A DNA stretch of 64,000 nt from Actinomycetes bacterium (GTDB taxonomy: Bacteria; Actinomycetota; Thermoleophilia; Solirubrobacterales; 70-9), in NCBI GenBank assembly GCA_016861045.1, contig BOKP01000003.1, forward strand, positions 62,001 to 126,000, in the 5' to 3' direction. Position numbers and translations under genes: made by a program. The notes beneath the pieces are model-generated. The model did no database searches. It worked only from the letters and a program-made list of their open reading frames with translations, and was not told the DNA's origin. Each line of letters starts with the position of its first letter. Position 1 is the stretch's first letter. Shown piece after piece: positions 1 through 64,000 of the stretch.

Positions 1-498
1 AACCCGGCGGCGGCGGGCGCGATCCTGGTCGGTGGCGGCGTCGGCCTGGCGCCGCTCGCGATCTGGCGCCGGGCGCTGGCCGCGCGAGGGGTACCCGAGC
101 GAACCCTGCTCGGCTTCCGCGATCGCGAGCACGCCGGTGGGCATGAGCTCTTCCGCTGCTCGGAGGTGAGGGTCGCGAGCGAGGACGGCCACGCCGGCCA
201 CCGCGGCTACGTGACCGACCTGCTGGAGCGGATGCTCGGCGGCGATTCGGCCGCGACCGCCGTCGTCTACGCCTGCGGGCCGCCGGCGATGCTGGAGGCC
301 GTGCGGCTGCTCTGCGCCGAGCTCGAGGTCGCGGCCGAGCTCGCGATGGAGGCGCCGATGGCCTGCGGCTTCGGCGCCTGCTTCGGCTGCGCGGTGCCGC
401 TCGCTGCAGGCGGCTACATGCGGCTCTGCGTCGACGGGCCGGTCGTCAACGCGGCCGACGTGGAGACGGCGCTGGTGGCGGGGGCGGGACGCCGGTGA
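1..498 (+). CDS. pyrK: Dihydroorotate dehydrogenase electron-transfer subunit PyrK (5' end cut)
   Basis: The reading frame is open from base 1, so the N-terminus lies outside the window; 165 codons are visible. PyrK carries FAD and a [2Fe-2S] cluster and passes electrons from PyrD to NAD+ in pyrimidine synthesis. The visible part begins in the nucleotide-binding half (glycine-rich GGGVGLAPL), continues to a CGPPAM motif, and ends with the cluster ligands: Cys at visible codons 122, 127, 130 and 143 in the C-x4-C-x2-C-x12-C spacing of PyrK. pyrD follows after 94 bp, which supports the call. No function is assigned to those 94 bp. Confidence 0.93.
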   Translation, partial: NPAAAGAILVGGGVGLAPLAIWRRALAARGVPERTLLGFRDREHAGGHELFRCSEVRVASEDGHAGHRGYVTDLLERMLGGDSAATAVVYACGPPAMLEAVRLLCAELEVAAELAMEAPMACGFGACFGCAVPLAAGGYMRLCVDGPVVNAADVETALVAGAGRR

Positions 499-592
499 GC
501 GGGCGGCGGGCAGCCTCCGACGAGATGCTGCTTGCCGCAAGCGGGCGAAGCGAGCGAGCTGCAGGCTGCGCGCTTTCGCCGGAGCGGGCGCG

Positions 593-1492
593 ATGAGCAC
601 CCTCGCCGGCCCGACAACGCTCTGCGGCATCGAGCTCGCGCACCCGATCATCAACGCCTCCGGGACCTTCGACGCGATCGCCGCCCGCCGGGCGTTCGGC
701 GACGGGGTGCTCGAGCGGTTTCCGTTCAGCGCCTACGTGTCGAAGACGATCACGCCGGAGCCGCGAGCGGGCAACCCGCCGCCGCGGCTGTGGGAGGAGG
801 CGGCCGGGCTGGTCAACTCGATCGGGCTCCCGAACAAGGGCCTGGCGGGGTTCCTCGAGTCCGACCTGCCGGTGCTGGCGGCTCTCGGGGTGCCGCTGAT
901 CGTATCGGTGATGGCGACCGGCGCCGAGCGCTTCGCGCCGCTCGTCGAGGAGGTTGCGGCCCGTTCCGAGGTGGCGGCGCTCGAGCTCAACGTCTCCTGC
1001 CCGAACGTCCACTCGGGCCTGATCGTCGGCGAGGAGCCGGAGGAGACCGCGGCGCTGATGCGGCGGCTGCGACCCCTGACCGCGAAGCCATTGATCGTCA
1101 AGCTGACGCCGAACGTCGCCGATCCCGCGCAGATCGCGCTCGCGGCCGAGCGCGAGGGCGCCGATGCGGTCTCGCTGATCAACACGATCAAGGCGGCTCC
1201 GATCCTCGCCGACGGATCACACTGGCTCGGCGCCGGCGCCGGCGGCCTCTCGGGACCGGCCGTGCGGACGATCGCGCTGCGGCAGGTCTCCGAGGTCGCC
1301 GCTGCGGTGCAAATCCCGGTCGTCGGCATGGGCGGAGTCGAGCGCGGCGCGGACGCAGCGGCGCTGCTCGCCGCCGGCGCCACGGTCGTCGCGGTCGGCA
1401 CCGCGTCGTTCCGCGACCCGCTCGCCGCGGCCCGGGTCCGCTCCGAGCTCGGACGGCTCGTCCCGGTCGCCGGCGGCCGCGAACAGGCGTAA
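593..1492 (+). CDS. pyrD: Dihydroorotate dehydrogenase, class 1B catalytic subunit
   Basis: This 299-residue FMN enzyme oxidises dihydroorotate to orotate, the fourth step of UMP synthesis, and as a class 1B enzyme works with PyrK encoded just upstream. The N-terminal part has the substrate loop NSIGLPNKG; the catalytic base is Cys136 in ELNVSCPNV; LINTIKA and the VGMGGV phosphate-binding region follow, as in class 1 PyrD. Length is normal for the family. The ATG is preceded by a weak GGAG-type site. A 129-bp gap with a new promoter separates it from mihF. Confidence 0.95.
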   Translation: MSTLAGPTTLCGIELAHPIINASGTFDAIAARRAFGDGVLERFPFSAYVSKTITPEPRAGNPPPRLWEEAAGLVNSIGLPNKGLAGFLESDLPVLAALGVPLIVSVMATGAERFAPLVEEVAARSEVAALELNVSCPNVHSGLIVGEEPEETAALMRRLRPLTAKPLIVKLTPNVADPAQIALAAEREGADAVSLINTIKAAPILADGSHWLGAGAGGLSGPAVRTIALRQVSEVAAAVQIPVVGMGGVERGADAAALLAAGATVVAVGTASFRDPLAAARVRSELGRLVPVAGGREQA

Positions 1493-1565
1493 ATTCCGCG
1501 ATCCGGGTGCCCCTGGGCGCTGCCGCGGCATCAACCTCTACCCGAGGTACAGGTGGATTCGGGGT

Positions 1566-1580
1566 GAATCGGCCCGATTC
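1566..1580. promoter_or_regulatory. Palindrome (operator candidate) upstream of mihF
   Basis: GAATCG and CGATTC arms (6 bp each) flank a 3-bp centre. The palindrome lies 3 bp upstream of the -35 hexamer of the mihF promoter. A further GATTC half-site sits just upstream at about 1556, so the region reads as repeated GATTC/GAATC elements. Position and symmetry suggest a binding site for a dimeric regulator; this is inference. Confidence 0.4.
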
Positions 1581-1583
1581 GGC

Positions 1584-1611
1584 TTGCGCGCACGCCGGAC
1601 GTGTATATGAT
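1584..1611 (+). promoter_or_regulatory. mihF promoter (TTGCGC - 16 bp - TATGAT)
   Basis: A -35 hexamer TTGCGC (1584-1589) and a -10 hexamer TATGAT (1606-1611) are spaced 16 bp apart, a good match to a housekeeping sigma promoter. The expected transcription start, about 1618, is only a few bases before the ATG at 1622, so the mRNA should be leaderless or nearly so. Confidence 0.65.
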
Positions 1612-1621
1612 CGCCGCGCCG

Positions 1622-1957
1622 ATGGCCCGAGCCTCCACGACCTCGACCACAGTCCCCGCCCGCAGCCACGACCAGCGAATGAGGGCCCTCGAGGCGGCCA
1701 ACGAGATCCGGACGAGGCGGGCGCAGCTGAAGCGCGATCTCAAGGCCGGCAAGGTCAACATCGAGACGCTGCTGCTCGACCCGCCCGGCTACCTGGAGAC
1801 CGCGAAGGTCTTCGACATGATGCTGGCCGTGCCGAAGTACGGTCGCGTCAAGGTCAACCGGATTCTCAACCAATGCAGGATCTCGCCGTCGAAGACGATC
1901 GGCGGCCTGTCGGTGCGGCAGCGCGGCGAGCTCGTCGCCCAGCTCCGGCGCCGCTAG
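1622..1957 (+). CDS. mihF: Actinobacterial integration host factor (mIHF)
   Basis: This small basic nucleoid protein is 111 residues from the ATG at 1622. Mycobacterial and streptomycete IHF bind and bend DNA as monomers and are unrelated to HU/IHF of enterobacteria. The N-terminal helix is rich in Arg and Lys; the C-terminal part, PKYGRVKVNRILNQC followed by ISPSKTIGGLSVRQR, matches the helix-two-turn-helix (H2TH-like) DNA-binding core of the family. A GTG at 1601 would add seven residues but overlaps the -10 element, so 1622 is preferred. The position next to gmk and rpoZ is the conserved actinobacterial context. Confidence 0.88.
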   Translation: MARASTTSTTVPARSHDQRMRALEAANEIRTRRAQLKRDLKAGKVNIETLLLDPPGYLETAKVFDMMLAVPKYGRVKVNRILNQCRISPSKTIGGLSVRQRGELVAQLRRR

Positions 1958-2007
1958 CCGACAAGCCCGGGGAAGCGCCGCCGCCGCATCGGTGAGAATC
2001 GGCCGCA

Positions 2008-2559
2008 GTGTCGAGCGTGTTCGTCATCACCGGCCCCTCCGGGGTCGGCAAGGGAACCCTGATCCGTGCCCTCCGCGACCTCGTGCCCGGGCTCGAGCTT
2101 TCGACCTCGGCGACGACGCGGCGCCCGCGGGCGGGCGAGGCCGACGGGGTCGACTACCACTTCCTCGGGCGCGACGAGTTCGACCGTCGCGTCGCCGAGG
2201 GCCGGTTCCTCGAGCACGCGACCTACAGCGGCAACAGCTACGGCACGCTCCGCAGCGAGGTCGAGGAGCGAGCGGCCCGCGGGGTTCCGGTCGTGCTCGA
2301 GATCGAGCTCCAGGGCGCCCGCCAGGTGCGGGCGGCGTTGCCGGAGGCCGTCCAGATCTTCATCGCCCCGCCCGACCCGTCCGATCTCCGGCGCCGGCTC
2401 GAGGGTCGTGGCTCCGACGACGAGGCGACGATCGAAGCCCGCCTAGCAGTCGCCGAGAAGGAGCTCGCGGCGCGCGACGAGTTCCGCCACACGGTGGTCA
2501 ACGACGACGTCGACCGCGCCGCGGCCGAGCTCGCGGCGATCGTCGAGGCGAACCGCTGA
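2008..2559 (+). CDS. gmk: Guanylate kinase
   Basis: This 183-residue enzyme phosphorylates GMP to GDP with ATP. The P-loop GPSGVGKG is at residues 9-16; the GMP-binding segment STSATTRRPRAGE and the YHFLGRDEF region follow, then the lid. The start is the GTG at 2008, giving the normal short N-terminus before the P-loop; it is 50 bp after mihF with no clear ribosome site. A hairpin follows the stop codon. Confidence 0.95.
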   Translation: MSSVFVITGPSGVGKGTLIRALRDLVPGLELSTSATTRRPRAGEADGVDYHFLGRDEFDRRVAEGRFLEHATYSGNSYGTLRSEVEERAARGVPVVLEIELQGARQVRAALPEAVQIFIAPPDPSDLRRRLEGRGSDDEATIEARLAVAEKELAARDEFRHTVVNDDVDRAAAELAAIVEANR

Positions 2560-2592
2560 GCCGCGCCCGGAGGCTGCGCGGGGCTGCGGCTC
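2558..2592 (+). terminator. Hairpin after gmk
   Basis: A 7-bp stem, GAGCCGC (2558-2564) pairing with GCGGCTC (2586-2592), begins at the gmk stop codon and lies before the rpoZ -10 element. There is no T-tract. It may attenuate read-through from gmk into rpoZ; weak evidence. Confidence 0.3.
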
Positions 2593-2650
2593 GCCCGACG
2601 CCCCGGTGGCGGGGCCCGGTCGGGAGCGCGGTTCCCTACACTGCCCGGCG

Positions 2651-2881
2651 ATGATCAAGCCCAGGGTCGACAAGCTGATGGAACACACCGACTCCCACTA
2701 CACGGCGGTGGCCGTCGCCGCCAAGCGTGCGCGCCAGCTCAACAGCTACTACCGTGCGCTCGGCGAGGGCACCTACGAAGAGCACACGCCGCCGATGGTC
2801 GAGGTCGACAGCGACAACTACCTCTCGATCGCGCTGGAGGAGCTGGCCGCCGGCAAGATCAACTACGAGTACCGGTACTAG
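2651..2881 (+). CDS. rpoZ: RNA polymerase omega subunit
   Basis: This 76-residue protein helps fold and assemble the beta-prime subunit of RNA polymerase. It contains the family segment YTAVAVAAKRARQLN, which corresponds to the conserved omega motif (K/R-RARQ). The ATG at 2651 is chosen because a -10 hexamer TACACT (2637-2642) ends 8 nt before it, leaving room for almost no leader; the frame continues upstream but contains no plausible start. It lies between gmk and coaBC, the usual actinobacterial order. Confidence 0.92.
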   Translation: MIKPRVDKLMEHTDSHYTAVAVAAKRARQLNSYYRALGEGTYEEHTPPMVEVDSDNYLSIALEELAAGKINYEYRY

Positions 2882-2922
2882 CTGGTCGCCCGCTGCCGCG
2901 GGCGTCCTCATCGGAGAGGGCC

Positions 2923-4152
2923 GTGGCGAGAATCCTGATCGGCGTCAGCGGTGGAATCGCCGCCTACAAGGCGGTCGAGCTGGCAAGGCTGGCGACGCTC
3001 GCCGGCCACGGGGTGCGGGTGACCATGACCGATGCCGCGGCCCGCTTCGTCGGCGCCGCGACCTTCGAGGGGATCACCGGAGCGCCGGTCCTGGTCGACG
3101 AGTTCGAGCGCGATCCGCTCCGCGGCACCTACCCGGGCGAGGCCATGCCCGCCCACGATCCGATCTCGCACCTGGCGATCGTCGAGGCCGCCGACGCCTA
3201 CGCCGTCGCGCCGGCGTCGGCGAACACGATCGCCAAGCTCGCGGCCGGCGTCTGCGACTCGTTCCTGACCACGGCGTTCCTCGCCTGTGCGGCGCCGCGC
3301 ATCATCGCCCCGGCGATGAACGCACGGATGTGGGAGGCGTCCGCCACCGCCGCCAACGTCGCCGTCCTGCGCGAGCGCGGGATCGTCGTGCTCGACCCTG
3401 CGGAGGGCGCGCTGGCCTCCCGCGGCGAGCACGGCTCCGGGCGGCTGCGGGAGCCTGGGGAGATCCTCGCCGCGGTCGAGGCGGCGGTCGCCGCGCCGGG
3501 ACCCGACCTGGCCGGGCGGCGCGTGCTCGTCACCGCCGGCGGGACGCGCGAGCCGATCGACCCGGTCCGCTTCATCGGCAACCGCTCGAGCGGGCGGATG
3601 GGCGTCGCCCTCGCCGAGGCCGCCGCGCGCCGCGGCGCCGATGTCACGCTGATCGCAGCCAACGTCGACCTCGCGGTCGCCGGCGGCATCGCGCGGATCG
3701 ACGTCGCCAGCGCCGCCGAGCTCGACGCCGCCTGCCGGGAGGCGTTCGCCGCATCCGACGTGCTGCTGATGGCCGCTGCCGTGGCGGACTTCCGGCCCAC
3801 CGGCGCGGCCGACGCGAAGCTCGTTCGCGAGCGGCCGGGAGGCCTGTCGCTGGAGCTTGCGCCGACGACCGACATCCTCGCCGGCCTCGCCGGCGAGCGC
3901 CGCGACGATCAGGTCCTGATCGGGTTCGCGGCCGAGCACGGCGGTGACGTCGTCTCCCGAGCGCGCCGCAAGCTCGAGCGCAAGGGCATCGACGCGGTCG
4001 TCGTCAACGACGTCTCCGACGCGGCCATCGGCTTCGAGAGCGCCGACAACGAGGTGACGATCGTCTCCCGCGAGGGCGAGGAGCCGATCCCGCGCGGCAG
4101 CAAGCGGCAGATCGCCGATGCGATCCTCGACCGCCTCGCCGCGCTCTTCTGA
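2923..4152 (+). CDS. coaBC: Bifunctional phosphopantothenoylcysteine decarboxylase / phosphopantothenate-cysteine ligase
   Basis: This 409-residue protein carries two consecutive steps of coenzyme A synthesis. The N-terminal CoaC flavoprotein half has GVSGGIAAYK, the His of the ISHLAIVE segment, PASANTIAKL and PAMNARMW. The C-terminal CoaB half begins near residue 190 with VLVTAGGTREPID and contains FIGNRSSGRMG and AAVADFRP. The enterobacterial CoaC clamp Cys (ACGD) reads ASRGEHG here; from memory actinobacterial CoaBC also lack that Cys, so I do not treat it as a defect. The GTG start has a strong GGAGAGGG site (2913-2920), unlike the leaderless neighbours. Confidence 0.95.
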   Translation: MARILIGVSGGIAAYKAVELARLATLAGHGVRVTMTDAAARFVGAATFEGITGAPVLVDEFERDPLRGTYPGEAMPAHDPISHLAIVEAADAYAVAPASANTIAKLAAGVCDSFLTTAFLACAAPRIIAPAMNARMWEASATAANVAVLRERGIVVLDPAEGALASRGEHGSGRLREPGEILAAVEAAVAAPGPDLAGRRVLVTAGGTREPIDPVRFIGNRSSGRMGVALAEAAARRGADVTLIAANVDLAVAGGIARIDVASAAELDAACREAFAASDVLLMAAAVADFRPTGAADAKLVRERPGGLSLELAPTTDILAGLAGERRDDQVLIGFAAEHGGDVVSRARRKLERKGIDAVVVNDVSDAAIGFESADNEVTIVSREGEEPIPRGSKRQIADAILDRLAALF

Positions 4153-4231
4153 GCGGCGAGGCGGCGTCTCCCCGCGGGCCGCCGGCGAGGCCCGGACGAG
4201 CCGGTCACCGTCCGTTCCTACACTCCCCGGC

Positions 4232-5392
4232 GTGAGGGAAGTCGTGATCCTCGGCGCGACCGGCTCGATCGGCGAGCAGGCGCTCGACGTGGCCTCCCGC
4301 TCTGCGGACCTGCGGATCACCGGCCTGGCCGCCGACAGCGACTGGGAGCGCCTGGTGGCGCAGGCGGATGCGACCGGCGCGCGCGCGGTCGCCCTGGCCG
4401 ACGAGACGGCGGCAGCGGCCGCGCGCGCGAGCGGCTGGGACGGGACCGTGCACGGCGGCGAGGAGGGGGTCCGCGAGCTGATCGTCAGCGCCCGCCCCGA
4501 GGTGGTCCTGAACGCGATCGTCGGCTCGGCCGGCCTCGGTCCGACGATCGTGACCCTGAGCGAGGGCATCGAGCTCGCCCTCGCCAACAAGGAGAGCCTC
4601 GTCGTCGGCGGCGAGCTCGTCACCGCGCTGGCCGAGGCGGGCGACGCGCGGATCGTCCCGGTCGACTCCGAGCACTCGGCTCTGCATCAGCTCATCCGCT
4701 CCGAGCCCCCCGGGGTCGTCGACCGCCTCGTCCTGACCGCGTCCGGCGGCCCGTTTCGGGGCCGATCCGAGCTCGGAGGGGTGAGCCGCGAGCAGGCGCT
4801 CGCGCACCCGACCTGGGAGATGGGAGGGAAGATCACGATCGACTCGGCGACGCTGATGAACAAGGGCCTGGAGCTGATCGAGGCGCACCACCTGTTCGCC
4901 GTCCCCTACGGGCGGCTCGACGTCATCGTCCACCCGCAGTCGCTGGTCCACTCCCTGATAACCCTCGTCGACGGCTCGATGCTGGCGCACCTCGGCCATC
5001 CCGACATGCGCGTGCCGATCGCATACGCCCTGCACGGCCCCGACCGGATCGACCTGCCGGTGGAGCCCCTCGACCTCGCCGCGGTCGGCGCGCTCACGTT
5101 CGAGGAGCCCGACACCGACGCCTTTCCCTGCCTGCGGCTGGCACGCGAGGCGGGCGTCGCGGGCGGCACGGCGCCGTGCGTGCTCAACGCCGCCAATGAG
5201 GTCGCCGTCGCCGCCTTCCTCGCCGGCGAGATCCCGTTCACCGGCATTCCCGAGATCGTCGACCGGGTCCTGGCCGCGGTTCCGGCGCCGCCGGCCGCCC
5301 ACTTCGCCGACCTCTACGAGCGCGACCGCGAAGCGCGCGAAGCCGCCGAGCGGGAGCTGCGGTCGCGCGCCGCCGCCGGGGGAGCGCGATGA
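4232..5392 (+). CDS. dxr: 1-deoxy-D-xylulose 5-phosphate reductoisomerase
   Basis: This 386-residue NADPH enzyme makes 2-C-methylerythritol 4-phosphate, the first committed step of the non-mevalonate isoprenoid route; ispG of the same route is at 14.5 kb. Visible motifs: NADPH-binding GATGSIGEQALDV at the N-terminus, PVDSEHSALHQ, TASGGPF, and the active-site segment TIDSATLMNKGLE. The frame opens at 4118, but the GTG at 4232 places the GATGSIG loop correctly, and a TACACT -10 (4219-4224) ends 7 nt before it. It overlaps the next gene by 4 bp (ATGA). Confidence 0.95.
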   Translation: MREVVILGATGSIGEQALDVASRSADLRITGLAADSDWERLVAQADATGARAVALADETAAAAARASGWDGTVHGGEEGVRELIVSARPEVVLNAIVGSAGLGPTIVTLSEGIELALANKESLVVGGELVTALAEAGDARIVPVDSEHSALHQLIRSEPPGVVDRLVLTASGGPFRGRSELGGVSREQALAHPTWEMGGKITIDSATLMNKGLELIEAHHLFAVPYGRLDVIVHPQSLVHSLITLVDGSMLAHLGHPDMRVPIAYALHGPDRIDLPVEPLDLAAVGALTFEEPDTDAFPCLRLAREAGVAGGTAPCVLNAANEVAVAAFLAGEIPFTGIPEIVDRVLAAVPAPPAAHFADLYERDREAREAAERELRSRAAAGGAR

Positions 5393-6513
5393 GCTGGCTG
5401 CTCGCGATCGCCGGCTTCGCCCTCCTCATCGTCCTCCACGAGGCCGGCCACTTCACGGCGGCGAAGGCTGTCGGGATGCGCGTCGAGCGGTTCTTCCTCT
5501 TCTTCCCGCCGAAGCTCGTCTCGGTGCGACGCGGCGAGACCGAGTACGGGATCGGGGCGATCCCGCTCGGAGGCTTCGTGAAGATCACCGGCATGAACCC
5601 GGAGGAGGACATCCCACCCGAGGTGGCGGGCCGCGCCTACTACCGGCAGCCGGTCTGGAAGCGGATCGTCGTGATCGCGGCCGGTCCGCTGGTCAACATC
5701 GTCCTCGCGCTCGCCCTCTTCTTCGCGCTCGCCGTCGGCTTCGGGCTCGACGCGGGGGCGACGAACAAGGTCGGCGCGGTCAGCCCCGGCCTGCCGGCCG
5801 CCGAGGTGCTCGAGCCCGGCGACGAGCTCGTCGCGATCGACGGCCGGCGCGTCGCCGGGCTGCCCCCGGCCGGGCTCGCCGCGGCGGTGCGGGCCGAGGT
5901 CGCCAAGCATCGCTGCGCCGGCGAGCCGAGCGACGGCTGCGTCGCCACCTCCGCGGCGACGCTGCGGGTGATCCGCGACGGGGAGCCGCTCTCGGTCAGG
6001 GTCAAGCCCGTCTACGAGGCACCCGAGCAGGTGCCCGGGGGACCCGAGGTCGAGCCGCGGATGGTGATCGGGTTCAGCTACGAGCCAAAGCGGGTCACGG
6101 TGTCGGCGTCCGAGGCCGCCCGCTTTGCCGCCGACCGGCTCTGGTACGTGACCTCGCAGACGGCGACGGTGTTCGCGAACATCTTCGACCCCGAGGTGCG
6201 GGACCAGATCTCGGGCGTGGTCGGCGCCACCGAGGTGACGCGCCAGAGCTTCGAGTTCGATACCCGCCAGGCGATCGGGGTGCTGGCCGTGATCAGCCTC
6301 TCGCTCGGGCTGATCAACCTGCTCCCGTTCCTGCCGCTCGACGGCGGCCACATCTTCTGGGCGGTCGTCGAGAAGATCCGCGGCCGGCCGGTGCCGCTGC
6401 GGATCATGGAGCGCTCCGGGATCGTCGGCTTCGCGCTCGTCCTGATCCTCTTCGCGATCGGCCTCGAGAACGACATCGGCCGCCTCACCGGCGAGGGGTT
6501 CAACGTCCGCTGA
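5389..6513 (+). CDS. rseP: Site-2 intramembrane metalloprotease (RseP/Rip1 family)
   Basis: This 374-residue zinc protease cleaves membrane-embedded substrates, typically anti-sigma factors. The first membrane helix carries the zinc motif HEAGH at residues 17-21; the segment GIGAIPLGGFVKITGM follows; a PDZ-like domain fills the middle (PGDELVAIDGRRV); a late helix has LPLDGGH, the third metal ligand. The order dxr-rip matches mycobacteria, where dxr, rip1 and ispG are neighbours. It is coupled to dxr by a 4-bp overlap. The substrate is unknown; no anti-sigma gene is adjacent. Confidence 0.9.
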   Translation: MSWLLAIAGFALLIVLHEAGHFTAAKAVGMRVERFFLFFPPKLVSVRRGETEYGIGAIPLGGFVKITGMNPEEDIPPEVAGRAYYRQPVWKRIVVIAAGPLVNIVLALALFFALAVGFGLDAGATNKVGAVSPGLPAAEVLEPGDELVAIDGRRVAGLPPAGLAAAVRAEVAKHRCAGEPSDGCVATSAATLRVIRDGEPLSVRVKPVYEAPEQVPGGPEVEPRMVIGFSYEPKRVTVSASEAARFAADRLWYVTSQTATVFANIFDPEVRDQISGVVGATEVTRQSFEFDTRQAIGVLAVISLSLGLINLLPFLPLDGGHIFWAVVEKIRGRPVPLRIMERSGIVGFALVLILFAIGLENDIGRLTGEGFNVR

Positions 6514-6592
6514 GCCGCCGGCCCCCGGTGATATTCGCCTGCGTTGCGGTAGCTTTCGGTGATCCGCGACCCCCCGGAGGAGGGATCTGACG

Positions 6593-8401
6593 ATGGAAGC
6601 GACTGCGGCCGAGCGTTACACCAGCGGCGGGCCGGGAGCCGTGCCGGACGTGACCAGCTTCCCGGCGGCGTTCCTGCGGACGGCTGCACGTCTCGGCGGC
6701 GGCGACGCGGTCATCGACGGCGACCGCAGGCTGAGCTGGAACGAGCTTCGCGCCGGGGCGCGCGCCGTCGCCGGCGGTCTCGCCGGCCTCGGCGTCGGCA
6801 AGGGCGATTCCGTGGCGCTGATGCTCAGCAACCGGCTCGAGTTCTTCCCGGTCGACCTCGGGGCCGTGATCCTGGGCGCCGTCCCGTTCTCGATCTACCA
6901 GACCGCGTCGCCGGAGCAGATCGCCTACGTGGTCGGGGATGCCGGGGCACGGGTGGCGGTGGTCGAGAAGGGCTTTCTCGAGACGTTCGAGAAGGCGCGC
7001 GAGGACCTGCCCGCGATCGAGCAGGTGATCGTCCTCGACGGCGAGGGCGGGACGATGAGCTACGAGGACATGCTCGCCGCCGATCCCGGATTCGACGACG
7101 AGGCCGCCGCCGCGACCGTCGGGCTCGACGACCTCCTGACCCTGATCTACACGTCCGGGACCACCGGCCCGCCGAAGGGCGTCGAGCTGACCCACCGCAA
7201 CCTGCTCGGCCTCGTCGCCGGCGTCGACGACCTGATCTCGTTCCCCGAGGAGGGCGGCAAGATCATCTCCTGGCTGCCCGCCGCCCACATCGCCGAGCGT
7301 GGCGCCCACTACTACCTGCCGATGACCAAGGGCGCGACGGTCTCCGTGTGCGACGACCCCCGCCGGATCATCGAGTTCCTGCCGACGGTGCGGCCGACCT
7401 GGTTCTTCGCCGTCCCCCGCGTCTGGGAGAAGCTCAAGGCGGGGCTGGAGACGATGCTCGCCGGGCTTCCCGACGAGCAGCGTGAGCCGGCCCAGAAGGG
7501 CCTCGAGGCGGCGATCGCCAAAGTCCGCCTCGAACAGGCCGGCGAGCCGGTGCCGGACGAGCTCGCGGCGGCCGCCGAGGCGATGGAGGAGAAGATGTTC
7601 GCGGGCCTCCGGGCCCACCTCGGGCTCGACGAGGTCCTCGCCGTCAACGTCGGCGCCGCGCCGACGCCGGTCGAGGTGCTCGAGTTCTTCCACGCGATCG
7701 GGATTCCGGTGGCCGAGCTCTGGGGGATGTCGGAGACGTGCGGGGCGGCGACGGTCAACCCGCCCGCCAAGGTGAAGCTGGGCACGGTCGGGCCGCCGCT
7801 GCCCGGCGTCGAGATCAGGCTTGCCGACGACGGCGAGGTCGAGGTGCGCGGGGACCTGATCATGGCCGGCTACCGGAACCTCGCCGAGAAGACCGCCGAG
7901 ACGATCGACGAGGAGGGCTGGCTCGTCACCGGCGACATCGGCGAGATCGACGAGGACGGATACCTGCGGATCGTCGATCGCAAGAAGGAGCTGATCATCA
8001 ACGCCGCGGGCAAGAACATGTCGCCGGCGTCGATCGAGTCCCACCTGAAGGCCGCGAGCCCGCTGATCGGGCAGGCGGTGGCGATCGGCGACCGGCGTCC
8101 CTACAACGTGGCGTTGATCGTCCTCGACCCCGAGTACGCGCCCGCCTGGGCGGCGAAGCAGGAGATCGGGGCGAGCGACGTCGCGGCGCTCGCCGAGGAC
8201 GAGCGGGTGATCGCCGCGGTGGACGAGGCCGTGCAGGCGGCCAACGCGAAGATGTCGCGGGTCGAGCAGATCAAGAAGTTCAGGCTGCTCCCGGAGGAGT
8301 GGCTGCCCGGCGGCGATGAGCTGACGCCGACGATGAAGCTGAAGCGACGCCCGATCGCCGACAAGTACGAGGCCGAGATCGAGGCGCTCTACGCCCGCTA
8401 G
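6593..8401 (+). CDS. Long-chain acyl-CoA ligase (AMP-forming, FadD15-type)
   Basis: This 602-residue enzyme activates fatty acids to acyl-CoA through an acyl-adenylate. It has the AMP-binding P-loop YTSGTTGPPKG near residue 185, WLPAAHIAERGAHYY, the WGMSETCGAATVN motif, the TGDIGEIDEDGYLRIVDRKKE hinge region (split over residues about 440-465) and the catalytic Lys region LTPTMKLKRR near the C-terminus. The ATG at 6593 has a strong GGAGGAGGGA site (6577-6586). It may feed acyl-CoA to the wax ester/TAG synthase at 31.8 kb, but no direct link is visible. Confidence 0.9.
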   Translation: MEATAAERYTSGGPGAVPDVTSFPAAFLRTAARLGGGDAVIDGDRRLSWNELRAGARAVAGGLAGLGVGKGDSVALMLSNRLEFFPVDLGAVILGAVPFSIYQTASPEQIAYVVGDAGARVAVVEKGFLETFEKAREDLPAIEQVIVLDGEGGTMSYEDMLAADPGFDDEAAAATVGLDDLLTLIYTSGTTGPPKGVELTHRNLLGLVAGVDDLISFPEEGGKIISWLPAAHIAERGAHYYLPMTKGATVSVCDDPRRIIEFLPTVRPTWFFAVPRVWEKLKAGLETMLAGLPDEQREPAQKGLEAAIAKVRLEQAGEPVPDELAAAAEAMEEKMFAGLRAHLGLDEVLAVNVGAAPTPVEVLEFFHAIGIPVAELWGMSETCGAATVNPPAKVKLGTVGPPLPGVEIRLADDGEVEVRGDLIMAGYRNLAEKTAETIDEEGWLVTGDIGEIDEDGYLRIVDRKKELIINAAGKNMSPASIESHLKAASPLIGQAVAIGDRRPYNVALIVLDPEYAPAWAAKQEIGASDVAALAEDERVIAAVDEAVQAANAKMSRVEQIKKFRLLPEEWLPGGDELTPTMKLKRRPIADKYEAEIEALYAR

Positions 8402-8413
8402 CCGGACCTCCGG

Positions 8414-9790
8414 TTGCCGCGTCGCCGCTTCGACCTGGGCCGGCCCGACCTCGGCGCCGGCATCGCCGCGATCATGCGCGAGGCGGGCGTTCGCCCCGGC
8501 TTCCCGCCCGACGCGCTGCGGGCCGCCGAGGCCGCCCGGGCCGCGGACCGCGGGCGCGTGGACCTGCCCCTGGTCACGGTCGACCCACCGGGGTCGCTCG
8601 ATCTCGACCAGGCGCTTCACATCGAGCCGATCTCCGGCGGGCACCGGGTCCACTACGCGATCGCGGACGTCGGCGCGATGGTCGCCGCCGGCGATCCGCT
8701 CGATCGCGAGGCGCGCCGGCGCGGCGTCACCGTCTACGCGCCGGAGTCGAAGGCGCCGCTGTATCCGACCCGGCTCTCGGAGGGGTCGGCGAGCCTGCTG
8801 CCGGGTGCCTGGCGGCCGGTCGTCCTGTGGACGATCGATCTCGACGACGAGGGGCGCCAGACCGCGGCCTCGGTGCGCAGGGCGGAGGCGCGCAGCCGCT
8901 CCCGGCACACCTACGAGGATCTGCCGGCTTCCGTCGCGGGGCCGCTGGCGGCGGTCGGCGAGCTGCGCGCCCGCCTCGAGCGGGACCGTGGCGGCGTCAG
9001 CCTGCGACTGCCCGAGCAGGAGGTCGTCGCCGACGGGATCGGCGGCTGGACCGCCCGCTACCGCGCCCCGCTGCCGAGTGAGGAGCACAACGCCCAGGTC
9101 TCGCTGCTGACCGGAATGGCCGCGGCGGGCCTGATGCTGGATGCGGGCGTCGGGATCCTGCGGACGCAGGAGGCGCCCGCGGAGCGGTCGTTGGCGCGCC
9201 TGCGGCTGCAGGCGCGGGCGCTCGGGCACCCTTGGGAGCAGGGGGTGCCGTACGGCGAGTTCGTGCGCTCCCTCGATCCGTCCGAGGCGCGGTCGGCCGC
9301 GCTTCTGCAGGAGGCGGCCGACGCCGGGCGCGGCGCCCGCTACGTGGCCTTCGACGGCCGGCCGCCGCGCGCGGTCGCCGACCGCTTCCACTTCTCGATC
9401 GCCGCCGACTACGCGCACGCGACGGCCCCGCTGCGCCGCCTGCAGGACCGCTGGGTGTCGGAGTGCTGCCTGGCGGCCTGCGAGGGGGTCGACCCGCCGG
9501 GCTGGGTGCGGGAGGGGCTCGAGGCGCTGCCGGAGGCGATGCGGGAGGGCGATCGACGGGCAGGGGCGGTCGAGCGCGGGGTGATCGACCTCGTCGAGGC
9601 GCTGATCCTCGCCGGACGCGAGGGACAGCGCTTCGAGGGCACGGTCATCGACGAGGGGACCGTGCAGCTCGCCGACCCGGCGGTGCGGGCGGAGGTCACG
9701 GGCGGCTGCCCGGACCCCGGATCGACGGTCGAGGTGGAGCTCCTTCGCGCCGACCCGGCGACGCGAACGGTCGACTTCGCGGTCCGCTGA
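8414..9790 (+). CDS. RNB-domain ribonuclease (RNase II family, short form)
   Basis: This 458-residue protein consists largely of one RNB 3'-5' exonuclease domain with a short C-terminal S1-like barrel; it lacks the N-terminal cold-shock domains of RNase R. The active-site segment is DPPGSLDLDQAL, which keeps three of the four aspartates of E. coli RNase II but has Gln at the fourth. AIADVGAMV, LSEGSASLLPG and the late YAHATAPLRRLQDRW region are also typical. The start is a TTG at 8414, 12 bp after the ligase gene, and the gene overlaps the next by 1 bp. Confidence 0.85.
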   Translation: MPRRRFDLGRPDLGAGIAAIMREAGVRPGFPPDALRAAEAARAADRGRVDLPLVTVDPPGSLDLDQALHIEPISGGHRVHYAIADVGAMVAAGDPLDREARRRGVTVYAPESKAPLYPTRLSEGSASLLPGAWRPVVLWTIDLDDEGRQTAASVRRAEARSRSRHTYEDLPASVAGPLAAVGELRARLERDRGGVSLRLPEQEVVADGIGGWTARYRAPLPSEEHNAQVSLLTGMAAAGLMLDAGVGILRTQEAPAERSLARLRLQARALGHPWEQGVPYGEFVRSLDPSEARSAALLQEAADAGRGARYVAFDGRPPRAVADRFHFSIAADYAHATAPLRRLQDRWVSECCLAACEGVDPPGWVREGLEALPEAMREGDRRAGAVERGVIDLVEALILAGREGQRFEGTVIDEGTVQLADPAVRAEVTGGCPDPGSTVEVELLRADPATRTVDFAVR

Positions 9791-10920
9791 TGGCGCCCAC
9801 GATCGAGATCGAGACCGCCGCCGAGCTGATCCTGCGCGTCGAGTCGGGACTCGGCCTCACGGGAGCCGTCGTCCAGGGCGTCGATCTCGGCGAGGCACCG
9901 GTCGACTGGGACTCGGTCGAGCTCGCGGGCGCCTTCTTCGTCGGCTGCCGGATCCCCGACGGGGATGTGGCGCTGACGCTCCAGCGTCACGGCGCCATCG
10001 TCGTCCCCGAGCTCGGGGACGGCCGTCCCTTCCGGGTGCACCCGCCACACCTCTACAGCTACGAGGATCTGGTCGGTTCCGGCCTCGATGCGGCCGTCCG
10101 CAGCTACTTCGAGACGACGCGGCGCCGCCGCGGCGACCCCGACCCGGAGCTGCCGGTCGAGGCAATCGCACAGCGCCTCCACGACACCGCGATGAGCGAC
10201 GCGATCTGGGATCTCGTCCGGCCTGAGGGGGAGCGGCCGCGCCGTGTGGCCGGAATCATGGGCGGGCACCGCGTCCGCCGCGACGACCCGGGCTACCGGC
10301 TCGCGACCGAGCTCGGGTACGAGCTCGCCGCGAGCGGCCTGACGATCGCGACCGGCGGCGGCCCCGGGATCATGGAGGCCGGCAACCTGGGCGCGTACCT
10401 GACCCGGGCCGGAGACCGGGGCGCGATCGACGCCGCGCTCGCGACGCTCGCGCGGGCGCCGAGCGTCGAGCATCCCGACTACGGCATCCGGGCCGACGAG
10501 GTCCATGCGCGACATGCCGGCGGCGCCGGGGGGGTCAGCCTGGCGATCCCGACCTGGCTTTACGGACACGAGCCGGTCGGCCGCTTCGCGACCCACATCG
10601 CCAAGTACTTCGCCAACTCGATCCGCGAGGACGGCCTCCTGCGGGTGGCCGCCGCCGGCATCGTCTTCGCGCCCGGGGGCGCGGGGACGGTTCAGGAGAT
10701 CTTCCAGGACGTCGCCGTCAACGCCTACGCGCCCGCTGGCGAGCGGGCGCCGATCGTGTTCCTCGGTGCCGAGTGGTTCCGCTCGAGCGGCATCGTGGCG
10801 GTCGTCGAGCGCTTCGCGGGGGCCGCCGACCCGCCGTTCGCAGACCTGGTCCTCGTCACCGACTCGGTCGCCGCGGCGGTCGAGCGGATCGTTTCCCACC
10901 CGATCCCCGGCAGGGGTTGA
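9790..10920 (+). CDS. LOG-family Rossmann-fold protein (putative nucleotide 5'-monophosphate nucleosidase)
   Basis: This 376-residue protein has the two signatures of the LOG/lysine-decarboxylase-like family: GGGPGIMEAGNLGA in the middle and PGGAGTVQEIFQ in the C-terminal third. Characterised members cleave nucleoside monophosphates (cytokinin activation, PpnN). The first 130 residues are an extra domain with no motif I recognise, so the protein resembles large LOG forms such as PpnN rather than 190-residue LOGs. Start and stop of the neighbouring genes overlap as TGATG, indicating coupling with the RNB nuclease. It ends convergent to ettA. Confidence 0.75.
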   Translation: MAPTIEIETAAELILRVESGLGLTGAVVQGVDLGEAPVDWDSVELAGAFFVGCRIPDGDVALTLQRHGAIVVPELGDGRPFRVHPPHLYSYEDLVGSGLDAAVRSYFETTRRRRGDPDPELPVEAIAQRLHDTAMSDAIWDLVRPEGERPRRVAGIMGGHRVRRDDPGYRLATELGYELAASGLTIATGGGPGIMEAGNLGAYLTRAGDRGAIDAALATLARAPSVEHPDYGIRADEVHARHAGGAGGVSLAIPTWLYGHEPVGRFATHIAKYFANSIREDGLLRVAAAGIVFAPGGAGTVQEIFQDVAVNAYAPAGERAPIVFLGAEWFRSSGIVAVVERFAGAADPPFADLVLVTDSVAAAVERIVSHPIPGRG

Positions 10921-10969
10921 GAACGCTCGGGACGGTTCGGGCCGTCGCTCTCCGGCAGGGCCCCGGACG

Positions 10970-12634
<1,665 letters not shown>

Positions 12635-12726
12635 CGAGCGGGTCAGGATAGAGGTGGCGCACGCCCGGCCACGGGCGGCGGACGGGTGCGACGCCCGATC
12701 GCCGATTCCTGGGATACTCGGTCGTG

Positions 12727-13647
12727 ATGGGTTCACGGACGGCGAGAGCGGTCGCAGCGATGGCGACCGCCGCGGTGGCGGCGCTGGCGGCAGCGAGCCC
12801 CGCCTCGGCGCTGGACGCGTGCCCGGACCAGCGCGAGGGTCACCCGATCTACAGCGCCGCCGGCGTCTTCGAGTCGGTTGCCGTCGATCGTCGCGGCCGG
12901 CTCTTCTTCACGAACTCGACGGCAGGCGAGCTGCTGATGATCCCGCGCTCCGGCGCGAGGGCGCGGGTGGTGCTCGACGGGATCGACGGCCCGGGCGGCA
13001 TCGTCTTCCGCCGCGACGGCAGCGTCATCGTCGGCTACGGAGACACGATCGCGCAGGGCTCCGACGGCGAGGAGAGCCCGGAGGCGGGGCTGATCGAGGT
13101 CGATCCGCGGACGGGGAGGAGCCACGTCCTCGTCCACGGCCTGCAGATGGCCAACGGCGTGACCCGCGGCCCCGGCGGTCAGATCTTCGCCTCGACCGAC
13201 TTCGGCTCCGGGGTCGATCGCGTGCTCGGCGGCGAGGTCGAGCTCGGCTGGGCGCCAATGGAGGCCTCGAACGGGATGGTCGTCGATCGCCGCAAGCGCA
13301 GCCTGCTCGTCAACCAGACCTTCACCACGCCGCCGACGATCCGCAAGGTCCCGCTCGACGACCCGACCGCCTCGAGGCCGTGGTTCACGGCCCCCTCGGA
13401 TCCCGGCGCGTTCCTCGACGGGCTGACCCGGGACGCCGACGGCAACCTCTACGCGGCGGCGAACGGCGCCGGGGAGGTTTGGCGGGTTAGCTCGCCGCGG
13501 GACGCCTGCGCGCTCTGGCAGGGCGTCCCCTTCCCGAGCGGCCCCAGCGATCTCGCGTTCGGTCGCGGCAAGGGGCGGTTCCCGAAGGGGAGCCTGTTCG
13601 TGACCACCTTCGGCGGCGAGCTCGTCCAGGTCCGCCACGCCCGCTGA
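12727..13647 (+). CDS. Secreted SMP-30/gluconolactonase-like beta-propeller protein
   Basis: This 306-residue protein has a typical signal peptide (Arg residues, then an Ala-rich core ending near ASALDACP). The mature part has repeated propeller strands: [59 protein letters not shown] and [15 protein letters not shown], as in SMP-30/strictosidine synthase-like hydrolases. Substrate unknown. A GTG at 12724 is directly in front; the ATG at 12727 is preferred since a GATACT -10 (12713-12718) ends 8 nt before it. It is divergent from ettA over 92 bp. Confidence 0.72.
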
Positions 13648-13688
13648 GCCCGGCGCCCGGACCGGACCCGCCTCCGTAGCCCGCACCG

Positions 13689-14081
13689 ATGCGGTCACCC
13701 GCCTGGGTCTCGATCCTCGCGTGCATGAGCGCGGGACGCAATCGGGACTCATCGGTGGCCGGCTCCGGCGAGAACGTCGATGGCGCCCCGAGCACCCAGC
13801 GCGCACACCCGATCGTCTCGACGATCGCCTTCCTCAGCGGTGGCCTGACCGGGATCCTGGCGTACAGGACGACGAGCGCCCCGGTCCGGTGCCTGCTCCT
13901 GGCTCTCGGCGGGATCGCGATCCTGTCCGTGGCCCTCTCCGGATGGCTCGGCGACACCGATCTCGGTCGCGGGGGCGTTGCGCTCTGGGTCGTCTACTCG
14001 GTCGTCCTTTGGCTCGTCGCCTTCGGCGGCTACCCGCTCGGAGGGGGCGCGGCATCGCGGCTCGGGGCGGCGGCGAGATAG
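13689..14081 (+). CDS. Small hypothetical membrane protein
   Basis: The frame encodes up to 130 residues. The first 40 are not hydrophobic and may precede the true start. The rest has three hydrophobic segments, around IVSTIAFLSGGLTGILAY, CLLLALGGIAILSVAL and GGVALWVVYSVVLWLVAF, as in a small inner-membrane protein. I recognise no family. Frames on the opposite strand here are Arg-rich and look like shadows. It is followed in another frame by a second membrane ORF, so a frameshifted single gene cannot be excluded. Confidence 0.4.
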   Translation: MRSPAWVSILACMSAGRNRDSSVAGSGENVDGAPSTQRAHPIVSTIAFLSGGLTGILAYRTTSAPVRCLLLALGGIAILSVALSGWLGDTDLGRGGVALWVVYSVVLWLVAFGGYPLGGGAASRLGAAAR

Positions 14082-14122
14082 CCACTCCGCAGGCGACCGG
14101 CGCCGGCGATGGCCCTTCACCG

Positions 14123-14458
14123 CTGGTCCTCGCGTGGCGGACCGCTCATGGGCTCATCGCGCTCGGCCTCCTCGCCGCGATCGCCTGCGTCTGGTGGGCG
14201 GCGCTGACCGGCCGGCGGGGGCCTGCCCTCCGCCTCGCTGTCGGATCGCTGGTCGCGGAGGGGGCGGTCGTTGCCCTCAACCGCGGCGACTGCCCGCTCG
14301 GACCGCTCGGCGAGCGGATCGGCGACCCGGTGCCGCTCTTCGAGCTGGTGCTGCCGCCGCGAGCGGCGAGGCTGGCCGTCCCGTTGCTCGGTGGCATCGC
14401 TGGCGCGGGAATCCTCCTCCTCGCAGCGCGGCGCAAGCGGCCCGGTCTTCGCGCGTGA
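14123..14458 (+). CDS. Small hypothetical membrane protein, start unresolved
   Basis: This frame encodes HGLIALGLLAAIACVWWAAL, a second hydrophobic stretch, a loop DCPLGPLGERIGDP, and a last helix ending in a basic tail (RRKRPGLRA). It looks like a real three- to four-helix membrane protein. No ATG or GTG is available in frame; candidates are a CTG at 14123 (used here) or a TTG at 14009 inside the previous gene. The missing start suggests either an unusual initiation codon, translational coupling, or a frameshift joining it to the preceding ORF. Confidence 0.5.
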   Translation: MVLAWRTAHGLIALGLLAAIACVWWAALTGRRGPALRLAVGSLVAEGAVVALNRGDCPLGPLGERIGDPVPLFELVLPPRAARLAVPLLGGIAGAGILLLAARRKRPGLRA

Positions 14459-14516
14459 GCGCTCAACGAGGTCGAGCCTGACGAGCCGGGAGGGGCGCCT
14501 CGTCTAGCCTGTGCGC

Positions 14517-15821
14517 ATGGCCTCGAAGCGCCAGATCTTCGTCGGCGGCGTCGCGGTCGGCGGCGGCGCCCCGGTCGCGGTCCAGACGATGACCAAGACC
14601 GAGACCGCCAACCTCGAGGCGACGATGAAGCAGATCGAGACGGTCGCCGATGCGGGCGCCGACCTCGTCCGGGTCGCCGTGCCGCGCGAGAAGGACGCCG
14701 ACGCGCTGCGCACGATCGTCGAGCGGTCGCCGATCCCGGTCATCGCCGACATCCACTTCAACCACACCCTGGCGCTGAAGGCGATCGACGCCGGCGCCCA
14801 CTGCATCCGCCTCAACCCGGGCAACATCGGGGGTCGCGACAAGGTCGCCGAGGTCGCCGAGCGAGCGATTGCCGCGAGCGTGCCGATGCGGATCGGCGTC
14901 AACTCGGGCTCGCTCCCCAAGCACCTGCACGAGCTCGAGCGCGAGGCTCCGGTCGAGGCGCTGGTCGCAGCCGCGGTTGAGTTCGTCGAGCTCATGGAGG
15001 GGCTCGACTTCACCGACTTCAAGGTCTCGATCAAGTCGACGAACGTGCCGAACACGATCGCGGCGAACCGGATGCTCGCCGACCGGGTCCCCTACCCGAT
15101 CCACCTCGGGATCACCGAGGCCGGGACGAAGTGGTCGGGGGCGCTGAAGTCCTCCGTCGGCCTCGGCACCCTGCTCGCGGACGGGATCGGCGACACGATC
15201 CGGATCAGCCTCTCGACCTTCCATGCCGAGGAGGAGGTCAAGGTCGCCTGGGAGATCCTCAAGGCGCTGCAGCTCCGCGAGCGCGGGCCGGTGCTGATCG
15301 CCTGTCCGACCTGCGGCCGCCTGCAGTTCGACATGGACACCGTCGTGGCCGAGATCGAGCAGCGCCTCGAGGCCTATACGGAGCCGATCGAGGTCGCGGT
15401 GCTGGGCTGCGCCGTAAACGGCATCGGCGAGGCCTCGCACGCCGACTTCGGCATCACCGGAGCCAAGGACGAGGGGCTGATCTTCGCCCACGGCAAGCCG
15501 CTGCGGAAGATCCCCCAGGCGGAGCTCGTCGATGCCCTCTTCGACGAGATCGACAAGTCCCTGGGCCGCGACGGCCGGGTGGAGGTCGACGCCGGCGAGG
15601 CAGCCGCCGGCGCCGAGTGGCTGCGGCGGATCGAGGAGGAGAACGCCGGGGACCTGACGCCGGAGAAGCTCGCCGCGATGGAGAAGGCCGCTGCCGCAAG
15701 CGGCGAGGACATCACCGCACCCGGCTCCGACGAGCCGTATCTGAAGCCGGTCAAGGCGAAGCGGGTGGAGCTCGGCGAGGAGGCCTCGCCGACCGCCGGT
15801 CGCCGGTTCACGCGGGCGTAG
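14517..15821 (+). CDS. ispG: 4-hydroxy-3-methylbut-2-enyl diphosphate synthase
   Basis: This 434-residue [4Fe-4S] enzyme catalyses the penultimate step of the MEP isoprenoid pathway. The TIM-barrel half contains QTMTKTETANLEAT, VIADIHFNHTLAL and RLNPGNIGG; the C-terminal half holds the cluster cysteines in CPTCGRLQFD and LGCAVNGIGEASHADFGI. About 55 residues beyond the usual end are acidic then basic, with no known role. The ATG at 14517 is preferred over the GTG at 14511 because a TAGCCT -10 (14505-14510) abuts the GTG and ends 6 nt before the ATG. Confidence 0.95.
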   Translation: MASKRQIFVGGVAVGGGAPVAVQTMTKTETANLEATMKQIETVADAGADLVRVAVPREKDADALRTIVERSPIPVIADIHFNHTLALKAIDAGAHCIRLNPGNIGGRDKVAEVAERAIAASVPMRIGVNSGSLPKHLHELEREAPVEALVAAAVEFVELMEGLDFTDFKVSIKSTNVPNTIAANRMLADRVPYPIHLGITEAGTKWSGALKSSVGLGTLLADGIGDTIRISLSTFHAEEEVKVAWEILKALQLRERGPVLIACPTCGRLQFDMDTVVAEIEQRLEAYTEPIEVAVLGCAVNGIGEASHADFGITGAKDEGLIFAHGKPLRKIPQAELVDALFDEIDKSLGRDGRVEVDAGEAAAGAEWLRRIEEENAGDLTPEKLAAMEKAAAASGEDITAPGSDEPYLKPVKAKRVELGEEASPTAGRRFTRA

Positions 15822-15867
15822 CCGCCCGGCGCGCGCCCGGCGCGGCGGATCGAAATAGAGTGGGGGG

Positions 15868-16338
15868 ATGGGCGTGAGCGGCGCGGGCGAGGTGCGGATC
15901 GACCGCGTCGACGTCGTCGACCTGCCGGTCCTGATGCCGATGTTGCGCGCCTACTGCGACTTCTACGAGGTGGACCCGCGCGACGACAGGCTCGTCGCGC
16001 TGTGCCGGGCCCTGATCGACGACCCGACCGAGGGCGAGCAGGCGATCGCCCGCGGCGACGACGGCGAGCCGCTCGGCTTCGCCACCGTGTTCTGGACCTG
16101 GCAGACGCTCGACGCCGCCCGCGTCGGCGTCCTCAACGACCTCTACGTGGTTCCCGAGGCGCGGGGCCGCGGCGTCGGCCGCGCCCTGATCGGGCACTGC
16201 CGCGCCCTCTGCCGCAAGCGCGCCGCCGCCAAGCTCGTCTGGGAGACGGCCCCCGGCAACGAGACCGCGCAGCGCCTCTACGATGGCATCGGCGCCGACC
16301 GCTCGACCTGGCTCACCTACGAGATCGACGCCTGGTAG
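15868..16338 (+). CDS. GNAT-family N-acetyltransferase
   Basis: This 156-residue protein fits a single GNAT domain: the strand VGVLNDLYVVPEARGRGVGRALIGHC contains the acetyl-CoA pyrophosphate loop (R-G-x-G-V-G), and AKLVWETAPGNETAQRLYDGIGA is the usual motif B region. The substrate cannot be read from the sequence. The ATG at 15868 has a TAGAGT -10 (15856-15861) 6 nt before it. proS follows after 26 bp and may be co-transcribed. Confidence 0.85.
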   Translation: MGVSGAGEVRIDRVDVVDLPVLMPMLRAYCDFYEVDPRDDRLVALCRALIDDPTEGEQAIARGDDGEPLGFATVFWTWQTLDAARVGVLNDLYVVPEARGRGVGRALIGHCRALCRKRAAAKLVWETAPGNETAQRLYDGIGADRSTWLTYEIDAW

Positions 16339-16364
16339 GCGCAGCCCACCCGGTCTCCACCCCG

Positions 16365-18053
16365 ATGACGCGACTCTCCGACTACCTGCTGCCGACGCTG
16401 AAGGACGCCCCCGCCGACGCCGAGGCGGCCTCGCACAAGCTGCTCGTGCGCGCCGGGCTCGCGCGCCAGCTCGGCACCGGGCTGTGGACCTGGCTGCCGG
16501 CGGGGTATCGGTCGATCAAGAGGGTCGAGGCGATCATCCGCGAGGAGATGGACGCGATCGGCTGTCTCGAGATGCTGATGCCGGTCCTGCAGCCGGCCGA
16601 GCCGTGGAAGCGAACCGGACGCTACGGGATCGAGGAGCTGTTCCGCCTCCGCGACCGCCGCGAGGCCGAGCTCGTCCTCGCGATGACCCACGAGGAGGCG
16701 GTGACGAGCCACATCGCCGGCGACGTCCGCTCCTACCGCGACCTGCCGTTGATGCTCTACCACCTGCAGACGAAGGAGCGGGACGAGCCGCGGCCGCGGG
16801 CCGGCGTCCTCCGCACGCGCGAGTTCACGATGAAGGACGCCTACTCGTTCGATCGCGACGAGGCCGGGCTCGACCGCAGCTATCAACTCCAGGCCGGCGC
16901 CTACGAGCGCATCTTCGAGCGCTGCGGCCTGCGCTTCTACGCGGTCGAGTCGGACGTCGGGATCATGGGCGGCTCCGGCGCCCACGAGTTCATGGCGCCG
17001 TGCGCCGCCGGCGAGAACGAGGTCGCGCTGGCGCCCGGCTATGCCGCCAACGTCGAGGTCGCGAGCGCGGTCGCGCGCACGGTCGAGCTGCCCGAGCCGC
17101 TGCCCGAGCCGCGGAGCGTGCCGACCCCGGGGCTGACGACCGTCGACGCCGTCGCCGGCGAGCTCGGGGTCGCTCCCGGCGCCCTGATCAAGGCGATGCC
17201 GGTCGTGACCGCCGGGGACGAGCTCGTGCTCGTCCTCGTCCGCGGCGACCATCGCCTGAACGAGGTCAAGCTCGCCAATCACCTCGGGGCGCCTACCCGC
17301 CTGGCGCGGGAGGACGAGATCGAAGCGGCGATCGGCCCGGTCGGGTTCATCGGCCCGGTCGGTGCCGGGGTCCGGACGCTGATGGACGAGGCGATAGCGG
17401 GCGGCGGCCTGGTCACCGGCGCCAACGAGCCCGACGCCCACCTGGTCGGGGTCGAGCCCGGGCGCGACTTCCGCTACGAGACGTGCGACGTACGCACGGT
17501 CGAGGCCGGCGACCTGACGGCCGCCGGCGATCCGATCGAGATCGAGGCGGCGATCGAGGTCGGCAACATCTTCAAGCTCGGCACCCGCTACTCGGAGCCG
17601 CTCGGGGCCACCTATCTCGATCCCGACGGCGTCGAGCGGCCGATCGTGATGGGCAGCTACGGGATCGGGCCGGCCCGGATCGTCGCCGCCGCCGTCGAGC
17701 AGCGGGCCGACGAGCTCGGGATCTGCTGGCCGTCCGCGATCGCGCCGTGGCGGCTTCACATCTGCTCGCTGGGCAAGGAGGGCGACGAGGTCTCGGCCGC
17801 CGCCGCCGCCCTCTACGACGGCTGCGTGGCGGCCGGGATCGAGACGCTGCTCGACGATCGCGACGGCGCCGGCCCGGGCGAGAAGCTGACCGACGCCGAG
17901 CTGCTCGGCTGTCCGCTGCGGGTTACCGTGGGCCGGCGCGGCCTCGCCGATGGCGTCGTCGAGACCCGGGTCAGGGCGAGCGGAGAGGAGGAGCGGGTCC
18001 CGCTCGCCGAGGCGCCGGCGCGCGCCGGCGAGATCCTCGAGGGGATCGGCTGA
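16365..18053 (+). CDS. proS: Prolyl-tRNA synthetase (bacterial type with editing insert)
   Basis: This 562-residue class II synthetase charges tRNA-Pro. Motif 2 is in the TREFTMKDAYSFD region, motif 3 around MGSYGIGPARIVAA, and THEEAVTSHIAG marks the active-site entry. Between them, about residues 240-390, lies the YbaK-like insertion domain (VAGELGVAPGALIKAM, DHRLNEVKL) that hydrolyses Ala-tRNA-Pro. The C-terminal anticodon-binding domain ends at residue 562. The frame is open far upstream; the ATG at 16365 (MTRLSDYLLPTLKD) is the family start. Confidence 0.95.
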   Translation: MTRLSDYLLPTLKDAPADAEAASHKLLVRAGLARQLGTGLWTWLPAGYRSIKRVEAIIREEMDAIGCLEMLMPVLQPAEPWKRTGRYGIEELFRLRDRREAELVLAMTHEEAVTSHIAGDVRSYRDLPLMLYHLQTKERDEPRPRAGVLRTREFTMKDAYSFDRDEAGLDRSYQLQAGAYERIFERCGLRFYAVESDVGIMGGSGAHEFMAPCAAGENEVALAPGYAANVEVASAVARTVELPEPLPEPRSVPTPGLTTVDAVAGELGVAPGALIKAMPVVTAGDELVLVLVRGDHRLNEVKLANHLGAPTRLAREDEIEAAIGPVGFIGPVGAGVRTLMDEAIAGGGLVTGANEPDAHLVGVEPGRDFRYETCDVRTVEAGDLTAAGDPIEIEAAIEVGNIFKLGTRYSEPLGATYLDPDGVERPIVMGSYGIGPARIVAAAVEQRADELGICWPSAIAPWRLHICSLGKEGDEVSAAAAALYDGCVAAGIETLLDDRDGAGPGEKLTDAELLGCPLRVTVGRRGLADGVVETRVRASGEEERVPLAEAPARAGEILEGIG

Positions 18054-18056
18054 GCC

Positions 18057-18722
18057 GTGTCCCCGGCGGGGAAGCGGCCGTCACTGACCCGCCGCCGCCT
18101 GCTCGGGATCGATCGCTCCGGGCCCGAGCCGCCGCAGACGCGGGCGGGCCAGCCGCTGCGCCCGTTCACGGTTCCGAACCTGATCGGCTACGTCCGCCTC
18201 GCCGCGATCCCGGTCTTCCTCGCGGTCGCGCTCGGCTCCGGCGACGGCCGCGACGCGCTCGCCTCGGCGATCTTCCTCGCGATCGCCCTCGGCGACCTGC
18301 TCGACGGCTTCGTCGCCCGCGCGACCGGCCAGTACAGCCGACTCGGCGCCCTGCTCGACCCGGTCACGGACCGGCTCACGATCCTCGCCGGAGCCGCCGT
18401 CTGCTGGCATTTCGAGCTGCTGCCGCGGCTCGCGATCGCGCTGCTGGTGTTGCGCGAGGTCGCGACGCTGGCGCTCGCGCGCTACGGCCTCCGCCACGGC
18501 GTCGACCTCGAGATCAATTGGATCGGCCGGATCGCGGTCTTCCTGGTCATGGGCGGGATCTTCTGGGCCATGGTCCTCGACTGGACGATCATCGAGGTCG
18601 GGTTCTGCGTCGGGGTCGCCCTCGCGATCCTCGCGACCGTGCTCTACGTGCGCGACGCCGCCCGCCTGATCCGCGCCGCCCGTGCGGTGCAGACCGGCGT
18701 TCAACCTTCAAGCTCCGATTGA
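18057..18722 (+). CDS. CDP-alcohol phosphatidyltransferase (PgsA-like)
   Basis: This 221-residue integral membrane enzyme has the CDP-alcohol transferase motif DG-x2-AR-x8-G-x3-D-x3-D, seen as LDGFVARATGQYSRLG followed by ALLDPVTD. Family members build phosphatidylglycerol phosphate or related phospholipids from CDP-diacylglycerol. Five to six hydrophobic segments follow a 45-residue cytosolic N-terminus that is longer than usual. Which alcohol is used is not readable. The GTG start is 3 bp after proS. Its stop codon overlaps the -35 of the next promoter. Confidence 0.85.
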   Translation: MSPAGKRPSLTRRRLLGIDRSGPEPPQTRAGQPLRPFTVPNLIGYVRLAAIPVFLAVALGSGDGRDALASAIFLAIALGDLLDGFVARATGQYSRLGALLDPVTDRLTILAGAAVCWHFELLPRLAIALLVLREVATLALARYGLRHGVDLEINWIGRIAVFLVMGGIFWAMVLDWTIIEVGFCVGVALAILATVLYVRDAARLIRAARAVQTGVQPSSSD

Positions 18723-18747
18723 CCCTTGGGGCGGCGCGCCCTATGAT
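18719..18747 (+). promoter_or_regulatory. Near-consensus promoter of the rsiG-FHA-ftsR operon
   Basis: TTGACC (18719-18724) and TATGAT (18742-18747) are separated by exactly 17 bp, the closest match to the housekeeping consensus in the window. The -35 overlaps the stop codon of the phosphatidyltransferase gene. Transcription should start near 18754, giving a leader of about 45 nt. Confidence 0.75.
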
Positions 18748-18798
18748 CGCTTGCCACCGGCGCTCCGCCGGGCCCCCGCGACAGAGAAGGCTTGGTCT

Positions 18799-19059
18799 GT
18801 GATGGACGAGACGTTTCCCGACATCGGCGCGATGAGCGACGAGGAGCTGCGGGAGTTGATCGACGAGCTCACCGGCGAGGAGCGGGAGGTTTCCTACCGG
18901 CGGCGGATGCTGCACGGCAAGATCGACATCCTGAGGGCTGAGCTGGTCAACCGGCTGCGCACGAGCCGCGAGTCCGGGGACGCGCTGATCAGCGGCGCCG
19001 ACGTCGACAAGCTCTCCGACATCCTCGCGGGCAAGGTCAGCGGCGAAGGCGGGGTCTAG
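18799..19059 (+). CDS. rsiG: RsiG-like single-motif c-di-GMP-dependent anti-sigma factor (putative)
   Basis: This small protein (86 residues from GTG 18799, 85 from ATG 18802; GAGAAGG at 18784-18790 fits the GTG better) is mostly helical. It contains EREVSYRRRMLHGKID, which fits the RsiG c-di-GMP motif E-x3-S-x2-R-x3-Q-x3-D with His in place of Gln. Streptomyces RsiG carries two such motifs; unicellular deep-branching actinobacteria have short single-motif forms that homodimerise, bind c-di-GMP and hold the sigma factor WhiG (shown in Rubrobacter). Length and motif match the short form. No WhiG gene is in the window. Confidence 0.72.
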   Translation: MMDETFPDIGAMSDEELRELIDELTGEEREVSYRRRMLHGKIDILRAELVNRLRTSRESGDALISGADVDKLSDILAGKVSGEGGV

Positions 19060-19065
19060 CGGCGG

Positions 19066-19536
19066 ATGGCGCTGCATTGCCACGAGTGCGGCTTCGTCAA
19101 CGACGAGGGAGCCAACTACTGCCAGAAGTGCGGCGCCTACCTGGGCCGGGCCGAGGGGGGCGAGGAGCCCTCGACCCTGACCTACAAGATCGCCGAGACC
19201 GGCGACTTCCAGCCGATCGACATCGAGGAGCTCGTCGCCGAGCAGGGAGCCGCGCTCGTGATCCGCTCCGGGGGCGGCCGCGCCGGCGAGAGCTTCGCGA
19301 TCGACCGCGACCGGATGAGCATCGGCCGGACCCCGGACGCGCCGGTGTTCCTCGACGACGTCACGGTCTCCCGCAACCACGCGCTGCTGGTCCGTCGCCG
19401 CGACGGCCTCTACATCGATGACCTCGGCTCGCTCAACGGCACCTACGTCAATCGCCACCGGATCGAGTCCCACCTGCTCTCCGACGGCGACGAGATCCAG
19501 ATCGGCAAGTTCAAGCTCGGCTACCTGGAGCGTTGA
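19066..19536 (+). CDS. FHA-domain protein with N-terminal zinc ribbon (GarA-like)
   Basis: This 156-residue protein starts with a C-x2-C...C-x2-C zinc ribbon (CHECG and CQKCG), has a linker, and ends in a forkhead-associated domain with SIGRTPDAPVFLDDVTVSRNH and LGSLNGTYVN, the phosphothreonine-binding residues. Gene order with a downstream FtsR-like regulator matches garA/odhI-ftsR of mycobacteria and corynebacteria, where GarA controls 2-oxoglutarate metabolism after Ser/Thr kinase signalling. The GarA ETTS phosphorylation motif is not evident here; AETGDF is the nearest sequence. The zinc ribbon is an addition to canonical GarA. Confidence 0.82.
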   Translation: MALHCHECGFVNDEGANYCQKCGAYLGRAEGGEEPSTLTYKIAETGDFQPIDIEELVAEQGAALVIRSGGGRAGESFAIDRDRMSIGRTPDAPVFLDDVTVSRNHALLVRRRDGLYIDDLGSLNGTYVNRHRIESHLLSDGDEIQIGKFKLGYLER

Positions 19537-19537
19537 G

Positions 19538-20275
19538 GTGGAGTCCGCGACGAAGACGGCGGCCGGGACCGAGGCGCGGGACTCGCGCCCCCGCAAGGCG
19601 CTGACGATCGGCGCCGTCTGCAAGGTCCTCGGCCAGGAGTTCGAGGACATCTCGATCTCGAAGATCCGCTATCTCGAGGACCAGAAGCTGCTGGCGCCGC
19701 GCCGCACCCGCGGCGGCTACCGGCTCTACAGCCAGGCCGACGTCGAGCAGCTGCGCGCGATCCTGCGCATGCAGCGGGACGAGTTCCTGCCGCTGCGGGT
19801 GATCCGCCAGGAGCTCGCCGCCGGAAAGATCGGCAGCGGCGAGCGCGGCAGCCGTCCCGGCGCCAGCCGGCGGGCGATGACCCTCGAGGAGCCCGACGAG
19901 TGGATCGACCTCGACGAGGTGCTCGAGCAGACCGGCGCGACGAGCGACCTGGTCCGCGAGCTCGAGGACTACGGGATCGTGCAGCCGACCCAGCGCGACG
20001 GCTCGAAGCTCTTCGACGAGACCGATGTCGAGATCGTCCGCGCGGCGGCGGAGCTGGCGCGGTTCGGGGTCGGGGGCCGCAACCTCCGGGTCTTCCGGAC
20101 CTCGGCCGATCGCGAGGCGGCCCTGCTCGAGCAGCTGATGGCACCGTCGCTGCGCTCGCGCAGCTCGGCCCGGCGCAAAGAGGCCCTCGAGAGCCTCGAG
20201 GGCCTCGCCGCGACCTGCACCCAGCTCAAGCACCTGCTGCTGGTCCGCGATCTGAGGCGCCTGCGCGGCGGCTAG
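19538..20275 (+). CDS. ftsR: MerR-family regulator, FtsR/Rv1828-like
   Basis: This 245-residue regulator has a MerR-type winged helix near residues 18-80: ALTIGAVCKVLG, SKIRYLEDQKLLAPRRTRGGYRLYS, then the recognition and dimer segments. A second MerR-like half (DLDEVLEQTGATSDLVRELEDYGIV) follows, as in Rv1828 and corynebacterial FtsR, which activates ftsZ. Metal-binding cysteines of classical MerR proteins are absent. Adjacency to the FHA gene supports the FtsR assignment. The GTG start is 1 bp after the FHA stop codon; the frame upstream overlaps the FHA gene and is rejected. Confidence 0.8.
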   Translation: MESATKTAAGTEARDSRPRKALTIGAVCKVLGQEFEDISISKIRYLEDQKLLAPRRTRGGYRLYSQADVEQLRAILRMQRDEFLPLRVIRQELAAGKIGSGERGSRPGASRRAMTLEEPDEWIDLDEVLEQTGATSDLVRELEDYGIVQPTQRDGSKLFDETDVEIVRAAAELARFGVGGRNLRVFRTSADREAALLEQLMAPSLRSRSSARRKEALESLEGLAATCTQLKHLLLVRDLRRLRGG

Positions 20276-20749
20276 ATGGCGGTTGTCGCCCGCAGCCGCG
20301 TCATCGGCGCGAGCGCGAGGGCGGTCTGGGAGCTCGTCGTCGACCCCCACAACCTGCCGCGCTGGTGGCCGGACGCCGACCGCGTCGAGGGCGTGGAGGG
20401 CGAGCCGGGAGCCCGGCACAGCCGCTTCACGCTGGTCATGAGCACGAGCGGGGGGCGGCCCGTGCGCGCCGACTACCGCTGCCCGGAGCAGGGCGCCGGC
20501 CGCCGCCTCGTCTGGGAGCAGCAGCTCGAGGACACCCCGTTCGCCGGCTTCCTGCGGAGCGCCGCGATCGAGATCCGGCTCGATGACGCCGCGGGCGGCA
20601 CGAGCACCGTCACGATCGAGGCCCGGCGGCGCCTCCGCGGCCTGTCGCGGCTAGGCTCGCCGATGATGAGACGCGCGACCGGACGGACGCTCGAGCGTGC
20701 GCTCGACGGGATCGAGGGTGTGGTGCCCGCCGGGGGCGGAAGGCGATGA
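20276..20749 (+). CDS. SRPBCC-superfamily (polyketide cyclase-like) protein
   Basis: This 157-residue protein resembles START/SRPBCC helix-grip folds: an N-terminal strand VVARSRVIGASARAVWELVVDP, then NLPRWWPDADRV, alternating strands, and a C-terminal helix. Such proteins bind hydrophobic ligands. The ATG directly follows the ftsR stop codon (TAGATG), so it is read from the same transcript. Ligand and role are unknown. Confidence 0.75.
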   Translation: MAVVARSRVIGASARAVWELVVDPHNLPRWWPDADRVEGVEGEPGARHSRFTLVMSTSGGRPVRADYRCPEQGAGRRLVWEQQLEDTPFAGFLRSAAIEIRLDDAAGGTSTVTIEARRRLRGLSRLGSPMMRRATGRTLERALDGIEGVVPAGGGRR

Positions 20750-22383
20750 CGCCCACGAGGGAGCTGCTGCGGCGGGACGCCGCCTACGACCGCTGGGGAG
20801 AGCCCGGAGCGGGGGAGGGCCTCGGGCCCGCGGCGGAGGCGATGCTGCGCGAGCGGATCGACCCCGGCGAGCCGTGTGTCTCGGTTCCCCTGGAGGCGGT
20901 CGATGTCGCTCCGGCCACCGTCCTGCCCGATGCGGTGGTCGCGGCCTGCGGCGGCGAGGACGCCGTATCGACCGATGACGAGGACCGGATCCGCCACGCC
21001 GCCGGCAAGGGCTATCCGGACCTGATCCGGATGCGGAGCGGCAGGATCGAGAGCGCCCCCGACGCGGTGCTGGCGCCGCCCGACGCCGCCCACGTCGCGG
21101 CGACGCTGGCCGCCTGCGCCGACGCCGGGGTCGCGGTGGTGCCGTTCGGCGGCGGCACCAGCGTCGTCGGCGGGGTCGAGCCCGAGCGCGGGGGCTTCGA
21201 GCGGCTCGCCGCGCTCGACCTCACCGCGCTGCGCGCGGCCGCGGTCGATCCGGTCTCGATGACCGCTCGCCTCGGCCCGGGGCTGCGCGGGCCCGAGGCC
21301 GAGGCCCTGCTCAACTCCGAGGGCTTCACGCTCGGCCACTTCCCGCAGTCCTACCGCTACGCGACGATCGGCGGCTACGCCGCGACGCGGTCGGCCGGCC
21401 AGGCGTCGAGCGGCTACGGGCGCTTCGACGATCTCGTCACGGAGGTCGAGCTGACGAGCCCGAGCGGGACGCTGAGGACGCTGGAGACGCCGCACACGGC
21501 GGCTGGCCCGTCGCTGCGCGAGCTCGTCCTCGGCTCCGAAGGCGTGCTCGGCGTCATCACCGACGTCGGCGTTCGCGTCCGGCCGCTCCCGGACCGCAGG
21601 CGCTACGAGGGCTGGTTCGCGCCGGGGTTCGGGGAGGGGATCGACATCGTCCGCGACCTCGCGCAGGGCGGCGAGCTGCCGGACGTGGTCCGGCTCTCGG
21701 ACCGAGAGGAGACCCGTGTCTCGCTGGCGATGTCCGGGATCGAGGGCATCAAGCGGAGCGGCCTCGACACCTACCTGCGGCTGCGTCGCCGCAGCGACGG
21801 CTGCATGCTGATCGTCGGCTGGGAGGGCGAGCGCGACGCGGTCGAGCGCCGCCGCCAGCTCACGACGGGGATGCTGCGCGCCCGCGGCGCGGTGCCCTTG
21901 GGGGCGTCGGCCGGCGAGTCCTGGGAGCGCGGCCGCTTCGAGGGCCCGCACCTGCGCGACGTCCTGATCGACCACGGCATCCTCGTCGAGACCCTGGAGA
22001 CCGCCCACGCCTACGCGCGCCTCGTGGAGCTCTACGCGGCCGTCGGGGACGCGCTCGCGGGCGCGATCGGGAGCGGGGGAGGCAGGGGGGTGGTCATGTG
22101 CCACGTCTCCCACGTCTACCGGGACGGGGCCAGCCTCTACTTCACCTTCCTGACAGCGGCCCGGACCGGCTCCGAGATCGAGCAGTGGCGGGAGCTGAAG
22201 GGGGCCGCGTGCGAGGCGATCGTCGCGACCGGCGGGACGATCACCCACCATCACGCGGTCGGCCGCGACCACGTCCCTTACATGGAGCCCGAGGTCGGGG
22301 CGCTCGGCCTCGACGTCCTCAGGGCGGCGAAGGAGCGCCTCGACCCGGCCGGGATCATGAACCCGGGCAAGCTGCTCAAATGA
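20746..22383 (+). CDS. FAD-linked oxidase, alkyldihydroxyacetonephosphate synthase-like
   Basis: This 545-residue protein has the PCMH-type FAD domain (VVPFGGGTSVVGGV near residue 140, YATIGGYAATRSAGQASSGYG near 205) and the AGPS C-terminal region with the active-site histidine cluster ITHHHAVGRDH and the end motif DPAGIMNPGKLL. Eukaryotic AGPS makes ether lipids; bacterial homologues are often annotated as FAD-binding oxidases of unknown substrate. The ATG overlaps the SRPBCC gene by 4 bp. It closes the operon starting at 18719. Confidence 0.85.
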   Translation: MTPTRELLRRDAAYDRWGEPGAGEGLGPAAEAMLRERIDPGEPCVSVPLEAVDVAPATVLPDAVVAACGGEDAVSTDDEDRIRHAAGKGYPDLIRMRSGRIESAPDAVLAPPDAAHVAATLAACADAGVAVVPFGGGTSVVGGVEPERGGFERLAALDLTALRAAAVDPVSMTARLGPGLRGPEAEALLNSEGFTLGHFPQSYRYATIGGYAATRSAGQASSGYGRFDDLVTEVELTSPSGTLRTLETPHTAAGPSLRELVLGSEGVLGVITDVGVRVRPLPDRRRYEGWFAPGFGEGIDIVRDLAQGGELPDVVRLSDREETRVSLAMSGIEGIKRSGLDTYLRLRRRSDGCMLIVGWEGERDAVERRRQLTTGMLRARGAVPLGASAGESWERGRFEGPHLRDVLIDHGILVETLETAHAYARLVELYAAVGDALAGAIGSGGGRGVVMCHVSHVYRDGASLYFTFLTAARTGSEIEQWRELKGAACEAIVATGGTITHHHAVGRDHVPYMEPEVGALGLDVLRAAKERLDPAGIMNPGKLLK

Positions 22384-22386
22384 CTC

Positions 22387-22421
22387 CGCAGGAACGCTCC
22401 GCTTCGCGTCCGCTTCCTGCG
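22387..22421 (+). terminator. Hairpin just after the FAD oxidase
   Basis: An 8-bp arm CGCAGGAA (22387-22394) pairs with TTCCTGCG (22414-22421) across a GC-rich 19-nt loop, starting 4 bp after the stop codon. No T-tract follows. A candidate factor-assisted terminator for the upstream operon. Confidence 0.4.
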
Positions 22422-22642
22422 CACCGTTGGCGGGGGCCGGCGGCGGTCGCACCGGCGCCGGCCGGTGCTGTTCGTGGATCTCGGCGCCGCGAGGGCCTCG
22501 AGAGCAACGAAAGGGCCACCATATGACTTCTTCGCGGATCTCACCGGTGGGCCGGGGGCGAGTGCGACGAAAGAGACGTCGCTGAGGCCGATTGCGGTCG
22601 AGACCGGGCCCATCGAGCGGCACCCCGCCGCTTCCTTCCCGA

Positions 22643-22668
22643 CGCTGCCAGGCAGTCGCCTGGCAGCG
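22643..22668. terminator. Perfect 11-bp hairpin in convergent region
   Basis: CGCTGCCAGGC (22643-22653) and GCCTGGCAGCG (22658-22668) are perfectly complementary around the 4-nt loop AGTC. It is the strongest hairpin I found. Placed between converging genes, it could stop transcription from both sides; the sequence after either arm lacks a T-run. Confidence 0.5.
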
Positions 22669-22736
22669 AAGGTGGTCCGGCGTGAGCCGAGCCGGGGTGC
22701 CCTCGCCCGCCGGCGAACGCGGACTGCAGGTTCGGT

Positions 22737-23720
22737 TCAGCCGGTCGGCCCGGTCGCGTCTCCGCCGCCGCCTCCCTCGGAGATCAGCGGGATCTTGCCG
22801 GAGGCGAGCTCGTCGCCGACGAACGGGATGATCGGCACCTGCTGCTCGATCGCCTGCTCCGCGGCGGAGCTGATGGCGTCGAGCGGGGTCGTCGAGACCC
22901 TGAGGGAGTCGGCCTGGCGCCCGACCGTGAAGGCGATCGCGGTCGGAACGGCGATCCGGCCGGAGAAGCCGCCGTTGCGATCGGGAACCAGCGGCGTCTG
23001 CAGCGGGAACCCGCCGCGATCGCCGATCATCAGCCAGAGCAGGTTGGCGGTCCCCTTGGCGGGCCTGGGGTCGAGCCCGTCGACGTCGACGTCGGCGTAG
23101 ACCTGCTCTCCGACGGCGACGCCGAACGTCACCGACCCGGCGACGCCGCTGCCGCCGGTCGGCTCGAGCGGCACCTCGGCGAGGCGCTGCTCGGCCACCG
23201 CTGCGGGCGCGTCGCCGCCGTCCGGGCCCGAGAAGACGTCGGCGACGAGGAGGATTGCGACGACCAGCGCCAAGCCCGCGGCGCCGAGCCCGGCGATCAG
23301 CGCGCGGCGGCGGCGCGGGCCCTCGTCGGCCGGTGACGGCTCCGCCGCCGCCTCCGAAGCCTCGGGCAGCGCCGCCTTGCGTCGCCTGCCGCGGGGCTCC
23401 GGCAGCTTCGGCTGCGCGGCCCCGGGCACGACCACCTCGAGGCCCGCCTGGATGCCCTGCGCGAGATCGAGCGCCTCGGGGTCGGCCTGGAGGTGGCGGA
23501 TCGCGTCGGCGCGCCCGATCGGGTCGGCCTGGCCGAGGAGGAAGTCGGTCAGGGCGACGTCGGCATCGGGGTCGGCGCCGCCGATCTCGCGCAGCGCGGC
23601 GCGTGCCCGATCGCGGACCTCCTCGGCGCTGCCTCCGAGCAGCCCGGCGATGTCCTCGTAGCTCTGCCCGCGCTCGCAGAGGAGCTGGAGCAGGGCCCGC
23701 TGGTCCCCTTGCAGTTGCAT
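22737..23720 (-). CDS. Membrane protein with sigma-70 region-4-like N-terminal HTH
   Basis: The 327-residue protein begins with a helix-turn-helix resembling sigma-factor region 4 (QGDQRALLQLLCERGQSYEDIAGLLGG is its core, cut here to the main helices: QRALLQLL, YEDIAGLL, VRDRARAAL). A basic, proline-rich linker leads to one membrane helix near residues 137-160 (ALIAGLGAAGLALVVAILLV), then about 165 residues outside the membrane with no recognised fold. The layout suggests a one-piece signalling or anti-sigma-like protein. The ATG at 23720 has a TAGGCT -10 (23732-23727) 6 nt upstream. Function unknown. Confidence 0.7.
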   Translation of the reverse strand: MQLQGDQRALLQLLCERGQSYEDIAGLLGGSAEEVRDRARAALREIGGADPDADVALTDFLLGQADPIGRADAIRHLQADPEALDLAQGIQAGLEVVVPGAAQPKLPEPRGRRRKAALPEASEAAAEPSPADEGPRRRRALIAGLGAAGLALVVAILLVADVFSGPDGGDAPAAVAEQRLAEVPLEPTGGSGVAGSVTFGVAVGEQVYADVDVDGLDPRPAKGTANLLWLMIGDRGGFPLQTPLVPDRNGGFSGRIAVPTAIAFTVGRQADSLRVSTTPLDAISSAAEQAIEQQVPIIPFVGDELASGKIPLISEGGGGGDATGPTG

Positions 23721-23785
23721 CGGCGAAGCCTACGGGACCGGTTCGCCGGGGACGGCGCCGACCGGCCCGCGACTAGGCTGCCGGA

Positions 23786-24184
23786 ATGGCTACCGAGCCG
23801 GACCGGATCAGCGAGGGCGACCTCGTCGACATGCTCGGGATCGAGGGCTACGAGTTCGACGGCGTGGCGGAGGCGTCGATGCGGATGCCGGTGCGGGACC
23901 GCGTCAAGCAGCCGTTCGGGATCGTCCACGGCGGCGCCTTCGCGGCGCTCGCCGAGACCGTCTGCTCGCGGGCGACATACGACGCGGTGGCTCCGAGGCT
24001 CGCGCTCGGCCAGGCGAACGAGACCGTCTTCATCCGCCCGGTCCGCTCCGGCGTGGTCGAGGCGCGCGCCCGCGCCCTCCATCGCGGCACCACGAGCTGG
24101 GTCTGGGACGTCGAGATGCGCGACGGCGACGGCCGCCTCTGCGCGACATCACGCCTGATCGTCGCGGTCCGCGACGCCAGGTGA
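23786..24184 (+). CDS. PaaI-type hotdog thioesterase
   Basis: This 132-residue protein has the hotdog thioesterase hallmark GIVHGGAFAALAETV near residue 48, in which HGG precedes the central helix; LALGQANETVFIRPVRSG is the usual following strand. Family members hydrolyse acyl-CoA thioesters, often aromatic. A TAGGCT -10 (23774-23779) ends 6 nt before the ATG. It is divergent from the sigma-region-4-like membrane protein across 65 bp, with both promoters back to back, and convergent with nadE. Confidence 0.85.
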   Translation: MATEPDRISEGDLVDMLGIEGYEFDGVAEASMRMPVRDRVKQPFGIVHGGAFAALAETVCSRATYDAVAPRLALGQANETVFIRPVRSGVVEARARALHRGTTSWVWDVEMRDGDGRLCATSRLIVAVRDAR

Positions 24185-24191
24185 CACGACG

Positions 24192-24208
24192 GGCCGCCGC
24201 CGGCGGCC
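24192..24208. terminator. GC hairpin between thioesterase and nadE
   Basis: GGCCGC (24192-24197) and GCGGCC (24203-24208) pair across a 5-nt loop and fill most of the 26-bp gap between the converging stop codons. No T-run is present; a bidirectional terminator is plausible. Confidence 0.4.
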
Positions 24209-24210
24209 GC

Positions 24211-25905
24211 CTACCCCCGGAACGCGTTGGTGATCGGCAGGCGGCGGTCGCGGCCGAAGGCCTTGGTCGTGATCTTGACCCCGGGCGGGGCCTGGCGGCG
24301 CTTGTACTCGGCGCGGTCGACGAGGCCGGCGATGCGGTGGGCGTCGGCGGGGTCGAGGCCCGAGTCGATCAGGTCCTCACGGCTGCCGTCGCCCTCGATG
24401 TAGAGGGCGAGGGCGGGGTCGAGGGCCTCGTAGGGAGGCAGCGAGTCGGTGTCGCGCTGGTCGGGGCGCAGCTCGGCCGACGGCGGACGCTCGATCACGC
24501 CGCTCGGGACCAGCTCGCGGTCGCAGCGCGCGAGGCGGTCGGCGACGAGGTCGTAGACGAGCAGCTTCGGGACGTCCTTGAGGACCGCGAAGCCGCCCGC
24601 CATGTCGCCGTAGAGGGTCGCGTATCCGACCGACATCTCGGACTTGTTGCCGGTGCTCAGCGGCAGCCAGCCGAACTTGTTCGAGAGCGCCATCACGAGG
24701 TTGCCGCGGATCCGGGCCTGCAGGTTCTCCTCGGCGATCCCGGGCGCGGTGCCGGCGAAGCGGGGCGCGAGCAGCCGCTCGTAGGCCCGCATCAGCGTCC
24801 CGATCGGCATCTCGATCGTCTCGGCGCCGAGGTTGGCGCCGATCGCGCGCGCGTCGGCCTGGGTCTCGGGGCTCGAGTGTGGGGAGGGCATGACGACGCA
24901 GGTCAGCCGCTCTGGGCCGAGCGCGTCGGCCGCGATCAGGGCGACCAGCGCCGAGTCGATCCCGCCCGAGAGGCCGAGCACCGCATGGTCGAACCCGTTC
25001 TTGGCGGCGTAGTCGCCGAGCCCGGTGACGAGGGCCGCGTAGACCTCCTCGACCGGCTCCTTGAGCGCGCTGATCCGCTCCGGCAGCGGATCGCGCCGCC
25101 GCGCTGCGGCACCAAGCGACGCGGTGAGCGGCACGGTAGCGCCCGCCGCCGGTCCGGACGCGGGGAGCTCGACGTCGCAGAGGAGCAGCTCCGGCTCGAA
25201 CTGGGCCGCCCGGGCGAGCGTGCGCCCGTCCGGGCCGACGATGAAGCTGTGGCCGTCGAAGACGAGCTCGTCCTGGCCGCCGACCAGGTTGCAGAGCGCG
25301 AACGCCGCGCCCGTCTCCCGGGCCCGCTCGGCGACCATCCGCTCGCGCTCGACGCCCTTGAAGCGGTGGTACGGCGAGGCGGACGCGTTGACGATCAGGC
25401 GGGCGCCGGCCGCCGCCTCCTCGGAGGCGGGCGGCCCCGGCCACCAGACGTCCTCGCAGATCGTCAGCCCGATCAGGGCGCCGCCGATGGCGACCAGCTC
25501 GCCGACCGGCCCCGGGTCGAAGTAGCGTCGCTCGTCGAAGACCCCGTAGTTGGGCAGGTGCACCTTCCGGTAGCGGGCGACGACGCGGCCGTCGGCGATG
25601 ACCGCGAGGCCGTTGTGGAGGGCCGCGTCGCGGACCGGGCAGCCGACCATCGCGACGATCCCCTCGACCTGTTGGGCGAGCGCCTCGACGGCCTCCTCGC
25701 AGGCGGCGAGGAAGTGCGGCTTCAGCAGCAGGTCCTCGGGCGGGTAGCCGCTGATCACGAGCTCGGGGAGCACGACCAGATCGGCGCCCGCATCGACCGC
25801 GCGGCCGATCGACTCCGCGGCCAGGGCGGCGTTGCCCTCGACGTCGCCCACGGTCGGGTCGACCTGCGCGAGCGCGATCCTGAGCGCGGGCCGGGCCTGG
25901 TCCAT
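24211..25905 (-). CDS. nadE: Glutamine-dependent NAD+ synthetase
   Basis: This 564-residue protein amidates nicotinate adenine dinucleotide to NAD+. The N-terminal nitrilase domain supplies ammonia from glutamine and shows its Glu-Lys-Cys triad in LPELVISGYPPEDLL, RYRKVHLPNYGVFDE and LTICEDVWWPG. The C-terminal synthetase has the ATP pyrophosphatase loop LGLSGGIDSALVALIA and STGNKSEMSVGYATLYGD. The ATG at 25905 is chosen over the longer frame because a GATAAT -10 (25917-25912) lies 6 nt before it. Confidence 0.95.
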   Translation of the reverse strand: MDQARPALRIALAQVDPTVGDVEGNAALAAESIGRAVDAGADLVVLPELVISGYPPEDLLLKPHFLAACEEAVEALAQQVEGIVAMVGCPVRDAALHNGLAVIADGRVVARYRKVHLPNYGVFDERRYFDPGPVGELVAIGGALIGLTICEDVWWPGPPASEEAAAGARLIVNASASPYHRFKGVERERMVAERARETGAAFALCNLVGGQDELVFDGHSFIVGPDGRTLARAAQFEPELLLCDVELPASGPAAGATVPLTASLGAAARRRDPLPERISALKEPVEEVYAALVTGLGDYAAKNGFDHAVLGLSGGIDSALVALIAADALGPERLTCVVMPSPHSSPETQADARAIGANLGAETIEMPIGTLMRAYERLLAPRFAGTAPGIAEENLQARIRGNLVMALSNKFGWLPLSTGNKSEMSVGYATLYGDMAGGFAVLKDVPKLLVYDLVADRLARCDRELVPSGVIERPPSAELRPDQRDTDSLPPYEALDPALALYIEGDGSREDLIDSGLDPADAHRIAGLVDRAEYKRRQAPPGVKITTKAFGRDRRLPITNAFRG

Positions 25906-26010
25906 CGCGGGATTATCGCCGCGACCGCTACCCGGCGCCGGATCCGGGGTTGTAGGACCGGATCCGCTGCTACCGTCACGCAGCCTCATTCACGGAAGGA
26001 ACTTCACAGA

Positions 26011-27450
26011 TTGCGTCGTCTCGCCCGCCTCTCCACGCTGCTCGCTGTAGCGCTCATCGCGGCTCCGGCCGCCGCCGACGCCTCGCCGCCGGCCGGCGAG
26101 CGTGCGGCGCGACAGGCGCTCGGCGCCGCCCTCGACGCCTTCCGCGAGCCGCTCGCCGCCGGAGCGGCGACGGGCGAGCGTGACCTGACCGCCGCGCTGA
26201 GGGACCTAGCCGTCTCGCTGCCGGCGCTCGGCCGCCGCGACCGGGAGCTCGCCCGCGACCTGCTCGCCCGTCCGACCGACAAGTCGAGCCGGTCCTACTT
26301 CGGCAAGGAGGCGGCGTCCTCGCCGGCATGCAGCGCCCAGTTCTGCGTCCACTGGACCGACAACAGGCGCAACCGCCCCTCCTCTACCACGTTCCTGAAC
26401 CAGATCGGCAGCGCCATCGACAGGAGCTACGACGTCGAGAACGGGACGCTCGGCTGGCGCCGGGCGAAGTCGGACGGGCACCTCGGCGCCCGGCGCGGCG
26501 TCGGCGCCGAGGGTCAGGTCGACGTCTACGTCACCAACCTCGGCAGCAACCTCTACGGCTACGCCGCGAACGATCCCGGCCAGAAGGGCGCCAGGCGTCA
26601 CGCGTACCTGGTCCTCGATCGGGACTACAGGGGCTTTCCGACGCCGCCCGTCCAGTCGATGCGGGTCACCGTCGCGCACGAGTACAACCACATCCTCCAG
26701 TTCGGCTACGACGCGTTCGAGGACCTGTGGCTGTTCGAGAGCACCGCGACGTGGATGGAGGAGAAGGTCTTCCCCGAGATCGACGACTACCTCAACTACA
26801 TGCCCGAGATGGCGCGGCGGCCGCAGGAGCCGCTCACCGGCAGGAGCATCAAGGTCTATGCCGAGGCGGTCTGGAACCACTGGCTGAGCGGCCGCTTCGG
26901 CGATGAGGCCGTCCGGCGCGCGTGGGAGGTCTCCCGGGCCGAGCGCCACTTCGCGGTCGACGCCTACGACGACGCGATCGAGGCGTTCGCCGGCCCGGGC
27001 TTCGCGCGCGAGCTCGGCTCGTTCTTCGCGGCGAGCGCCGAGTGGAAGGTGGGCGCCGCCTTCCCCGATCACGGCGCCTACCCGGACGTCGATCGCTCCG
27101 GGCGGGTCGGCACCGCGACGCGAAAGGCGAGGCTCGACAACACCGCCTACCGCCTCTACGGGGTCAAGGGGCTCTCGGGACCGTCGGTTACGCTCACGGC
27201 GAGGGCCGAGAAGGGGACGCGAAGCTCGATCTCGCTGGTCGGGCGCGCCGGGGATTCCGGGCCGGTGACGGTCGCGACCACCTACCTGCCGAAGGGCGGT
27301 CGCGGCGAGGTGACGCTCGCCGACCCCGGCGCCTTCTCGCGCGTGACCGCGGTCGTGGCGAACGTCGATGGCCGCAGCAATCGCGAGGACCAGCGCGGCC
27401 GGCGGATCTACAGGTCAGACGGGTCCCGCTACCGGTTCTCGCTGCGCTGA
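26011..27450 (+). CDS. Secreted putative metalloprotease (MXAN_6640-like, HEYNH motif)
   Basis: This 479-residue protein starts at a TTG with GGAAGGA (25995-26001) and has a short signal peptide (RRLARLSTLLAVALIAAPAAADA). Near residue 230 is VAHEYNHILQFGYD, an HE-x2-H zinc motif, followed by LFESTATWMEEKVFPE, in which the Glu could be the third ligand; this layout resembles MXAN_6640-type peptidases. The C-terminal 110 residues look like a beta-sandwich. Its 3' end overlaps the converging molybdopterin gene by 36 bp. Activity is inferred from the motif only. Confidence 0.75.
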   Translation: MRRLARLSTLLAVALIAAPAAADASPPAGERAARQALGAALDAFREPLAAGAATGERDLTAALRDLAVSLPALGRRDRELARDLLARPTDKSSRSYFGKEAASSPACSAQFCVHWTDNRRNRPSSTTFLNQIGSAIDRSYDVENGTLGWRRAKSDGHLGARRGVGAEGQVDVYVTNLGSNLYGYAANDPGQKGARRHAYLVLDRDYRGFPTPPVQSMRVTVAHEYNHILQFGYDAFEDLWLFESTATWMEEKVFPEIDDYLNYMPEMARRPQEPLTGRSIKVYAEAVWNHWLSGRFGDEAVRRAWEVSRAERHFAVDAYDDAIEAFAGPGFARELGSFFAASAEWKVGAAFPDHGAYPDVDRSGRVGTATRKARLDNTAYRLYGVKGLSGPSVTLTARAEKGTRSSISLVGRAGDSGPVTVATTYLPKGGRGEVTLADPGAFSRVTAVVANVDGRSNREDQRGRRIYRSDGSRYRFSLR

Positions 27451-29727
27451 GCGGTCCGGATCCGGCGCCGGCCCGACGGCGACCGGGATCCCGTTCAGGA
27501 CGGCGTTGCCGGAGAGCCGATCGACGAGCAGGTCGTCGGCGAGCAGGTTCGAGTTGACGCCGGGCCTCTCCGCGGCGACCGAGAGGCGCGCGCCGGGGGC
27601 GTCGTGGCCCCAGCCGTGCGGGATCGAGACGACCCCCTCCATGATCGAGTCGGTCACCTCGACCGGAACGACGACGGTGCCGGTCCGGGAGGTGACCGAG
27701 GCGGCAGCGCCGTCGGCGAGCCCGAGCCGCTCGGCGTCGATCGGGTTGACCTGCAGCGTGCAGCGGTCCTTGCCGCGGACGAGGTGGGGGAGGTTGTGCA
27801 TCCACGAGTTGTTGGAGCGGAGTTGCCGTCGCCCGATCAGGACGAGCGGCTCGGGCTCCCGCTCGAGCGCCGCCTCGAGCCGACCGAGGTCGGCGACCAG
27901 AAGCGGCGGGCAGAGCTCGACCCTGCCGCTCGGGGTCCGCAGCAGCCCGGGCAGTCGCGGTTCGAGCGGTCCGAGATCGATCCCGTGCGGGCTCCCCTCG
28001 AGAGCCCCGAGGGTGAGCGCGATCCCGTCGCCGCGTCCGGCGCGGCCGTCGATTCCTGCCCCGTAGGGGCCGCAGCGGATCATCAGGTCGAGGATGCGCT
28101 CCGGCCCGCGGCGCTCGCCGAGCGCGGCGAGCACGTCCGCCGCGTCCATTCCCTCCGCCGGCGAGCCCTCGGTCACGGTCTCACGCCGGGCGACCTCGAG
28201 CGCGACGAGATCATCGAGCGCGTCGACGTCGGCTTCCGGCCCGGCCCCCGCAGCGATCCCCATCAGTCGCAGCAGCGTCCGCCACTCGGGCTCGATCGCC
28301 GGGTCGGGCTCGACCACGGGCCGGCTGAAGTTGGCGACGTTCCTGATCGCAAGCTGGTAGAGGGCGAGGTCGTAGTGGGCGCGCTCGAGCGGCGAGGGCA
28401 CCGGCAGGACGACGTCGGCCCGCGAGCTCGTCTCGTTCAGGTAGCAGTCGACCGAGACGAGCAGGTCGAGCTTGTCGAGTGCCGCCGCGAGGCGGCCGAC
28501 GTTGGGGGTCGAGACGAGCGGGTTCCCGGCGATCGTGAAAAGGGCCCTGATCCGGCCCTCGCCGGGCTCGGTGATCTCCTCGGCGAGGCACGACGCCGGC
28601 AGCTCGCCGAAGGCCTCCGGCAGCCCCCGCACCCGCGAGCGCCAGCGGCCGAGCTCGAACCCGCGGCCGCGGCCGCCGGGCCCCCTCGAGTTCGTCTGTC
28701 CGGCCGCCGCGAGCGGGAACATCACGCCGCCGGGGCGGTCGAAGTTGCCCGTGAGGACGTTGAGGACGTCGACGAGCCAGCTCGCGAGCGTCCCGAACTC
28801 CTGCGTCGTGGTCCCGATCCGGGCGTAGACTGCGGCGGTCGGCGCCGCGGCCAGGTCGCGGGCGATCCGGCGGATATCGGCAGCGCCGATGCCGCACGCG
28901 GCGGCGACGGCCTCGGGGCTGAAGGGCGCGACCGCTGCCCCGATCTCGTCGAGCCCCGCGATCCGGGCCGCGAGCGGGCCGGGGTCCGCGAGCCCCTCCT
29001 CGACGAGCGTGTGGGCGAGCGCCGCGAGCAGGTGGGCATCACGTCCGGGACGGATCGCGTGGTGCTCGTCGGCGAGCTCGGCCGTCCTGCTCCGTCGCGG
29101 GTCGACCACGACGATGCGTCCGCCGCGCTCGCGCAGGGCGCGCAGCCGGCCGCGCATGTCGGGCGCCGTCATCAGCGATCCGTTCGAGGCGAGCGGGTTG
29201 GCCCCGAGGATCAGCATGTGGTCGGTCCGGTCGACGTCGGGGATCGGGATCGAGAGGCCGCTGCCGAGCATCGCCGCCGAGGAGACCTGCTTCGGGAGCT
29301 GGTCGACGCTCGTTGCGCTGAAGACGTTGCGGGTGCCGAGCGCCTTGGCGAGGCCGCGCAGGTAGATCAGGCCGTCGAGCGTGTGGGCGTTCGGGTTGCC
29401 GAGGTAGAGGGCCGTCGCGTCGCGGTCGCCGTACTCCCTGATCGGGGCGAGCTTCGCTTCGATCGCCGCGAACGCCTCGTCCCAGCCCGCCGCGACGAGC
29501 TCCCCGTCGCGGCGGACGTACGGGGTCGAGATCCGGTCGGGGTCGGAGTGGAGCTCGCCGATGCTGGCGCCCTTCGGGCAGATGAAGCCGGCGCTGAAGA
29601 CGTCGTCGGCGTCTCCGCGGACCTTGAGGACGCGGCCATCGCCGTCGACCTCGGCGGCGAGCCCGCAGGTCGCCTCGCAGAGCGGACAGGTGAAGTGCCG
29701 CGTGCTGACGCTCTCCTCCGCCATCAC
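27415..29727 (-). CDS. Molybdopterin oxidoreductase (formate dehydrogenase/nitrate reductase superfamily)
   Basis: This 770-residue Mo/W-bisMGD protein has an N-terminal [4Fe-4S] site (CPLCEATCG and ICPKG), DHMLILGANPLASNGS and PRRSRTAELADEHHAIRPG in the cofactor domains, and a C-terminal MGD-binding domain (NNSWMHNLPHLVRG, GVNSNLL). No Cys or Sec is seen in the segment that usually ligates Mo; it reads LPKQVSSAAML. No electron-transfer subunit or maturation gene is adjacent, so substrate and partner are open. No twin-arginine signal is present: cytoplasmic. A GTG (29727) and ATG (29724) both fit; TAAGAT (29740-29735) ends 7 nt before the GTG. Confidence 0.88.
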   Translation of the reverse strand: MMAEESVSTRHFTCPLCEATCGLAAEVDGDGRVLKVRGDADDVFSAGFICPKGASIGELHSDPDRISTPYVRRDGELVAAGWDEAFAAIEAKLAPIREYGDRDATALYLGNPNAHTLDGLIYLRGLAKALGTRNVFSATSVDQLPKQVSSAAMLGSGLSIPIPDVDRTDHMLILGANPLASNGSLMTAPDMRGRLRALRERGGRIVVVDPRRSRTAELADEHHAIRPGRDAHLLAALAHTLVEEGLADPGPLAARIAGLDEIGAAVAPFSPEAVAAACGIGAADIRRIARDLAAAPTAAVYARIGTTTQEFGTLASWLVDVLNVLTGNFDRPGGVMFPLAAAGQTNSRGPGGRGRGFELGRWRSRVRGLPEAFGELPASCLAEEITEPGEGRIRALFTIAGNPLVSTPNVGRLAAALDKLDLLVSVDCYLNETSSRADVVLPVPSPLERAHYDLALYQLAIRNVANFSRPVVEPDPAIEPEWRTLLRLMGIAAGAGPEADVDALDDLVALEVARRETVTEGSPAEGMDAADVLAALGERRGPERILDLMIRCGPYGAGIDGRAGRGDGIALTLGALEGSPHGIDLGPLEPRLPGLLRTPSGRVELCPPLLVADLGRLEAALEREPEPLVLIGRRQLRSNNSWMHNLPHLVRGKDRCTLQVNPIDAERLGLADGAAASVTSRTGTVVVPVEVTDSIMEGVVSIPHGWGHDAPGARLSVAAERPGVNSNLLADDLLVDRLSGNAVLNGIPVAVGPAPDPDRSAQREPVAGPV

Positions 29728-29737
29728 GGCGACGATC

Positions 29738-30439
29738 TTAGCCCGACCGGCGCCGGACGTTGGCGACGATCACCGCCAGCACCGTCACCAGGTAGAACTG
29801 GCCGATCAGGGCCTCGGTCACCGCCATCGCCCGCCCGAGGTCGGTGCCCGCGGTCAGATCCCCGTAGCCGACGGTGGTCAGCGAGGCGAGGCTGAAGTAG
29901 AGGAAGTCGTTCATGTTGGCGTCGGCCTCGGTCGCGAAGAACGGCTCCGAGCCGATCTCGTCGATCGCGGCGAAGAGGACCGCGAACGCGAGGCCGAGCA
30001 GCAGGTAGATCGAGAGGCCGCAGAAGACGGTCTGGACGGTCACGCGGCCGTCCTCGCGGAGCTCGCGGACGACTCCGATCAGGATCGCCGCCGGCGTCAG
30101 CAGGACGAGCACGAGGGTCAGGACGCGGGGCGCGGCCGGGGCGAGGTCGTCGAGGCCGACGAGCGCGACGCCGGCGATGGCCGCGACCGCGGCGAGGACG
30201 AGCGCGACCACGTGGACGATGTGGCGGTGGAAGCCGGCGGCCCGCAGGGCGAGGACGATCACCGCGCTCTGGAGGACGATCGCGACGAAGTGGGCGGGAT
30301 CGCCGGTCGGCGCCGAGAGCTGGAAGATCATCGCGACGACGATCGCGGCCAGCACGGGGGCGAAGCTCCGGCGCGGCTCGGTGAGCGCGGGCGGTCCGGG
30401 GAGGCCGTGACCGGCGCCCGGGGCCCCCCGGCGGCTCAT
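29738..30439 (-). CDS. Two-helix-type potassium channel-like protein
   Basis: This 233-residue membrane protein has a cytosolic Pro/Arg-rich N-terminus, several hydrophobic segments, and a C-terminal pore module: a helix with GLAFAVLFAAI, the filter LTTVGYGDL, and a last helix FYLVTVLAVIVANVRRR. TVGYGD is the K+ selectivity filter. No cytosolic RCK domain follows. Its stop codon overlaps the -10 of the downstream molybdopterin gene. The frame is open far upstream on this strand, but the ATG at 30439 is the last start before the membrane domain. Confidence 0.85.
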   Translation of the reverse strand: MSRRGAPGAGHGLPGPPALTEPRRSFAPVLAAIVVAMIFQLSAPTGDPAHFVAIVLQSAVIVLALRAAGFHRHIVHVVALVLAAVAAIAGVALVGLDDLAPAAPRVLTLVLVLLTPAAILIGVVRELREDGRVTVQTVFCGLSIYLLLGLAFAVLFAAIDEIGSEPFFATEADANMNDFLYFSLASLTTVGYGDLTAGTDLGRAMAVTEALIGQFYLVTVLAVIVANVRRRSG

Positions 30440-30622
30440 CGGCGCCCGCCGATCACCCGGCGGAGGACCGGCCGGCGATCGGCGCGAGCACGGCGGTGGC
30501 GGTTGCGGGCCCGGACACCCGCCCGAGGTTAGGGGACCGATCCCGGCTAGGTTTCGCTCCATCGTGGGAGTGAACGGGCCGTATCGAGGGCGTGGGCGGC
30601 CGGCTGTCCGGAGGGTCTGAGC

Positions 30623-31804
30623 GTGGTCGACGTCGATACCGCCTCCTTCCTCGTGATCGGGTCCACCGCGGCGCTCGCCGCGACGCTCGTGACCTTCGGG
30701 GGCCGCTGGGTCTTCGTGCCGGTCGTGGTCCTCGAGCTCCTGCTCGGGATCGCGATCGGACCCGACGCGCTCGGTCTCGCCGAGGCCGACGAGTTCATCA
30801 CCTTCTTCTCCAACCTCGGCCTCGGGATGCTGTTCTTCTTCGCCGGCTACGAGATCGATTTCGACCGGATCCGCGGCGTGCCGCTGCGGCTGGCGCTGGT
30901 TGGCTGGCTCGTCTCTCTGGTCCTCGCCTACGCGATCGCCGGGCTGCTCGCCGTGGCGGGCCTGGTCATCTCGATGGTGTTCGTCGGCTCGGCGATGGCG
31001 ACCACCGCGATCGGCACCCTGATCCCGATCCTCGACGACGCGGGCGAGCTCAGGACCCGGTTCGGGACCTACCTGCTGGCGGCCGGCGCGGTCGGCGAGT
31101 TCGGGCCGATCCTCCTGATCACCATCCTGTTCTCGACCGACACGCCGCTGACCAGCGGCGCGATCCTGATCCTGTTCGTGGTCATCGCCGTGTTCGCGGC
31201 CGTGTTCGCGGTCAGGTTCGTCGGAATCGGCTGGGAGAAGATCGAGGGAGCGATGGAGACCAGCGCCCAGCTCCCGGTCCGGGTCTCGGTCGTCCTCGTC
31301 TTCGCGCTCGCCTATCTCGCGTCCGACCTCGGCCTCGACCTGCTCCTCGGCGGCTTCGTCGCCGGGATCATCACGAGGATGGCGCTGCGCGGCCGTGAGG
31401 TCACGATCTTCGAGTCGAAGCTGAGCGCGATCGGCTACGGATTCCTGATCCCGTTCTTCTTCGTCGTCAGCGGCATCACCTTCGACGTCAGCGCGCTCGT
31501 CGACGACCCCAGGCGCGCGGTCCTGGTCCCGATCTTCTTCCTGCTCTTCCTCGTCGTTCGCGGGGCCCCGGCGCTGCTGCTCTACCGGAACGCCCTCTTG
31601 CGCCGCGACCGCGCGGCGCTTGCCTTCTTCAGCTCGACCGAGCTGCCGCTGGTCGTGGCGATCACGACGATCGCCGTCGCCGAGGGCCACATGCGGGCGA
31701 CGACCTCGGCCGCGCTGGTCGGCGCCGCCGTGCTGTCGACCGCCGTCTACCCGCTGCTCGGCCTGCGGATGCGGGGCTCGCGCGCCGATCCGGAGGGAGC
31801 CTGA
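30623..31804 (+). CDS. Cation:proton antiporter (CPA2/KefB-type membrane domain)
   Basis: This 393-residue protein has about 11-12 membrane helices and the monovalent cation/proton antiporter pattern: GIAIGPDALGL near residue 45, FFAGYEIDFDRI, MATTAIGTLIPIL, and GGFVAGIITRMALRG. It ends without the C-terminal RCK/TrkA domain of KefB proteins. The GTG start has a GGAGGG site about 7 nt upstream. It is divergent from the K+ channel gene, which suggests joint ion or pH homeostasis. Confidence 0.87.
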   Translation: MVDVDTASFLVIGSTAALAATLVTFGGRWVFVPVVVLELLLGIAIGPDALGLAEADEFITFFSNLGLGMLFFFAGYEIDFDRIRGVPLRLALVGWLVSLVLAYAIAGLLAVAGLVISMVFVGSAMATTAIGTLIPILDDAGELRTRFGTYLLAAGAVGEFGPILLITILFSTDTPLTSGAILILFVVIAVFAAVFAVRFVGIGWEKIEGAMETSAQLPVRVSVVLVFALAYLASDLGLDLLLGGFVAGIITRMALRGREVTIFESKLSAIGYGFLIPFFFVVSGITFDVSALVDDPRRAVLVPIFFLLFLVVRGAPALLLYRNALLRRDRAALAFFSSTELPLVVAITTIAVAEGHMRATTSAALVGAAVLSTAVYPLLGLRMRGSRADPEGA

Positions 31805-31814
31805 GCGGCCGGGC

Positions 31815-33251
31815 TCAGGAGCGGGTGGCGGTCCCGGCCCGCTCGCTCGGGGCCGCCCCGTTTCCGGCGGTCCGCGGCGCGAGCGCGGCCAGGCTCGCGA
31901 GCTCCTCGTCGAGATCGTCGGCGAGCGTGGCGAGGCCCGGCATCCCCTCGTAGTCGCCGATCAGCCCGAAGTTGATGCCGCCGTCGTAGCTCATGATCCC
32001 GACGCAGACGGCCTGTCGCTTCGCCAGCGGCACCATCGGGAAGATGTCGCGGAGCTTGTGGCCGAGGACGTAGAGCGGGAACTGCGGGCCGGGGACGTTG
32101 GTGACGACGAGGTTGAAGAACCGCTGGCGCGACTGCAGGCGGGCCGCCTGCGAGACGACCGTCGGTGGCGCGAAGTCGGTCATCTCGGCGAGCAGGTTGG
32201 CCCCGACCGCCTGCTTCGACCGCTTCAGGTTGCCCATCGAGCGCCGGACGACTCCGAGCCGCTCGATCGGGTCCTCGCACCAGACCGGCAGCGGCGCCAT
32301 CATCGCAGTCACCTGGTTGCCGAGCGCGCCCCGCTGCTCGGTGCTGCGGATGCTCACCGGCACCATCGCCTTGAGGACGAGCCGGTCCGTGTCCTGCCCG
32401 CGCCCGCGCAGATGCCGGCCGATCGCTCCGGCGACGACGGTGAGCACGACGTCGTTGACGGTGCCGCCGTAGACCTCCTTGATCCGGCGCAGGTCGGCGA
32501 GGTCGGCGCGAACCCAGGCGAACCGGCGGTACGGGCCGATCTCGACGTTGAGGGGGGAGTCGGGGGCGGCGAGCCCCTTGCCGGCGATCGCGCCGGTGGC
32601 TCCGATCGCCTCGCGGACCGCGGCGAGAGCCCGCGACGGCCGCCTGATGAGCGCGCGGGCGCCGCGGACGATCTCGGCCGGCTGCGTCAGGCGCTCGGTG
32701 AGCGCGGAGCCGAGGATCTGGAGCGGGCTCGGCTCCGGGCGCGGGATCCACTGCGGCGGGTTCCCGGCGGCGGCCGGCTCGGGCTCCGCGTCGAAGAGGA
32801 CCGTGGTTATGTCGACTCCGGAGATCCCGTCGACGAGGCAGTGGTGGCTCTTGCTGACGATCGCGAACCGTCCGCCGTCGAGCCCGTCGACGACCCACAT
32901 CTCCCAGAGCGGGCGTGCGCGGTCGAGCTCCTGGGAGAAGACGCGGGCGGCGAAGGTGCGGAGTTGCTCCTCGCTGCCCGGCGCGGGCAGGGCGGTGTGG
33001 CGGACGTGGTAGTCGAGGTTGAGGTGGGGGTCGTCGACCCAGACCGGGCGGCCCTGGTCGAGCGGCACGAACCGCAGCTTCTGCCGGAACCTCGGCACGA
33101 GGTGGAGGCGGGAGCGCAGGTGCTCCTTGAAGTCACCGAAGTCCGGGGCGGCCCCGTCGAAGATCATCGTCGCCGCGACGTGCATGTGGGCGCCGTCGCG
33201 CTCGAGGTGCAAGAAGGACGTGTCGAGGCCGGTCAGACGGTCCGGGCTCAT
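31815..33251 (-). CDS. Wax ester synthase / diacylglycerol acyltransferase
   Basis: This 478-residue protein of the bacterial WS/DGAT family esterifies fatty alcohols or diacylglycerol with acyl-CoA to make storage lipid. It has the catalytic motif SKSHHCLVDGISG (HH-x3-DG) near residue 135 and the family start LTGLDTSFLHLE, plus VTNVPGPQFPLYVLG in the C-terminal half. The ATG has no clear ribosome site; GAAGAT (33264-33259), 7 nt before it, is a weak -10 candidate. The stop lies 10 bp from the converging antiporter gene. Confidence 0.9.
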   Translation of the reverse strand: MSPDRLTGLDTSFLHLERDGAHMHVAATMIFDGAAPDFGDFKEHLRSRLHLVPRFRQKLRFVPLDQGRPVWVDDPHLNLDYHVRHTALPAPGSEEQLRTFAARVFSQELDRARPLWEMWVVDGLDGGRFAIVSKSHHCLVDGISGVDITTVLFDAEPEPAAAGNPPQWIPRPEPSPLQILGSALTERLTQPAEIVRGARALIRRPSRALAAVREAIGATGAIAGKGLAAPDSPLNVEIGPYRRFAWVRADLADLRRIKEVYGGTVNDVVLTVVAGAIGRHLRGRGQDTDRLVLKAMVPVSIRSTEQRGALGNQVTAMMAPLPVWCEDPIERLGVVRRSMGNLKRSKQAVGANLLAEMTDFAPPTVVSQAARLQSRQRFFNLVVTNVPGPQFPLYVLGHKLRDIFPMVPLAKRQAVCVGIMSYDGGINFGLIGDYEGMPGLATLADDLDEELASLAALAPRTAGNGAAPSERAGTATRS

Positions 33252-33301
33252 CGCTCACATCTTCGCACCTCGCCGCGGAGCGTGACCGGTCCCGGGCGGG
33301 C

Positions 33302-34444
33302 TCAGGCGGGGCGCTGCCCGAGGGCGAGCTGCACGGGACCCGCTCCCGCTGCGGCCGGGTCCCGGCTGCCCGGTCCCGCATCGGCGGCCCGCACGAGGTT
33401 GGAGACGCCGACCCCGAGCAGGCGCACCGGCGCATCGCGCTCGAAGGCGTCGAAGAGGGCCTGGGCGGCGGCGGCGACGACATCGGCGTCGGCGGTCGGC
33501 TCGGGGAGCGTCCGCGAGCGGGTGAAGGTGCGAAACGGCGCCAGGCGGATCTTCAGCGTCACGGTGCGGCCGCCGATCCCCTGCGTGCCGAGGTGCGTCG
33601 CGATGGTCCTGGCCATCGCCGCGACCTCGCGCCGCATCAGCGTCGGATCGGTCTGGTCGCTGGCGAAGGTCCGCTCGCGGCTCTCCGACTTGCGCTCCCG
33701 CCCGACCGCCACCTCGGCGCTGCCGAACCCGCAGGCGCGGCGGCCCAGCGATCGCGCGTGGCTGGGCCCGAGCACGGCCGCCAGGCTCTGCTCGGGCGCC
33801 CGCGCGAGGTCGGCGACGGTGCGGATCTCGAGCTGCTCGAGGCGCTCTTCGGTCCGCGGCCCGACGCCGGGGATGATCCGGGTCGGGCGGCTGCCGATCA
33901 CCTCGAGGAAGCGCTCGCGGGGAAGGACGCAGAGGCCGTCCGGCTTGTCGAGGTCGGAAGCGATCTTGGCGATCAGGCGGTTCGGACCGAGCCCGACCGA
34001 GCAGGTCAGGCCGGTCTCGGCGAGGACCTCGCGCTTGATCTGGCGAGCCCGGGCCTTCGGCGTGGGAGAGCCGCCGAGATCCACGTAGGCCTCGTCCATG
34101 CCGACGACCTCGACGAGGTCGCTGTAGCCGCGCAGGACCGTCATCACCAGCTCCGAGGCCCGCCGGTAGCGCTCCATGTCGCGCGGGATCACGACCGCCT
34201 GCGGGCAGCGGCGCCGCGCGATCGCCATCGGCAGCGCCGAGTGGACTCCGAACCGGCGCGCCTCGTACGACGCGGTCATCACGACGCCGCGGGAGTCCGG
34301 ATCGCGGGGGCCGACGATCACCGGCCTGCCGCGCAGCTCCGGCCGCTCGAGCAGCTCGACCGAGACGTAGAAGGCGTCCATGTCGACCAACCCGAGCACA
34401 TGGGGCCAGCTGCCCGGCGGATGGTCGCCTGCGAAGTCGAGCAC
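33302..34444 (-). CDS. dinB: DNA polymerase IV (Y-family)
   Basis: This 380-residue translesion polymerase has LVDMDAFYVSVE and VVGMDEAYVDL with the catalytic acidic residues, SYEARRFGVHSALP, the helix-hairpin-helix region IPGVGPRTEERLEQL and a little-finger domain from about residue 245. The C-terminal 25 residues are low-complexity and lack a recognisable clamp-binding motif. The GTG start has a TAGCCT -10 (34456-34451) 6 nt before it, giving a leaderless mRNA. I saw no SOS box there. Confidence 0.92.
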   Translation of the reverse strand: MLDFAGDHPPGSWPHVLGLVDMDAFYVSVELLERPELRGRPVIVGPRDPDSRGVVMTASYEARRFGVHSALPMAIARRRCPQAVVIPRDMERYRRASELVMTVLRGYSDLVEVVGMDEAYVDLGGSPTPKARARQIKREVLAETGLTCSVGLGPNRLIAKIASDLDKPDGLCVLPRERFLEVIGSRPTRIIPGVGPRTEERLEQLEIRTVADLARAPEQSLAAVLGPSHARSLGRRACGFGSAEVAVGRERKSESRERTFASDQTDPTLMRREVAAMARTIATHLGTQGIGGRTVTLKIRLAPFRTFTRSRTLPEPTADADVVAAAAQALFDAFERDAPVRLLGVGVSNLVRAADAGPGSRDPAAAGAGPVQLALGQRPA

Positions 34445-34552
34445 GCATCCAGGCTAGGCCCTGCCGGCGCGGAACCGGGAGAGGGGGCTGCCGAGCCGCG
34501 CGCCCGGAGCCGGCGCGCGGATCCGGCACATGGGCGCTCCCCGAGAGAGGAC

Positions 34553-34581
34553 TGGACATTCACGTTCCCCGGTACTAGGAT
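34553..34581 (+). promoter_or_regulatory. Promoter of the RCC1-type protein
   Basis: TGGACA (34553-34558) and TAGGAT (34576-34581) are spaced 17 bp apart. Transcription would start near 34588, leaving a 29-nt leader that contains the GGAGGG site at 34604-34609. Confidence 0.6.
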
Positions 34582-34616
34582 GCCCGCCAGACGAGGCGGC
34601 GGTGGAGGGCAGTGGC

Positions 34617-35894
34617 ATGAGGCAGTGGCGGAGACTCGGGGAAGGGGGAGCCGGCGGCCGGCCGGCGCTCCCGCCGGGCGCCATCGACGCCACCCGCCGG
34701 CGAGGGGGCACGGCCGCGGCCTTGGCGCTGGCGGCGGCGCTTGTCGCGATCGCCGCTCCGGTGGGCATCGCCGCTCCTGACGGGGGCGGGGAGGCGGCCG
34801 TGGCCGCCGCACCACACCTGGCCGGGGCGGCCGGGATGACTTGTGACGAGGCGAAGGCGGCCGCGGACGAGGCCGCCCGGCGGCTGTCCGAGGCGAAGAA
34901 GAAGCAGAAGCGCGCCAAGCGCGGCCTCGCCGGCGCCAAGGGCGCCCTCAAGGCGGCGAAGAGGAAGGGATCGGAGCGGGCGATCGCGCGCGCCAAGGCC
35001 AAGGTCAAGAAGGCGAAGAAGAAGCTCGGCAAGGCCAGGCGCGGCGTCCGCGCCGCCGAGGCCGCCCTCCGTGACGCCGAGCAGAGGGTTGAGGAGGCCT
35101 GCGCGCCGCCTCCGGAGGAGGCCTACAAGGCGGTCAGCGCCGGCGGCCGGTACAGCTGCGGGATCCGCGGCGACGAGACGCTGGCCTGCTGGGGCTATGA
35201 CGAAGCGGGCCAGGCCTCGCCGCCGACGGGGACCTTCAAGGCGGTCAGCGCCGGCGCCGAGCACGCCTGCGGCGTCCGCGGCGACGGCACGCTCGCCTGC
35301 TGGGGCTTCTCCGGCAGCGGTGCGGCCACGCCCCCGGCCGGGACCTTCACCGCGGTCAGCGCCGGCGACTACTTCAGCTGCGGCGTGCGCGGCGACGGCA
35401 CGCTGGACTGCTGGGGATGGGACACGTTCGGGCAGTCCACGCCCCCGGCCGGGACCTTCACCGCGGTCAGCGCCGGCGGTCAGCACGCCTGCGGGATCCG
35501 CGGCGACGGCACGCTGGACTGCTGGGGCGCCGACTATGCCGGGCAGTCCTCGCCCCCGTCCGGAGCCTTCAAGGCGGTCGACGCCGGCAGCGTCCACGCC
35601 TGCGGGATCCGCGGCGACGGCTCCCTGGCGTGCTGGGGCGAGGACAACTGGGGGCAGTCCTCACCGCCGGCGGGGACCTTCACGGCGGTCAGCGCCGGCG
35701 CCGACTTCAGCTGCGGCGTCCGCGGCGACGGTACGCCCGTCTGCTGGGGGTCGGACAGCGACGACAAGGCCACGCCCCCGTCGGGGAGCTTCAAGGCGGT
35801 CAGCGCCGGCATCAACCACGCCTGCGGGATCCGTGCCGACGGCGCCGCGGACTGCTGGGGCAGCGACGGCGACGGGCAGGCCACGCCCCCCTGA
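34617..35894 (+). CDS. Surface/secreted RCC1-type seven-bladed propeller protein with basic helical stalk
   Basis: This 425-residue protein has a hydrophobic export segment (about residues 33-52), an Ala/Lys-rich predicted coiled coil (about 74-165) bounded by two cysteines, and seven consecutive 37-residue repeats (170-425). Each repeat follows the pattern F-x-AVSAG-x3-(S/A)CG-(V/I)-RGDGT-x2-CWG...TPP-x-G. Seven RCC1-like blades would close one propeller; two Cys per blade (positions 12 and 22) may form disulfides outside the cell. A GGAGGG site precedes the ATG. Binding partner unknown. Confidence 0.82.
   Translation: MRQWRRLGEGGAGGRPALPPGAIDATRRRGGTAAALALAAALVAIAAPVGIAAPDGGGEAAVAAAPHLAGAAGMTCDEAKAAADEAARRLSEAKKKQKRAKRGLAGAKGALKAAKRKGSERAIARAKAKVKKAKKKLGKARRGVRAAEAALRDAEQRVEEACAPPPEEAYKAVSAGGRYSCGIRGDETLACWGYDEAGQASPPTGTFKAVSAGAEHACGVRGDGTLACWGFSGSGAATPPAGTFTAVSAGDYFSCGVRGDGTLDCWGWDTFGQSTPPAGTFTAVSAGGQHACGIRGDGTLDCWGADYAGQSSPPSGAFKAVDAGSVHACGIRGDGSLACWGEDNWGQSSPPAGTFTAVSAGADFSCGVRGDGTPVCWGSDSDDKATPPSGSFKAVSAGINHACGIRADGAADCWGSDGDGQATPP
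35124..35891 (+). repeat. Seven tandem 111-bp coding repeats (37 codons each)
   Basis: The RCC1-type blades are encoded by seven in-phase 111-bp units, the last truncated by three codons at the stop. DNA similarity between units is high (shared AAGGCGGTCAGCGCCGG and GGCGACGGCACG segments), so copy number could change by recombination. Confidence 0.85.
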
Positions 35895-35950
35895 GCGTCC
35901 GCGGGGGCGGCGGTGCCGGTCGTCGCAGCCCGGCTGGTACGGTGGGCCCC

Positions 35951-36250
35951 GTGGGAGCCGAGGCGAAGAACCTCGAGGCGATCTCGAAGGCGATCGACCA
36001 GCACAACGGCTCCTGCCCGTTCCCGGCCGCCGAGGTGCGGATGAACCCGTTCGAGGTCGAGCGGCTCGGCTGGGAGGAGATCCGCGGCCTGCCGATCGTT
36101 CCCGATCCCGACCTCGGCACCGGTCGCTTCCGGATCGTCTGCTCGCGGGACCTCGACGGTGCCGGCCTCGAGGAGACCGAGGCGATCGCCACCCCGGTCG
36201 AGGTCGGCGCTCCCGAACCGGTCCCGGTCCCGGTCAAGCCGAGGGATTAG
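35951..36250 (+). CDS. Conserved-looking small hypothetical protein
   Basis: This 99-residue soluble protein (VGAEAKNLEAISKAIDQH at the N-terminus, then CPFPAAEVRMNPFEVERLGWEEIRG) has no family I recognise. The acidic C-terminus ends in a Pro/Val-rich tail. The start is the GTG at 35951, chosen because a TACGGT -10 (35938-35943) ends 7 nt before it and because the upstream frame overlaps the repeat gene. Codon use is like its neighbours, so I regard it as real. Confidence 0.65.
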   Translation: MGAEAKNLEAISKAIDQHNGSCPFPAAEVRMNPFEVERLGWEEIRGLPIVPDPDLGTGRFRIVCSRDLDGAGLEETEAIATPVEVGAPEPVPVPVKPRD

Positions 36251-36283
36251 GGGCGCCGGGCCGCCGCGCCTTCGCAACCGGAG

Positions 36284-36324
36284 CCGGCGGAAGCGGACGG
36301 GCGAAGCCCGGAGCATTCCGCCGG
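36284..36324. terminator. Hairpin between converging genes before ccdA 3' end
   Basis: CCGGCGGAA (36284-36292) pairs perfectly with TTCCGCCGG (36316-36324) across a 23-nt loop, inside the 82-bp gap between converging genes. On the plus strand a short GGGGTTAT tail follows. Likely shared terminator. Confidence 0.45.
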
Positions 36325-36332
36325 GGTTATCC

Positions 36333-37073
36333 CTAAACCTCGTTGAAGAAGTTGATCCCGAGGTCGTCGAGGGCCTGCTGGGCCTCGAGGTTGAGGCGGG
36401 TGAGCTCGCCGGTGAAGACGAGCACGCCCATCGCGATCAGGATCAGGCCGCCGACCGCCATGATGGCCGCGTAGTGGCGCTTGATGAAGCCGAAGGCCGT
36501 CGTCATCCGGGCGAAGGCGATCGCCGTGAGCAGGAACGGGATCGCAAGGCCGAGCGAGTAGACGGCGAGCATCAGGCCGCCCTCGGCGACGGAGCCGGTC
36601 GAGCCGGCGAGGGCGAGGATCGCCGCCAGGGTGGGGCCGATGCATGGCGTCCAGGCGATCGCGAAAGCGGCGCCCGCGATCAGCGGACCGCCGCTGCCGG
36701 CGCGCTCGATCAGCGCCTCGACCCGCCACTCGCGGTTGAGGCGGACGACGAAGAGCTGGGCGACGAAGAGCACCCCCATCGCGATGATCAGGATGCCCGC
36801 GACCTTGTCGAGGGTGTCCTGGTTCTGGCGCAGGGTCCGGGTCAGGCCGACCGCGGTGAGCCCGAGGAGGATGAAGATCGTCGAGAAGCTGGCGATGAAG
36901 ACGAGGGCGGGGGGGACGACCCGACGCCAGCTCGCCCGATCGAGGTCGGCGGCGGCGACGCCGGTGACCGCCGACAGGTAGCCGGGGACCAGCGGCAGCA
37001 CGCACGGCGAGAAGAACGAGACGGCGCCCGCGAGCAGGGCGGTGATGAGGCCGACTCCGCCGATCTCGGGCAT
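36333..37073 (-). CDS. ccdA: Cytochrome c biogenesis/thiol-redox transport protein CcdA
   Basis: This 246-residue protein with about six membrane helices carries electrons from cytoplasmic thioredoxin across the membrane. The two redox cysteines are in FFSPCVLPLVPGYLSAVTG near residue 24 and AWTPCIGPTLAAILAL near residue 140, the paired PC-x-(L/G)-P motif of the family. A thioredoxin-like gene lies directly upstream, and a c-type cytochrome is at 59.2 kb, which could be a client. Confidence 0.92.
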   Translation of the reverse strand: MPEIGGVGLITALLAGAVSFFSPCVLPLVPGYLSAVTGVAAADLDRASWRRVVPPALVFIASFSTIFILLGLTAVGLTRTLRQNQDTLDKVAGILIIAMGVLFVAQLFVVRLNREWRVEALIERAGSGGPLIAGAAFAIAWTPCIGPTLAAILALAGSTGSVAEGGLMLAVYSLGLAIPFLLTAIAFARMTTAFGFIKRHYAAIMAVGGLILIAMGVLVFTGELTRLNLEAQQALDDLGINFFNEV

Positions 37074-37083
37074 CGCCGGGCGC

Positions 37084-37824
37084 TCAGGTGATCGCCAGGG
37101 ACAGCCGCCGGCGGTGCTCGCGGGCGAGCTCGCTCCCGGGCCCGAGCTCGGTGAAGATCGCGACCATCACCCGGCGCAGCAGGTCGATGCGCCCGGGGTC
37201 CCCGGCGGTCGCGATCTCGTCCTGGAGGAGCTCGAGGGCGCGGCCGTGATCGCCGTCGTCCCAGGCGACGAGCGCGGGAGCCGCCGCATCCTCGGCGTCG
37301 AGCTCGAGCCGGGCGAGCAGGCCGGAGGCGGTGAAGTCGTCCGGGAATCGCTCGAGCGCGACGCGGGCCTCGTCCCCCTCGCCGTTCGCGATCAGCAGCC
37401 GGGCGAGCTTGACCGCCGCGTCGAGCTGAGCGGGATCGAGCTCGAGCGCGCGGCGCAGCGACTCCTCGTCATCGGCCTCGGCCAGCCGGTCGGCCTCGGT
37501 GGGGACGATCCCGTCGAAGAAGGCCGCCACCTGGGCGGGCGGGATCGCCCCGGTGAACTCGGCGGCGACGCGTCCGTCCCGGAACGCCTTGACCGCGGGG
37601 ATCCCCTGGATCCCGAACCGCGCCGCCAGTCCCTGGTTGGAGTCGACGTCGACCTTGGCGAGATCGACGTCGCCGTCCCGCTTGGCGGCCTCGGCCTCGA
37701 GCGCGGGACCGAGCTGGCGGCAGGGGCCGCACCACGCGGCCCAGAAGTCGACCACGACCGGGACCTCGCGGGAGCGGTCGAGCACGTGCTGCTGGAAGCC
37801 GGCCTCGTCGACGTCGTGAACCAT
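37084..37824 (-). CDS. Thioredoxin-TPR protein (CnoX/YbbN-like)
   Basis: This 246-residue protein has an N-terminal thioredoxin domain with the active site WAAWCGPCRQLGP near residue 33 and the cis-Pro region GIQGIPAVKAFRDG, then a C-terminal TPR-like helical domain (about residues 115-246) as in CnoX/YbbN, a holdase that protects proteins from oxidation. It lies 10 bp before ccdA on the same strand, so the two are likely co-transcribed. The ATG at 37824 fits the family N-terminus; TAAGCT (37840-37835) ends 10 nt upstream. Confidence 0.88.
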   Translation of the reverse strand: MVHDVDEAGFQQHVLDRSREVPVVVDFWAAWCGPCRQLGPALEAEAAKRDGDVDLAKVDVDSNQGLAARFGIQGIPAVKAFRDGRVAAEFTGAIPPAQVAAFFDGIVPTEADRLAEADDEESLRRALELDPAQLDAAVKLARLLIANGEGDEARVALERFPDDFTASGLLARLELDAEDAAAPALVAWDDGDHGRALELLQDEIATAGDPGRIDLLRRVMVAIFTELGPGSELAREHRRRLSLAIT

Positions 37825-37905
37825 CGGTCCCGGAAGCTTAGAGAGCCGGGGGCCTCGTCCGGACGAGGAGCGCCCGAGGCTCGTCCGGGACGCTAGCCTG
37901 ATCGC

Positions 37906-38448
37906 GTGGAATCGCTTCGCGGGAAGCTCCTGGTCGCGTCGCCGGCGCTCGAGGACCCGAACTTCGTCCGCTCCGTCGTGCTGGTCACCGAGCACGGGGA
38001 GGAGGGGGCGATGGGGATCGTCCTCAACCGTCCCGCCGACACCGAGGTCGAGGAGGTCCTGCCGGAGCTCGCCGCGATCGCGGTGGCCGAGCCCGTCTTC
38101 GTCGGCGGGCCGGTGCAGCCGGAGTCGCTCGTCGTCCTCGGCGAGTTCAACGATCCCGACAAGGCCGCCTGGATCGTCGTCGCCGACGTCGGCCTCGTCT
38201 CCGCCGCCACCGAGCTCGAGGAGCTGCCGGACGCGGTGCGTCGGGGGCGGGTCTATGCCGGGTTCTCGGGCTGGGGGCCGGGCCAGCTCGAGGCCGAGCT
38301 CGAGGCCGAGGCCTGGTTCGTCGAGCCGCCGATCCCGCCCGAGCTCTTCCCCGACGACCCGGCGACGCTCTGGAGCGACGTGCTCGAGCGCAAGGGCGGC
38401 GAGTTCGCGCTGGTCGCGCGGATGCCCGAGGATCCGTCGCTCAACTGA
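37906..38448 (+). CDS. YqgE/AlgH family protein
   Basis: This 180-residue protein begins LRGKLLVASPALEDPNFVRSV and continues HGEEGAMGIVLNRP, the two signatures of the YqgE/AlgH (DUF179) family; VFVGGPVQPES and YAGFSGWGPGQLEAEL complete the fold. The molecular role of the family is not settled. The GTG start has a TAGCCT -10 (37894-37899) 6 nt upstream. It ends 7 bp from the converging sulfatase gene, with no visible terminator. Confidence 0.9.
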   Translation: MESLRGKLLVASPALEDPNFVRSVVLVTEHGEEGAMGIVLNRPADTEVEEVLPELAAIAVAEPVFVGGPVQPESLVVLGEFNDPDKAAWIVVADVGLVSAATELEELPDAVRRGRVYAGFSGWGPGQLEAELEAEAWFVEPPIPPELFPDDPATLWSDVLERKGGEFALVARMPEDPSLN

Positions 38449-38455
38449 ACCGGCC

Positions 38456-39901
38456 TCAGGGGCAGGCCGGCCCGCTGCAATCCGCGACCCGGTCGAGCGT
38501 CGCGCTCATCTCCGCGAACCGCCGCTTCTCGGCGCGTCCGTCGAGCCGCGGCTGCCCGTCCATCTCACCCGGGTCGACGTCCCAGTCGTAGTACTCGACG
38601 AACGGCTTGCGCGGATCATCCGTCCTCGTCTCGATCAGTGATCCCCGCTCGTCCTGCAGCGCCTTCCACTTGACCGCCTCGGTCAGCAGCCACTCGCGGT
38701 CGTTGCCGGGGTCGAACAGGGATCTCCCGTCGACCTCGTAGCCGGGGTCGATCCCGGCTACGTCGTAGAAGGTGGGGGCGAAGTCGACGTTGGCGACCAA
38801 GCGGGTGTCGAGGCGCCCGCTCATGCCGAGCTCCGCGGGCCAGCGCATGTACATCGGGACGTTGGTCGCCTCCCGGTAGGGGAAGATCTTCCCGAGGACG
38901 CCGTGGGCGCCGAAGAGGAAGCCGTTGTCGGAGACGAAGATCGCCAGCGTGTCGCGGTCCTCGCCGGCCGCCTCCAGCGTCCGGAACACCTTGGCGACGG
39001 CATCGTCGGCGGAGAGCAGCGTCTGCTGGTACTTCTCGAACCGCCGGGTCATGTAACCCAGGGTCTTGTCGTGGCGCTTCTCGCGCAGGTAGCGGGGCTT
39101 GTCGGACAGGTCGGTCTCGTTGAACGAGATCGGCGGCCGGAACCGCGGCACCGGCGCGTTCCCGTACTTCCGATCGGCGACGAGCGGCGTGTGCGGGGAG
39201 CGCAGCGACAGCGTCATCATCCAGGGCTGGTCGTCGGCGTCCTCGCGCTCCTTGACGAAGCGCGAGCCGCGGCGGGCGGTGAGCATGTCGGCCTTGGAGC
39301 GGCGCTTGCGGTCGTGCTCGTAGCCGTTGTAGTCGTCGCGGAAGACGTCGAAGCCGGCGTCGCCCTCGTCGCCCGGCTGCCAGCCGTTCAGGTACTTGCC
39401 GAACTGGCCCGTGTAGTAGCCGGCCTCCTGCAGCCGCGCCGGGAAGGTGTTCTCCGGCAGGTAGGTCCTGCCGAACTGCCGCGACGGGTCGTTGGTGAAT
39501 ATCCCGTGGTTGTGGGCGTACAGCCCCGAGTACATCGTCGCCCGCGCCGGGCAGCAGAGCGGCGTCGTCACGTAGCCGTTGTTGAACTCGACGCCCTGGC
39601 GCTTGAACAGCTTGAGCGTCTGCGGCATTGCCCGCATCGACGTCCTCTCCTGGTCGTCGGTGATGATCAGGAGGATGTTCGGCCTCGTCCCGGTGACGTC
39701 GCCGACGGCCGGCCGGCCGGCCGCGTGGGGACCGACGAGGGCCACCTCGGGACGGTCGACGGTGATCTCGCGCTCGGCGATGCCGCGCGCCGACCCGAAC
39801 ACCGCCAGGGCGGCGGCGAGGGCGGCGGCGAGCAGCGCCACGGCGGCGGACTTTCCCCACGGGACGGCGGGCATCTCCAGCCTCTTATACAGGTCGCTCA
39901 C
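38456..39901 (-). CDS. Membrane-anchored type I sulfatase
   Basis: This 481-residue protein has an N-terminal membrane segment (AAVALLAAALAAALAVF) and an extracytoplasmic sulfatase domain: PNILLIITDDQE with metal-binding aspartates, and TPLCCPARATMYSG holding the C-x-P-x-R motif whose Cys must become formylglycine. FVSDNGFLFGAHG gives further metal ligands. It resembles N-acetylglucosamine-6-sulfatase/choline-sulfatase-like enzymes; substrate unknown. The start is the GTG at 39901, with AAGAGGA 5 nt before it; an internal ATG at 39874 preceded by TATAAG is an alternative. Confidence 0.85.
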   Translation of the reverse strand: MSDLYKRLEMPAVPWGKSAAVALLAAALAAALAVFGSARGIAEREITVDRPEVALVGPHAAGRPAVGDVTGTRPNILLIITDDQERTSMRAMPQTLKLFKRQGVEFNNGYVTTPLCCPARATMYSGLYAHNHGIFTNDPSRQFGRTYLPENTFPARLQEAGYYTGQFGKYLNGWQPGDEGDAGFDVFRDDYNGYEHDRKRRSKADMLTARRGSRFVKEREDADDQPWMMTLSLRSPHTPLVADRKYGNAPVPRFRPPISFNETDLSDKPRYLREKRHDKTLGYMTRRFEKYQQTLLSADDAVAKVFRTLEAAGEDRDTLAIFVSDNGFLFGAHGVLGKIFPYREATNVPMYMRWPAELGMSGRLDTRLVANVDFAPTFYDVAGIDPGYEVDGRSLFDPGNDREWLLTEAVKWKALQDERGSLIETRTDDPRKPFVEYYDWDVDPGEMDGQPRLDGRAEKRRFAEMSATLDRVADCSGPACP

Positions 39902-40246
39902 GAAATCCTCTTGAATCGTTCATAAATGTCCCCGGATCCGGGGCCGGCGGGAGTGCGCGGGCGTCGCGGCGGCGGTTCGAGCGCGGTCCCGACAACGGGA
40001 ACCCGCGCCGGCGGCCGTTGTTGCGACCGGCCCCTCGGGCGCCTGGTCGCGGTGTCCCGCGGGCGCGGCGGAGCGGATCGGGCCGGTCGCGTCGCCCGGT
40101 GGGCCTCCGACGGCGCCAGCGGCGCGGTGGACGCCGGGCGCGGGATCGCCGGGCGATGCCCGCCCGGCGGGTCCTCAGCGCACCGTTGCGCGCAGCCGGT
40201 CTACATAACCTCGATTATCGTGCGTTCGACCGGAATCGGAAGCCGC
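39902..40246. other. 345-bp intergenic region upstream of the sulfatase
   Basis: No credible gene is visible; the frames crossing it are Arg/Gly-rich. An AT-richer patch at about 40201-40222 contains GATAAT on the minus strand (40219-40214), which could be the -10 of a distant sulfatase promoter with a leader near 300 nt; a nearer candidate is TATGAA (39924-39919), only about 18 nt before the GTG. Confidence 0.4.
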
Positions 40247-40681
40247 TCAATCGGTTTCGACCCCGGTCAGCTCCCCGCTCCCGATGTCGAGGACGAAGCC
40301 GCGGACCGCGCCGGACTCGAGCGCCGGATCGGCGGCGATCGCGGCGATCCCGGCGCGAACCGAGCCCGCCAGCGAGTCGAACCCGCCGGGGCTCCAATCG
40401 GGACGTACGCCGGTCTCGGCCTCGATCCCGGCGAGGAACGCCTCGTCGTCGAGGCCGAGGACCCCGCAGCCGGTGTGCGCGACGACCCAGATCTCGGCCG
40501 TGCCGAGCGCGCGCTGGGAGAGCGCCAGCGAGCGCCTCACGTCGGCGGTCACGAGCGCGCCGGCGTTGCGGATCACGTGCGCGTCGCCGAGCTCGAGCCC
40601 GGCCGCGGCGAGCGGGTCGATCCTGCAGTCCATGCAGGTGACGAGCGCAAGGCGTCGGCGCGGGTGCTGCGGCAGGTCCAC
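40247..40681 (-). CDS. Beta-carbonic anhydrase-like protein (short form)
   Basis: This 144-residue protein has the beta-carbonic anhydrase zinc ligands: Cys and Asp-Arg pair in CMDCRIDPLAAAGLE near residue 16, and His and Cys in VAHTGCGVL near residue 68; RNAGALVTADVRRSL is also conserved. It resembles small actinobacterial forms such as Rv1284. The family interconverts CO2 and bicarbonate. The GTG start has a TAGGGT -10 (40693-40688) 6 nt upstream. It is divergent from the membrane protein at 40822 across 140 bp containing a tandem repeat. Confidence 0.85.
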   Translation of the reverse strand: MDLPQHPRRRLALVTCMDCRIDPLAAAGLELGDAHVIRNAGALVTADVRRSLALSQRALGTAEIWVVAHTGCGVLGLDDEAFLAGIEAETGVRPDWSPGGFDSLAGSVRAGIAAIAADPALESGAVRGFVLDIGSGELTGVETD

Positions 40682-40729
40682 CGCGCCACCCTAGCCGCCC
40701 CGCCCCGCCCGGCGGCCTCGCGGCGGCCC

Positions 40730-40781
40730 GGTCCGGCGTTTTCAGCGGGATCGGCGGTCCGGCGTTTTCAGCGGGATCGGC
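40730..40781. repeat. Two tandem 26-bp repeats in a divergent promoter region
   Basis: Positions 40730-40755 and 40756-40781 are identical 26-bp units, each containing GGCGTTTTCAGCGGGATC. They sit between the -10 of the carbonic anhydrase gene (40688-40693) and that of the membrane protein gene (40809-40814). The 26-bp period, about 2.5 helical turns, suggests a duplicated regulator site, or simple duplication. Confidence 0.8.
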
Positions 40782-40821
40782 GGCGTTGCACGCCGACCCG
40801 ATTCCGGGTAGCGTCGCCGGA

Positions 40822-41571
40822 ATGGAAGGAACACCTGCACCACCCCCAGCCCCCGCCCCCCAACCGCCTGCGGCGAGGCCGAGCCAGATCTCGGTCGGCC
40901 AGGTCCTGAGCGACGCCTTCGGCACCTACTCGTCGAACCTCGGCGTCCTCGTCGGGACCGGCATCGCGGTCGCGATCGCCTTCGGGATCGTGATCGGCCT
41001 CCTCAACGACGCCGGCGGCGTCGTCATGCAGTTCCTCGCCTGGGTCGTGCAGCTGATCGCCGCCGCGGTCTACACCGGGTTCGTCGTCCGGCTCGTCCAG
41101 GACACCCGCGACGGCCGCCGCGATGCGACGGTGGGCGACCTCTTCAGCGCCGCCGCACCCGCCATCGGCAGCCTGATCATCTGGGCGATCGCCTCCGGGA
41201 TCGGGATCGGGATCGGCTTCGTCCTGCTGATCGTCCCGGGCCTGATCCTGATGACGCTGTGGTCGGTTGGCTCGCCGGCGATCGTCGTCGAGGGAATCGG
41301 CCCGTTCGCGGCCTTCGGGCGCAGCTACGACCTCGTCCGCGGCCAGGCCTGGACCGTGTTCGGGGTCATCGTCTGCGTCTTCCTGATCATGTTCGCCGCG
41401 TCGCTGATCGCCGGACTGATCGGCGCCGCGATCGGCGGCGTCGCCGGCGCGGTCATCGTCGGGATCGTCGTCCTGGCGCTGTTCATGCCCGTCTCGGCGC
41501 TCGTCGCGAGCACGCTCTACTTCGAGCTCGCCGGCGACGACGCGGGGGGCCGGGCGCAGCCCGCCGTCTGA
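40822..41571 (+). CDS. Multi-pass membrane protein of unknown function
   Basis: This 249-residue protein has a Pro/Ala-rich cytosolic head, then ISVGQVLSDAFGTYSSNLGVLVGTG leading into about six hydrophobic segments with many Gly and Ile residues (GIGIGIGFVLLIVPGLILMTLW). It resembles the actinobacterial glycerophosphoryl diester phosphodiesterase membrane-domain/DUF975-like proteins, without an enzymatic domain. The ATG at 40822 has a TAGCGT -10 (40809-40814) 7 nt upstream; an in-frame ATG at 40786 lies before that -10 and is rejected. Confidence 0.72.
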   Translation: MEGTPAPPPAPAPQPPAARPSQISVGQVLSDAFGTYSSNLGVLVGTGIAVAIAFGIVIGLLNDAGGVVMQFLAWVVQLIAAAVYTGFVVRLVQDTRDGRRDATVGDLFSAAAPAIGSLIIWAIASGIGIGIGFVLLIVPGLILMTLWSVGSPAIVVEGIGPFAAFGRSYDLVRGQAWTVFGVIVCVFLIMFAASLIAGLIGAAIGGVAGAVIVGIVVLALFMPVSALVASTLYFELAGDDAGGRAQPAV

Positions 41572-41645
41572 GCGGACCGGTAACGCGTTCGGGCGCGAGG
41601 GGGATCGGCGCCCGCCGGTCCCCCCCGCTGCTGTTGGATGGGAGC

Positions 41646-42260
41646 GTGAGCCGCGTCGACTTCGACCCCGCCGCGCATCCGGGCGGCATCTACCGCCTGC
41701 TCACCGCGGTCGTCGTGCCGCGCCCGATCGCCTGGGTCTCGACCCGCTCCGCCGACGGCGTCGACAACCTGGCGCCGCACTCCTTCTTCACGGTCTCCTG
41801 CGCGGATCCGCCGATCGTGCAGTTCACCTCGATCGGGCGCAAGGACTCGCTCGCCAACGCCGTCGCGACCGGGGAGCTCGTCGTCAACCTCGCGCCCGAG
41901 CACCTGATCGAGGAAGTGAACGCGACCGCCGTCGATTTCCCCCCCGGCTGCGACGAGTTCGCCGAGGTCGGCCTCGACCGCGAGCCCAGCGTCGTCGTGG
42001 CGCCGCCGCGGGTCGCCGCCTCGCCGGTCGCGATCGAGTGCGTCCTCCACGACACCAAGGACCTTGGCGCCTCCGTCGTCGTCTTCGGCCGCGTCGTCCT
42101 GCTCAGCGTCGCCGCCGAGGCGATCGTCGACGGCCACCCGGCGATCGAGCGGCTGCGACCGCTGGCGCGCCTCGGGCGCCGGCAGTGGAGCACGATCGGG
42201 GAGGTCAGGGAGATCGGCAGGATCGGCTACGAGGACTGGAGGCGGCGCCGCGACCGCTGA
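41646..42260 (+). CDS. Flavin reductase-like (FMN-binding split barrel) protein
   Basis: This 204-residue protein belongs to the flavin-reductase/DIM6-NTAB family: YRLLTAVVVPRPIAWVSTRSADG at the N-terminus, NLAPHSFFTVSCADPP and GRKDSLANAVATGELVVNL bind FMN. Members reduce flavins or act with monooxygenases. No partner monooxygenase is adjacent. The GTG start has only a weak -10-like TTGGAT (41634-41639) 6 nt before it; the frame further upstream overlaps the membrane protein gene. Confidence 0.85.
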   Translation: MSRVDFDPAAHPGGIYRLLTAVVVPRPIAWVSTRSADGVDNLAPHSFFTVSCADPPIVQFTSIGRKDSLANAVATGELVVNLAPEHLIEEVNATAVDFPPGCDEFAEVGLDREPSVVVAPPRVAASPVAIECVLHDTKDLGASVVVFGRVVLLSVAAEAIVDGHPAIERLRPLARLGRRQWSTIGEVREIGRIGYEDWRRRRDR

Positions 42261-42277
42261 GCGGCGGGGTCGATCGC

Positions 42278-42598
42278 CTAGCGGCCGAGGAGCCGGCCGA
42301 GCAGGCCGCCGCCGGCCCCGCCGCCGATGCCGCGGTTGATCGCGTGGGCGCGCTCGGGCAGCTCGGCGGCGGTGATCGCGAGGGTCACGCCGCGCTCGAA
42401 GGTCCGGGCGACCTCGGGAGCGTCGACGAAGCGCAGCGTCCCCTCGGTGTCGACGATCTCGAACCCGTCGAGGATGTGCTCGGCGTAGTTGTCCTCGACC
42501 CGGCGCACCTCGCCGACCCGCACGTCCTCGCTGTCGTAGACCGGCGTTCCGCGGCTGACCGCCGTGTAGTGGATCGGGCTGCCGTGGTCCGCGCTCAC
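42278..42598 (-). CDS. PRC-barrel-like small protein
   Basis: This 106-residue protein contains TPVYDSEDVRVGEVRRVEDNYAEHILDGFEI (here spanning about residues 18-48), a pattern like PRC-barrel/DUF2171 proteins that bind surfaces or partner proteins. The C-terminus is Gly/Leu-rich. The start is the GTG at 42598, with a TATCCT -10 (42611-42606) 7 nt upstream; the longer frame overlaps the hydrolase gene. It is convergent with the flavin reductase gene. Confidence 0.68.
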   Translation of the reverse strand: MSADHGSPIHYTAVSRGTPVYDSEDVRVGEVRRVEDNYAEHILDGFEIVDTEGTLRFVDAPEVARTFERGVTLAITAAELPERAHAINRGIGGGAGGGLLGRLLGR

Positions 42599-42633
42599 CG
42601 GGCAGAGGATACGGGCCGGCCGCAGCCGGCCGC

Positions 42634-43455
42634 TCAGGCGAGGCCCGCGGCGAAGCGGGCGATCTCGCGCGACAGGCGCCCGCCCTGCCAGGCGAGCGGG
42701 CTCTCCCCCTCCCCCTCCCTCTCGCCGATCAGGGTCGCCTCGGGCAGCGCCTCCGCCCACGCGACCGCGACCGCGCGGGGATGGCCGGGATCGGCCTCGT
42801 CGCCGCTGGCGACGACGAGGGCGGGCAGCCGCAGCGACTCGAGCTCGGCGAGCCCGTCGAAGGGGACCGAGCGCGGCACCTCGCGGAGCGCCCGCGCGAC
42901 GGCCGCGAGGTCGCGGTGGCGGGCCATCCGCTCGCGCGCGATGCGGACCAGGGTGTCGCGCCAGGCCGGATCCGTCCCCGCCCCGTAGGCGGCGATGAAG
43001 CCCTCGATCCCGCCTTCCTCGAGGCCGGTCGCGAGCCGGTCCCAGCCCGCGAGCGTCTCGGCGGTCAGCGGCACGCCGACGCTCGCGGGACCGATCAGCA
43101 CGGTCCCGGCCCAGCGCGACGGGTCGCGCAAGGCAAGCGCGGCGATCGTGTGGGCGCCCATCGAGGAGCCGGCGAGGATCGGCCGCTCGAGCCCGGCCGC
43201 CGCCACGACGGCGGCGAGGTCGTCGGCGAGCTGATCGTATCCGTAGCTCCCGGTTGCCCCTGCATCGCTCTCCCCGTGCCCGCGCGCGTCGTAGCGGACG
43301 ACCTCGTGGCCGGCGCGGGCAAGCGCCCGCGAGCCGTGGACGACGAGGTCGCGGTGGGCGGTGAGGCCGTGGGCGAGGACGACCCCCGGGCCCGAGCCTT
43401 CGCGCTCGCCGCGCACGACGACGCCGGCGCTCGCCGCCTCCAGCGCGGTGCTCAA
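42634..43455 (-). CDS. Alpha/beta hydrolase
   Basis: This 273-residue protein has the oxyanion segment VVLAHGLTAHRD, the nucleophile elbow LAGSSMGAHT (Ser near residue 97), YDARGHGESD, an Asp region VVASGDEADPGHPRA and an Ala-rich end. The general-base His could be the H of DPGHPRA, though the usual late His is not clear. Substrate unknown. The start is a TTG at 43455 without a clear ribosome site, 46 bp after the cyclophilin gene on the same strand, so read-through is likely. Confidence 0.8.
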   Translation of the reverse strand: MSTALEAASAGVVVRGEREGSGPGVVLAHGLTAHRDLVVHGSRALARAGHEVVRYDARGHGESDAGATGSYGYDQLADDLAAVVAAAGLERPILAGSSMGAHTIAALALRDPSRWAGTVLIGPASVGVPLTAETLAGWDRLATGLEEGGIEGFIAAYGAGTDPAWRDTLVRIARERMARHRDLAAVARALREVPRSVPFDGLAELESLRLPALVVASGDEADPGHPRAVAVAWAEALPEATLIGEREGEGESPLAWQGGRLSREIARFAAGLA

Positions 43456-43501
43456 GCCGCCGCGTGGGCGCGCTCGATCGCTCCGGGGCGCGGCGCGGCC
43501 A

Positions 43502-44170
43502 TCAGCCCTCCGGCCGCGCCGACTCGATCACGACGGTCTGCGTCGGCGGGCCGTCGGCTCCCGGCGTCCCGAGCGCGTCGATCGCGTCGACGGTCTCCAT
43601 CCCCTCGCTCACCTCGCCGACCAGGGCGTAGTCGGGCGGCAGCCCCGCGTCGGCGCCGGTGACCACGTAGAACTGGCTGCCCGAGCGGCCCGGCGGCTCG
43701 ACCTCGCTCTTCGCCATCGCCACGACCCCACGCGTGTAGGAGAGGTCCGCCGGCGGCTTCTCGTCGACGTGGTAGCCGGGCCCGCCGGTCCCCGCCCGCT
43801 CGGGGTCCGAGCCGAGCGGGTCGCCGCCCTGGATCACGAAGCCCGGCACGACGCGGTGGAAGACGGTGCCGTCGAAGAAGCCGTTCGCGGCCAGGTACTG
43901 GAAGGAGGCGGCGGTCTTCGGCGCGCGGTCGTCGAAGCTGACCGTGAAGCTGCCGCAGCTCGTGTCGAAGACGACGCCGGCGGCCGTCGGGGCGTCGTCC
44001 TTCGGCCGCGGCAGCTCCGCGTCCTGCTTCGGCGGCGGCGCCTGCACCTCCTCGCACGGCCCGGCGGCGCTCGTCGCCGCATCGGTCGCCGGCCCATCGC
44101 CGCCGCAGGCGCCGATCACGAGCGCGCAGGCGAGCGCGAGGGCGGCCGTGATGGCGGGCCGGTCGAGCAC
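43502..44170 (-). CDS. Lipoprotein cyclophilin-type peptidyl-prolyl isomerase
   Basis: This 222-residue protein has a lipoprotein signal ending in a lipobox (LVIGAC) near residue 22, a Pro-rich spacer, and a cyclophilin domain from about residue 65: FFDGTVFHRVVPGFVIQGGDP carries catalytic Arg and Phe, and GSQFYVVT is the usual Gln-Phe-Phe site. It should act in folding outside the membrane. The GTG start has a TAGGCT -10 (44183-44178) 7 nt upstream. It is divergent from the methyltransferase operon over 34 bp. Confidence 0.88.
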   Translation of the reverse strand: MLDRPAITAALALACALVIGACGGDGPATDAATSAAGPCEEVQAPPPKQDAELPRPKDDAPTAAGVVFDTSCGSFTVSFDDRAPKTAASFQYLAANGFFDGTVFHRVVPGFVIQGGDPLGSDPERAGTGGPGYHVDEKPPADLSYTRGVVAMAKSEVEPPGRSGSQFYVVTGADAGLPPDYALVGEVSEGMETVDAIDALGTPGADGPPTQTVVIESARPEG

Positions 44171-44177
44171 GCGCGGC

Positions 44178-44198
44178 AGCCTAGCGGGTTGCGATCAT
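44178..44198. promoter_or_regulatory. Back-to-back -10 elements of two divergent leaderless genes
   Basis: TAGGCT on the minus strand (44183-44178) serves the cyclophilin gene and GATCAT on the plus strand (44193-44198) serves the methyltransferase operon. Only 9 bp separate the two hexamers, so polymerases could not occupy both at once. Confidence 0.5.
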
Positions 44199-44204
44199 GC
44201 CATC

Positions 44205-44870
44205 GTGTCCATCCCGCAGCAGAGCGACACGGGGAGCGGCCCGGCGCCGGCGCGCGTGAAGCTGGTCGGCCGCGCCCTCAACGTGACCGTGGCTCACGCG
44301 CCCTGGCTGTGGCCCCTCCTGCGCCGCCCGATGACGTCCTACTTCGACGGCCGCGCGACCACCTGGGACGAGCGCACCGGCGCGCCCGGGGCCGACCACC
44401 TGGCGCCGCTGGCGCTCGCGGTCACGAAGATCGACCGGCGGCCGGAGCGGGCTCTCGACATCGGCACCGGAACCGGGGTCGCGGCCCTGTTCGTGGCCCG
44501 CGAGTTCCCGCGGGCGTCCGTTCGCGGCGTCGACGTGTCCGAGGAGATGATCCGCCAGGCGAAGGCGAAGGTCGGCCTCGACCCCGAGGGCCGGGTCGAC
44601 TTCCGCGTCGCCGACGCCTCGGCGCTCCCCTACCAGGACGGCGACTTCGACCTCGTGACGCTCCTCAACATGCCGCCGTTCTTCGCCGAGATCGCCCGCG
44701 TCCTGCGCCACGGCGGCCACGTGATCGTGGCCGCCAGCTCCGGCGATCAGACGCCGTTCTACACGCCCGACCCGGTGCTCGAGCGGGGCTTCGGCCGGCG
44801 CGGGATGGTCACCGTCAAGGCCGGGCGGATCGGCCGCGGCTCCTACTTCGTGGCCCGCAAGGGCGAGTGA
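44205..44870 (+). CDS. Class I SAM-dependent methyltransferase
   Basis: This 221-residue protein has a SAM-binding Rossmann fold: ALDIGTGTGVAALFVA (motif I) near residue 90, VRGVDVSEEMIRQAK, and FRVADASALPYQDGDFDLVTLLNMPPF (motifs II-III). A 60-residue N-terminal part includes LWPLLRRPMTSYFDGRAT. It resembles ubiquinone/menaquinone or lipid methyltransferases; acceptor unknown. The start is the GTG at 44205, with GATCAT (44193-44198) 6 nt upstream. It heads a tight operon through gatD. Confidence 0.82.
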   Translation: MSIPQQSDTGSGPAPARVKLVGRALNVTVAHAPWLWPLLRRPMTSYFDGRATTWDERTGAPGADHLAPLALAVTKIDRRPERALDIGTGTGVAALFVAREFPRASVRGVDVSEEMIRQAKAKVGLDPEGRVDFRVADASALPYQDGDFDLVTLLNMPPFFAEIARVLRHGGHVIVAASSGDQTPFYTPDPVLERGFGRRGMVTVKAGRIGRGSYFVARKGE

Positions 44871-44874
44871 GCCG

Positions 44875-45777
44875 GTGAGCCCGGATCCGCCCGCCGGTGG
44901 CTACCGCCTCCTCGTTAACCCGTCCGCCGGCTCCGGCCGGGCCGTCGAGCGGCTTCCCGAGATCCGCGCCGAGATGAGCCGGCGCGGGATGGAGCACCGG
45001 GTCGTGATGACGAAGGGGATCGGGCATGGCTGCGAGGAGGCGGCCGCCGCCGCGGGGCGCGGCGAGGTGCCGGTCGTCGTCAGCGGCGACGGGCTGATCG
45101 GGAAGGTCGGCGGCGCGCTCGCCGGCACGGGGGCGCCGCTCGGGGTGATTCCCGGCGGTCGGGGGAACGACCTCGCCCGGGTCGTCGGCATCCCGACCGA
45201 TCCCGCCGCGGCGGTGGCGGTGCTGGCGGCCGGAAACCGGCGCCCGATCGACGTCGGCGAGGCGAACGGCGAGCGCTTCCTCTGCATCGCCAGCTGCGGA
45301 TTCGACTCCGACGCCAACCGGATCGCGAACGAGACGAAGCTCATCAGCGGCCCTCTGGTCTACGCCTTCGCGGCGATCAAGGCCCTCTGGCAGTGGCGGC
45401 CGGCCCGCTTCACGGTCACCGTCGACGGCGTCGAGACCGCCGTCCACGGATACTCGGTTGCCGTCGCCAACTCGCAGGCCTACGGCGGCGGGATGTTCAT
45501 CGCCCCCGCCGCCCGGCTCGACGATGGCCTGCTCGACGTCATCATCACCGCGGATGCCTCGAAGTGGCGCTTTCTGACCGGGCTGCCGCGGATCTTCAAG
45601 GGGACCCACGTCGAGCGCGAGGAGGTGATGGCGCTGCGGGGTGACATCGTCGAGGTCGGCGCCGACCGCGACTTCATCGTCTACGCCGACGGCGACCCGC
45701 TGACGGAGCTGCCGATGCGGGTGACGACGCTCGCGGGGGCGCTCGAGCTGATCGCGCCGGCACCCGGGCCGGCGTGA
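44875..45777 (+). CDS. Diacylglycerol/sphingosine kinase-family lipid kinase
   Basis: This 300-residue protein has the DAGK catalytic fold: YRLLVNPSAGSGRAVERL at the N-terminus, VVVSGDGLIGKVGGAL (the GGDG-type ATP loop, here SGDGL as in sphingosine kinases), and VIPGGRGNDLARV. The C-terminal barrel ends in YADGDPLTELP. It should phosphorylate a lipid hydroxyl, probably diacylglycerol or an undecaprenol-like acceptor. The GTG start is 4 bp after the methyltransferase, and the stop overlaps murT by GTGA. Confidence 0.87.
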   Translation: MSPDPPAGGYRLLVNPSAGSGRAVERLPEIRAEMSRRGMEHRVVMTKGIGHGCEEAAAAAGRGEVPVVVSGDGLIGKVGGALAGTGAPLGVIPGGRGNDLARVVGIPTDPAAAVAVLAAGNRRPIDVGEANGERFLCIASCGFDSDANRIANETKLISGPLVYAFAAIKALWQWRPARFTVTVDGVETAVHGYSVAVANSQAYGGGMFIAPAARLDDGLLDVIITADASKWRFLTGLPRIFKGTHVEREEVMALRGDIVEVGADRDFIVYADGDPLTELPMRVTTLAGALELIAPAPGPA

Positions 45778-47207
45778 CGGCGACGGGCTCCAGCCGCCGC
45801 CCCCGGGCGGGAAGCGGAGGAAGCGGCAGAGGGCTGTTCGCGGCTAAGGTCGCGGCGGCGCGGGCGGTCGGCGCCCTCAGCCGCCGCAGCGGCCGCGGCG
45901 GCGGAACCACCCTCCCCGGCCGCCTGTTGCTGCGAGCCGCCCCGGACGCGCTCGGCCGCCTGGCGGCGCGGCTTCAAGGGCCGCGGACCGTGATCAGCGC
46001 CACCAACGGGAAGACCACCACCGCCGGGATGCTCGCTGCCGTGCTCGACGCGGCCGGGCGCCGGCCGGTTCACAACCGCGCCGGGTCGAACATGGCGTGG
46101 GGCGTCGCCACCGCGCTGATCGAGGGGGGCGGCGACGAAGGGCTCTTCGAGGTCGACGAGGCGTGGCTTCCGCGCATCGTCGACGATCTCTCCCCGACGC
46201 TCCTCGTCCTCGGCAACCTGTTCCGCGACCAGCTCGACCGCTACGGCGAGCTCGAGCGCCTCGCCGACGAATGGGCGGCGACGATAGCCGCCCGCGAGGG
46301 CCGGACCGGCTTCGTCCTGAACGCCGACGACCCGCTGATCGCCGACCTCGGCCGCGATCGCGACCTGCGCCGCCGCGACGGCGTCACCTTCTTCGGGATC
46401 GAGGATCCCGACCAGGCGGTCGCCGAGCTCCAGCACGCGTTCGACGCCAAGCACTGCCGGCGCTGCGGCGCCCCCTACCGCTACGAGCGCGCTTTCGTCG
46501 GGCACCTCGGCCACTACCTGTGCCCCGGGTGCGGCGCCGACCGGCCCGCCCCCGACGTGTGCGCGACCGCGGTCGAGCTGCGCGGCATCGAGGGCTCCGC
46601 CTTCACGGTCCGGACGCCGGCGGGAGAGCTTGCGATCGACCTCCCCATCCCCGGCCTCTACAACGTCTACAACGCCCTCGCCGCGATCGCCGCCGCCGAG
46701 CGGCTCGAGGTGCCGTTCGAGCTGATCCGCGCCGGCCTCGGCTCGGTCCGGGCCGCGTTCGGGCGGGTCGAGACGATCGCCGTCGGCGGACGGGCCCTCT
46801 CGATCATGCTGATCAAGAACCCGGCCGGGGCGAACGAGGTCCTGCGGACGCTCGAGCTCGAGGCCGAGCGCGCCGGCGCCGGGATCGACCTCTGGATCGC
46901 GCTCAACGACGGGATCGCCGACGGTCGCGACGTCTCCTGGGTCTGGGACGCCGACTTCGAGCTCCTCGCCGATCGGGTGCGGCGCGTCCACTGTGCCGGA
47001 ACCCGGGCCGCCGAGATCGCCCTGCGCCTCAAGTACGCGGGCTGGCCGACCGACCGGATCGAGATCGCCGACGGCATCGCGGCCTCGCTCGACCGGGCGC
47101 TGGCCGCCGCCGGCGACCGTCTCTTCGCCCTTCCCACCTACACGGCGCTGATCGAGCTCCGCACCCTGCTCGCCCGGCGTGGCCTCGCAGCGGAGTTCTG
47201 GCGGTGA
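45774..47207 (+). CDS. murT: Lipid II isoglutaminyl synthase ligase subunit MurT
   Basis: This 477-residue Mur ligase-like protein works with GatD to amidate the D-Glu of lipid II. It has the ATP loop ISATNGKTTTAGMLAAVL near residue 75, NRAGSNMAWGVATAL, GNLFRDQLDRYGELE, a Cys4 zinc ribbon (CRRCGAPY and CPGCGAD) typical of MurT, and the C-terminal DUF1727 domain (LIKNPAGANEVLRTL). The first 60 residues are basic and Gly-rich. It overlaps both neighbours by 4 bp. The partner gatD is separated from it by one extra gene. Confidence 0.93.
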   Translation: MTATGSSRRPRAGSGGSGRGLFAAKVAAARAVGALSRRSGRGGGTTLPGRLLLRAAPDALGRLAARLQGPRTVISATNGKTTTAGMLAAVLDAAGRRPVHNRAGSNMAWGVATALIEGGGDEGLFEVDEAWLPRIVDDLSPTLLVLGNLFRDQLDRYGELERLADEWAATIAAREGRTGFVLNADDPLIADLGRDRDLRRRDGVTFFGIEDPDQAVAELQHAFDAKHCRRCGAPYRYERAFVGHLGHYLCPGCGADRPAPDVCATAVELRGIEGSAFTVRTPAGELAIDLPIPGLYNVYNALAAIAAAERLEVPFELIRAGLGSVRAAFGRVETIAVGGRALSIMLIKNPAGANEVLRTLELEAERAGAGIDLWIALNDGIADGRDVSWVWDADFELLADRVRRVHCAGTRAAEIALRLKYAGWPTDRIEIADGIAASLDRALAAAGDRLFALPTYTALIELRTLLARRGLAAEFWR

Positions 47208-47959
47208 GGGCGGAGCCCGACACGGGCGCCGCCGGCGACCCCGTCGCCTGGCACGATGCCGAGAACGGCGGCTTCGCCGCCGATCTCGGGCTGTTCGCGC
47301 GGCTCGCCGGCGAGCGCCCCGGCGGGGTTCTCGACCTCGGCGCCGGAAGCGGCCGCGTCGCCCTGCGGCTGGCGGAAGCCGGCCACCCGGTGACGGCGGT
47401 CGACCGCGACGCCGGGCTGCTGGCGGCGCTCGAGCGCCGGGCCCGCGAGCGCGGGCTCGACGTCGTCACCGAGCACGCCGACGCCCGCTCGCTCGAGCTC
47501 GACCGGAGCTTCCCGCTGATCCTCGCCCCGATGCAGCTTCTCCACATCGTCGGCGGCGCTTCCGGCAGGCGGCGGGTCCTCGCCGCCGCCGCGCGCCACC
47601 TGCGGCGGGGCGGGCGGTTCTGGGCGGTCGTGATCGAAGAGCCGCTGCCGCTCGGGTCCGGGCGTCCCGACCCGATCCCCGACGTCCGCGAGGTCGCGGG
47701 GTGGGTCCACTCGAGCCTGCCGGTCGAGGTGGCGATCGAGCCCGGGTCGATCACGATGGTGCGGATGCGCCGACTCGTCGCCCCCGACGGGACCATGACC
47801 GAGAGCCGCCACGTGATCCGCATGGACCGCTTCTCGCTCGGCGAGCTCGATCGCGATGCCGACGCGGCCGGTCTCGCGATCGTCGGCTGCGAGCGGCTGC
47901 CGCGCACGGTCGAGCACGAGGACTCGGTCGCGGTGGCGCTGGAGGCCCGCGATGGCTGA
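47204..47959 (+). CDS. SAM-dependent methyltransferase inserted between murT and gatD
   Basis: This 251-residue protein has motif I VLDLGAGSGRVALRLAEAG near residue 45, VTAVDRDAGLLAALERRA, and a later HLRRGGRFWAVVIEEPLPLG; it is a class I methyltransferase. The GTG at 47204 overlaps the murT stop by 4 bp, and the gatD start lies inside its last codons, so all three are translationally coupled. The acceptor is unknown; position suggests a cell-envelope substrate, but that is inference. Confidence 0.8.
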   Translation: MRAEPDTGAAGDPVAWHDAENGGFAADLGLFARLAGERPGGVLDLGAGSGRVALRLAEAGHPVTAVDRDAGLLAALERRARERGLDVVTEHADARSLELDRSFPLILAPMQLLHIVGGASGRRRVLAAAARHLRRGGRFWAVVIEEPLPLGSGRPDPIPDVREVAGWVHSSLPVEVAIEPGSITMVRMRRLVAPDGTMTESRHVIRMDRFSLGELDRDADAAGLAIVGCERLPRTVEHEDSVAVALEARDG

Positions 47960-48698
47960 GCTGCGCCTGCTCACCCTCTACCCGGAGCAGATGAACATCT
48001 ACGCCGATCGCGGCAACGTCATCTTCCTCGAGCGCCGCTGCCGCTGGCGCGGCATCGGCTTCTCCTCGGCGGCGGCGGGCATCGGCGAGGGCTTCGACCC
48101 CGACGAGCACGACCTGATCTACATCGGCGGCGGTCAGGACCGCGACCAGCGGATGGTCGCGGCCGACCTCGTCGCGACCAAGCGCGTCGCGTTCGCCGCC
48201 GCCCTCGCCGGCGGCGCCGCCGCCCTCGCCGTCTGCGGCGGCTACCAGCTCCTCGGCACCTCCTACGAGCTCGGAGGTGAGCGCATCGAGGGGCTCGGGA
48301 TCGCCCCGCTGCACACGGTTCGCGAGCCCGGGCCACGGCTGACCGGCAACGTCTCGATCGAGGTCGATCTCGGCTCCGGGCCGCGGATCCTCGCCGGGTT
48401 CGAGAACCACGGCGGCCGCACGTACATCGACGCCGGCGGCGTGCCGCTCGGCCGCGTCCTGCACGGACACGGGAACAACGGACGCGACGGCCGGGAGGGG
48501 ATCGTCCTCGGCAACCTCCTCGGCACCTACCTGCACGGGCCTCTGCTGCCGAAGAACGCGTGGCTCGCGGACGAGCTGATCGCCCGCGCGATCGCCCGTC
48601 GCGAGGGCCGCCGCCCCGAGCTCCGGCCGCTCGACGACCGCATCGAGGACGCTGCCCACGCCGGCGCGATCCGCGCCGCCGAGCGGACCCGGGCATAG
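47952..48698 (+). CDS. gatD: Lipid II isoglutaminyl synthase glutamine amidotransferase subunit GatD
   Basis: This 248-residue class I amidotransferase of the CobB/CobQ type frees ammonia from glutamine for MurT. The nucleophile is in LAVCGGYQLLG near residue 95; the catalytic His is in GTYLHGPLLPKNAWLAD; LLTLYPEQMNIYADRGNV opens the protein. No synthetase domain is attached, which separates it from CobQ. The ATG at 47952 overlaps the methyltransferase gene by 8 bp. It ends the operon, convergent with dut. Confidence 0.93.
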   Translation: MAELRLLTLYPEQMNIYADRGNVIFLERRCRWRGIGFSSAAAGIGEGFDPDEHDLIYIGGGQDRDQRMVAADLVATKRVAFAAALAGGAAALAVCGGYQLLGTSYELGGERIEGLGIAPLHTVREPGPRLTGNVSIEVDLGSGPRILAGFENHGGRTYIDAGGVPLGRVLHGHGNNGRDGREGIVLGNLLGTYLHGPLLPKNAWLADELIARAIARREGRRPELRPLDDRIEDAAHAGAIRAAERTRA

Positions 48699-48781
48699 CC
48701 GGCGGGCGACGAACGGGTTCGCCGCCGGACGTACGGGTTCGGCGCCCGGGCGGGGCGAGATCGTCGGGCCGGCGGTCGCGG

Positions 48782-49216
48782 CTAGGCGACGCCGCTGGAG
48801 CCGAAGCCGGCGGCGCCGCGGTCGCTCCCGCCCAGGGCAGCGGCCTCGAGCGGCCTCGCCGCGACGAACGGGACGACGAGCAGCTGTGCGATCCGGTCCC
48901 CCGGCCCGATCTCGAACTGGTACTCGCGATCGGTGTTGAGCAGCAGCACCCGGATCTCGCCCCGGTAGCCGGAGTCGATCAGCCCGGGAGCGTTGACCAT
49001 CGAGATCCCGTGGCGCAGGGCCAGGCCCGAGCGGGGCAGGACGAGGCCGGCGTGGCCGGCGGGGATCGCGACGGCGATCCCCGTTCCGATCGAAGCGCGC
49101 TCGCCCGGCCCCAGCAGCGCCGGCTCGGCGGCTGCGAGGTCGAGGCCCGCGTCGCCCTCGTTGGCCCGGGTCGGCAGCACCGCCCCGGGCTCGAGCAGGC
49201 GCACGGGAAGCTCCAC
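48782..49216 (-). CDS. dut: dUTP diphosphatase
   Basis: This 144-residue trimeric dUTPase hydrolyses dUTP to dUMP. All five motifs are present in order: DAGLDLAAAE, LPRSGLALRHGI, NAPGLIDSGYRGEIRV, GDRIAQLLV and the C-terminal RGAAGFGSSG that closes over the substrate. The GTG start is 3 bp after hflX on the same strand, so they are co-transcribed. Confidence 0.95.
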   Translation of the reverse strand: MELPVRLLEPGAVLPTRANEGDAGLDLAAAEPALLGPGERASIGTGIAVAIPAGHAGLVLPRSGLALRHGISMVNAPGLIDSGYRGEIRVLLLNTDREYQFEIGPGDRIAQLLVVPFVAARPLEAAALGGSDRGAAGFGSSGVA

Positions 49217-49219
49217 GGC

Positions 49220-50539
49220 TCAGGCGGCCGAGCGGCCGCCGACGGCGAAGGCTCGAAATCGGTGGGCGAGGCGCCGGGGCACCCGGGCGCGCACGTGGAC
49301 GCCTTCGGGTCGGTCCTCGCGATCGAGGCTGCCGGCCGCCTCGTGGAGCTCGTTCAGGGTCGCGCCCTCCTCGTAGGGGATCAGCAGCTCGACCGGCTCC
49401 AGGGTGCGCGCGAACGCGGCCGCGATCGCGTCGAGCAGCTCGTCGACGCCCTCCCCGGTCGCGGCGGAGACGCCGACCGCGTCGCGACGGCCGACGAGCA
49501 GGTCGCGACGGCCCGCATCGTCGAGCAGGTCGATCTTGTTGAGCGCGAGGATGCGCGGAGTCGCACCCGCCCCGATCTCGTCCAGGACCTCGTCGACGGC
49601 CTCGATCGCCGCCGCCCGGCTCGGAGCCGGAGCGGACCCGTCGACGACGTGGACGATGAGGTCGGCGAGGGTCGTCTCCTCGAGGGTGGCCTTGAAGGCG
49701 TCGACGAGCTGGTGGGGCAGCTTGCGGATGAAGCCGACCGTGTCGGTGAGCAGGTACCTGCGACCGTCGTGCTCGAACGAGCGGGTTGTCGGGTCGAGCG
49801 TGTGGAAGAGGCGGTCGCCGACCCCCACCGCGGCCCCGGTGATCGCGTTCAGCAGCGTCGACTTGCCGGCGTTCGTGTAGCCGGCGAGCGCGACTGTCGG
49901 CACCGCCGACCGTCGCCTCTCGGCCCGCATCGTCTCGCGGTTGCGCTCGACGTCACGGAGGTCGCGCCGGAGCGCCGAGATCCGGTCGCGGGCGAGGCGG
50001 CGGTCGGTCTCGATCTGGGACTCCCCCGGGCCCCTGGTGCCGATGCCGCCGTCCATCCGGCCCGCCCCGAGGCGCTCGAGGTGCGTCCACAGGCCCCGCA
50101 TCCGGGCCAGGTTGTACTCGAGCTGGGCGAGCTCGACCTGGAGCTTGCCGGCGGCGCTGTGAGCGTGGTCGGCGAAGATGTCGAGGATGATCGCCGTGCG
50201 GTCGATCACGGGAACGCCGAGCGCCGCCTCGAGATTGCGCTCCTGGCGCGGTGCGAGCTCGTCGTCGCAGGCGACCAGGTTGGCGCCCGAGCGTGCGATC
50301 TCGGCCCGGAGCTCCTCGAGCTTGCCGCGTCCGAAGTAGCGGTCCGGGTCGGGCTCGGCCCGCTGCTGGACCATCCGCGCCTCGGTGGCGACCCCGGCCG
50401 TGCGCAGGAGCTCGCCGAGCTCGTCGAGTCCGGCATCCTCGCCGGCGAGCCCGCGCACGACGCCGATCGCGACCGCGCGCTGGCGCGCCCGCGGGTTGCG
50501 GATGCCGGTCGGCGCCGGCTTCGTCTCGACATCGGCCAT
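49220..50539 (-). CDS. hflX: Ribosome-associated GTPase HflX
   Basis: This 439-residue GTPase splits stalled or hibernating ribosomes. The N-terminal HflX domain includes DPDRYFGRGKLEELRAEI and VIDRTAIILDIFADHA; GPGESQIETDRR begins the helical linker; the G domain has GYTNAGKSTLLNAI (G1), DTVGFIRKLPHQLVDAF (G3) and NKIDLLD (G4). The longer frame is rejected: the ATG at 50539 has a TACACT -10 (50552-50547) 7 nt upstream. hflX near recA-miaA-dapF is the usual actinobacterial neighbourhood. Confidence 0.94.
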   Translation of the reverse strand: MADVETKPAPTGIRNPRARQRAVAIGVVRGLAGEDAGLDELGELLRTAGVATEARMVQQRAEPDPDRYFGRGKLEELRAEIARSGANLVACDDELAPRQERNLEAALGVPVIDRTAIILDIFADHAHSAAGKLQVELAQLEYNLARMRGLWTHLERLGAGRMDGGIGTRGPGESQIETDRRLARDRISALRRDLRDVERNRETMRAERRRSAVPTVALAGYTNAGKSTLLNAITGAAVGVGDRLFHTLDPTTRSFEHDGRRYLLTDTVGFIRKLPHQLVDAFKATLEETTLADLIVHVVDGSAPAPSRAAAIEAVDEVLDEIGAGATPRILALNKIDLLDDAGRRDLLVGRRDAVGVSAATGEGVDELLDAIAAAFARTLEPVELLIPYEEGATLNELHEAAGSLDREDRPEGVHVRARVPRRLAHRFRAFAVGGRSAA

Positions 50540-50618
50540 CGCGGGAAGTGTAGGAGCCGCGTCCCGATCCGGATAGGGTGCGCGGCTCAGGCACCAACCC
50601 GTCCGACCGGAGGCAGAG

Positions 50619-51416
50619 ATGAGAAGAGGGACCACCGACCGCGTGCTGCTCGCGATCCTCGTCATCGGCCTGATCGGAGCCGGCTATGCGGCTGCCGGCG
50701 TCGGCTCCGGGGGCGGGAAGACGAAGATCGCGACGATCCGCCCGACCGGCGTCGGCCTGCCGCGGATCGGCATGCAGGGCACGGTCGGCGCCGGCGACCT
50801 GCCGGCCGAGCTGGCGCGCTACCACGACTCCGGCCGCTACGAGTCCGACCTCGACAAGGTCGGCGACCGCGCCGCGGCCTACCTGCGGCGGCGCGTCGTC
50901 CGGATCCACGAGCGGACGGTGCGGCGCTGCGCCGAGCGCAGGCCGAAGCCATGCGAGAGGCCGAAGCTGGCGATGGTCCTCGACATCGACGAGACGTCGC
51001 TCTCCAACTACGAGCACCTCGCCGACAACGGCTTCGGCGACGCGACGGCGGCGCTGGCGACGAGCCTGTTCGCCGCCGACGCGCCCGCGGTCGACGCGAC
51101 GCTGGAGCTGTTCGACGATGCCCGCGACCTCCGGGTCTCCGTCTTCTTCATCACCGGCCGCCCGGATCTGCCGATCGTCCGCGCCCCGACCGAGGCGAAC
51201 CTGGCCGCCGCCGGCTACAGCGGCTGGCGGGAGCTCGTGCTGAAGCCGTCCGATGCCCACGGCACGGTGCCCTACAAGTCCGGCGCCAGGGCCGAGATCG
51301 AGGATGACGGCTACCGGATCCTGCTCAACGTCGGCGATCAGGACAGCGACCTCAAGGGCGGCCACGCCGACAAGGCCTACAAGCTCCCGAACCCGTTCTA
51401 CTTCATCGCCGACTGA
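50619..51416 (+). CDS. Membrane-anchored HAD acid phosphatase (class B / e(P4)-like)
   Basis: This 265-residue protein has an N-terminal membrane or signal segment (VLLAILVIGLIGAGYAAAG) and an acid phosphatase domain with MVLDIDETSLSNYEHL (D-x-D-x-T, motif I), FFITGRPDLP (motif II), LKPSD and NVGDQDSDLKGGHADK (motif IV). Relatives release phosphate from nucleotides outside the cytoplasm. A TAGGGT -10 (50574-50579), a leader near 33 nt and a GGAGG site lead to the ATG. It is divergent from hflX. Confidence 0.87.
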   Translation: MRRGTTDRVLLAILVIGLIGAGYAAAGVGSGGGKTKIATIRPTGVGLPRIGMQGTVGAGDLPAELARYHDSGRYESDLDKVGDRAAAYLRRRVVRIHERTVRRCAERRPKPCERPKLAMVLDIDETSLSNYEHLADNGFGDATAALATSLFAADAPAVDATLELFDDARDLRVSVFFITGRPDLPIVRAPTEANLAAAGYSGWRELVLKPSDAHGTVPYKSGARAEIEDDGYRILLNVGDQDSDLKGGHADKAYKLPNPFYFIAD

Positions 51417-51428
51417 ACGCGTTCGGGC

Positions 51429-52769
51429 TCAGACCGAGTCGACCGCGAACAGCCGCCACTCGCCGGGGACGCCCTTGAGCGAGTGGGCGCCGCGATCGGC
51501 GAATTCGATCCCTGACCCGACGACGAGGTCGCGCACGGTCGACGAGGCCAGGACCTCGCCGGGCTCGCCGAGGGCGCCGATGCGCGCGCCGATGTGGACG
51601 GCCATGCCGCCGACGTCGGCTCCGATCAGCTCGATCTCGCCGGTGTGGAGGCCGGCGCGGATCTCGATGCCGAGGTCGCTGACGCGGCGGCCGAGGTCGA
51701 CCGCGCAGCGCACGGCCCGGGCCGGTCCGTCGAAGCGGGCGAGAAAGCCGTCGCCGGTCGACTTCACCGCGACCCCCCCGTAGGCGTCGACGAGCTCGCG
51801 CGTGAGCCGGTCGTGGCTTTCGAGCAGCTCGCGCCAGCGGCGATCGCCGCGCTCGGCGGCGATCTCGGTCGACCGGGCGATGTCCGTGAACAGGACCGTG
51901 GCGAGCGCCCGCTCGGTGCCCGGTGCCGCCACCGAGCCGGTGACGAACCGCTCGACCTGCTCCTCGTAGGCCTCGTGGCCGTCGCCGAACGAGATCGCGT
52001 CGCGACCCGGTATCTCGACCAGCTCCGCGCCGGGGATGTGCTCGGCGACGTAGCGGGCGTGGGCGGAGTCCATCGCCTTCGCCGCGGGACGGTCGAGGAC
52101 CAGCGTCGGCGCCTGGACCCGCGGCAGGATCTCGCGGACGTCGAGCTTCCCCACCAGGCGGGCCCGCCGCTCGAAGCCGCCGGGGGAGGACGAGACCCGC
52201 TCCCAGCGGCCCCACCAGTCGAGGAAGTCGGGGTCGGTGGCGGCGAGGAAGGGGCAGGCGACGGCCGCGTTGTCCCCCGTCCCCCAGCGGGCGATCAGCG
52301 TCCGCACGAACTCGCGATCGCGGGTCTCCTCGTCAGGCCAGCCGGCGTCGTAGCCGGGGGCCCTGATCATCCTCGCCATCGGATGCAGCAGGACTAGGTG
52401 GCTCACCCGCTCCGGGTGGGTGGCGGCGAAGACGACCGCCAGCATCGTCGCCTCCGCCTGCGCCTCGACGACGACGCGGTCGGAGCTGCAGGCGTCGAGG
52501 ACGGCGTTGACGTCGGCCATCTGCTCCTCCAGCGTCGCCGGCGCCGGGATCGGGTCCGACAGGCCGCCTCCGCGGCGGTCGAACGAGATCACCCGGGAGT
52601 GCTTCCCGTATCCGCTCAGCATCCGCCTTGCCGGCGGCTCGGTGAGCATCTCGACGGTGCCGAGCGTCGGCAGGACGATCAGGTAGTCGCGCGCGCCCGC
52701 CCCGACCGTCCGGTAGGCGATGTGGATGCCGCCTTCGCTGCGCACGTAGCGGATCGGTGACGCGTTCAT
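51429..52769 (-). CDS. Alpha/beta hydrolase-like domain fused to class III adenylate/guanylate cyclase
   Basis: In this 446-residue protein, residues 1-275 form an alpha/beta hydrolase-like domain (ISFDRRGGGLSDP) and residues 285-445 a cyclase domain with FTDIARSTEIAAERGD and VAVKSTGDGFLARF, which hold both metal-binding aspartates and a substrate-recognising Lys. The later AVHIGARIG has His where Asn stabilises the transition state but keeps the Arg. The hydrolase elbow reads VEAQAEATM without Ser, and the usual late His is missing, so this half may sense a ligand. It starts 3 bp after dapL. Confidence 0.85.
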   Translation of the reverse strand: MNASPIRYVRSEGGIHIAYRTVGAGARDYLIVLPTLGTVEMLTEPPARRMLSGYGKHSRVISFDRRGGGLSDPIPAPATLEEQMADVNAVLDACSSDRVVVEAQAEATMLAVVFAATHPERVSHLVLLHPMARMIRAPGYDAGWPDEETRDREFVRTLIARWGTGDNAAVACPFLAATDPDFLDWWGRWERVSSSPGGFERRARLVGKLDVREILPRVQAPTLVLDRPAAKAMDSAHARYVAEHIPGAELVEIPGRDAISFGDGHEAYEEQVERFVTGSVAAPGTERALATVLFTDIARSTEIAAERGDRRWRELLESHDRLTRELVDAYGGVAVKSTGDGFLARFDGPARAVRCAVDLGRRVSDLGIEIRAGLHTGEIELIGADVGGMAVHIGARIGALGEPGEVLASSTVRDLVVGSGIEFADRGAHSLKGVPGEWRLFAVDSV

Positions 52770-52772
52770 CGT

Positions 52773-53942
52773 TCAGCGGAGATGCTCGCGCATTCGCTCC
52801 ACCGCCTCCGCGAGCTGCTCGTCGGGGGTCGTCAGCGAGATCCGGAAGAAGCCCTCGCCGCTCGGCCCGTACATCGATCCCGGTGAGATCACGACCGCGG
52901 CCTCCTCGAGGACGTGCTCGCAGAACGAGGCCGAGGTGTACCCGTCCGGGACCGGGGCCCAGACGTAGATCGTCCCCTTCGGCGGCTCGACCGCGACGCC
53001 GATCTCGCGCAGCGCCGCGACGACGAGGTCGCGACGGCGGGCGTAGATCGCGTTCATCTCCTCCCGCGGCCCGTCCGGGCCGTCGAGCGCCGCGGCGCCG
53101 GCGAGCTGGACGGCCTCGAAGAGCCCCGAGTCGACGTTCGTCTTGAGCCGCCAGTAGGTGGAGATCGCGTCGGCGTTGCCGAGGATCGCGGCGCAGCGCC
53201 AGCCGGTCATGTTGTAGCCCTTCGAGAGGCTGAAGACCTCGACCCCGACCTCGTCCGCCCCCGGCGTCGCGAGGAAGCTCGGCGCGACGTAGCCGTCGTA
53301 GGTCGTCTCCGAGTAGGCGTTGTCGTGGACGACGAGGATCTCGTGCTCGCGGGCGAGCGCCACCGCCCGCTCGAACAGGCCGGTGGGAACGACCGCGCCG
53401 GTCGGGTTGTTCGGGTAGTTGAGGAACAGCAGCCGGGCCCGGCGGAGCGCGTCGGAGTCGATCGCCTCGAGGTCCGGGGCGAACCCGAGCTCGGGGAGCA
53501 GCGGCAGGACCTCGACGTCGGCGCCGGCCAGGACGGGGCCGCCGGTGTAGACCGGGTAGCCGGGGTCGGAGGCGAGGGCGACATCGCCGGGGTCGAGGAA
53601 GGCGAAGCAGAGGTTGTAGATGCACTCCTTCGCGCCGATCGCCGGGATCACCTGCGTCCCAGGGTCGATCGTGACGCCGAAGCGGCGGTCGTAGAAGCGG
53701 GCGAGCGCCTCCCGGAGCTCGGCGCGCCCCCGGTTCGACGGGTACCGGTGGGTGCCCGGATCGGCGACCGCGGCCTGCATCGCCGCGACGATGTGCGGGA
53801 AGGTCGGCAGGTCGGGGTCGCCGATCCCGAGGCTGATCACGTCGATCCCGGCCGCCCGCTTGTCGGCCACCTTGCGCTCGAGCTCGGCGAACATGTACGG
53901 CGGGATCGCCTCGAGGCGCTTCGATGGGTCGGTCAGGGCCAA
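52773..53942 (-). CDS. dapL: LL-diaminopimelate aminotransferase-type PLP aminotransferase
   Basis: This 389-residue fold-type I aminotransferase starts RLEAIPPYMFAELERKVADKRAAGIDVISLGIGDPDLPT; it has FLNYPNNPTGAV, HDNAYSETTYDG and the PLP lysine in SLSKGYNMTGWR. These match DapL (DapL2 group), which makes LL-diaminopimelate in one step, and dapF lies 1.3 kb away, but an alanine/aspartate aminotransferase cannot be excluded. The start is a TTG at 53942 with AAAGGAC upstream; a TAGCCT -10 (53990-53985) gives a leader of about 36 nt. Confidence 0.82.
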   Translation of the reverse strand: MALTDPSKRLEAIPPYMFAELERKVADKRAAGIDVISLGIGDPDLPTFPHIVAAMQAAVADPGTHRYPSNRGRAELREALARFYDRRFGVTIDPGTQVIPAIGAKECIYNLCFAFLDPGDVALASDPGYPVYTGGPVLAGADVEVLPLLPELGFAPDLEAIDSDALRRARLLFLNYPNNPTGAVVPTGLFERAVALAREHEILVVHDNAYSETTYDGYVAPSFLATPGADEVGVEVFSLSKGYNMTGWRCAAILGNADAISTYWRLKTNVDSGLFEAVQLAGAAALDGPDGPREEMNAIYARRRDLVVAALREIGVAVEPPKGTIYVWAPVPDGYTSASFCEHVLEEAAVVISPGSMYGPSGEGFFRISLTTPDEQLAEAVERMREHLR

Positions 53943-54144
53943 GGTCGTCCGGTCCTTTCGCGGTCGGTGCGGGGTCGGCGAGGGAGGCTATCTGTCCGGC
54001 GGGCGGGGGCGAATGCCCCGCGAAGCCGGGTACGGCCCGCGGCGCGGACGCCGTGCCCGATCCCCGGTCGCCGGGCGCCGTCGGCCCGGCTCGCGCCCGA
54101 CCCGGCGTGGGGACCGCCGCGGCGGGCGGTCCGAGGCGCGGTCG

Positions 54145-55182
54145 CTACTTGATCCGGAAGGACTTCCTGGCGGGCGTCGCCTCGGGCGCGACCGGGCCGA
54201 CCGCGCGCGCCTGGAACGCGTATCGGCCGGGCCTCAGGTCGCGGTACCTCTTCGGCGAGCGGCAGGTGCGGAAGCGAGGCTTCTTGCCCTTGCGGGTCAG
54301 CGCGCACTGGAGGCGCTCAACGTTCCCGCTCGCCTTGAACTTGAAGCTCACTTTCCCGCTTCCGGCTCTGATCCTGGCGCTCGTGATCCGGGTGTTCGGC
54401 GGGTAGAAGGTGAGCGTGACATCCACGGCGCCGTCCGCGGACTCGGTCGAGCCGGGGTCCTCGGCGGACACCGTGGCTCCGCCATCGACCTCGATCTCGG
54501 CCTCGACCCCCGCCGGCAGGGTCTCGTTGACCTGGAAGCTCCTGTGCTCACGGACCCCGGGCGGGCATTCGCCGCCGCCGCCGACCTCGAACCGCCGCTC
54601 GGTGCCGTCGTCGAACACGACCGTGATCTCGGCGCATTCGTCGCTGTCGGTGTTGGCGGCGCGAAGCGAGCCGGCGAGCTCGATCGGGACCGGGGTCGTG
54701 GACATGAACCATGCATCGAACTCACCGTCCGCGAACGCCACCGGCACCCCGGCGGCGCCGTTGACGTTCTTGTGGACCTCGATGAGGAAGCGCCCTGACG
54801 TGGCGAGGCCCTCGGTCTCGAAGGGCGGCGCAAAGGACGGGGTCACCACGGTCGAGGCCTGGGAGACGTACGCGTCGGCCGTCCCCTCCACGCCCGCGAG
54901 CGTCTCCGGGCTGAGGGCCTCCGAGAAGGTGACGAAGTCATCGCCGCTCTTGTCGTTCGAGAGCTCGTCGAACGAGCTCAGGGCTTGGAAGGTGTCGAGA
55001 AAGGCGCTCGTCCCCTCGACCAGGATCCTCGGCCCCGGCGGCGCCCCGCCCGAGGCCGGCCCGGCGGTCAGCATCGAGATGGCGATCGCGGCCGCGAGCA
55101 GCGAGGCTGCCGCGAGCAGCGGGGGACGTGATGACGCGCCCGCGCCGGACACCCGGCGCCCGATCCCGGATCCCCTGTTCAT
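54145..55182 (-). CDS. Secreted protein with C-terminal Ig-like sandwich domain
   Basis: This 345-residue protein has a long signal peptide (LLAAASLLAAAIAISMLTAG). The middle is acidic with no recognised motif. The C-terminal 80 residues (KVSFKFKASGNVERLQCALT ... FRTCRSPKRYRDLRPGRYAF) match the repeated sandwich domain found on many exported proteins of Thermoleophilia, with one likely disulfide. The ATG has a GGGAGG site 5 nt upstream; TAGGTT (55227-55222) is the likely -10. Function unknown. Confidence 0.78.
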   Translation of the reverse strand: MNRGSGIGRRVSGAGASSRPPLLAAASLLAAAIAISMLTAGPASGGAPPGPRILVEGTSAFLDTFQALSSFDELSNDKSGDDFVTFSEALSPETLAGVEGTADAYVSQASTVVTPSFAPPFETEGLATSGRFLIEVHKNVNGAAGVPVAFADGEFDAWFMSTTPVPIELAGSLRAANTDSDECAEITVVFDDGTERRFEVGGGGECPPGVREHRSFQVNETLPAGVEAEIEVDGGATVSAEDPGSTESADGAVDVTLTFYPPNTRITSARIRAGSGKVSFKFKASGNVERLQCALTRKGKKPRFRTCRSPKRYRDLRPGRYAFQARAVGPVAPEATPARKSFRIK

Positions 55183-55267
55183 CTTGCCTCCCTTTGGCGC
55201 GCCCTCCCGAGGCTCTCCGGAAACCTATCACCCGAGAGCGAGCGCGGGACACCCGCGCCCGACACCG

Positions 55268-56134
55268 TCAAGCCCGGCGTCCGGTCGCCCGGATCCCGGC
55301 GGCCAGCCGCTCGACGAACGGCGCGGCCAGCTCGGCGTCGTACACCGGCTCGGCGGTGCCGGTGAGGTGGATGTCGAGGTTGGCGGAGATCTCGACGACG
55401 AGCTCGCCCCCGTCGAGCACGACCGTGATCGGGCTCGGGGCGCCGCGCAGGTGCGCGGCCACGGCGGCGCCGCAGGCGCCGGTGCCCGAGGAGAGGGTCT
55501 CCCCCACCCCGCGCTCGAATATCCGGGCGCGAATCCCGGCGCCCTCGCGGCGCCAGAAGCTGACGTTCGTGCGATTGGGGAAGATCGGCGCCCCCTCGAT
55601 CGCCGGGCCGACCGCGGCGAGGTCGAGCTCCTCGAGTCCGTCGGAGAGCTCGATCGCGCACTGCGGGTTGCCGATCGAGACGTGCTGGAACTCGTGCTCG
55701 ACGGCGCCGACCCCGATCCGGCCGACGCCGTCGGCTCCGCCCTCCGGATAGTCGCGGGAACGGGTCGCGGCGCGTCCCATCGCCACCCGGGCCGAGTCGG
55801 GGCCGGTGATCTCGGGCGTCACCTCCCCCGCCGCGGTCAGGATCGTGAACTCGTCGCGGTCGGTCCACCCGGCGGCGCGCAGGTACAGCACCGCCTCGCG
55901 CACGCCGTTGCCGGACAGCTCGGCCTCGGAACCGTCCGGGTTGAAGATCCGGAGCTCGGCCACGTGGGCGTGCGGGTCGGCGGCCCGCGAGAGCAGCAGG
56001 ACGCCGTCCGAGCCGACGCCGAGGTGCGGCTCGCAGAGGGCCCGTACGCGCTCGCCGGTCAGCTCGAACGGGACCCCGTCGGCCTCGAGCACGATGTAGT
56101 CGTTGCCGAGCGCCTGCCACTTCGCGAATCGCAT
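55268..56134 (-). CDS. dapF: Diaminopimelate epimerase with Ser in place of first catalytic Cys
   Basis: This 288-residue DapF-family protein interconverts LL- and meso-diaminopimelate for lysine and peptidoglycan. Present motifs: KWQALGNDYIVLEAD, FNPDGSEAEL, IGNPQCAIEL, PNRTNVSFWRR and ERGVGETLSSGTGACGAA with the second catalytic Cys. The first one is missing: the canonical CGNG reads SGNG, Ser74, codon TCC at 55915-55913. The ATG has CATACT (56148-56143) 8 nt upstream. Whether it is active as an epimerase is open; genomic context (dapL, recA-miaA-hflX) supports DapF. Confidence 0.88.
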   Translation of the reverse strand: MRFAKWQALGNDYIVLEADGVPFELTGERVRALCEPHLGVGSDGVLLLSRAADPHAHVAELRIFNPDGSEAELSGNGVREAVLYLRAAGWTDRDEFTILTAAGEVTPEITGPDSARVAMGRAATRSRDYPEGGADGVGRIGVGAVEHEFQHVSIGNPQCAIELSDGLEELDLAAVGPAIEGAPIFPNRTNVSFWRREGAGIRARIFERGVGETLSSGTGACGAAVAAHLRGAPSPITVVLDGGELVVEISANLDIHLTGTAEPVYDAELAAPFVERLAAGIRATGRRA

Positions 56135-56194
56135 CGGCCGGAAGTATGCCGCCGACCCGGAAACGGAGTGGTCGGGACCGCGGGATCGATCGTC

Positions 56195-56200
56195 TACCCT
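56195..56200 (+). promoter_or_regulatory. -10 element of clpP
   Basis: TACCCT lies 44 nt before the clpP ATG, predicting a leader of about 38 nt that includes GAGGAGG near 56229-56235. No clear -35 is seen at the expected spacing, so another sigma factor or an activator may be involved. Confidence 0.4.
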
Positions 56201-56244
56201 CCCTGCGGTAATCGTCCCCGGCTTCGACGAGGAGGTTCGAGCAG

Positions 56245-56862
56245 ATGCCGATGGTGCCGACCGTGGTCGAGCAGTCCTCGCGCGGCGAGCGCTCCTACGA
56301 CATCTATTCGCGCCTGCTATCGGAGCGGATCGTCGTGCTCGGGAGCGAGATCGACGACCAGGTCTCGAACCTGATCGTCGCCCAGCTCCTCCACCTCGAG
56401 TCCGAGGACCCCGACAAGGACATCTCGCTCTACATCAACTCGCCGGGCGGGATCGTCTACTCCGGCCTGGCGATCTACGACACGATGCAGTTCGTCCGCT
56501 GCGACGTGCAGACGATCTGCTTCGGGATCGCGATGTCGATGGGCTCGCTCGTCCTCGCCGGCGGAACGCCGGGGAAGCGGATGGCGCTGCCGAACTCGCG
56601 GATCCTCAACCACCAGCCGTCGGGCGGCTTCGAGGGCCAGTCAACCGACATCGAGATTCACGCGCGCGAGACGCTGGAGCTGCGCCGCCGCGTCGAGGAG
56701 CTCTACGCCAAGCACACCGGCCAGACCGTCGAGCGGATCCACGACGACATGGAGCGGGACCGGTTCTTCACGCCCGACGAGGCCCGCGACTACGGCCTGA
56801 TCGACCGGATAATGAGCGACCGCGGCCACCCGGGGGGCACCGCGAACGGAGCGACGCCCTAA
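56245..56862 (+). CDS. clpP: ATP-dependent Clp protease proteolytic subunit
   Basis: This 205-residue serine protease forms a double heptamer behind ClpX or ClpC. Catalytic residues are visible: Ser in [15 protein letters not shown] near residue 98, His in [14 protein letters not shown], and Asp in [37 protein letters not shown] precedes the active site. The first 15 residues may be a propeptide. The stop codon overlaps that of miaA on the other strand. No clpX or second clpP is adjacent. Confidence 0.95.
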
Positions 56863-57773
56863 CCCGCCCCGGGGGCGCCACCGGGTCCGCGGTCGAGCAG
56901 GGCGAGGATCGCCGCCGCCGTCTCGCGGTCGCTCCGTCCCGACCTGTCGATCGTCTCCACCCCCGCCATCCTCCGCATCCAGCCCACCTGCCGGCGCGCG
57001 TAGCGGCGATGGGCGGCCTTGGCGGCGGCGGCGTCGCCGGCGAGGAGCTCCTCGAGGCCGAGCGCCGCCCGGGCGGTGCGCGACGCGCCGGCGGCGAGGG
57101 CGGCGCGGGCCTCCGCGGCCGCGCCCGCCGCGACCATCGCCTCGACGCGGCGGTCGATCCGCTCCGCGAGCTCGGTGCGATCGGCGACGATCCCGGCGAG
57201 CACGGTGGGGTGGCGCAGGCGCGCCGTCCAAAGGCGTCTGCCGCGCCCGGGCGGATCGATGCCGACCCGCTGCAGCTCCAGCGCCCGTGCGATCCGCTTG
57301 CGGTCGTTGCGGTGGATCCGCGCCGCCACGTCGGGCTCGAGCTCGGCGTGGGCGGCGGCGGGCCCGCGGGCGGCGACGAGCGCCTCGACCTCCGCGCGGA
57401 CGGCGGCCGGGACCGGCGGGCGCAGGTCGAGGTCGGCGAGGGCCGCCCGCATGTAGAGGCCGGTGCCTCCGACGACGATCGGGGTCCGGCCGGCGACGAG
57501 CGCCGCGTCGATGATGCCGCGCGCCAGCTCGGCGAAGCGGCCGGCGCTGAACTCCTCGTCGACGTCGACGATCCCGACGAGCTCGTGCTCGAGGCGCTCC
57601 CGCTCGGCGGCGTCGGGGGCGCCGCTGAGGACCTCGAGGCCGCGATAGACCTGGATCGCGTCGCAGGAGACCGCGATCGGGCGCTCGCCGCGGGCCCGGA
57701 GCAGGTCGGCGAGCTCGACGGCGACCGCAGTCTTGCCGGCCGCGGTCGGGCCGAAGATCGCGATCACCGTCAC
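56859..57773 (-). CDS. miaA: tRNA dimethylallyltransferase
   Basis: This 304-residue enzyme puts the isopentenyl group on A37 of tRNAs reading UNN codons. It has the P-loop [47 protein letters not shown] and RRQVGWMRR near the C-terminus. It lies 4 bp after miaB, whose product acts next on the same base. Its TAG stop shares bases with the clpP TAA on the other strand (CTAA at 56859-56862). Confidence 0.94.
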
Positions 57774-57777
57774 GGCC

Positions 57778-59118
57778 CTAGCCGACGCGCGAGAGCAGGA
57801 CCTCGTGGCCGAGCAGGGTCTGCGAGGTGGCGTCGGTGATCTCGACCTCGACGAGATCGCCGGGGCCGGCGGTTCCGTCGAAGTTCACCGTCTTGTTGTG
57901 GCGCGCGCGGCCGCGCAGCCGGCTCGGATCGGTTCGGCTCGGGCCCTCGACGAGCACCTCGACCGTGCGACCGACGAACCGCTGGGCGCGTTCGCGGGCC
58001 CGTCGCTGCACGAGCTCGACCAACCTCCCCATCCGCTCCCGCTTGACCGGGTGCGGCACCGTGCCGTCGAGCGTCGCGGCCTCGGTCCCGCGCCGCGGGC
58101 TGAATATGAACGTGAAGGCGCCGTCGTATCCGACCTCGTCGACGACCTCGAGCGTCGCCTCGAAGTCGGCTTCGGTCTCGCCCGGGAAGCCGACGATGAT
58201 GTCGGTGGTGAGCGCCGCGTCGGGCACGTGCTCGCGGATCAGCGCCACCCGGTCCAGGTAGCGGGAGCGGTCATAGGTCCGCCGCATCGCCTTCAACACC
58301 GAGCTCGAGCCCGACTGCAGCGGCAGGTGGATGTGCTCGCAGACGGCCGGGCACTCGGCGTGGGCGCGAGCCACGTCCTCCTTCATGTCCTTCGGGTGCG
58401 GGCTCGTGTAGCGGATCCGCTCGATGCCCTCGATCGCGTCGATCTCGCGGAGGAGCTCGGCGAAGCTGCGGCGGTCGGCGCCGCGCAGGTCACGGCCGTA
58501 GCTGTTGACGTTCTGTCCGAGCAGGGTCACCTCCCTGACCCCGTCGCGGGCGAGCTCGCCGACCTCGGCGATCAGCTCGGGCGCGGGGCGGCTCGCCTCT
58601 CGCCCCCGGGTCGAGGGCACGATGCAGTAGGAGCAGACGCAGTTGCAGCCCTGTGAGACCTGTACCCACGCCTGGAACGGCCGCTCGCGGTGTGCCGGCA
58701 GGTGGCCCGCGAAGCCCTCGAGCCCGAAGTACCCCTGCGCAGTCAGCGAGTCGCTCGCGAGGAACTCGGCGAGCCCGTGGATCTGACCCGGGCCGAAGGC
58801 GACGTCGACGAACGGGTAGCGCTCGAAGACCTCGTCCTTGACCGACTGCGCCCAGCAGCCGCCGACGCCGACGACGACCTCGGGGTCCTCGCCCTTCAGG
58901 CGCTTCGCCTCGCCGAGGTGGGCGATGAAGCGGCTGTCGGCGGACTCGCGGATCGAGCAGGTGTTGAACAGGATCAGGTCGGCGTCCGCGCGGCTCGGGG
59001 CCTCGACATAGCCGAGCGCGCCGAGCATCCCCTTCATCCGCTCCGAGTCGTGCTCGTTCATCTGGCAGCCGAAGGTGGTCAGGTGGAACCGCTTCGGCCC
59101 GTCGCCGCCGCTCTTCAT
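57778..59118 (-). CDS. miaB: tRNA-2-methylthio-N6-dimethylallyladenosine synthase
   Basis: This 446-residue radical-SAM enzyme methylthiolates i6A37. The N-terminal cluster cysteines are in TTFGCQMNEHDSERM, FNTCSIRE and GVGGCWAQSV; the radical-SAM cluster is in VSQGCNCVCSYCIVPSTRG (C-x3-C-x2-C); a TRAM domain ends the protein (VGRTVEVLVEG). The frame runs upstream, but the ATG at 59118 gives the family N-terminus, with a TACCCT -10 (59132-59127) 8 nt before it. Confidence 0.94.
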   Translation of the reverse strand: MKSGGDGPKRFHLTTFGCQMNEHDSERMKGMLGALGYVEAPSRADADLILFNTCSIRESADSRFIAHLGEAKRLKGEDPEVVVGVGGCWAQSVKDEVFERYPFVDVAFGPGQIHGLAEFLASDSLTAQGYFGLEGFAGHLPAHRERPFQAWVQVSQGCNCVCSYCIVPSTRGREASRPAPELIAEVGELARDGVREVTLLGQNVNSYGRDLRGADRRSFAELLREIDAIEGIERIRYTSPHPKDMKEDVARAHAECPAVCEHIHLPLQSGSSSVLKAMRRTYDRSRYLDRVALIREHVPDAALTTDIIVGFPGETEADFEATLEVVDEVGYDGAFTFIFSPRRGTEAATLDGTVPHPVKRERMGRLVELVQRRARERAQRFVGRTVEVLVEGPSRTDPSRLRGRARHNKTVNFDGTAGPGDLVEVEITDATSQTLLGHEVLLSRVG

Positions 59119-59173
59119 GGCGGTCAAGGGTAGCGCCGCCGGCCGCGGGCGCCGGCCCGGCGAGCCGGCCTCG

Positions 59174-59195
59174 GGCCCGCGTTCGCTCGCGGGCC
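59174..59195 (-). terminator. Hairpin after the cytochrome c gene
   Basis: GGCCCGCG (59174-59181) pairs with CGCGGGCC (59188-59195) around a 6-nt loop. It lies 9 bp past the stop codon of the minus-strand cytochrome gene and before the miaB promoter. There is no T-run. Confidence 0.45.
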
Positions 59196-59203
59196 GGCGG
59201 GGC

Positions 59204-59794
59204 TTAGCTCCCGGCCGACTGCGACAGGAAGGCGACGAGGGCGTCGATCTCCTTCGGCGAGAGCTCGCTGCCGTAGGTGGCCGGCATCGTGCCCCCGGGG
59301 AAGCCTTCGGCGACGACGGCGTCGGGGTCGACGATCGACTCCTCGATGAAGGCGTCGTCCTGGCCGGCGAGCACGGTGTCGAGGTTCGGGCCGATCGTCC
59401 CCTGGGCATCGGAGCCGAGCGAGGCGACCGTGTGGCAGCTGCCGCAGCCGGCCGCGACGAAGACCTTGCCGCCCTCGTCCGCCGAGGCGCCCTCGCCGCT
59501 CCCGCCACCCGGCGTCGGCTCCGGGGCGGCGCCCGCGTCTTGTCCGGCGGCGGTGTCCTCCGCCTCGGTGACGTCGGCCGCGGTGTTCGCCTCCTCGAGC
59601 TTCTCGCCCTGCTCGTGCTGGGCCAGCTCGACCGCGCCGACGGCAGTCGCCGCGACGAGCAGGAAGACGACGACGAGGCCCGCCGCGAGGACGTTGCCGG
59701 ACGGGAAGCGCCCGCTTCGCATCCCGACCAGGGAGAGGATCAGCGTGACCGCGACCAGGGCGCCGCCGGCGATGTAGAAGAGGCTCTCGTCCAT
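59204..59794 (-). CDS. Membrane-anchored c-type cytochrome
   Basis: This 196-residue protein has two N-terminal membrane helices, a long acidic Ala/Gly/Pro spacer, and a C-terminal cytochrome c domain with the haem motif AAGCGSCHTVA near residue 120 and a likely axial Met in GGTMPATYGSELSP. It resembles small class I cytochromes of respiratory chains. No oxidase gene is adjacent. The ATG has a TAGGAT -10 (59809-59804) 9 nt upstream. CcdA at 36.3 kb could serve its maturation. Confidence 0.87.
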   Translation of the reverse strand: MDESLFYIAGGALVAVTLILSLVGMRSGRFPSGNVLAAGLVVVFLLVAATAVGAVELAQHEQGEKLEEANTAADVTEAEDTAAGQDAGAAPEPTPGGGSGEGASADEGGKVFVAAGCGSCHTVASLGSDAQGTIGPNLDTVLAGQDDAFIEESIVDPDAVVAEGFPGGTMPATYGSELSPKEIDALVAFLSQSAGS

Positions 59795-59842
59795 GCGCGG
59801 GCGATCCTATCGGTCGGCCGCGTTGGTGAGGGTCGCCGGGCG

Positions 59843-61267
59843 CTACTCGGCGAACGCGGTGGCGCGGGTCTCGCGGACGACCGTGACCTTGATCCGGCCC
59901 GGGTAGTCGAGCTCCCTCTCGATGGCCTTGGCGGCGCGGCGCGCGATCACCGCCGCCTCCTCGTCGTCGACGGTCCCGGGATCGACGACCAGGCGGAGCT
60001 CGCGGCCTGCCCGGACCGCGTGGACCTTCTCGACGCCCGGATGTCGGCCGGCCACCTCCTCGAGGTCGCGGAGCCGGGTCACGTAGTGCTCGAGGGCCTC
60101 GCCGCGGGCGCCGGGCCGCGCCCCGGAGACGGCGTCGGCGACCTGGACGATGACGGCCTCGACCGTCTTCGGCTCGACCTCGTTGTGGTGAGCCTCGATC
60201 GCGTGGGCCACTGCCTCGCTCTCCCCCTTGCGGCGCGCCATCGAGGCGCCGACCGCGGCGTGGGAGCCCTCGACCTCGTGGCTCACCGCCTTGCCGATGT
60301 CGTGCAGCAGCGCCGCCCTCCGCGCCGTCTCGGTCGAGGCCCCGAGCTCGGCCGCGATCGTCGACGCGATCTGGGCGGACTCGACGAGGTGGTCGAGCAC
60401 GTTCTGGCCGTATGAGGTGCGGAAGCGCAACCTGCCGAGGACCTCGAGCAGCTCCGGATCGATCCCGTGGACACCGGCCTCGAGCCCCGCGCGCTCGCCG
60501 GCCGCGACCATCGTCCGCTCGACCTCCTCGCGTGCTTTCTCGTATGCCTCCTCGATCGTCCCGGGCTGGATCCGCCCGTCGGCGATCAGGCGCTCGAGCA
60601 TCAGCCGGGCCACCTCGCGGCGGGCGCCGTCGAAGCTCGAGAGGACGACCGCGTTCGGGGTCTCGTCGATGATCACGTCGACGCCGGTGAGCGACTCGAT
60701 CGCGCGGATGTTGCGACCCTCGCGCCCGATGATCCGGCCCTTCATCTCCTCGCTCGGCAGCTCCACCAGTCGCGTGGTGGTCTCGCTGGCATGGGTTCCG
60801 GCGAGCCGTCCCATCGCGATCGAGAGCAGGTTGCGGGCGCGGCGGTCGGCCTGCTGCCGCGTCTCCTCCTCGATCTCGAGCAACGCCCGCCCCGCCTGGC
60901 GCCGGGCGTCGTGCTCGACGTCGGCGATCAGCATCTGCTTCGCCTGCGCCGCCGTGAGCCCGGAGAGCCGCTCCAGCTCCCTGCGCTGGACCTGCTTCTG
61001 CCGCTTCAGCTCCTCTGCCTGTCCCTCGATGTTCCGCTCGCGATCGGCCAGGGCGCCCTCGCGCCGCTCGATGTCGGCGAGCTTGAGCCTCGCCGCCTCG
61101 GCGTCGTGGAGGGCCCGCTCCTGCAGGCGGGCGATCTCCTCGCGGCGGGCGCGGAGGTCGTCGCCGGGACGGAGGTCGTCGCCGGCGTCCGCGGCATCGG
61201 CGGCGGACAGCGGCGGCTCTCCGGGGCGACTCCGGCTCGCGAGCTTTCTCCTGCCGCGCCGCTCCAT
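59843..61267 (-). CDS. rny: Ribonuclease Y lacking the N-terminal membrane anchor
   Basis: This 474-residue endonuclease starts RNA decay. A long charged coiled coil (about residues 35-165) is followed by a KH domain (EEMKGRIIGREGRNIRAIE) and an HD domain (AALLHDIGKAVSHEVEGSHA, AIEAHHNEVEP). RNase Y of Firmicutes begins with a membrane helix; here the N-terminus is MERRGRRKLASRSRPGEPP with no hydrophobic segment, and the 44-bp gap to recX leaves no room for one. TACCAT (61284-61279) is a possible -10. Confidence 0.92.
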   Translation of the reverse strand: MERRGRRKLASRSRPGEPPLSAADAADAGDDLRPGDDLRARREEIARLQERALHDAEAARLKLADIERREGALADRERNIEGQAEELKRQKQVQRRELERLSGLTAAQAKQMLIADVEHDARRQAGRALLEIEEETRQQADRRARNLLSIAMGRLAGTHASETTTRLVELPSEEMKGRIIGREGRNIRAIESLTGVDVIIDETPNAVVLSSFDGARREVARLMLERLIADGRIQPGTIEEAYEKAREEVERTMVAAGERAGLEAGVHGIDPELLEVLGRLRFRTSYGQNVLDHLVESAQIASTIAAELGASTETARRAALLHDIGKAVSHEVEGSHAAVGASMARRKGESEAVAHAIEAHHNEVEPKTVEAVIVQVADAVSGARPGARGEALEHYVTRLRDLEEVAGRHPGVEKVHAVRAGRELRLVVDPGTVDDEEAAVIARRAAKAIERELDYPGRIKVTVVRETRATAFAE

Positions 61268-61311
61268 CTCCGCCGCCGATGGTAGTGCGTCGGGATCGGC
61301 GGCGACCGGGG

Positions 61312-61788
61312 TCAGGCGGCCCCGGAGGCCTCCCCTCGCGCCCGACGAACGGCCTCGTAGGCGAGCTCGTGCTCGTAGCCCCGCCGCGTCAGCAGCGCGA
61401 GCGAGCGCGCGCAGCCGCGCTCGTCCTCGAGGTTCTCGCCCCTGCGGCGGACCAGCCCGACGGCGCGCCGGAGCTCGTCCTCGCGGGACTCCTCGGCCGC
61501 GCGCTCGGCCAGCGCGGCCCCGATCCCGCGCTCGCGCAGGGCGGCGGCGATTCGGTGCGCTCCCCAGCCCGCCAGCTCGCGCTTGTCGGCGGCGTAGGCG
61601 AAGGCGAAGCGCTCGTCGTCGAGCTCGCCGATCTCGACCAGCTCCGCCAGCACCTCCTCGACGGCCTCCTCCGCGACTCCGCGCCCGCGCAGCCAGCCGT
61701 GCAGCTCGGCCGCCGTGCGTTCGCGGCGCCGGAGCGCTGCCAGGGCATCGCCGAGCGCCTCCCCGAGTTGGCGATCGCCCGGGTCCAC
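61312..61788 (-). CDS. recX: RecA regulatory protein RecX
   Basis: This 158-residue helical protein is made of three-helix RecX repeats: ALAALRRRERTAAELHGWL, EEVLAELVEIGELDDERFAFAYA and ELRRAVGLVRRRGENL with SLALLTRRGYEHELAYEAV. RecX binds RecA filaments and limits their activity. The frame extends into recA, but the GTG at 61788 gives the family length, 40 bp after the recA stop. Same strand as recA. Confidence 0.88.
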   Translation of the reverse strand: MDPGDRQLGEALGDALAALRRRERTAAELHGWLRGRGVAEEAVEEVLAELVEIGELDDERFAFAYAADKRELAGWGAHRIAAALRERGIGAALAERAAEESREDELRRAVGLVRRRGENLEDERGCARSLALLTRRGYEHELAYEAVRRARGEASGAA

Positions 61789-61828
61789 GGTAGCCCCGAG
61801 ATCGTCTGCTCCGGCGCCCGCGGGCCGC

Positions 61829-62935
61829 TCAGGCGGCTTCGGCGCCCGGCTCCGCTTCGGCCTCGCCGGCCCCGGAGTCAGCCGCGATCGGCCGCCCCGC
61901 CGGCCGATCGACGCCGACCGCGGCGTAGATCCCACCCTCGATCTCGTCGGCGACCTCGGGGTTGTCGGCGAGGAACTGCTTCGAGTTGTTCCTGCCCTGA
62001 CCGAGCCGCATCTCGCCATAGGAGAAGAACGAGCCGGACTTCGTGACGATGTCGTGCTCGACGCCGAGGTCGAGCAGGCAACTCTCGTTCGAGATCCCGG
62101 TGCCGTATTCGACGTCGAACTCGGCCTGCTTGAACGGCGGCGCGACCTTGTTCTTGACGACCTTGACCCGGACCCGGTTGCCGACCGCCTCCGTTCCCTC
62201 CTTCAGGGTCTCGATCCGGCGCAGGTCGAGTCGCTGCGAGGAGTAGAACTTCAGCGCCCGCCCGCCCGGTTGCGTCTCCGGGCTGCCGAAGCTGACGCCG
62301 ATCTTCTCGCGGATCTGGTTCGTGAACAGGCAGACGGTCTTGGCCCGGTTGAGGTTGCCGGCGAGCTTGCGCAGCGCCTGCGACATCAGCCTCGCCTGGA
62401 GGCCGACCTGGACCTCCCCCATCTGGCCCTCGAGCTCGACCCGGGGCGTCAGCGCCGCGACCGAGTCGACGGCGACGAGGTCGACGGCGCCGGAGCGGGT
62501 CAGCACGTCGACGATCTCGAGCGCCTGCTCGCCGTAGTCGGGCTGGGAGACGAGCAGCTCGTCGGTGTCGACGCCGATCCGGCGCGCGTAGAGGGGGTCG
62601 ATCGCATGCTCGGCGTCGACGAACGCGCAGACCCCGCCGCGCGCCTGGCACTGGGCGATGATGTGGTAGATCAGCGTCGTCTTGCCCGAGGATTCCGGGC
62701 CGAAGATCTCCACGATCCGCCCCTTCGGGACGCCGCCGACGCCGAGCGCGAGGTCGAGCGAGAGCGCTCCGGTCGGGATCGCCTCGACGTCGATCGCCGA
62801 GCCGCTGCCCAGCTTCATCACCGCGCCCTGGCCGAACTCGCGCTCGATCTGGGTCACGGCCGCCTTCAGCGCGGCGTCCTTCGCCTTCGCGTCCTTGGCG
62901 CCCGCCTCGATCGGGGTTGGCTTGCTTGCTGCCAT
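61829..62935 (-). CDS. recA: Recombinase A
   Basis: This 368-residue ATPase drives homologous recombination and SOS induction. It contains the Walker A loop [15 protein letters not shown] near residue 80, [10 protein letters not shown] (Walker B), loop L1 [51 protein letters not shown] and an acidic Ala/Glu-rich tail. No intein is present. A GAGGTGA site (62950-62944) lies 8 nt before the ATG. The gene follows thpR by 12 bp. Confidence 0.97.
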
Positions 62936-62947
62936 GCTCTAATCACC

Positions 62948-63553
62948 TCATCCGCCGCTCTGCGGCAAGTCGACATCCGCCAGGACGCTGTAGCGGGCAC
63001 CCTGGGACCGGAGCTGGGAACGGTAGAGCGCGACCCGGACGGCATCGAACGTATGTCCCGGTCCCGCCAGCGGCGGCAGGCCGGCTACGGCCTCCCGCGC
63101 CCGCCGCCCGCGCGGATCGCCGCGGACCCTGGCGACGCTGAGGTGCGGCCGGAACGGGCGCGGCCCGGGCCGGGCCGGATCGCCGTCGTCGAGCTCGGCG
63201 CGGAGCCGCCGATGGAGGCCCACCGCCGCCGGGCTCGTCGCGGCGAACGCGACGACGCGGGGACGGCGGCCGGGAAGGCCGATCGGCCGCTCCAGCCGGA
63301 TCGGCACCGGCGCGGCCGGTGCCGACGCGCGGGCGAGCGCCCGCCGCGCCGCCTCGATCCGGTCGCGGTCGCAGTCGCCGAGGAAGACGAGGGTCAGGTG
63401 CAGCGCATCGGGTGCGATCGGCCGTAGCCCCGGGCGCTCGCTGAGCGCCGCCCGCTGCCAGCCGCCGATCGCGTCGACGGTCGCCGGCGGCGGCGCCAGC
63501 GCGATGAACGCCCGCACCCGATCCGCCCCGCGCCGCTCGCCGGCTTCCACCAT
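62948..63553 (-). CDS. thpR: RNA 2',3'-cyclic phosphodiesterase (2H family)
   Basis: This 201-residue 2H phosphoesterase has two His motifs: LHLTLVFLG (H-x-T) near residue 53 and FRPHLSVARVR (H-x-S) near residue 135, each donating a catalytic His. The family opens 2',3'-cyclic phosphates and in vitro can ligate tRNA halves. A TAGCGT -10 (63566-63561) ends 7 nt before the ATG. It lies directly upstream of recA, which may share its promoter. Confidence 0.88.
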   Translation of the reverse strand: MVEAGERRGADRVRAFIALAPPPATVDAIGGWQRAALSERPGLRPIAPDALHLTLVFLGDCDRDRIEAARRALARASAPAAPVPIRLERPIGLPGRRPRVVAFAATSPAAVGLHRRLRAELDDGDPARPGPRPFRPHLSVARVRGDPRGRRAREAVAGLPPLAGPGHTFDAVRVALYRSQLRSQGARYSVLADVDLPQSGG

Positions 63554-63814
63554 GGCGCCGACGCTAGCCGATCAGAACGCGCGGATGGCCTGCAGATGTG
63601 CCGGTTCGGGGCCGGTTCCGAATCCGGATCGCGACCGCCCCGAACGCGGCCTCCGCGGGCCGAATCACGCCCTCGGCGAGCCCGGGCCCGGACGCCGGGC
63701 GGGCGGGCGGTCGCGAGCGATCCCGCCTGCCGCGAGCAGGGCGGATTCGGAGGGGCCCGCGCCCGCGCTTCGCGGCCACGCCGACCGGGCCGTCAGCCGG
63801 ATAGGCTCACCGCC

Positions 63815-64000
63815 GTGGAGCGACCGATGCCGGCGATTCCCGGGCTCGAGGTCGAGCACGCCCACGTCGACGTCCAGGGGCTGCGGATGCACGTCGCCGC
63901 GGCGGGCGATCCCGGCGCCGAGCCGCTCGTCCTCCTCCACGGCTGGCCCCAGCACTGGTACGCGTGGCGGCGGCTGATCGGACCGTTGAGCGAGCGCTAT
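63815..64000 (+). CDS. Alpha/beta hydrolase, N-terminal part (3' end cut)
   Basis: The frame is open from the GTG at 63815 to the window end (62 codons). It encodes VDVQGLRMHVAAAGDPG and LVLLHGWPQHWYAWRRLIGPL, the opening strands and the oxyanion HGWP loop of epoxide-hydrolase/haloalkane-dehalogenase-like alpha/beta hydrolases. The nucleophile lies beyond the window. A TAGGCT -10 (63802-63807) ends 7 nt before the GTG. It is divergent from thpR over 261 bp in which I see no other gene. Confidence 0.8.
   Translation, partial: MERPMPAIPGLEVEHAHVDVQGLRMHVAAAGDPGAEPLVLLHGWPQHWYAWRRLIGPLSERY

What the first reader, a model, noticed from the sequence alone, without database searches (positions are those of the whole stretch)
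55913..55915. DapF lacks its first catalytic cysteine (Ser74 in SGNG)
DapF epimerises by a two-cysteine mechanism. The second Cys (TGACGAA) is intact, but the codon for the first is TCC (Ser). In characterised DapF, Cys-to-Ser at this site severely impairs epimerisation. All other motifs are conserved, so the gene is not decaying. Either this lineage uses Ser/Cys catalysis, or another enzyme makes meso-DAP, or the wall contains LL-DAP.
Basis: partly seen in the sequence, partly recalled or inferred. Interest (0 to 1): 0.6.

Follow-up and report, generated by a model that had tools for sequence, protein, structure and literature searches.

The report
Cysteine-free DapF of Solirubrobacterales
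A whole order of soil bacteria carries, as its only copy, a version of a wall- and lysine-making enzyme in which both cysteines thought indispensable for catalysis are serine, although its members are reported to contain the enzyme's product, so the textbook two-cysteine mechanism probably has a natural serine-based exception.

Summary
The Cys it took for the second catalytic residue (TGACGAA) is a neighbouring, variable cysteine. The true second catalytic position (Hi Cys217) is also Ser (Ser216, ETLSSGTG), and the active-site His159 is Gln158. This is no error and no decay: 151 loci (111 distinct sequences) across four families of the order Solirubrobacterales all have Ser/Gln/Ser, none has Cys at either site, and the substrate-contact residues are kept. 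It is the sole DapF in 32 of 32 genomes checked. Meso-DAP dehydrogenase passes its cut-off in only 3 of 201 genomes of the order. LysA and MurE are present. dapF usually sits beside dapL (LL-DAP aminotransferase). Conexibacter woesei, whose wall is published as meso-DAP, has exactly this enzyme. On a tree Cys/Ser changed repeatedly (at least 7 changes at site 1, 6 at site 2), with S/C, C/S and S/S forms elsewhere in Actinomycetota. Best reading: a working DAP epimerase that uses serine, not cysteine, as acid/base pair, with a co-evolved active site. The function is inferred; nothing was assayed. Engineered Cys-to-Ser mutants of relatives keep under 0.1% activity: a genuine, directly testable mechanistic puzzle.

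The parts
55268..56134 (-). dapF, diaminopimelate epimerase homologue, 288 aa, with Ser/Gln/Ser in place of Cys/His/Cys
   Evidence: TIGR00652 192.4 bits; PF01678; AlphaFold2 pLDDT 93.9; best PDB matches are DapF, Z 36.3 to 9mro
55913..55915 (-). Ser74 (TCC), position of catalytic Cys73 of H. influenzae DapF
   Evidence: Ser in all SQS loci
55487..55489 (-).
   Evidence: Ser in all SQS loci
55661..55663 (-). Gln158 (CAG), position of active-site His159 (GNPH to GNPQ)
   Evidence: Gln in all Solirubrobacterales loci, His elsewhere
52773..53942 (-). dapL-type LL-diaminopimelate aminotransferase, the step that makes the DapF substrate
   Evidence: NF006756 529.9 bits (cut-off 507); TIGR03540 513.9 bits, under its cut-off of 593; match found in the dapF locus in 76 of 85 loci, some cut by contig ends
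56859..57773 (-). miaA, conserved upstream neighbour
   Evidence: own reading of the ORF; match found in the dapF locus in 79 of 85 loci

Best explanation
The gene encodes the cell's only LL-DAP to meso-DAP epimerase. It keeps the DapF fold and the substrate-holding residues, but both acid/base cysteines are serines and the active-site His is Gln. [quoted passage not shown] One would be deprotonated, helped by the helix dipole, by Glu207 or by an altered hydrogen-bond network including Gln158. Shown here: the substitutions, their invariance, the single copy, the absence of Ddh, the dapL linkage, the presence of lysA and murE. Inferred: that it epimerises DAP, and that the serines are the bases.
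For: Invariance of Ser/Gln/Ser over 111 distinct sequences, with the Ser codons themselves varying synonymously, while a single base change would restore Cys from most of them. The substrate-contact residues (Hi N11, N64, N75, N157, N190, E208, R209, S/T219) are all kept; alanine at the equivalents nearly abolishes C. glutamicum DapF (PMC5296763). Exactly one DapF per genome in 32 of 32. Ddh over cut-off in 3 of 201 genomes of the order, all in one genus. LysA over cut-off in own genome and in nearly all checked; MurE with a DNPR motif. dapF and dapL adjacent or overlapping in many loci, including C. woesei. The C. woesei genome, identified by its length 6,359,369 bp, has SQS DapF and a meso-DAP A1gamma wall; the paper says this of all members of the order. 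Repeated Cys/Ser changes at either site, with S/C and C/S forms, as expected if Ser is workable. Precedent in the same fold: a Ser93/Cys236 hydroxyproline epimerase is active (PMC4113996).
Against: Engineered Cys-to-Ser mutants of relatives are nearly dead: PddB under 0.1%, with the like reported for M. tuberculosis DapF (PMC8225329), HisR greatly reduced (PMC11602996). The His is described as essential for epimerase activity (PMC5885031), yet is Gln here. A serine hydroxyl has a far higher pKa than a thiol. No Ser/Ser epimerase was found in the literature searched, and in the proline racemase superfamily a Ser/Thr member is a dehydratase. No activity has been measured for any enzyme of this clade that I could find.
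Confidence: 0.6

Rival explanations
1. The protein no longer epimerises DAP. It binds DAP or a related amino acid, or does a one-base reaction, and an unrecognised, non-homologous enzyme (for example a broad-specificity PLP racemase) makes meso-DAP.
For: Mutational record of Cys-to-Ser in relatives; replacement of the His as well; DapF-fold members with other reactions exist, e.g. Ser/Thr hydroxyproline dehydratase and PhzF.
Against: No second DapF in 32 genomes, no Ddh over cut-off in 198 of 201, one clear alanine racemase in most of 25 genomes. All DAP-contact residues kept and dapF linked to dapL. It would have to hold also for the other Ser lineages, which lack Ddh too.
Confidence: 0.2
2. 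The enzyme is a DAP epimerase but the serines are not the bases: it uses another residue, a bound cofactor such as PLP, or activated water.
For: Serine hydroxyls are weak bases; chlamydial DapF has a PLP-dependent glutamate racemase side activity (PMC5885031).
Against: No new acidic or basic residue is gained by all members among the clade-specific changes, which are A8, S73, Q159, S192, I206, F207, S216, S217, G223 and L260 in Hi numbering. A PLP site was not looked for beyond this.
Confidence: 0.13
3. These organisms use LL-DAP in the wall and need no epimerase; the gene is a relic.
For: None beyond the substitutions; dapL makes LL-DAP directly.
Against: meso-DAP published for Conexibacter woesei and Solirubrobacter; lysA, whose known substrate is meso-DAP, is present; a relic would not keep Ser at both sites and all contact residues over a whole order.
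Confidence: 0.05
4. Sequencing or assembly error in one genome.
For: None.
Against: Same residues in 151 loci from many assemblies, including complete isolate genomes.
Confidence: 0.01

Closest known systems
Diaminopimelate epimerase DapF (TIGR00652; H. influenzae 1GQZ, C. glutamicum 5M47, Anabaena-type 9MRO)
   Same: Fold (Z 36.3, rmsd 2.0 over 267 residues to 9mro), length, substrate-contact residues, place beside dapL, single copy
   Different: Both catalytic cysteines are Ser and the active-site His is Gln
Proline racemase superfamily 4-hydroxyproline 2-epimerase with Ser93/Cys236 (B9JQV3, Avi_0518, PMC4113996)
   Same: Same two-domain fold; a natural Ser at the first catalytic site in an active epimerase
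   Different: Keeps the second Cys; other substrate; such structures share under 20% identity with the window protein
trans-3-hydroxyproline dehydratase with Ser90/Thr256 (B9K4G4, Avi_7022, PMC4113996)
   Same: No catalytic cysteine at either site
   Different: Second residue is Thr in a non-catalytic orientation; a dehydratase, not an epimerase
Laboratory C73S and C217S mutants of H. influenzae DapF (2Q9H, 2Q9J)
   Same: Each reproduces one of the two natural substitutions
   Different: Single mutants of an enzyme whose surroundings were not adapted; such mutants hinder catalysis

Membership tests
DapF diaminopimelate epimerase | Match to the curated equivalog model over its cut-off | tested here: met
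   TIGR00652 192.4 bits, cut-off 114.65
DapF diaminopimelate epimerase | DapF two-domain fold | tested here: met
   AlphaFold2 pLDDT 93.9; the top 18 VIA-align rows are DapF or O-ureidoserine racemase, Z 27 to 36
DapF diaminopimelate epimerase | Two catalytic cysteines (Hi Cys73, Cys217), including the PROSITE signature N-x-[DN]-[GS]-[SENGFT]-x(4)-C-[GI]-N-[GA]-x-R | tested here: not met
   Ser74 and Ser216; NPDGSEAELSGNGVR has S where the signature needs C (signature quoted)
DapF diaminopimelate epimerase | Active-site His of GNPH and Glu of ERG | tested here: not met
   Glu207 kept, but the His is Gln158
DapF diaminopimelate epimerase | DAP-contact residues N11, N64, N75, N157, N190, E208, R209, S/T219 (Hi numbering) | tested here: met
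   All kept in the window protein and in the clade
DapF diaminopimelate epimerase | Converts LL-DAP to meso-DAP | not testable with these tools
   Needs assay or complementation
Proline racemase superfamily Ser-type members | First-site Ser positioned by a nearby Asn side chain (Asn93 for Ser90 in B9K4G4) | tested here: inconclusive
meso-DAP dehydrogenase (Ddh) as replacement | TIGR01921 over cut-off in the genome | tested here: not met
   None in the own genome; 3 of 201 in the order

The most novel reading that the evidence does not exclude
Cofactor-free amino-acid epimerisation by a Ser/Ser pair: a whole bacterial order, and several separate lineages, have replaced the thiol/thiolate pair of DapF with hydroxyls, helped in the order by a His-to-Gln change and other fixed changes, and still make enough meso-DAP for wall and lysine.
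Probability: 0.5. Interest if true: 0.85.

Novelty: new variant of a known kind. Interest (0 to 1): 0.74.

Why it matters
The two-cysteine mechanism is the defining feature of cofactor-independent amino-acid racemases and epimerases, and Cys-to-Ser is the standard way to cripple them. A natural, order-wide, sole-copy Ser/Ser enzyme in bacteria reported to contain meso-DAP either shows that hydroxyls can do this chemistry, with the accessory changes written in the alignment, or exposes an unknown meso-DAP enzyme. It would also mean that thiol-directed DapF inhibitors and the rule 'two Cys = epimerase' do not hold across Actinomycetota.

Tried and rejected
Reading the TGAC cysteine as the catalytic one: rejected by alignment to 1GQZ and to other PDB sequences. 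A second, Cys-containing dapF: none in 32 genomes. Ddh: only genus g4. Alanine racemase paralogue as a general DAP epimerase: most genomes have one copy; C. woesei and C. arvalis have two full-length ones. Viral copies: none found. One script call of Ser for the His site in L255 was an artefact (first GNP match); the printed sequence has GNPH. Five phylum loci (L228, L230, L234, L245, L254) were not caught by the motif script and are left uncounted. No paper describing a cysteine-free DapF was found in the library, which lacks most subscription journals. Families f7 and f11 could not be named.

Full report
What is there. The minus-strand gene 55268-56134 encodes a 288-residue protein that matches the curated DapF model at 192 bits against a cut-off of 114.65 and the Pfam DAP_epimerase family. 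Alignment with H. influenzae DapF (1GQZ) and other solved DapFs puts Ser74 at catalytic Cys73 (codon 55913-55915, TCC) and Ser216 at catalytic Cys217 (codon 55487-55489, TCG). The His of the GNPH motif is Gln158.

It is real and selected. Homologues were sought in about 400 genomes of the class and fetched from named public records. Every locus examined from the order, in four families, has Ser/Gln/Ser: 151 loci, 111 distinct sequences. Named members include Conexibacter arvalis DSM 23288, Conexibacter sp. DBS9H8 and Svornostia abyssi J379. The Ser codons vary (TCC, TCG, TCA, TCT, AGC, AGT) while the residue does not. All residues that hold DAP are kept. Other columns fixed or nearly fixed in this clade but different in Cys/Cys DapFs are Hi positions 8, 192, 206, 207, 216, 223 and 260: the active site looks rebuilt, not decayed. 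(The named loci were found with patterns that contain SGNG or GNPQ, so they are not an unbiased sample; the search was by whole protein and gave the same result in all loci read.)

It is the only candidate. A DapF profile search finds exactly one copy in each of 32 genomes. Meso-DAP dehydrogenase passes its cut-off in only 3 of 201 genomes of the order, all in one genus, and has no match in the window's genome. LysA (412 bits) and MurE (503 bits, with a DNPR motif) are present in the window's genome, LysA also in nearly all relatives checked. Most genomes have a single alanine racemase. A dapL match lies in the same locus as dapF in 76 of 85 loci; in most of those printed it is adjacent or overlapping, as in C. 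woesei.

The wall. The C. woesei genome paper gives a meso-DAP wall (A1gamma) and says this holds for all members of Solirubrobacterales (PMC3035278). Its genome length, 6,359,369 bp, is that of genome G196, whose sole DapF is Ser/Gln/Ser. Solirubrobacter deserti also has meso-DAP (PMC10722151). Caveat from my own knowledge: simple TLC methods may not separate meso from DD.

Evolution. On a maximum-likelihood tree built without the trait columns, the Ser/Gln/Ser clade is one group (support 100). Ser appears elsewhere too: Ser/His/Ser in families f7 and f11 and in f16, Ser/His/Cys in a genus of f9, in f34 and f63, Cys/His/Ser in f15 and f23; the fewest changes are 7 at site 1 and 6 at site 2. 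The 17 genomes checked from these lineages have no Ddh over cut-off. Forms with one Ser suggest that Ser at either site is compatible with life on one dapF. This is inference.

Structure. AlphaFold2 gives pLDDT 93.9; the best solved matches are DapFs (9mro Z 36.3, rmsd 2.0, 267 residues).

How it most likely works. I think it is a working epimerase with two serines as bases (0.6). Against this stands strong bench evidence that Cys-to-Ser in PddB leaves under 0.1%, with the like reported for M. tuberculosis DapF (PMC8225329), that HisR mutants are greatly reduced (PMC11602996), and that the replaced His is called essential (PMC5885031). For it stands the natural Ser/Cys hydroxyproline epimerase of the same fold (PMC4113996). 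Those mutants were made in enzymes tuned to thiols; here the surroundings changed too. The main rival, an unknown meso-DAP enzyme with DapF doing something else, would be as surprising.

Novelty. It belongs to the DapF family by descent, fold and context but fails the defining two-cysteine test, so it is a new variant of a known kind. No description was found in the held library; UniProt and subscription papers were not searchable.

Noticed in passing
window 54145-55182 (-): A 345-aa secreted-looking protein sits between dapF and dapL here (L094 has a gap of similar size), while most other loci read have the two genes adjacent or overlapping.
   Followed up: partly
L219 (G665, another class of the phylum): A third DapF in this genome, Cys/Cys, groups inside Thermoleophilia family f6 on the tree: transfer or contamination.
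   Followed up: no
L083, L086, L091, L092 (family f7): These Ser/His/Ser DapFs also change the Gly after the second motif to Ser (SGTSS, SGSSS, SGTSA) and score weakly, so this is a second, more diverged cysteine-free type.
   Followed up: partly
L063, L212, L213, L215 (one genus of family f9): Natural Ser/Cys DapFs with both TCC and AGY serine codons at site 1, next to Cys/Cys sisters: a good place to study the first step of the change.
   Followed up: partly
G430 (family f34): Small genome with no LysA match, in a genus with a Ser/Cys DapF: perhaps a lysine auxotroph that keeps DAP only for its wall.
   Followed up: no
G254, G365, G383 (genus g4 of the window's family): The only genomes of the order with a true meso-DAP dehydrogenase over cut-off; they keep the Ser/Gln/Ser dapF as well (L014, L027, L016).
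   Followed up: partly
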